From: Thermomucor indicae-seudaticae | Taxonomy: Eukaryota > Mucoromycota > Mucoromycetes > Mucorales > Lichtheimiaceae | Direction of reading: 5' to 3' | Length of the DNA: 27,873 nucleotides | NCBI GenBank assembly: GCA_000787465.1 | Contig: JSYX01000471.1 | Location: forward strand, 1-27,873 | Shown here: one piece after another, positions 1-27,873 of the stretch | Numbering within the stretch: the first letter of the stretch is position 1 | Layout: every line of letters begins with the position of its first letter | Position numbers and translations under genes: made by a program | The notes under the pieces: model-generated | Told to the model about the DNA's origin: nothing | The model's input: only the letters and a program-made list of their open reading frames with translations | The model's database searches: none

Positions 1-131
1 GTCGTATCCGACATACATCTCTCACATATCACACCATCATACATCAGTCTAAGGGACCAATCGGGTAAACGTTGGGTTAGAGAAAGTCTGATACCAGTGT
101 CATCGTGGCGGTCCTTCCCGTGGAAACGTAG

Positions 132-1142
132 CGAACACTCGGCAGTTGCAGAAAAAAAAGCAAAAACGTTGCATGTCCTGCAATGCTTAAAGTGGAGTGC
201 CCTGTAAACGACCCGGGATATGTGATCACAACCCAGGCAGTAGAACATAAGAATCATACACCGGGAAGCTTGGAAGATGTTGCACACTTGAGACTGACTT
301 CTACCGAAGAACGAAAGATTGAAGAGATGCTTAAGAAGAGCGTCTCGATTAAAGATGTTCACGTGAATCTCCAGATAGAGGCACTTTCGGACAGAGGAAG
401 TCATACGCATTACGATGAGATCTATAATATACTCCAGAAAGTTAAAGTCCAAGCGTATCAGTTTGCACAAGATGAAATAGCGTCTGTGAAGCTACGGCTA
501 AGGAAGCTTTCTGAAGAGGACTTCATCATTTTCAACTATGAAAACGCTGCAGCATCTACGGCTCCGTTCGGCTTTGTATTTGCTTCGCCTAGGCAATGCG
601 AGCTTCTCAGCCAAGCTCGTTGGTTTTCAGTGGATGCAACATACAGCATCTCTGGTCGGACCAACCAAATCATGTACTCATTGGTGATACGACAAGACGT
701 AACCGGTATAGGTGTGCCTGTAGCCTATTTAAACACGAATAGTGAGAGTCTATCATCTATGCTTGGCTGGCTAACGTTTCTCAAAAGATACGGTATGCAG
801 CCAGCACAAATCACCATTGACTGCAGCATACCTGAAGTGGATGCCATCCAGGCTGTCTTTGGCAGAAATATGACGATTCAATGCTGCCTGTTCCGCCTCG
901 CTCACGCTTGGGGAAGACGGCTGAGAAAGAAAGTGTCAAGCACAGATGACAACGCCACTGATCGGGATACTCGTCTTTTCATCATTTGCTACTCTATGGT
1001 GCCAATCGTCGAAATTCGACGATTTTTGAAAAAAGTGCCGCTTTATTGTATACCACATTTTAGGACTTTCCCAACTACGAACAGCTTTTTATTCGTCGTT
1101 TTGGGGGAACCTTTATTTGCAGTCACATTTGTGGCGGAATAA
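132..1142 (+). pseudogene. MULE (Mutator-like) transposase remnant with FAR1/GCM1-type zinc finger
   Basis: An open frame runs from just after an in-frame stop at 129-131; the first ATG is at 183. Early residues carry a Cys/His pattern (a CPA motif, a later CP, then EHKNH) like the second half of the FAR1/WRKY-GCM1 zinc fingers that precede MULE transposases. The middle matches the MULE catalytic core: VDATYS with the first acidic residue, ITIDCSIPEVDAI with the second, then IQCCLFRLAHAW. The last motif normally reads C-x2-H, but here the histidine is arginine. After about codon 260 the similarity stops near a perfect palindrome and the rest looks unrelated. The first part of the zinc finger is missing or lies in an upstream exon. 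The changed residue and early break indicate a dead copy. What is seen is the motif set; inactivity is inferred. Confidence 0.75.
1004..1024. repeat. Perfect 21-base palindrome at the break in the transposase
   Basis: Ten-base arms (AATCGTCGAA and TTCGACGATT) are separated by one A. The five bases GTGCC occur at 999-1003 and again at 1035-1039, so the palindrome sits inside a 36-base stretch with direct repeats at its ends. It lies where transposase similarity ends and could be a footprint or end of an inserted element, or a hairpin. No second copy was seen in the window. Confidence 0.6.
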
Positions 1143-2753
1143 GGGTACCTCTGCTCTGTTCTGTTTTCCTGGTGTCTATTCCCTGCCCTCGTTCAGTCCG
1201 ACCAAAAGGACAAGTCTTCACCCATGTCTGTGCGATACCAATACCTTATTTCACGGTAAATAATGACCGAAATGAATAAAAGAAAGGAAACTTTGTTAAC
1301 CAGCAAATACTCTACAGGAACGGTGACATCTTATTTTCCGTTACTGTGGGTACACTTGCATACTTTGTCAATGAACGCGAGAATCCACGTGCACAGAATG
1401 GCAAAAGCTTAATGGAACTAGTAACCCGGTGGCGAAGAAGGACGATTGAGGAAAGAGAACGTCGAAAAGAAACAAGTCAACTATAGACCTTCCTTTGTTC
1501 GACTGTAATATTCCTGCTAGTTGGCAAACAGAAGCTGCTGGCTAGCTTGCCATGACCCTCATTGATGAACACAAAGTTCATTGCCCAAACGAAAGAATAA
1601 CTTCTTGAAAGGAAAAGAGAGGAGAACGTCAGCTGTAAACACCACCTTTGCCTTTTGCTTTTACTGAGGAAGATGTTGCATAAGCGAGGAGTCGTTTTCC
1701 CTTTCGCAATAAAGCCGTAATCAGCGCTGTCAAGTCTGTTATTTGGCGAACAATATCTTTTCTCTAGGCGATCATTTATTCGAGACGAATGAGATAGTGC
1801 TGGATCATTTACTGGAGACGTGTATATAGTGTCTCCGAATTGGACTTTCGTACACATATAAGCTGGGGTGGTTATGCTAAGTCCTTGACGCGCTGCTGCG
1901 TAGATGCAGCCATCTCTCGTCATCTTCAAGTCATTCTTTGAAGTGGCTGGGCTGGATGCATTCTTGTGGTCATTGCAGGTTGTTTTCAATGAGAGACGAC
2001 GGATCAAAGAGACCTTCCGTGATATTCTTGTACCAAGATTGGAAAAATGAGACGTTTCCCCTTTCGTCGTTAGCGTGATCCGAGGAAGTGCCCTCGTGAC
2101 ACAAGACGGCTCTCCACGTTGGAGGCGATCCCTTTTTGGTGCGGTCTCGGGTAAACATCCGTGACGAAACGGTTTTGTTAAGTCTTGTGCGGTACTTGCA
2201 CAATATCTAATATATATGCCGCGGTTAAGTCCACATGTAGCCCATCAATGGGTGCGCGGTGTATTCAGGACATGATGCCATTTGTCCATTCGAGCAGTCC
2301 CTGACGAGCGGTTATATGCCTATTAGCTGGTGGATATAAGTCGGTCGCTTTACTGAGGTCACATGGCATCTTAGAGATCGATCTCGTTGCCTTCTTTTTA
2401 GTTAATTTTTAGCCTAATGGATTCCTTGAAGCAGTTAAATTCTGCGAAACGAGAGAAACCCTTCTTAGTTCGGTTCGGGTACTGAACACTCTTACGGGAA
2501 AAATTGAACCGTCAATTTTCCAAATGGAAGTCTGGGTTTCAGGCACACGAATCCCAAGAACGTCAACACAGAGACAGAGCGTATCCATCCAATAAAATAG
2601 TCAGGAACCGAACGGATCATCTTCATATGAAGCCGAAAGTGGCAAGGGGAGTGTGGAGAGGAGAACATCGAGAAGGAAAGTTCGCCTGTTGTGTTACTCC
2701 CTCCTCTCGACGCAAAGGCTAAAACCCCTTCTCTATGTAGAGGGTGTCCCTTT
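1143..2753. other. Gene-poor stretch, no recognised gene
   Basis: Open frames on the minus strand at 1477-2007 and 1970-2203 show no known motif, no signal peptide and no splice-site structure that would extend them. The stretch probably holds further decayed mobile-element DNA next to the transposase remnant, but nothing diagnostic is visible. Confidence 0.4.
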
Positions 2754-2818
2754 TCTCCCTTTCCTCAACCCGCCTCCCCTCTCTCTCTTCTTCTTTTTCT
2801 CTTTCCTTTCAACAATTC
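2754..2818 (+). promoter_or_regulatory. Pyrimidine-rich leader upstream of the secreted-protein gene
   Basis: About 60 bases of almost pure C and T run up to the ATG at 2819. Such CT blocks are common just upstream of start codons in fungal genes and often mark transcription start regions. The position supports 2819 as the real start rather than the earlier in-frame ATG at 2744. Confidence 0.5.
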
Positions 2819-3685
2819 ATGTTCGCCGCTCGGATATCCATTCTTGCTCTTTACTGTTTTCTATTTATTAGAACCATTCGCGCCATCGAATCAACTAGGT
2901 ATGGTCGTCAGACCGTTCTTGGACGTGTATCGACTAGTACCACCACCTCCTCCGCCTCGGTTAACAACGACGACAATCAGCCGCCTTCTTCAACCATCTA
3001 TGTTGATGCAATCGTCCTTACCAATGCATTAAGCGAATACTATGAGAACATCGTTGATCAGGTCATGGCTTCATTGACCCAAGATATCGTATCTTCTGCA
3101 CCCCGTACTTTCACCGCTCTACATCATACACGATCCACTACCACCGATCATCATGGTATACATATATCCATATTTGCATGAAAGTCCCTTTACGATAAGC
3201 TAACAATCTTGTTTAAAAAAGAGCAAGAATGTTCGGATCAGACACCGCTCGATTCCTTTACGCGTGCACTCCATGATCACCTTAATCTCATGCGCACCAA
3301 TCTCCTATCATCCATTCGCCCCCTAGTGGAATCCAATCTATTACCACCACCAAGCACCACTACTACTGATAGAGTTGGTAGCAGCAGTAAACCCGTCATG
3401 ATAAGCAGTATTAGCCAGCTCTCGGACGATAACATCTTGTTAGCCCTCAACCGTCACCTCGGATTCCAACTGGGACTCATTGTCAATGCCGACGAAGCAG
3501 CCGATATCATTATCAGTCAGTCCTTGCCGCCACAATCCTCAACAACAACCATCGATAGGAAGGTCATGGTCGAATGGTTACGGTCTTGGTTGTCTAGTAT
3601 CGATCCCATTCTGAGGATCGAGTTTGATCAACGAGTTCAGGATGCCACTCAATCCATTCTCGAGGACTTTTTAGTCGATGAATAA
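2819..3685 (+). CDS. Small secreted protein of unknown function (two exons)
   Basis: Exons are 2819-3155 and 3222-3685, giving 266 residues. The intron has a GTATAC donor, a CTAAC branch point and an AAAAAAG acceptor, and both sides share phase 1 (split codon g|ag). The protein starts MFAARISILALYCFLFIRTI, a good signal peptide with probable cleavage after about residue 22. A Ser/Thr-rich stretch and a region of mixed helices follow, with a short Ser/Thr/Pro linker in exon 2. No membrane anchor or catalytic motif is seen after the signal peptide. I do not recognise the family. Secretion is inferred from the N-terminus; a role at the cell surface or wall is only possible. The gene ends 71 bases before the ATG of ATG10 on the same strand. 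Confidence 0.72.
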
Positions 3686-3756
3686 GTACAGCAATTAATT
3701 TTAACCTTCTTTTTGTATATACCTCTTCTACTTCTTCATAGCAAGAAAGAAATACA

Positions 3757-4508
3757 ATGCCTGTTATCATTCGAAACAGAAATGAATTTCTTCAAGCCGT
3801 GAAACAATTCTTACGTGATGTTGAGAACTGTCCTGTTGAGACACAATGGCACTTGTCGATCCATCCAAAGGTTTGGCCCCCTCCCATTGAACCCTTGTAA
3901 CCCGGTGCGCATACAACAGAACTCGTGGGTGACATCTTTGGTGTACATAGACCAGATATGCGTACATTTGGCGCAAGCAACTTGTGCAGATGCCCGTAAT
4001 CAACCAACAAGAATCTGATTGGGACATTGATCTACCTGAACATGTCCACGACCCAGCCGACGCAAATCCATTGGCCGCCGCCAACATTTATACCCTTGAA
4101 CATCACATTGTCTACTCTCCAAGTTATCAAGTACCTGTTCTCTATTTCAACGTCTACGATTCCAGTAAGTCCTTCGTACTCCTCTATTTCCTGCCTCTTC
4201 TCTCGTCCTTAAGCACTAAGCGGGAAAAAGGTGGCTCCGTTCTACCCTGGGAACAAGTGGACCGTTTCCTCCGCGTAGCACGTGGATCATTGTCATCCCA
4301 GCAGGCTATCATATCACAGACCGAACATCCGATTCTTGGCTTACCATTCTTTTACATTCATCCATGCGAAACCCAACGCCTCTTGAAGACACTGGCCATT
4401 CAACAACTCACCACAAGCAATTTTATCAAAGTCTGGTTATCATTCATTGGGCCCGAAGCCTTCTGTAACATTTCCTTTCGACTCTTTTCCGGAAAGCAGA
4501 CAGAATAA
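3757..4508 (+). CDS. ATG10: Ubiquitin-like-conjugating enzyme ATG10 (three exons)
   Basis: ATG10 is the E2-like enzyme that carries ATG12 from ATG7 to ATG5 during autophagosome formation. The family signature is clear in the last exons: HHIVYSPSYQVPVLYF, then EHPILGLPFFYIHPC with the catalytic cysteine (about Cys162), then WLSFIGPEAF. Exon 3 is 4231-4508. Intron 2 is 4165-4230 with a perfect GTAAGT donor and matching phase 1. Intron 1 is less certain: 3897-3955 (GTAACC donor, 208-residue protein) or 3871-3950 (GTTTGG donor, 201 residues). Both keep the frame into YAYIWRKQL. The length fits the family. There are only 71 bases between the upstream stop and this ATG, so its promoter must lie in or very near the preceding gene. 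The gene converges on the zinc-knuckle gene with 73 bases between stops. Confidence 0.93.
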
Positions 4509-4581
4509 TATAATAGCGACAATAAGGGAGGAGGATCACGCATACACATAGAAACAGAAAGTAAAGGGAAGACATGAAGGC

Positions 4582-6646
4582 TTAGATGCCATCTACAAGG
4601 ACATAGTCATTCAGACTATGGTACAGTCGTCGGGAAGAAGAAGAAGAATCTGTGATATTGGTTGTCGTTTGTAAGGAACAATCTTTTGCCCAATGCCCAC
4701 GTTGACTGCACACCCGACAAAGTGCCACTTCAGTCAGATCTCTCGGAAGCCCGGCGTCAGCCAATCGCTCATAATTTTGCTCGGCTGTAAGCGGCACGCC
4801 AGGGCAACAATACATTTGGTCAGCATTCAGAGCCACCGCCGTGTACCGACGGCGATGGCGACCCTGCAAATCCACGAGGATTGTCGTGTTGGGTATCTCT
4901 TGGTCTATGGCAACCAATTGAAGTCCTCCTACTGCAGTACTACTACTGCTGGCTGCTAATTTGCGTGCGATGCTTTGTAATGTGTCTGAAGGTTGGGATT
5001 TAGAATATACCGCAAGGGCATCCATAAAGGCTGCTGCTGCTGCTGCTGCGGTCTTTTGTCGTTGCCGACTCGCATGGATCAACTGTATCCAAGCATCCTG
5101 TGGGTGGAGAAGCGGTATGAACGGGCAGTCTCGAGCAACCCAATGAGTGCCGGCACCGCAATACCGGCATCCTATATTTCCATTCTGCATCATGTTTTGC
5201 AGCAGCTGTGAGTTGGCGATCAAAACCTCCATACCATCCATGCTGCTTGTTGTTGTCCTCCAGGAACCTTTGGCTCCATATGTGTCGTTGTGGCAGGTAT
5301 GACGCTTAGAGGAAAGGAAGGATACCTCTTCTTCATCTACTACTCTCATGATGCTTGCGAAACGTTCTTCTAGCCCGTGCAACATGTTGCCGCCATCTGC
5401 ATAATTCCATCTCCGGAACTCTGTTGGGAACTGCGTGAAACTGCCCCTTCGCTGTTGCAGAATAGGTGACCAAAGTGAAGGAAGGGCTTGGAAAATGTGG
5501 TCGGGTTATTTATCTACTAGAGAAATCCGTAGAAGAACGGACGGGTGTCTTACCTGCTTCCATTGTCCATGGTTGCGAGGAACGTATTGGTGTAGCATCT
5601 AATGGAGGACAGAGTGTCTTAGGACGAGGTGTGTCGGTCAACTCTCGAGCATCATTATAAGGATTGCTTGATTGCGTCATCCTAGATGCATACTGGTTTC
5701 CTGGCAAAGGCTGTCGGAATTGTTGCTCGATAATAGGTAATGGGTAGTGCTCTGGAATCTCACGTTCATCTTTTCGTTAGAGTAGCAATGGTCAGCCAAT
5801 GGTTAGTTAGTAGATAGACTCCCTTGTACGTAAACAAAGATAGATACCAGTACCGTCATTAGGAAACAAATGCGCGTTGAAATCCCTTTCAGAATAGAAA
5901 GGCCGATATCGTGGAGGAGGAGCAGGATTATGATGATTGAAAGAAGATATCAAAGTAGGAGGAGGAGGAGGCGAAGCAGATAGCGGCGCAGTTCTTTGCG
6001 TGGTGGTCTTTTTGGCAGTACTGTCGTCCTGTGCTTTCGCTGTGGATAGAGTTGTCGTCGTTGTTGTTGTGGAATCATCCGACGTTTCTTCAAAGTCCTG
6101 GACCCATGGTACGTCTTTCTTCCATGCGTCTTCGTCTTGTTTCTGTGCATTGATGTAACAAGAATAGTCGCTTAGACATTCTGCAGTCTGATCCCATTCT
6201 ATGACGCGCTCTGGTTTGACTTCATCCCATCCGCCAGGCGCAGGCGGAATGGGTTTGAAGTCACCAGGTTTTTTGTATCTCATAAATAATGCAATTTCAT
6301 CTGTTCGGACAACAGCCTGGTGCTGCTTTGATTGATTGCCGTTATCGCGATTTCTGGTGTTAAAGGTTTTGCGGTTCTGATTGGAGGCGCTTGCACGTTT
6401 GTTATGTCCAGCTGACCGCCATGAACGCCTGTGAGTGTTGCGTTTCTGCTGGTTATCATTGAACTGCATCAACTCTGAATCCGTCGTCCTAGGCGCCGCC
6501 GCCGCCGTCGTCGTCGTCTCGTTCTCAGAACCTGAAGTTTTCCCCGTCTTTACACTGTCACTCTCGCCGTCGCAAGCATTCTGCTGTCGTTCCTGCTGGA
6601 AGTCAAGGCTGCGTTGGTTACACCATAACCACACATCCGGAACCAT
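4582..6646 (-). CDS. Zinc-knuckle protein, probable RNA-binding, unknown family (three exons)
   Basis: Exons are 6646-5848, 5769-5554 and 5420-4582, giving 617 residues; all joins keep phase. The start at 6646 is chosen because a TATATAAA box lies 55 bases upstream. An ATG at 6781 is in frame but lies beyond that box. The N-terminal third is polar, disordered and basic (Asn, Arg, Thr and Lys-rich), then comes a conserved-looking block around KKPGDFKPIPPAPGGWDEV, then Pro-rich segments. Exon 3 carries two CCHC knuckles: residues 423-437, C-x2-C-x4-H-x5-C (one residue longer than usual), and residues 573-586, canonical C-x2-C-x4-H-x4-C. Between them is a poly-alanine run. CCHC knuckles usually bind single-stranded RNA or DNA. 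I do not recognise the family; the intron 1 donor could also be six bases upstream (exon end 5854). Confidence 0.8.
5031..5049. repeat. CTG/GCA trinucleotide run coding for poly-alanine
   Basis: About six CTG units on the plus strand read as GCA/GCT alanine codons in the minus-strand zinc-knuckle gene. The run lies inside coding sequence, so length changes would alter only the alanine tract. Confidence 0.8.
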
Positions 6647-6700
6647 TTCCCTCCGTGGGCTTTTCCCATGGCATGGCGGATAATGCTCCTGATGACCGCC

Positions 6701-6708
6701 TTTATATA
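6701..6708 (-). promoter_or_regulatory. TATA box of the zinc-knuckle gene
   Basis: The minus strand reads TATATAAA here, 55 bases before the chosen ATG at 6646. This spacing would place the transcript start roughly 25-30 bases before the ATG. Confidence 0.5.
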
Positions 6709-8944
6709 CATAAACACAATACGTTGGAAAGGTTAAACAACGTGCAAGTCCTCTTGGGAATAAATACGCTATATATGGCACATTACTTGGAGAGAGTAAT
6801 GCTTCACGATGCGGACGCTCTGTTGGAAAAGGGAAAAAAGAAACATCAATTCTGTCAGTGTCCCGAACTCAGTTTGAGAAAACGCGAGTGCGCGCGGGTG
6901 AGTTCGTACCAATATCAGGATAACCGTGATCGGACGAAGCTGTGCAAAAGTCGTTCAAGGAAAAGGCATTGGAGTTCATGGTCTTTATGGGACTTGAAGA
7001 AGTAAAACCGGAAGAGAGCGTGTGTCTGGAGAAGGACCGTGCAGGGTTGGAGGGGAGGGGGAAAAGGGAGAAAAGGAAGGACACTGAGCCAAGCAAACGT
7101 ACATGACCTTTAGCTTGATACGAAAACTTTAAAGACACGATGCAGGGGGAGACAAAGGAAGTGTTTACGTTACGTCGTCCAAACAATCCGTATAAACATA
7201 TGCTGGAATATCAACGCTCAAAAAAGAGTGCATCGAAGATTGCTAACGGCTCATCCTTATGGCTTGGACCATTGTCACGGTCTTATAGGTCGGTCATAAA
7301 CACTGACCAGAAAGACAACCATCGACAATTTGAACATGACTGAGACTGGCGACATTTCTTGGAAGAGATATCTGAATGTAGCAGTTGGTTTACAATCAAC
7401 CCCAGCAGAACTGTTCATTAAAGGGAGAAGTGACGACAGTAAGGAGCGCGTGTACTTAAACTCTGCGCTCAAGTTTTCTTTGAGCACGATAAGGATACAC
7501 ACGGACCCGAAAACGGGTAGCCATATAACCTGAAACGCCCAGATGTCACAGAAAGCTAGAATCCCAGATGGACTGGATGGAAGGCATAGACAGCCCTTAG
7601 GCGATCCCTTCGTGTAATCTTGGCCAGATACATGTGGACAGGATGAAAAGCATAGCAAGCCAACACACGGTCCATCCAAGAGACAAGCATATGCCGTCAC
7701 TTTATATTTACTGATACTTTTAGCGGGAAAACCTTCAATTTGCGAGTTTACTGATTCAACCACTGTATTACCCTAAGCAATATATGATCAGTGCTTAAAA
7801 TGCCACTTATGGGGATGCGTCTCATCTAGCCATCTGTACATGGCTTTCGAGCTACCTACTGATTCAGTTACTGACGTCAAACCTGGGCAGATAGATCGAA
7901 TACCGATCATACTAACTAAAAGGACCTTTCTACAAAAGTGTCAATCCATCTTCAAGCTGCGTCTGTGCTCGACACATTGTCCCAGCCATTGCAGATGGAT
8001 AATAGAAGGAGGTGAGACAGCAATAAAGGATATCATTTCATTTCCGCGAATTTCATGTCCGTCTCTTTTATGTCGTTTTGATCCCTGATGAGTTGTGCCA
8101 CAGCACTGGAATCTCGCTTTTATGTACTGCCAGTGCAGAATCTAGCGTCGAATAAACCGTCGAAACGATGCGGTTTTGCGTAGCTATCACTGATGACATA
8201 TTCAATGTTAGAACGGCAGCCGAGCAAGTACATATACATCAATGCTCTAGGCTATGTCATATCACTGATGTACATTGGGCGCTCGATATGACGTTCACGC
8301 CTGAAAACGCCGGAAGTGGACGTGATGTCGAATTACAGTTCCGGCACATCGTCCAACGTAACTGGAAACTTCCTGCATCACTTGCAGTTATCCTTATGGT
8401 CTGAGAGTGCGCAATTCGGTACAGTAGAAATATTACGAATTCCAGAAGAATGGCTCTTATTAACCATGAAGACGAAAAACGAAACGGAAGCACCATAGAA
8501 TAAAGATGCCTCAAGTTATGTTCCATGTATTATCCTACCTTGTACTTCTCATCCAGTATACAAATAGACACACTCGATGCCGTTCTCGCTACTCATATCC
8601 ATCCTTTTGAATGCTGTATTCGAAAACGCAGGCTTCTTTTGCACCAATACGTGAACGCCAATTCCATGTTCCAAACGACTGCGACAGTCCCAGATTTTCC
8701 GAGAGGATCTTGGAGAATCATAGGCATTCGTAGTTAAGGCCACGGCACTCATCCTTTGAGAATTAAGATCACGGGGAAATCGAGTGTACAATGTCCGCGC
8801 AATATAACGAACATCTTGGCAACAAAGAGACGTGCTTGCTCTGCGTGCCACAGATCCTTTATGCTGACTTTTAAAACTGAGGGATTCAAGTGCAGATAAG
8901 AGAACGGGGCACCATTGTTTCATGCCGATAACAGCAAGCAGCTC
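6709..8944. other. Long spacer between divergent zinc-knuckle and syntaxin genes
   Basis: No known domain is visible in about 2.2 kb. Open frames at 7275-7763 (minus), 7330-7533 (plus), 7840-8088 (plus) and 8549-9085 (minus) are short to moderate, lack motifs and do not link through plausible introns. The last overlaps the first exon of the syntaxin gene on the opposite strand. The stretch must contain the promoters of both flanking genes. It could also hold old transposon debris, but no terminal repeats were found. Confidence 0.4.
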
Positions 8945-10146
8945 ATGTCTTTCAACGACCTTGAACAGGGATTCGGCGTAGGCGACGCGCCTCGAGGAAA
9001 CAGCAGTAGCCGCAGTAACAGAGCGTTTTCTTCGGGTAAATAACAGAAGTCTCCTATATATAAATCGCCATACAATGTCTCTCATTCCTATATACCTGAC
9101 ATGCAGACGACGAAGACCGAGAGTACAAGGCGCTTACCCAGCGAGTGTCACAACAAGTCTTTACAATCAACGGAAATATTACAAGTATCGAACGACTTGT
9201 GAGTTTCCTTGGCACTCCTCGAGATACCACCGATGTTCGAAATAAATTGTAAAGCCCATTCATTTTCTTGACCATGCCAAGAACCGCGGGAATTTGATCG
9301 CTTTTTCCTTTTTCTTCCCAGACACGATGTAACAGAAGCCACCAGAGAACTCATTAAAGACTCGACGAACGATATCAAAGCACTTGCTCAAATCCAAACA
9401 CTAGACTCTAAAAAGGCTGTAAGCATCTGGAGAACAAAAGCCGGATCACAAGGAAGGTATTCATCAATATTACACATACATAGAGGCAACGTAAACTAGA
9501 GCAGCAGAAACTATCCAAAGACTTTCAAAAAGTTCTCGGTGAATTTCAGAAAATCCAAAGGATTTCGGCAAGCAAGCAACGGGAATATGTAGACAAGGCA
9601 AAGGCTACCACTGCGATGCTTCAATCTCAGGCAGCGTAAGCACGAGAATTAATCGAGTTAGAACAAGGAACGGTAGAGGAGCTCATTGTTGGGGCCTAGA
9701 ATGGAAGAGGAACGTGTCCAGCAGCAAGCCGATGTGGACGACGTTCAAAGACGGCTGCAACTTCAATCACTGGATAACGAAATAGAGTATAATGAAGTCC
9801 TTATTGCCGAACGAGAAGGAGAGATTCAAGGCATTGAACAAGGAATCACTGAACTCAACGAAATTTTCCGGGACCTGGGCATGCTTGTGAATGAACAAGA
9901 GAGCGGCATCCGTACGTTTTATAACTCTTCTTTCTTTTTGGAGTAGCGCCTAATCTTGTCTATATATTTCTAGAGAGCATCTATGGGAACGTGCTAAACA
10001 TTGCACAGAACACTCGGCAAGCTGCTGACGAGTTGACCGTCGCCAATCGCCACCAGAAAAACGCACGAAAAAACATGTGCTGTCTCCTATTAATTGTTAC
10101 AGCTGTCGCATGTGTATTGGCGTTAATTATTGTCGCTGCAAAGTAA
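8945..10146 (+). CDS. Qa-SNARE, Pep12/syntaxin-7 type (six exons)
   Basis: This endosomal or vacuolar t-SNARE drives fusion of transport vesicles with the endosome/vacuole. Exons are 8945-9035, 9107-9248, 9322-9418, 9484-9635, 9700-9911 and 9974-10146, giving 288 residues, all in phase. The start MSFNDLE is typical of the family. The N-terminal Habc domain contains QVFTINGNITSIERLVSFLG. A linker with RKLEQQKLSKDFQKVL leads to the SNARE motif, about residues 190-250, with EIFRDLGMLVNEQ and the zero-layer glutamine at about 227. A C-terminal membrane anchor, about 264-287, ends at AAK. Two introns contain in-frame stops and must be removed. In intron 3 (9419-9483) the donor gctGTAAGC gives the best join to RQRKLEQQ. 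I cannot separate a Pep12 from a Vam3 role by sequence alone. Confidence 0.95.
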
Positions 10147-10588
10147 TGGGGGAGTGGTTTCGTTGATGAAATACTATTACTATCATTATACCTGTAACCT
10201 GCGGATGGTTTGATCCAGAATATTCATAAAAAGAGCTTTCCATCATTGTAAAGGATCGACGCGCTTTCCATTGTTGTAGAAGGATTAACGCGCAAACGTT
10301 TCGTAAAAAGCTGTTTTGTCTACCAGGCATTCACGTCGCGTATTTCTTGCTTTGCAACATTATCATGACACCCCGTGTGGAGGCACTGGATGAATAAATG
10401 ACCTCATGAACGCGTATTATCCTTTACTGTATGGCATGACACCAATGTAAATCAATCTGTCTGCCTAGTAGTAACCGCTTAGCGGTAGTCAGGAGTGGTC
10501 CTTTCTTATTACAAAACAAACCACAGCCAAGAAATTGATCGTTATTAGATTAAATAATCAGGAAAGAAATACAGTACATATATATGCG
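10147..10588. other. Spacer between convergent syntaxin and ZNF277 genes
   Basis: This holds the two 3' untranslated regions. Apart from a polyadenylation signal on the plus strand nothing is recognisable, and open frames are short. Confidence 0.6.
10393..10398 (+). terminator. Polyadenylation signal AATAAA of the syntaxin gene
   Basis: A canonical AATAAA lies 247 bases after the syntaxin stop codon and before the end of the convergent ZNF277 gene. It is the only canonical copy on the plus strand that I noticed in this spacer. Confidence 0.5.
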
Positions 10589-12544
10589 TTATGATGCATT
10601 AGGGATCTCTTGCGCGAGAGGATGATGGCCTGCTGCTGCGGTAAGAGCAGCATCCGAAAGCGCCAAGGATTCAGTCATGACTTGAGACAGATACCGACTA
10701 TTGGCCTCGGTATCTGACAATTGGGTATCTTCTTCATCATCCTCTTCCTCAAATCCAGTCAGAAGTGGATCATTTTCATACGTTGGCATAAGATACCTAT
10801 TATTCCGAAGCGCATGTGAGTTTTCACCCATTTCATCTCTATGCTTGTTTTGGAACTCACTTTGGATCCTTCCAAAACGCAGCATCCATGTCCAACGGTT
10901 TCTTAAAGCAATCGTTTTCATGCATGTGCTTGGCCAGCAATGCAAAATCCTCCACAGTAGTGCCGCATGCAAAGCACCTGTTAAGAGAAGACTGATGACG
11001 TATGTAGTTGATAAGTGTAATGGTTTTGTAAAAATCGAGATCTAGTGTCATATATCAGCCAACAAAGCATAATAACCCCACACAGATAAAGAGGCTTGCC
11101 TTGTTCTTTTCTTATGCTGCTTAGATCAAAAGAATGAACGTCCTTCATATGCGTCAGGGCCTCTTTGGCTGTTCGCATCACATCGTTATCAAACAGACAC
11201 ATTGTCGGTTCATCTTCTTCTTCCTGCCAATCTGCCCATGACCTAATAATAATCCCATTCAGCCAATTTGTATATAATAGTGTATATGCAACAACTTACT
11301 CGTCACGCTTTTCGTCATCACTTTCATAATTATCGCGTTCAAAATACTCCCAGTTCTTTCCAGGCTCTAAGTAGTTGATGACGTAGAACCGATCATATTG
11401 TCTATTCTTTGAAGCAATCTTAAAATGCTTCTTTTTCCGCATGTGCTTTCGTAATACAGGTGCACTGGTAAATGTCTTTTCACAGTACAAGCACTGTAAC
11501 CTATCATCTCTATTAGGTATCCCAGACACCTTCCTTGCCGCCTCCTTACTTACTTTGAAAGCTTGTTTTCCAAAAGCTCCAAAAATTCATTCACATTGAC
11601 CAGGTTATCCGGAAGTCCAATGTTAAAGTTGTGTTCCGCAAACATGTGTTTAAACAAAACTGCCCTATAATGTTCCTTGATGTGAATTCTCTCTCTCTCC
11701 AAACACCCATTTGTATATATGCTACCTGTCCTCACACACGATTTTGCAAAACAAACATTTTCGAGGAACCTTGGCATCCGTGGCACGTTCTCGTTGTTGT
11801 ATGGCAAGCACTTCATTCTATACCATCCAGCCGTAAATTATCAGATCTGCCTCTCTGTCCCTGACGGACAAACTTTACCAGTTTTGCACGTTGCATCTCT
11901 TCTCGGATTTCCTTGTCCAAACCGCATTGACTTGGATCAATCACATACACTGGCATACATGTCAGCCCACAAATCATAAAGACACAAGTCTTCACTCTTC
12001 CGCCCTCCTTACCGTTTCCATCATTAGGGAATCCATGTTCTTCCACAGGCTTCTTCTTGAACTCCGCTGCCCAACGACTCAAGTATGCATCCAAGGCCAT
12101 ATACATGTGGTGCAAGTTACGAAACACGACGCGGTGCTCAGTTCGCAAATGGTTTACGAGTGATGTCGTGTCGAGGAAGGGTTCAGTCGCTGGACAGTTA
12201 TCCAACGGACAAACCGAAAATATCGCGGTATGGTACGGCGGCACTTTATCAATAACAGACTCTTCGTCGTCGTCGTCCTCGGATTCCGATCCACTCGAAT
12301 TCTGCTGTCGTTGGTGGTTATGGTTCGATCGCTCCTCTTTTCGATGTTGGCGCGCAGGTAATGACTGTCGCCGTTGTTGTTGCCCACTCTTATTGTTATT
12401 GGCTTTTGTTGTCGTCGCAGCGGTTTTGGAGATCGATAATCGTTTGTTCTTGTTGTGATTGTCACCGCCGTTCTTGGACTGTTTCGTCGTCTGCTTCGAC
12501 GAACCGTTTCCTTTGCAAGGTACAGTATGCCATTCACTGTCCAT
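10589..12544 (-). CDS. ZNF277 homologue, C2H2 zinc-finger protein (eight exons)
   Basis: Exons are 12544-12013, 11949-11879, 11817-11726, 11664-11554, 11500-11300, 11242-11100, 11041-10861 and 10796-10589, giving 512 residues. Every join keeps phase and reproduces the family: FNIGLPDNLVNVNEFL, LQCLYCEKTF, YDRFYVINYLE and PTYENDPLL. In animals ZNF277 binds ribosomal protein uS5 (RPS2). The N-terminus is disordered and basic, then acidic (SESEDDDDEE). Finger 1 has C-x4-C spacing; fingers 2 and 3 are normal. Finger 4 reads CLFD, with Asp354 where the second cysteine should be. Finger 5 ends in Cys instead of His. Intron 6 (11099-11042) has a GC donor in a good context (CAAG|GCAAGC) with a TAG acceptor. 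Intron 2 and intron 3 ends were chosen by alignment with the family as I remember it. Confidence 0.94.
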
Positions 12545-12961
12545 GTTTTCAACAGAAGAAAGAAGAACAAACTTCCATTCCCGTTTCTCCGCCTTGTTAC
12601 CTTTTCGGGGCCGGGGCTGCTTGCCGAGAGCTTTGTTACCCGAGGTATCCTAGTTACTCTGGTTGGTCTTGATAAGTCGTTTGGTTTTGGAGTTCTGTTT
12701 AGATATGAGCAAAACCATTCAGCTCTATTCGTTTTCTTTCTATTTAACGTGTGCCTGTCATCTATTTAGTCTAAGCGCACCAGGAGTCATCATCGAATAT
12801 CTCTAAAGATGCACGGCACATTGGAAACGTCGGTGAGTACCGGTGCCAATCGTCTTCGTGCGAATTCAAAAGTATAGCATATGGCATAATGTGTTCTATT
12901 GCGATAATGTCCCAAACTGTACATGCATCTGATCCAAATATCCAGTGTTTCCATAATAAAA
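12545..12961. other. Spacer upstream of ZNF277 and downstream of REI1
   Basis: This 417-base stretch holds the promoter of the ZNF277 gene and the 3' end of REI1, both on the minus strand. No further feature is seen; plus-strand open frames here are extensions of shadows. Confidence 0.55.
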
Positions 12962-14395
12962 TTAGATAATCTGTACACGAAAGTATTTCTGCAACTTGTT
13001 TGACTGTAATCCGACTCGGGTCTGATAGTCTTGATGTATACGAACATCCTTGAAAGCCTCTGTATGACGAACATTGGCTGGTTTTTGACCATCGGTAATA
13101 GCAAGACGACCTCCACGCTTCCGCATGGATTCATAACCTTGCATCGTTGTGTATTGCCCAATCAACTTGTTGATAAGAACAGACTCTCGCGTCTGAAGTA
13201 AACAATCCGATAAGTGTAACGTTTCAACCCGTACTCTACATTGACCGATAAATACCTCGTCAGGTTTGAGATTCTGATCGTAATATCTCTTTAAGCTTCT
13301 ATGACCAACGACCGCACCACTTGGCAAGACCAAAGACAATTCATCATCCGCTAACCGGATGCCTTGTGTCCGTATCGCCAACTCTTCTGCGTCATCATCT
13401 TGTTCTTCACCATCCTTCAGTTGTGGATACGAACTTGAAAAGTCGTAAAAGTCTGCTAACTCGAGCGCATCCTCATCATCGTCGTATGCGATTTTGCAGT
13501 GTCCTTTGCTGATCTTTTTTCGCCGAATGCGTTAATAAAAGGACCAAACAGAAAGAGAGAATAACGATGACTATATACTTTACCATGTGTGCTCGTACGG
13601 CCTCTAATGACCGAAGCCCTCGCCCTCGTCCATTGCAATACAAGCAAACATTGCCAATACTGATTTTCTCACCAAGATACCGAATCAGACCTTTGAGATC
13701 TACCAGGTATTCGATGTCAGGGATAAAGAAGCTATGCACAGTCGTCATGTGGGTCATGTTTTCTTCAAACGTAGATGACTTGGTTGTACAAAACAGACAA
13801 TCAGTTTCCTCGAGGCGTTTGGAATGTTTAATCTTCTCGTCAATCTTGGCCATAATCTCTTCCTCTGTCATATCGTCTGTGAATGTCATGTCGATGTTGT
13901 CTTTTGGTATCGCCTGTTTTCCTGATTGCTGGCTCTGCTGTTCCTTCTGCGGACCTGATGCTTGTTTCGCTGCTGCTTCTTTATGCTTCTTCGATCGCAT
14001 ATGGTTGTCGTATGTATTCTTTGTACCAAACGTCTTCCTGTTTCCAAGTTAATGCTACACTTTGAAGACATTTTTTGTGATCTTGCCGAATTACCTGCAC
14101 ACAGAACAATGTCCCTTGAACTGTCCATCCTGTTGCTGCGTGTCCTGCGCATTTAGTGCTTCTCGAGCTAAAAGGAAATCAGAAAACGTGCCTCTTTACT
14201 TGAGTCTAACCGATCGATGCCTTTACCTTGCACTTTTTGTTCAAACTGATCACGAGTGACAGGTGGTAAATCGGCAACTTTTCTTTTCAGATTGTACCGA
14301 TGCCAATCACTCCTGTAATGCGTTCGTTGTTCCTCTGCGGAATCGAAAGCAACTTGACATGCTAAACAGGTATACAATCCAGAACTTGGCTCCAT
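12962..14395 (-). CDS. REI1: Cytoplasmic 60S maturation factor REI1/ZNF622 (four exons)
   Basis: REI1 acts in the cytoplasm on late pre-60S particles, helping release and recycle the Arx1-Alb1 export factors, and probes the peptide exit tunnel. Exons are 14395-14227, 14167-14095, 14037-13584 and 13513-12962, giving 415 residues, close to the yeast length. Finger 1 (residues 10-32) reads YTCLACQVAFDSAEEQRTHY and is followed by SDWHRYNLKRKVADLPP. Finger 2 (77-99) has CSVCRKTF and HMRSKKH. Finger 3 starts at Cys161 and leads into FFIPDIEYLVDLKGL. Finger 4 starts at Cys212 (CLYCNGRG, HCKIAYDDDED). The C-terminus has LPSGAVVGHRSLKRYYDQNL and ends KYFRVQII. ATG 14395 gives the usual short lead before finger 1; an ATG at 14434 is in frame but less likely. 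Intron 3 (13583-13514) breaks finger 4. Confidence 0.97.
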
Positions 14396-16058
14396 GAAAG
14401 ACTTCTGTATCCGAAAAAATTCTTTTTTTTTCAAGCAGCAAGCTCATAAGTCCGCTCTTGGAGGACAAAAGGCACAGAAAAGTACGTAAATGATAAGCAT
14501 ATACTGGCCATAGATGTCAATAAATATTTGCTATCTGAAGTGACACAAAGCAGAAGAAGCACGAGGTATGAAAATGTACGGTATATGTAACCGATATGTT
14601 TTTATCAAATACCTGTGTTGAGTCGATCTAAACAAAGTCTATACCGTGTCATGATATCTCGGTAACATGACTACGTTTGTTACATAAGAAAAGCATCGTT
14701 TCAATACTTGAAACCGTATTGAGACAATGTTGAGACGAAAAAATCTCTAAAGTGCTGATTCGAATCGTCTCAATATGCGCGGCGGCCGCGTTCAATATGT
14801 GTTAATGTTGATGCGCGTCATGCTGCAGAGGAAGTTTCCACCGGAAAATAAGCGCCCTTCCTATATACTGGAGTCAGAACAGACGTCTCAGTATGTAGAA
14901 CAGCACTGACATGATCTTCGAAAACTGAAAGTCGCCTGGAAAAGCGTCTTAAAAGGAAGACAAACAACGTATTAAACAACTTCGTCTTCTCTCTTTTTTG
15001 GGGCTTCAGAGAACTCAACTGCAACTCTTGAAGTTTAGCTCAAAGCCATTATGGGCCGTCAGTCTTAACAAATTCCATGTACTGCTTTTTGAAGTAACGT
15101 TTGCGTTGCTCGAAAGGTCTGTTTTGCGTAAAGCATAAACCAAAATTTGCGCTCAGCAGAAGTTCAGTCTGCGCCGAGCATAAAGTACGATTTACGCCAG
15201 TGCAAACCACATCTGAACCGAATGAAAGAAAGAGTATTTGCGCGCAACTAATATCACACATAGCTGCGACAATTTGGAACCATTCTTTGGTTTCAGTCAG
15301 ACTTACTGATGGATATTTGCTCACAGTGACGTATGACGGTCATTTTTTCGTATAAAAAGCTAGTCCTGGTTTGTTTCTGTTGGAGGATGTGGGCCGAGGA
15401 GGGGGCGTGTCATGCCTTATAGTCATGGAAAGACGTTATATGGAATAGCATCCGTCGCCCCGAAAGTTCCCAATTGGATCCAATACGTTCGTTTTTTTTT
15501 CGAGCACCGTTCGTGAAAAGGCAAGGTGTTCTTTCTGCTTTGATACACCGGAAAGTTACAGTTGTATTCTGTGAAGTGATTTTTTGCTTGCTTTGCTTTG
15601 CTTTCTTTCTCTTTTTTAACTGTTATTCCCGTAATAAAAACGGGTCGATGTGTACAGGGTAAGGCTTCTCTGCTTTTTGCTTACTTGCAGTAGATGCTAA
15701 ATGATGCACGCAAATTCCATGTCTTCGATTACGCAAATCTGATTCGTACAACACGCAATATTCTGTGTCCTACACTGCAAATTGTCATATACATTTACGC
15801 GAAACTCTTGTAGAAATCCCGTATTTATGGTTCTGGAACGAATATTGCAGATTACTGATAAATGGCCAGATTTCGAAAGAATATGGCTGGATGACGTGTT
15901 CAGATAGCGTCATATTCATTGGCTCAAAATGACAAGAAAGAGTGGGTGAAAGCCAGTGGATTGCAAGAATATAATACAATGAGAATCGCTGTTTCAATTT
16001 TCTTATTGATGAAAAAGGGAGCTCGGTTGTGACACAGCTCATCGTTTCTCTCTTTCTG
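14396..16058. other. Divergent spacer between REI1 and cystathionine gamma-lyase
   Basis: About 1.7 kb without a supported gene. It must carry both promoters. A TATAAAAA stands at 15353-15360, too far from the lyase start to be its core promoter. A pyrimidine and GCTTT-rich run lies near 15586-15618. Open frames at 15049-15324 (minus) and 15785-16072 (minus) have no motif. Confidence 0.5.
14718..14774. repeat. Imperfect inverted repeat near the REI1 upstream region
   Basis: ATTGAGAC at 14718 and TTGAGACGA at 14730 are both complementary to the sequence around 14765-14774 (TCGTCTCAAT). Either pairing would form a hairpin. A GC-rich patch (GCGCGGCGGCCGCG) follows directly. It could be a protein-binding site or chance; it lies about 330 bases upstream of the REI1 start. 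Confidence 0.4.
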
Positions 16059-17367
16059 ATGTCTCCCTCCAACGACGCTTCTGCTACAGGATTCAGTACG
16101 CGCGCAGTTCATGCTGGCCTTGAGGCCGATCCGAATACAGGCGCAGTGATTCCTCCGATCTCTGTTTCCACAACCTTCAAGCAGTCAGCGGCGGGTGTAC
16201 ACCTGGTAAAGCGTCCTCGTTTCTTGTAGCCTCAACGTTGATTTGACGAGAAGAAAAAATTTTTCCCACGCTTATAGGGTTACGAATACTCCCGCTCCGG
16301 TAACCCAACGCGTGCCAACTTTGAAAACGCTGTAGCAGCATTAGAAAACGCAAAGTATGGTGTGGCTTTCGCTTCCGGGTCGTCCGTTACTGCTTCTATT
16401 CTCGGCACTCTTCAGACCGGATCTCATTTGCTGTCGGTGAATGACGTTTATGGCGGAACCTATCGTTATTTCACCAAGGTGGCTGTACACAATGGGGTTG
16501 AAGCAACCTTTGTCGATCTCGAGGATCCCAGCAAAATCGCTGCAGAATTACGACCGAACACAAAGGTATCTTTTGTTTGTCCCTGTCAGGTTTGCAACGA
16601 GCGCTTACAACGTTGTGGTTCTTCAGATTGTGTGGATTGAGTCACCGACCAACCCGACTTTACGACTCGTTGATATTCAAGCAGTTGCTAAAGCTACCAA
16701 GGAGCATGGCGCTCTCTTGGTTGTTGACAACACTTTTATGAGCCCATACTTCCAGCAGCCCCTGTCCCTTGGAGCTGACATCGTGGTCCACTCAGTCACA
16801 AAGTATATCAACGGCCACTCGGATGTCGTTATGGGTGTCGCAGTGACCAACAACGAAGAATTGTATCAGAAGTTGATCTTTATCCAAAACTCGATGGGCG
16901 CTGTGCCTTCTGCATTGGACTGTTTCCTTGCAAGACGTGGGCTGATGACTCTCGAACTTCGCATGCAGAGACATGAACAGAACGCGCTTGCCGTAGCAAA
17001 GTTTCTGGAGAAGCATCCACGTGTTCGTGAAGTCATTTATCCGGGTTTGGAATCACATCCTCAGCATGAGCTTGCCCGACGGCAACAGAAAGGTTTCGGT
17101 GGCATGTTGTCTTTCCGTATTGAAGGCAACTTGGATAACGTCAACAAGCTCTTGGGTCGTCTGCAAATCATTACGCTTGCAGAATCCCTTGGTGGTGTAG
17201 AATCATTGATTGAAGTGCCTGCTATCATGACGCACGCTAGCTTGAGTCCTGAAGCACGCGCTGCTCTGGGCATCACTGAGACACTGCTTCGCTTATCCGT
17301 TGGCATCGAAAACCCCGAAGATCTGATCAACGACCTGAACCAGGCATTAGAACATGCTTATTCGTAA
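16059..17367 (+). CDS. CYS3: Cystathionine gamma-lyase (three exons)
   Basis: A PLP enzyme of the Cys/Met metabolism family that splits cystathionine to cysteine, 2-oxobutyrate and ammonia in transsulfuration. Exons are 16059-16205, 16278-16565 and 16627-17367, giving 391 residues, the usual length. All introns are phase 0. Family motifs: STRAVHAGLE near the start, YEYSRSGNPTR, ASGSSVTASIL, VVDNTFMSPY with the cofactor aspartate, and HSVTKYINGHSDVVMG with the PLP-binding lysine at about 204. The end has SLGGVESLIEVPAIMTHAS and LRLSVGIEN. The SLGGVESLIE..A.MTH pattern fits gamma-lyase better than gamma-synthase or beta-lyase, although these are close relatives. No targeting signal is evident, so it is probably cytosolic. 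It is divergent from REI1 and followed on the same strand by the demethylase gene. Confidence 0.97.
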
Positions 17368-17714
17368 TCCCCTAAAATTTTAGATCTTGTATTGATTTAG
17401 GAAAACAGATGTTCTTTCTTCTTTTTCCATGCGTGTATAATGTAGATAAGTTTCTGAATCTTGTTCACAGAATAAAACAAAATTGTCGATCATTTTACTC
17501 CATTGCATATCGTAACGAAGCCAGAAAAGAAAGAAAACAATTATACTGTCGACGCTATAGAATGATGCCAACGCTTTGCAGGCGAATACGTAGCCATTTG
17601 GAGGCGTGACCTCTGTTGAATCAGTGGGGAGGCGATCTTCAATAAGGCTGTCTTTTAAGGAAATTGGTCGGGGCAATCCTGCTACTCGTTTTTCTGTCCA
17701 ACAAAGCAATAACG
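17368..17714 (+). other. Spacer with polyadenylation signal between lyase and demethylase
   Basis: AATAAA at 17471-17476 is a good 3' end signal for the lyase, 104 bases after its stop. The remaining roughly 240 bases must hold the promoter of the PHD-JmjC gene. The minus-strand open frame at 17380-17799 overlaps the next coding exon and looks accidental. Confidence 0.6.
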
Positions 17715-20048
17715 ATGGAAGATTCGTGTCCTTTATGTCCAGCAACAAAGGAAGATATCGCATCCTATGACACGTGGTTACAATGCGATGCATGTTCAAC
17801 CTGGTACCATACCAAATGTCTCAACTACACGTCAGAATATTGCGACAGGCTTGAGCGTTTCCACTGTGCGTCTTGTACCCCGACGCACGGACCGACCACT
17901 TGTACGTTTTGTATTATTATGCATTTTGCGAAACCTCCTCGCCATTGACTTGCTTTGAACAAAGTTAAAGCAGAACAGCGAAAATCGACTCGCGAACGGA
18001 CAAAACTCAATTACGCCGATCTTAATGAAGGCCGAACGGCTGATCAGAAGATCTGGAGCAAGATCTTGAGAGCAAAAGCGTTTGCAGAGGATCCATTCAG
18101 GCGCTATACAGGACAAGAAGTGACAAAGGAGCTTTTTGAAAAGATTGGGATGCGAGAACCTGTCATTATCAATGATCCAGAAGGGTTGGATATGTCGATG
18201 CCACCCAGTACGACGACGGTGCGGCAAATCGCTCAATCTATTGGTGAGAGGCAGGCCGACCTTTCCAAGTCGATAACCCTATCTAACTTCTTTCTTTAGG
18301 CTACGATCACCCAGTCGAGGTCATTGGTAAAAACCATACATTCAAGTGCCCAAAGCAGCAAGAGTTAGTTAACAGTATGTATCATATTAGATGTCGCCAC
18401 GCAAGCTGAGTTGCCAGGCTGGACAATGGGACGCTGGGCAGACTACTACGACAACACGTCGCGCAGGGACCGGATAAGAAATGTCATTAGTTTGGAGATC
18501 AGTGGAACAGACTTTGCCAAAGACATTGTAAGACCACGCGTCGTACGGTAACGTTTAAAGAAGAAAGAATGGGTAACGGTATTTTCCAAATCTGAACATG
18601 GGCTCTTCAGTGACATGGATTGGATCGATCATATCTGGCCTCAAGAACTTAAGCCATCAAAGTATCCAAAAGTGCAACTTTATTGTCTGATGGGCACTCA
18701 AGACTCGTACACAGATTTGTAAGTGTTTATAATCCACTGGTGCTATATTCTTTCACAGTCAAGGTGCTTATTATCGCCCTATGTAGTCATATAGACTTTG
18801 GGGGCAGCTCGGTAAGCAGAAAACAAAGGGTGGTGATCATGGACGTTTCTTTTGGACTGACGGATCAACGAAAGGTGTTTTACCATGTCCTAAGTGGGTC
18901 CAAGGTCTTTTATTTCATAGAGCCGACAGCGAAAAACTTGAAAAAGTATCAGAAATGGAGTTCATCACCTGATCAAGGTTCCATTTTCTTTGGTGATGAG
19001 GTTAAGAAGTGCTACGCAGTACATCTCAAAGCCGGAAACACAATGTGAGCTGCCTGCCTGATAATCTAGTTGTGCGACAAGTCTCTCACTAAAAAGCCTC
19101 CATACTAGGTTAATCCCCAGTGGATGGATCCATGCTGTTTATACGCCTGAAGATGCCGTCGTGATTGGCGGTAACTTCCTACACAGCCTGGGTATTTCCA
19201 TGCAGCTACGGATATACGAAATCGAAGAGCTGACAAGTGTACCACAAAAGTTTCGTTTCCCGCATTATGAGCTTCTGAATTGGTATGCAGCTCTCCACTA
19301 CAAGACAGTCTTGGCGGATCGTAAGTTTTTCCCTTTCTAAGAATGTCCCGTATTACTGCGAAGACAGAGGAAACTGAAAATGGGATGCTGTATAGAGTCA
19401 CAGCGCGACCGTTTATCGACTTTTGAGCTAGAAGGCATAGCGAGTCTAGCTAAATGGCTACAGACGAATGCAGAGCGATTTTTGCAAAAGGACTTCTTAT
19501 CTTACCAGCGACGCAAGCTGGCGCGCCACGACAATATACCGAAATCCATTCAGCATGTCCATGAGGTGTCAAGGAGTCTAGTAGCGGGTATAGAGTTATG
19601 TATGGAACGTCTTAAGCAGCAGATCAGGCATGATCACAAACCTGTCAAGGAGAGCCCCAAAAAGGAGGAAGCCAATGGACCAAAACTGGTTCTGAAGCTG
19701 AATCCGGATGCCACCGAAGAGCATGTCAGTGACTTTGAGAACGACCAAGAGTTTGTTTTCGAAGACGACGAGGAAGAGTCAACGGAAGAGGAACTTGTGG
19801 AAACGGAGGATGATGACGAATATCAAGAGGATAATCAAAAGAAACCGATGCAAAGTAGTCGAAAGAGAAGCCGACGATCATCATCTGTTGACAGTAGTAG
19901 CGACGATGATTTAGGCACCAGTAACAAACGCCAAAGAAACAACAGAACGGAGCGTATAAATAACAACAGCGCAAAGAAGAAATCACCATCCACTGTCAAG
20001 CAAAGGCTTTTAGAACGAATGGCAAAAGGGAGGATCAACCGTCGTTGA
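17715..20048 (+). CDS. JHD1: PHD and JmjC histone demethylase, KDM2/JHD1 type (nine exons)
   Basis: An Fe(II)/2-oxoglutarate oxygenase expected to remove methyl groups from histone H3 Lys36. Exons are 17715-17901, 17965-18243, 18300-18326, 18391-18547, 18611-18718, 18787-18811, 18875-19044, 19109-19320 and 19396-20048, giving 605 residues with every junction in phase. A PHD finger occupies residues 4-58 (CPLCPATK, WLQCDACSTWYHTKC, CASC). The linker has LNYADLNEG. The JmjC domain has [20 protein letters not shown]; iron ligands are His254, Asp256 and His326 (IPSGWIHAVYTP), the usual spacing. The C-terminal helix region is SLGISMQLRIYEIEEL. The tail is acidic and then basic (RKRSRRSSS) and probably nuclear. 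Exons 3 and 6 are only 27 and 25 bases. No CXXC or F-box is seen, as in yeast Jhd1. The stop lies 30 bases from the stop of the convergent gene. Confidence 0.95.
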
Positions 20049-20078
20049 TCTAACTTTCTTATATTGTAAAGATTTCTT

Positions 20079-20684
20079 TTATTTTATACTGTAAAGAACT
20101 GCAAATATGATGATACCAATCACTAAAATGCCACTGAAACCAATCGATAGTGCAATATTCAGCTTTTGCCATCTTTCCGCCATTTTACCGCCTCGCTTGC
20201 CAGCATGCCGAGGCCAAAATGCCCCGATCCACCATAAAGGCGGACACACAAAACCGAAAACAAATAACAGCAGGCCGACCGAGTAGAAACCGTCACCTCC
20301 ATCCCACCACGCGACCCACCAAGGGTGATGCGGGTCCTCCTGCTGTGGCATGCTAATGACTGTATGCAATTCAGGCTTTTTCTCAGTCGTTACTGATGAG
20401 TCCTTCTCCTGTTGGGTGAGAGGCAAATCAGATTTCGCTGACGTTTCATTCGGTGCTGCACTGGTGTTTTCCGTTGCTGGTGTGATTGTTGTTTCCTGGG
20501 TAATGGGCGTGGGCGCGGGTATCTGAGGTTCTTGTTCATGATCGAGATGGCGAGCAGAAATAGTCCGGTCTGGTGGGTCTCTGGGTGACGCGCGGTTGCG
20601 TCCAGTAGCCGTAACTAGCTCAAAGCTTGTACTTGTCTGGGGTACAGGTGGCTTTGGAGAATAGGATTTTGACGCGTGAACCAT
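20079..20684 (-). CDS. Two-helix membrane protein with long polar N-terminus, unknown
   Basis: A single exon of 201 residues. The first 135 residues are polar, Thr/Pro/Glu-rich and probably disordered. Two hydrophobic helices follow: GFYSVGLLLFVFGFVCPPLW (about 142-161) with WWIGAFWPR after it, and LNIALSIGFSGILVIGIIIF (about 174-193). Between them is a short basic loop (HAGKRGGKMAERWQK). There is no signal peptide. A GFVCPPLWWIGAFWPR-like motif recurs in small fungal membrane proteins as I recall, but I cannot name a function. The long N-terminus probably faces the cytosol. It is convergent with the demethylase and lies just downstream of the Bud4-like gene on the same strand. Confidence 0.8.
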   Translation of the reverse strand: MVHASKSYSPKPPVPQTSTSFELVTATGRNRASPRDPPDRTISARHLDHEQEPQIPAPTPITQETTITPATENTSAAPNETSAKSDLPLTQQEKDSSVTTEKKPELHTVISMPQQEDPHHPWWVAWWDGGDGFYSVGLLLFVFGFVCPPLWWIGAFWPRHAGKRGGKMAERWQKLNIALSIGFSGILVIGIIIFAVLYSIK

Positions 20685-20797
20685 GATGTAAAGAAATGTA
20701 TCTATGTCCGTTTCAGAGCGTATGCAGATGGACCTTGTCTTGTGCAGCAGCCCGTGCCGCTACAGGTAGTACGCGCGGGTCCCCACACAATGATGCA

Positions 20798-20803
20798 TTT
20801 ATT
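20798..20803 (-). terminator. Polyadenylation signal of the Bud4/anillin-like gene
   Basis: The minus strand reads AATAAA 33 bases after the stop codon at 20837, and before the next minus-strand start at 20684. Confidence 0.55.
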
Positions 20804-20836
20804 TTTTGTGTGATGAAGCATAATATACACATATCA

Positions 20837-23240
20837 TCAAACTTTTTGTTGTGAAAGCAGAGGTTCCCGCCCTGTTAAAAACAAGTGAGGTGGTGATTCG
20901 GCGCCATCGTCTTCTTGCTCAAAGTCACCCTCTGGCTCTAACCATGACGGCCATTCAGGAACCTTGGACACGATAGCTTTAATAAGCTCTATCCAACTTG
21001 TGCGTTCTTTTGCTGAATCACAACAAAAATGAATATGATCACCATTATCAAACGTGATCCGGAACCCATTCTTTACAATAATGGAGGGATCACCATCCTG
21101 AACCATAGGGGGCGTTTTCTCCTTCTGGAAAATGACGCGGTCGTCGTCTTCCGCTGTCGCCGACGAGGCTAGCATCACAGCTTTGGAAAGATCAATGACC
21201 GTTCTTGGTAAATGCGGGAAGGTGTCTGTATACGAAAATAGTCTCCAGCCTCGTAAGCTGTAATAACGTCTCCTCCAAAACTTTTGTTTTTTGTTTGTTA
21301 GGATAGAGAGAGCATCGGCTGTAACTTCCGTTATACCCCGCCACTCGGTATACTTACGTTCAGATCGCCTCCAATCTGTGACATGTAACCCGTTTGCCAG
21401 CATGTCCGACTGTATCGTTTGATATTCATCGCCTGTTCACAGCTGTAAAAGTTATCCGGTAAAGCATCAGACTAAGTAGTAAGAAATACTTTCAGTTGTG
21501 GGTGGTTCGCAACTTCGCGAGGCGGAAAAATAATCACCTGATGATCATGATCCGCCAGAAAGAACAACTTTACAGTGATTTTGCCGATAGCTTTTTCGGG
21601 ATTATTCCGCTTCTGTTTCCGAACAATTCCTTGACGAGCCAATTGATACCATCCATTCACCAGGGCAAATGAGGCCGTACATACTTGACCTCGACACTTT
21701 GAACTGATGCTGCTAAAAACAATCCTAGATTGGGCCACAGCACCGTCCGTGTCGTTAATGTATCTCGTAATACTACTGTTTCTTCTCCGTAATCGCGCTA
21801 GCGGAGGTTGCTTGCCGTTCGACGATGAGTCCGTGGTCTGTAGCGTCAACGTAAATTCGCTTCCTAACTCTACATCACTACGTGGCCATAGCCAAAGCGG
21901 TTGGTTACCATCGTTCCTTTTCCATTGGCTGCCATGAAAGTTCAAAGCACTTACATGCAAAACTCTTGTCCGAAATACACGGTATGCGCCAACGTTTGAT
22001 AGTCAGAGGCGTATTCCAAAGTATCACTGTTCAGGACGCAGCGAACCAACGGTGGCTCTATCAGTTGAGAATATTAGCTGTTGGTAACAGGACACAAGAA
22101 TACATATAGATATCACCTTCATCAATGGGAAGATCGAGATTCTCTGCAGCAAGCACTTTGATATACAATTTCCCCACAGCGGCAGTGGCCTCCGATGATA
22201 ATCTATGAGACTAAAGGCCATTGCTGGCTCTTGTTAAAGATCAAATAAAAGGACAGTGAGTCAACAACCCTCTCCTCCCAAACCTGCTTTTCTTCAACAA
22301 TAGGTCGCCAGGCTGGCTCTTGCAGAACTGTCTTTTGTCCGACAAGTACGAGCTTGCTGGGAACATGGCGCTCCTTGTAGCTAGCATGCTAACCGCTCAC
22401 CCTCTTTTGTTATTACACTTTTTCAGTTTTCTCCACTTCTTGTATTACCTTTACGCTAGTGATTCGCTCAAACTCTGATAACATCGGTTTATCAAATTCG
22501 TTCCTAGGGAATTGAGGCAATAGGTCTTCTTTTCTTTTGGAATCAACCATGTTATCTTTTTCATTAACAGAAAAAACGAATGTATCGTCGGTATCGTAGG
22601 TTTTTCGACAAGGCAGCAGGTCGTCATCCACCAGTGGATGTGGCGTAGAAAGAGATAGCGACGATTTTGTTTTAACGACAGCTTGTAAGATTTCAATTTC
22701 GATTGATGAAGGAGAATAAGTGGCGGCGGTGAGATTGAAGGGACAATCTTGTTGATGCAGCGTGTTTCGGGTAGGTTTTGTCAATTCAGTCAGGACCAGA
22801 TCATTTAATATTCGCTTATTTCGAGACGTTATTCGTTTGGATAAAGATGGATCAACAATGTTGTATTCAGTTTCTTTTACGTCTGATGATTCTTGGACGT
22901 CGTCGTCAGAGACTTTGGTGGTTTCTTCTTCCTCTGCTTCAGGCTCTATTGGATCGATTTCATGTACAAGTGGAATATTGTTAAAGGTGACAGTTTTGCG
23001 TGGCCTCTGTCGTTTATCACCATCAATCACTTTATCTACATCTGTTTCGTTGGACTGGCGTTCTGGTGATATCCGTGGACTGGAACGAATAGCAAGAGCT
23101 GCTACTTCAATTTTTGTTGCTGCATAATTCTTTCCAAATTCGAACGTTCTGTTATGATTACTCGGCGAATTGTCGCCACTTTGTAGTAGCTCGGGTCTTC
23201 TTTGAATTTCCATGCTTGGCACGACATTGACGCTTTTCAT
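20837..23240 (-). CDS. Bud4/anillin-like septum protein with PH domain (seven exons)
   Basis: Proteins of this type link septins and the contractile ring to the membrane at the division or septum site. Proposed exons are 23240-22449, 22373-22255, 22202-22117, 22057-21955, 21877-21490, 21432-21358 and 21280-20837, giving 668 residues with phase kept. The first 264 residues are disordered (RKTVTFNNIPLVHEIDPIEP). An anillin-homology, C2-like region follows, with GKLYIKVLAAENLDLPIDE, VYFGQEFCIDVELGSEFTL and a long beta-rich part. The C-terminal PH domain starts GYMSQIGGDLNFWRRRYYSL and includes TVIDLSKAVML, GFRITFDNGDHIHFCCDS and a final-helix tryptophan. The PH start and QEF-to-EFTL joins agree well with Bud4. 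Introns 1 and 2 are uncertain: intron 2 uses a weak GTCCTT donor, and the first exon could end later. An extra upstream exon is possible. Confidence 0.83.
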
Positions 23241-25222
23241 AATTCAAAAAGTCGAAATGCGCGCGCGGACCAGACGGAACATTTGACACGAAGGACGGGA
23301 AATCAATTTCCAGGGCCAAAAGGGTTCCTGTTTTCTTGTTTCCTGTTTCGGCAAAGTTCTTATTCACGGAACGCTTGTCTTTGCAAATGATTTGTCCAGT
23401 TCGAGTGCTCAAGCATAGAAGCAACCGGTAGTGGCGAGTCGACAGGCACCTGGTCTTCCAAAAAAAAAAAGTTTCATAACAAGCCGGCATTACGTGAAAC
23501 AGTGTGCGTCAGCGTACGAAAGCTTAAAGTACCTTTGCTGATTCTTCAGGTGCGATTCCGCTGCGTACATTAACGAGATGCATGCTTTTGCCTTTTCCCT
23601 CGAGACACAGCTCGATCTAGTACAACAACCAAAGCAGGAAACAGTTCAAGTGGACAAATGACCAGTGGGTTCTGGCAAGATGGTTCTGCATGTGTATACC
23701 CAGAGAAGTATGACCGATCGTACCTGTCCTATGCAGAGAGAGAAAGCTTTACAAATAGATAACAACATAATTCCAACGGTAAATTTCGGCGATGGTTCTC
23801 AACGGTGATATAGGCGTTGTGGAGAGTATTGGCGTCGTCCGACTAGTGGATGGTAGCATGAGTACATCCTATGAAACTCTGCAAGACTTCTTGTCAAGCA
23901 CCACGGCGAAGATTGGGCGGGCCAGAGAGCGGGTGGGAGGGCGGGCAGGAGTGCGGATTTCTGAGCGATTTGGTGAAATCCGCCCTTTTCGCCGTAGTGA
24001 AGTAGTGTAAACGCACTTTGTAAAAACTAAGATTGGCCGAGGGTTTCCTGTGAATGCCGTCTTATGCTTGAGTTCTGGGTGATGCTCGTTCAGTCTTAGA
24101 GTACTGTAATCATTATTCCCTATCCTAGCAATATCACGTTGATCTCAGATTGTCCGAACAGAATCAAGATACACAGATGAGTGAGAATAACATGCTACTT
24201 CAACAGTCGAGGCAATTGACATTATCCTGAATGTAGCATGTGCTCTTGTTTATTATGTTTGCTATTTGTCAACAAACGATAAGACGACGATAGAATAAAT
24301 CTTCTTTAATTAATGAGGAACGTACGCGTATGATCAACGGCTCTCCACCTCTCAAAAGTTCGTCACTCACGTTGTTAAGCCAGAGGTATTTCAATTGACT
24401 TCTAGCATGTAATCCACGATTTAAATCTCTCATGTTATCAAGGGCTTACTGCACAGCATAAAACGGCGAGCGAAACCGGCAATGCTTAGTCATATGACGT
24501 TTGGGAGCAGAACACTCGCAGTCGAGGGAGCACCCGGACGCTCTTCTAATCACCCTGTCCAAGCTTACAGCTTATTTTCACAAGAAATCCACGCATCTCT
24601 ACTGACTTCATCCGTCACTTCAAGGAGTCGAAGCAGTATGACGTTACCCTTGCAGTTCAGCATGGTCTGTTTACCAACGGACTACTAACAGTACGATGAG
24701 CTGTGCCATTGCTTCGACAGACCCACCGTCATATGCTCCGTACTGCATTCCTTTGACATTTTAAGTCATCACTGAGCATCAGACGGTAAAACATCATAGG
24801 CGATTCAACCGGCTGCACATAAAGGGATTTACTCTCCTGACCATTGGAAAGAAAACGTCTGGAATGGACTGACGCCATGCGTGCATGCATTGTATGTGGA
24901 CAGCAAGGAAAGGAGAAATATTGTCTCACGCAAAATCTTCCAGAAAAGGAGAAAAATCTCAGTTGGACACCCGGTCCGGCAATCGCTGACAACAGGGACT
25001 AATGAAAATTTTTTTCGTCCTTTTATTTTCCTTCCTTTTCTTCTAGAACTTTCCTTCATTTTCCCCAACGCACGGTCAACGCCACAAGTAACGTAAACAT
25101 TGTGAAAACACGGCAAACCCACGATTTAATGCCTTCAGAACCAAAGTGCTACGCTTGGACACGATAGTAAGCTCGGAACCTTATATTGGAGAGGGGCACT
25201 GCTCTGATTTTTATTGTCACAG
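23241..25222. other. Gene-poor stretch upstream of the Bud4-like gene
   Basis: No supported gene in about 2 kb. The part next to 23240 must contain the promoter and 5' leader of the Bud4-like gene. A plus-strand frame from 23542 to 23803 is open except for one stop at 23642 and lacks motifs. A short plus-strand stretch at 24878-25002 reads MRACIVCGQQGKEKYC and on to a stop, with a C-x2-C pair. A strong acceptor-like tract (CCTTTTCTTCTAG) stands near 25046, so upstream exons of the next candidate gene may lie here. Confidence 0.4.
23915..23945 (+). other. G-quadruplex-type motif
   Basis: Six GGG runs occur within 31 bases. The last four (GGGTGGGAGGGCGGG) are separated by single bases, the strongest loop arrangement for a G-quadruplex. 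An eight-base inverted repeat follows (GCGGATTT at 23953, AAATCCGC at 23976). Confidence 0.6.
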
Positions 25223-26245
25223 CTACGTTTGACGCCACGCCTCTGCAAAGTGCTGCGCCATCGGCTTACCCAACTTGTAATTCATATGATTTATTAAAAC
25301 TCAAGACAAGTAAGTGATCTTATCCTTTGATATCATCATTCCGGAGACGTTCTGACAACGGTTATCCATCAGAAAAGAAAACAAAAAAGGGTGGGTTTCT
25401 TGCGGACTTCCTATTCTGGACTTGATCTAACTTTGAGTTCTCATTGATAGGAGCACGCTTTCTGCTCATTCCATTCATGGTTATGACGGCATCCACAACA
25501 GCAGTCCTTTGTTTCAAAAACAAAATAAAAGAAGTACAAATGGTTTCTGTGTTGCGGGCTGGATCCGTTTTATTTTTGAGTTCTGATTAGAAAAAATAAG
25601 TGATGTGATCCTTTGGATCGATGATTCTAGTGGTGCTTTGAAGAACGTTTTCTTTACTAGAAACAAAGCGGGAAAAGGGAAAAAAGTAAGTAAGATGGTT
25701 GCTAAACTTGCGATACCTGACTGTTCTGACTTTGATTGCTCAAAGGAAAAAGACGAAGTAGTTCGATCTTTTGATGGATGTTTCTAGCGATTTCCTAACA
25801 ATGATTCTGTATCAGGGAAGAAAGGTAGGCATCACGGTTCCTGAACTTCCTATAGTGTGTTTGTTGTCACCTCAAGTTCTCATAGACGAAAAAGCCAACA
25901 ATCAAAGCCGAGCCTGGTGTCGGTCGCCCAACTCGCTAAAATATGCAAAAAGGTAAGTGATCTGATGCTTGGAACCCATCAATCCGGGTGATATTCTGAC
26001 GATTGCTCTCCAATAGAAAAAAGTGGCAACGTTTCACATTCAAATACCATGTCCACGCCTGTTGCAAACGAGCGCCTAAATTTCAATCAAGCAACCAATT
26101 TCCGCAACATGGAGAATCCAAACCCCATCGCTCCACTGCAGGCGACACGATCTGTTTAATCAAAGCCCTGGTATCGACAAGTCTCATCCACACTGCATTG
26201 AAGGAATCTTTTGGCCGACCACGTCCTTCAAGCTCTGTACCGTGA
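25223..26245 (+). CDS. Candidate micro-exon gene, lysine-rich, unknown family (partial 5' end)
   Basis: Proposed exons are 25223-25309, 25373-25390, 25451-25533, 25591-25596, 25661-25685, 25746-25757, 25816-25824, 25886-25952 and 26017-26245. Joined, they form one frame without a stop until TGA at 26243. The protein runs TFDATPLQSAAPSAYPTCNS, then short Lys/Arg-rich micro-exon pieces (KKKTKK, KQSGKREKRKRRRKK), then AWCRSPNSLKYAKRKKWQRF, then HVHACCKRAPKF and a polar end. Most introns have GTAAGT-like donors and CTGAC/CTAAC branch points 15-20 bases before the acceptor. The six-base exon requires an AT donor at 25597; one 127-base intron (25534-25660) would avoid it in the same phase. The 5' end is not found; the acceptor at 25221-25222 implies at least one more exon. 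A-rich pieces avoid stops easily, so the gene is uncertain. I recognise no family. Confidence 0.35.
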
Positions 26246-26356
26246 CTGACGAGCAAGAACCCGTTTCCTTTGCATAACAAGTCACGACCTAAAGGAAGAC
26301 GATAAAACTTTGAATCCTGGCGATTGTGAAAATGTCCACTTTCGGCATTATGATCT

Positions 26357-26525
26357 TTTATTACGCTCTGCAAGCGTCCCGTTTGTACCAGTCGCAAGTT
26401 TATTACATTGTGCAAGCGCCAGTTTGTCTCAAGCTGCATGTCTATTACATTCTCAAAGCGTCACCTTCGTCTGAAGTCGCAAGATTAATACATCGTGCAA
26501 GCATCGGTTTGTCTGATGTCGCCAG
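26357..26525 (+). repeat. Degenerate 42-base tandem repeat, four copies
   Basis: Copies at 26357-26398, 26399-26440, 26441-26483 and 26484-26525 share the pattern TATTACAT.GTGCAAGCG then GTTTGTCT then AGTCGCAAG. The period of 42 (43 once) equals 14 codons, and one plus-strand frame stays open through all copies with repeats beginning VYYI(V/L)(Q/K)A. Identity between copies is partial, so the expansion is old. Confidence 0.7.
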
Positions 26526-26814
26526 AGGACAGACAAGAAACCTTCTACGGGGTTGTACCAAGTACTGCACGATAGAGGACACAAGACGACAATGGCAAGG
26601 TTAGCGATTATGCCAACAAGGGCCTCTTCTTCAAAATCTGGGCTATTGCTCGAATCCTCGAAGAAGCGATTGTTCAATAACAGCGACGTATTGGCCATCA
26701 AGTCCCGCCATGGCAATGAATCGACTTTCCTGCAAATATGTACATGCGGGTCCACCGGTCACGATTACCAGGGTCTCCGAACGAAAATGGTGGAGGCTGA
26801 CCGCGGGCCTAAAC

Positions 26815-26911
26815 GGCGGGGGCCGGGTGGGCGGGAACGACAGCGGATCGTCGACAGGAGCGATGGGCGGCCGACTGCGGGCCGAAACACGGCGGGGGTT
26901 GGGTGGGCGGG
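26815..26911 (+). repeat. Two G-quadruplex-type repeats 76 bases apart
   Basis: GGCGGGGGCCGGGTGGGCGG at 26815-26834 (one further G follows) and GGCGGGGGTTGGGTGGGCGG at 26891-26910 (one further G follows) differ only at two bases. Each has four G-runs with loops of 1-2 bases. The surrounding sequence is much more GC-rich than the A+T-rich DNA that follows. Confidence 0.75.
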
Positions 26912-27019
26912 CACGAAGATGGCGACCGGCACCGGTAAGATCTACTGCTTTAAAACTCTGTGTTTTCGAAACGGTCACTAATTGCAAATGCCGTTTATAC
27001 CGTCGTTGACCTTAGGCCG

Positions 27020-27055
27020 CGAGGTGTCCCGCTTCGGGCGCCTCGAGGGTTTTTT
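27020..27055 (+). other. GC-rich hairpin followed by a T-run
   Basis: CGAGG (27020-27024) pairs with CCTCG (27041-27045), and CCCG (27028-27031) pairs with CGGG (27035-27038) around a CTT loop. Six T bases follow at 27050-27055. It resembles the 3' end of a small RNA ended by RNA polymerase III, but no A/B box or known RNA was recognised upstream. Confidence 0.4.
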
Positions 27056-27255
27056 CTGCCGCCTTTTTCCCCTCTTTTACCCAAAAAAAAGAAAAAATTA
27101 ATTTTATAAAAAAAATTATAGACTAATTCATAGAATAATATATAGAAAAAGCAACATGCGCTGGCGCTGGTTGTAGAAAAATTTAAAAAAGTACATCGGT
27201 TACTATCTCATTAACTGCTTAGAAAAAAACCTAAAAAAGAAAAGAAGATACAAAG

Positions 27256-27873
27256 TAAGTACTACGGTCTCCAAGTATGCTATCCTGGATTTCTTCTAAC
27301 TTTTCTTTCCGACAGAAAAATACAAAAACCTTGGTGCTGGTCACCGTTTGTAAAAAAAAAAAACAAAAATCGTTTGTAAAAAAGGTAACTGGTGTTGCCT
27401 TTTCGAGATACTTTATTCGCGCGGTGCACTGACTATGTTTCTGCACTAGAAAATAAATACAAAAAATAAAAATAATAAGAAAGTAAGTACCCTTGTCGTT
27501 TGAGCTCATCGTTCCAACGCTTCTCTAACAATGCTATTTTGGTAGAAAAATGTTATTTTGTACAAAAAGTGTAAAAAAACAAAAAAGTAAGTGTCCTGAT
27601 GACTCAGGTTTGCTCTTCTAGCAATGGTATACTGACGGTCGTTCTCCAATAGAAAAAAAAAAAGAAAAATAGAGAAACTTACGCTGGTTGTGCAGTTTGT
27701 ATGAAAAAAGGTAAGTCTATGATATGCGTGTTTAATCCTTATTTCCGTTTACTAACTGGTAACATTCTGTCAGATAATTACGAAGCAGCGCTGGCGCTTG
27801 TTTGTTTAAAAAAGTAAGTATGCTCAATACATCATGAGCATCATCACCGTGGATACTGACTTTAACTCTCTCT
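27256..27873 (+). other. Array of six consecutive spliceosomal introns with micro-exons
   Basis: Introns at 27256-27315, 27385-27449, 27483-27545, 27587-27652, 27711-27773 and from 27814 past the window end. Five of six donors are GTAAGT; the other is GTAACT. Each complete intron has CTAAC or CTGAC shortly before a CAG or TAG acceptor. The pieces between are 69, 33, 41, 58 and 40 bases, very A-rich, and several end in a GCTGG...TTTGT...AAAAAA block just before the donor. A lysine-rich frame can be drawn through the first four pieces but stops in the 58-base piece; no single frame stays open throughout with these boundaries. It may be part of a gene continuing to the right, a spliced non-coding RNA, or a repeat family carrying splice signals. 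Confidence 0.5.

Follow-up and report, generated by a model that had tools for sequence, protein, structure and literature searches.

A tandem row of short introns as the probable A-rich linker of an apparently non-coding, multi-copy RNA gene in Thermomucor indicae-seudaticae

Introduction

Very short exons arranged in a row are characteristic of the micro-exon genes of schistosomes, which encode proteins. The locus described here resembles these genes in its row of short exons and differs from them in that the row shows no coding signal. The nearest known architecture is that of SNHG14, the non-coding host gene of SNORD115 and SNORD116, for which tandem intron runs of 29 and 48 are reported (PMC11608373). 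Non-coding character and long tandem intron runs are apparently common to both genes; the introns of SNHG14, however, carry box C/D-like RNAs according to the same text, whereas no exact C box is found in the introns considered here and the covarying structure lies downstream of them. Single cases are known in which introns were gained by tandem duplication. In a reported example, where new introns arose from duplication of a segment with an intron and exon parts (PMC4974935), the process is the one proposed here, but a single intron of a protein gene was involved, in contrast to repeated two-intron (A+B) units of an apparently non-coding gene. Introners likewise form families of similar introns; they are reported to enter many genes (PMC9860276; PMC4457414), whereas one of the intron types described below, type A, has been found in just one locus family. 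Intronic snoRNA clusters of fungi (PMC3596301) share with this locus a fungal host, non-coding content, and intron gain and loss, but no snoRNA is recognised here. Conserved structural RNAs have been recognised in fungi by covariation, as has the folded domain of this locus; that screen began with five ascomycete genomes, and the string "mucor" is absent from its main text (PMC8216456). Among the literature matches listed, which comprised titles and the starts of abstracts with subscription papers mostly outside, neither an RNA of this kind nor tandem intron arrays in Mucorales appeared.

Results

The window, meaning the whole stretch of DNA analysed, is contig C403 at its full length of 27,873 bases, from a genome of 24.77 Mb in 735 contigs. 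At 16627-17364 lies an exon for cystathionine gamma-lyase with 80-81% identity to Lichtheimia proteins; other Mucorales supply most of the named matches that come next, which marks the source as a mucoralean fungus.

Six introns, probably real, follow one another on the forward (+) strand at the end of the window and constitute array 2. The first (27255-27315, 61 nt) is of type A (E 1.5e-13), and the third (27483-27545, 63 nt; E 2.4e-11) and fourth (27587-27652, 66 nt; E 1.4e-9) are of type B, each of these three having been used in building the model that scores it. The second (27385-27449, 65 nt) is weakly type B-like in its 3′ part (type-B model E 0.062). The fifth, termed y (27711-27773, 63 nt), corresponds to an intron at the same place in both subfamilies of the locus family described below, its likeness between subfamilies being a short stretch judged by eye. 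The sixth, termed z (27814-27873, 60 nt visible) and recognised by homology and intron signals, is cut by the contig end. A-rich exons of 69, 33, 41, 58, and 40 nt lie between the introns. The donor is GTAAGT in four of the five complete introns and GTAACT in one; all five contain CTAAC or CTGAC, and their terminal CAG or TAG lies 20-22 nt from the start of this motif. Donor, branch point, and acceptor are thus placed as originally predicted in every complete intron, and intron 6 retains a donor and a branch motif.

A simple intron detector run over 27240-27873 recovered four of the six array introns, one of them with a shifted start, and missed the other two. In dinucleotide shuffles of the same region (n=2000) the detector found 0.30 introns on average and three at most, so that 0/2000 shuffles reached four. 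With strict GTAAGT donors three introns were found, compared with a mean of 0.03, a maximum of two, and 0/2000 shuffles equalling the count. The row of six introns separated by 33-69 bases, as first described, is therefore confirmed by both the sequence itself and its detection beyond chance, except that it begins at 27255, one base before the position originally given (27256).

The array had also been thought to run on past the window. The contig does end in the middle of intron 6, at 27873, but contigs C569 and C505, both of which open with the window's last 23 bases, close this intron and then leave the array. When 21 of these 23 bases were sought with at most one mismatch, only three places were found, namely the window, C569, and C505. 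Intron 6 is closed after six more bases in C569 and after four more in C505, and in both a short A-rich exon is followed by GCGTCAGCC..., with which a GC-rich domain begins. C569 and C505 share 90% identity over 2.2 kb, and either may be the window's own continuation. Array 2 very probably stops at the close of intron 6 in a continuation of this kind. In C387 and in the subfamily 2 loci C412, C217, C115, C77, and C597, too, no further intron stands between the homologue of intron z and the GC-rich domain. Contigs C403, C569, C505, C597, C170, and C451 start or end inside the locus family, and the assembly there may be collapsed or broken. The expected continuation of the periodic pattern in the flanks holds on one side: downstream the array appears to be over within 6 nt, but upstream there is another array, and paralogues contain arrays of a similar kind.

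The locus can be followed upstream through several further parts on the same (+) strand. Its 5′ part (24210-25309), a probable promoter and leader, shows low but detectable similarity to paralogues: window positions 24210-25134 are 57% identical to C216 over 952 columns, and 24158-26262 are 56% identical to C387 over 2376 columns. Even the longest alignments between the window's locus and its paralogues are only 56-68% identical. Array 1 (25310-26016), the second and more decayed array, which is missing from the original list, comprises seven introns assigned by the type models in the order B-A-B-A-B-A-B, starting at 25310, 25391/25404, 25597, 25686, 25756, 25825, and 25953; an untyped candidate at 25542 was added by intron detection. 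Several of its splice signals are decayed, and by hand count three of the eight introns (25310, 25391, and 25953) are close to consensus at the donor, the CTRAY branch, and the YAG alike. The segment between the arrays contains a tandem repeat of 42 bp x 3.9 (26357-26522, from a tandem repeat search). A GC-rich block follows at 26787-27098, and two stretches of it, 26787-26840 and 26869-27098, show 78-85% identity to C216, C387, and C305. Within it an 81-nt intron of the form GTAAGA...CACTAAT...TTAG (26935-27015), identified by eye, has counterparts in the same three contigs and was likewise absent from the original list. Just past its splice acceptor stands a hairpin, GAGGTGTCCCGCTTCGGGCGCCTC (27021-27044, by eye), followed by a T run. 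A self-complementary exon motif, GCGCTGGCGC, assigned to repeat family D9, occurs 5′ of array 2 (27158-27167) and again between introns 5 and 6 (27788-27797). Finally, a 32-nt element with GT...AG ends and A-rich flanks (27191-27222, by eye) is probably an intron shrunk below splicing size, C387 having a 66-nt intron at this place.

A DNA search with the C216 copy gave 27 matches on 14 contigs including the window (C216, C387, C305, C569, C505, C412, C217, C115, C77, C597, C170, C496, C451, and C403), which need not amount to 14 copies, as C569 or C505 may continue the window and others may belong together in a single copy. When the C412 copy served as the query, short pieces appeared on C685 and C490 as well, along with second locations on C77 and C412. 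All of these paralogues come from a single genome. C216 and C387 match in blocks across L004:3728-8502 (~4.8 kb), and the window matches C216 in blocks from 24210 to its end. Two subfamilies can be distinguished. Subfamily 1 consists of C403 (known only through array 2), C216, C387, and C305, with the order leader, array 1, inter-array segment, GC block with intron and hairpin, array 2, large GC-rich domain, and further exons. In the five readable loci of subfamily 2 only introns y and z, judged by eye, precede the folded domain; C170 begins within that domain. Introns y and z are thus shared by both subfamilies and are probably older than the split between them. Subfamily 1 loci contain about 7 to 14 array-intron candidates each (hand count), so that intact and decayed examples coexist in the same genome.

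The core of the folded domain, 30-31 bases taken without the first two, occurs exactly in eight contigs of this genome, with 0 control matches, and C387 carries the core pattern with one change. As would be expected of a fungal gene, neither the viral contigs of IMG/VR nor the prokaryote contigs of GTDB contain the core. The hexamer AATAAA, known as a poly(A) signal, occupies equivalent positions in C216 (L004:8431), C569 (1868), and C505 (1863), close to where the similarity ends on its 3′ side, and is missing from the corresponding place in C387; past it, C569 and C505 remain similar for some 340 bases.

Further duplications and repeats touch the family. C496 and C451 are truncated relics that share ~2.2 kb of 86% identical DNA, mostly outside the family and thus part of a larger segmental duplication. 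In three loci of subfamily 2, C412 (L044), C115 (L046), and C170 (L051), the unit of intron and hairpin is itself present as an a and a b copy in the locus, which gives the family another instance of tandem exon-intron duplication. A dispersed repeat of ~420 bases, which starts near TCACAGTGA...GACGGTCA...TATAAAAAGCTAG, is found at 15320-15735 of the window and at L004:8439-8859, where it adjoins the 3′ end of the structured RNA locus of C216; at least 36 matches, 69-86% identical, lie on 34 contigs outside C216.

The array introns are related to one another. When the interiors from donor to branch were compared among four loci, 54 of 703 pairs exceeded z>4 and none did so with shuffled interiors; the 38 introns had been delimited by hand, and a few wrong ends (one intron of 76 nt, three stopped early at an internal CAG or TAG) alter the interiors compared. 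Mean column identity is 76% for type A and 65% for type B. Sequence-only covariance models gave 14 type-A and 26 type-B matches (E up to 10) in 119,527 bases, a count in which the 11 and 13 array introns used to build the models (R1 and R3) are bound to match, and some of the weak matches are introns of one type recognised by the model of the other. All 14 and all 26 lie inside the four subfamily 1 loci, with none in the window's first 25,309 bases and none in ten other loci. The order of types in array 1, B-A-B-A-B-A-B in the window, is A-B-A-B-A-B in C387 (one B at only E 1.6), B-A-B-A-A-B in C305, and B-A-B in C216. In array 2 it is A-B-B in C216 and C387, A-(B)-B-B in the window (the bracketed B being intron 2, at E 0.062), and B-B in C305. 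Genome-wide, a 24-place pattern of the type-A interior allowing at most three mismatches was found at six places, all in C216, C387, and C305, compared with one for the reversed control; six is a lower bound because the window's own type-A introns are not among them. Taken together, the mutual homology, the alternation of A and B, and the confinement of type A argue for tandem duplication of an A+B pair rather than for introners, and such duplication explains the multiplication of the introns best.

There are signs that splicing mattered for intron z. In an alignment of seven loci from both subfamilies, anchored on the surroundings of the intron, pairwise identity is 86.5% for the six donor nucleotides and 100% for the branch A, compared with 55.7% for the interior. 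Individual losses occur, and some copies may be dying: a GC donor occurs at z in C597 and at y in C412, the acceptor AG of z is gone in C217, and the CTRAY branch motif of y is missing in C387, C77, and C597.

The domain downstream of array 2 appears to be a folded RNA whose covarying helices have been kept by compensating changes. RNAalifold predicted 86 pairs from nine copies, six of them changed on both sides. In a partly hand-drawn structure of 55 pairs (P1, P2, P4, and P5, with P2 drawn by hand), 97.3% of 484 cells from nine loci pair, compared with 43.3-56.4% when the partners are slid. The covariation score of this structure is 0.200 against 0.157 after shuffling (0/500); doubly changed cells number 14 against 5.1 (0/500) and pairs with changes on both sides five against 2.7 (8/500), with no difference in further pair types (24 against 23.5; 257/500). 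Independent compensating events are few, because most such changes follow the split between the subfamilies. P2 and P4 would cross, forming either a pseudoknot or alternative structures, and in C305 the 5′ strand of P4 is missing 10 of its 23 paired bases. A second hairpin further downstream has 21 pairs, four of them doubly changed, in 12 sequences from nine loci, three of which give two copies each.

Pairing is also conceivable around the introns. The motif GCGCYGGCGC flanks the array in the window (27158 and 27788), and related motif pairs are found in C387 and five subfamily 2 loci, in the latter flanking intron y; neither motif occurs within two mismatches in C216 or C305. In all seven loci that have both, the two motifs can pair at 9 or 10 of 10 positions, but pairing within and across loci is equal (mean 9.57 of 10 each), which gives no sign of covariation. 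An intron-bearing hairpin, GGGGAGCAAAC-intron-GTTTGCTCCCC, is by eye perfect in C216 and C305, contains one G-U in C387, is shorter in C217, and is weak or absent in C569, C505, C412, and C115. Rfam gave no match at gathering score across the window, and lax searches of 25000-27873 and of L004:4500-8900 returned only E values of 1-9, far below gathering scores. For the introns themselves a consensus fold was found neither in type B nor, apart from four weak pairs, in type A.

The exons and the downstream domain gave no sign of coding and are apparently non-coding. Spliced array 2 with its flanks amounts to 345 nt, 51% of them A, and contains 7, 6, and 3 stops in the three frames. The longest ATG open reading frames in five copies (129, 128, 167, 112, and 175 aa) are equalled in 11, 12, 2, 40, and 2 of 100 shuffles, and those of 167 aa (C387) and 175 aa (C412) lie in different parts of the locus. 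In an alignment of nine copies over 455 columns, 32 of 344 pairwise indel runs have a length divisible by three. Substitutions fall almost evenly on the three codon positions, both between C412 and three relatives (51, 41, and 55) and at same-frame sites of five copies (139/156/159). The frame tested in the downstream domain is stop-free in C569, C505, and C412 and contains one to four stops in the other six copies. A protein-coding micro-exon gene was rejected on the grounds that no frame is open through spliced array 2, that few indels are multiples of three, and that codon-position bias is absent from the downstream domain.

Discussion

Array 2 probably forms an A-rich linker within a folded RNA gene that appears to be non-coding and exists in several diverged copies. 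In its full form, as a multi-copy, spliced, structured non-coding RNA gene with locally amplified introns, this reading is assigned a probability of about 0.65. A Pol II transcript of several kilobases would begin upstream of array 1. From it the spliceosome would take out many introns of 60-66 nt by intron definition, the usual mode for introns this short, and the product would be polyadenylated. The tiny A-rich exons would then join into a flexible, unstructured linker (the spliced 345 nt in the case of array 2 and its flanks) that ties a small upstream hairpin domain to the large conserved folded domain downstream. Inside subfamily 1 the A+B intron pair would have multiplied in tandem, which the linker might tolerate because its exon sequence is little constrained. 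The gene itself appears to have multiplied through DNA duplication, as the promoter side and the introns were copied along. The two GCGCYGGCGC motifs could close the linker into a loop by a stem, and the folded domain would serve as a protein scaffold. The idea of a micro-exon gene contained in the original prediction survives in part: micro-exons with tandemly duplicated intron units fit, but a protein-coding version is contradicted by stops in all frames.

It is unlikely that the locus is instead a dispersed non-autonomous transposable element with introns that merely carries the array along. Such an element would explain why pieces lie on 14 contigs including the window, several of them at contig ends, and why the copies are diverged and partly truncated. 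However, when 700 bases around each end, as estimated from homology, were compared for terminal repeats, none were seen, C216 giving a single match of 10 bases (E 0.37) and C387 no match at all, and pairing has been maintained by changes on both sides. Moreover, copying cannot have proceeded via spliced RNA, as the copies have kept their introns.

A decaying intron-exon satellite or pseudogene family in which splicing has been lost is a decidedly weaker proposition. The many broken signals in the window's array 1, the loss of y or z splice signals in several copies, and the truncated relics on C496 and C451 would all be expected of it. Against this, the five complete introns of array 2 keep their signals despite paralogue identities of only 56-68%, the order of introns is common to the paralogues, and Tandem Repeats Finder reports nothing in 27255-27873 beyond a 39-base stretch. 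Satellite DNA of near-identical head-to-tail units was rejected, since introns of one type have mean column identities of only 76% and 65% and no such array was found at 27255-27873 beyond the 39-base stretch. Nor does the originally proposed free satellite of intron-exon units stand, given that the unit order is common to paralogues, that conserved hairpin-forming domains flank the array, and that matches to the intron models and to the type-A pattern are confined to the locus family.

Equally poor are the prospects of a host gene with small RNAs in its introns, comparable to SNHG14 with SNORD115/116, whose exons would be by-products. Tandem homologous introns in a non-coding gene, with the column identities of types A (76%) and B (65%), are what such a gene would present, and a C-like box (at most one mismatch) together with a D box occurs in three of 38 introns, compared with a mean of 0.51 in shuffled ones and three or more in 10 of 1000 shuffles. 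An exact C box, however, occurs in none of the 38, the three introns with C-like and D boxes are at non-matching places, and introns of 60-66 nt offer little room. The lack of a consensus fold in type B, the four weak pairs of type A, and the absence of an Rfam match at gathering score in the window also speak against this view, as does the position of the covarying structure downstream of the array.

That the array represents the 5′ UTR or the micro-exons of a protein-coding gene is very improbable. The reading frames of 175 aa (C412) and 167 aa (C387) are each reached by only two of 100 shuffles, and parts of one frame are open in several copies, but these two frames occupy different parts of the locus, indels of one and two bases break frames between copies, third positions show no excess of substitutions, and spliced array 2 has its 7, 6, and 3 stops. 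Introners, that is, mobile introns inserted repeatedly, would account for homologous introns of similar length in one gene but can hardly be entertained, since all six genome-wide matches to the type-A interior (type A being the type searched) lie inside the locus family and A and B alternate as tandem duplication predicts.

A bolder version of the preferred reading of a spliced, structured non-coding RNA gene is doubtful: a large undescribed multi-copy RNA of Mucorales might attain its mature form only after removal of the array. In that case the flanking motifs and the hairpin with an intron in its loop would form, or form efficiently, only after splicing, and intron removal would be a folding step.

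If the locus is transcribed, it represents a large structured RNA family without an Rfam match in the stretches searched. It would also provide a natural series of intron amplification, from y and z only in subfamily 2 to about 7 to 14 in subfamily 1, and it would become possible to test directly how tandem introns originate, how small an exon can be, and how splicing is linked to RNA folding.
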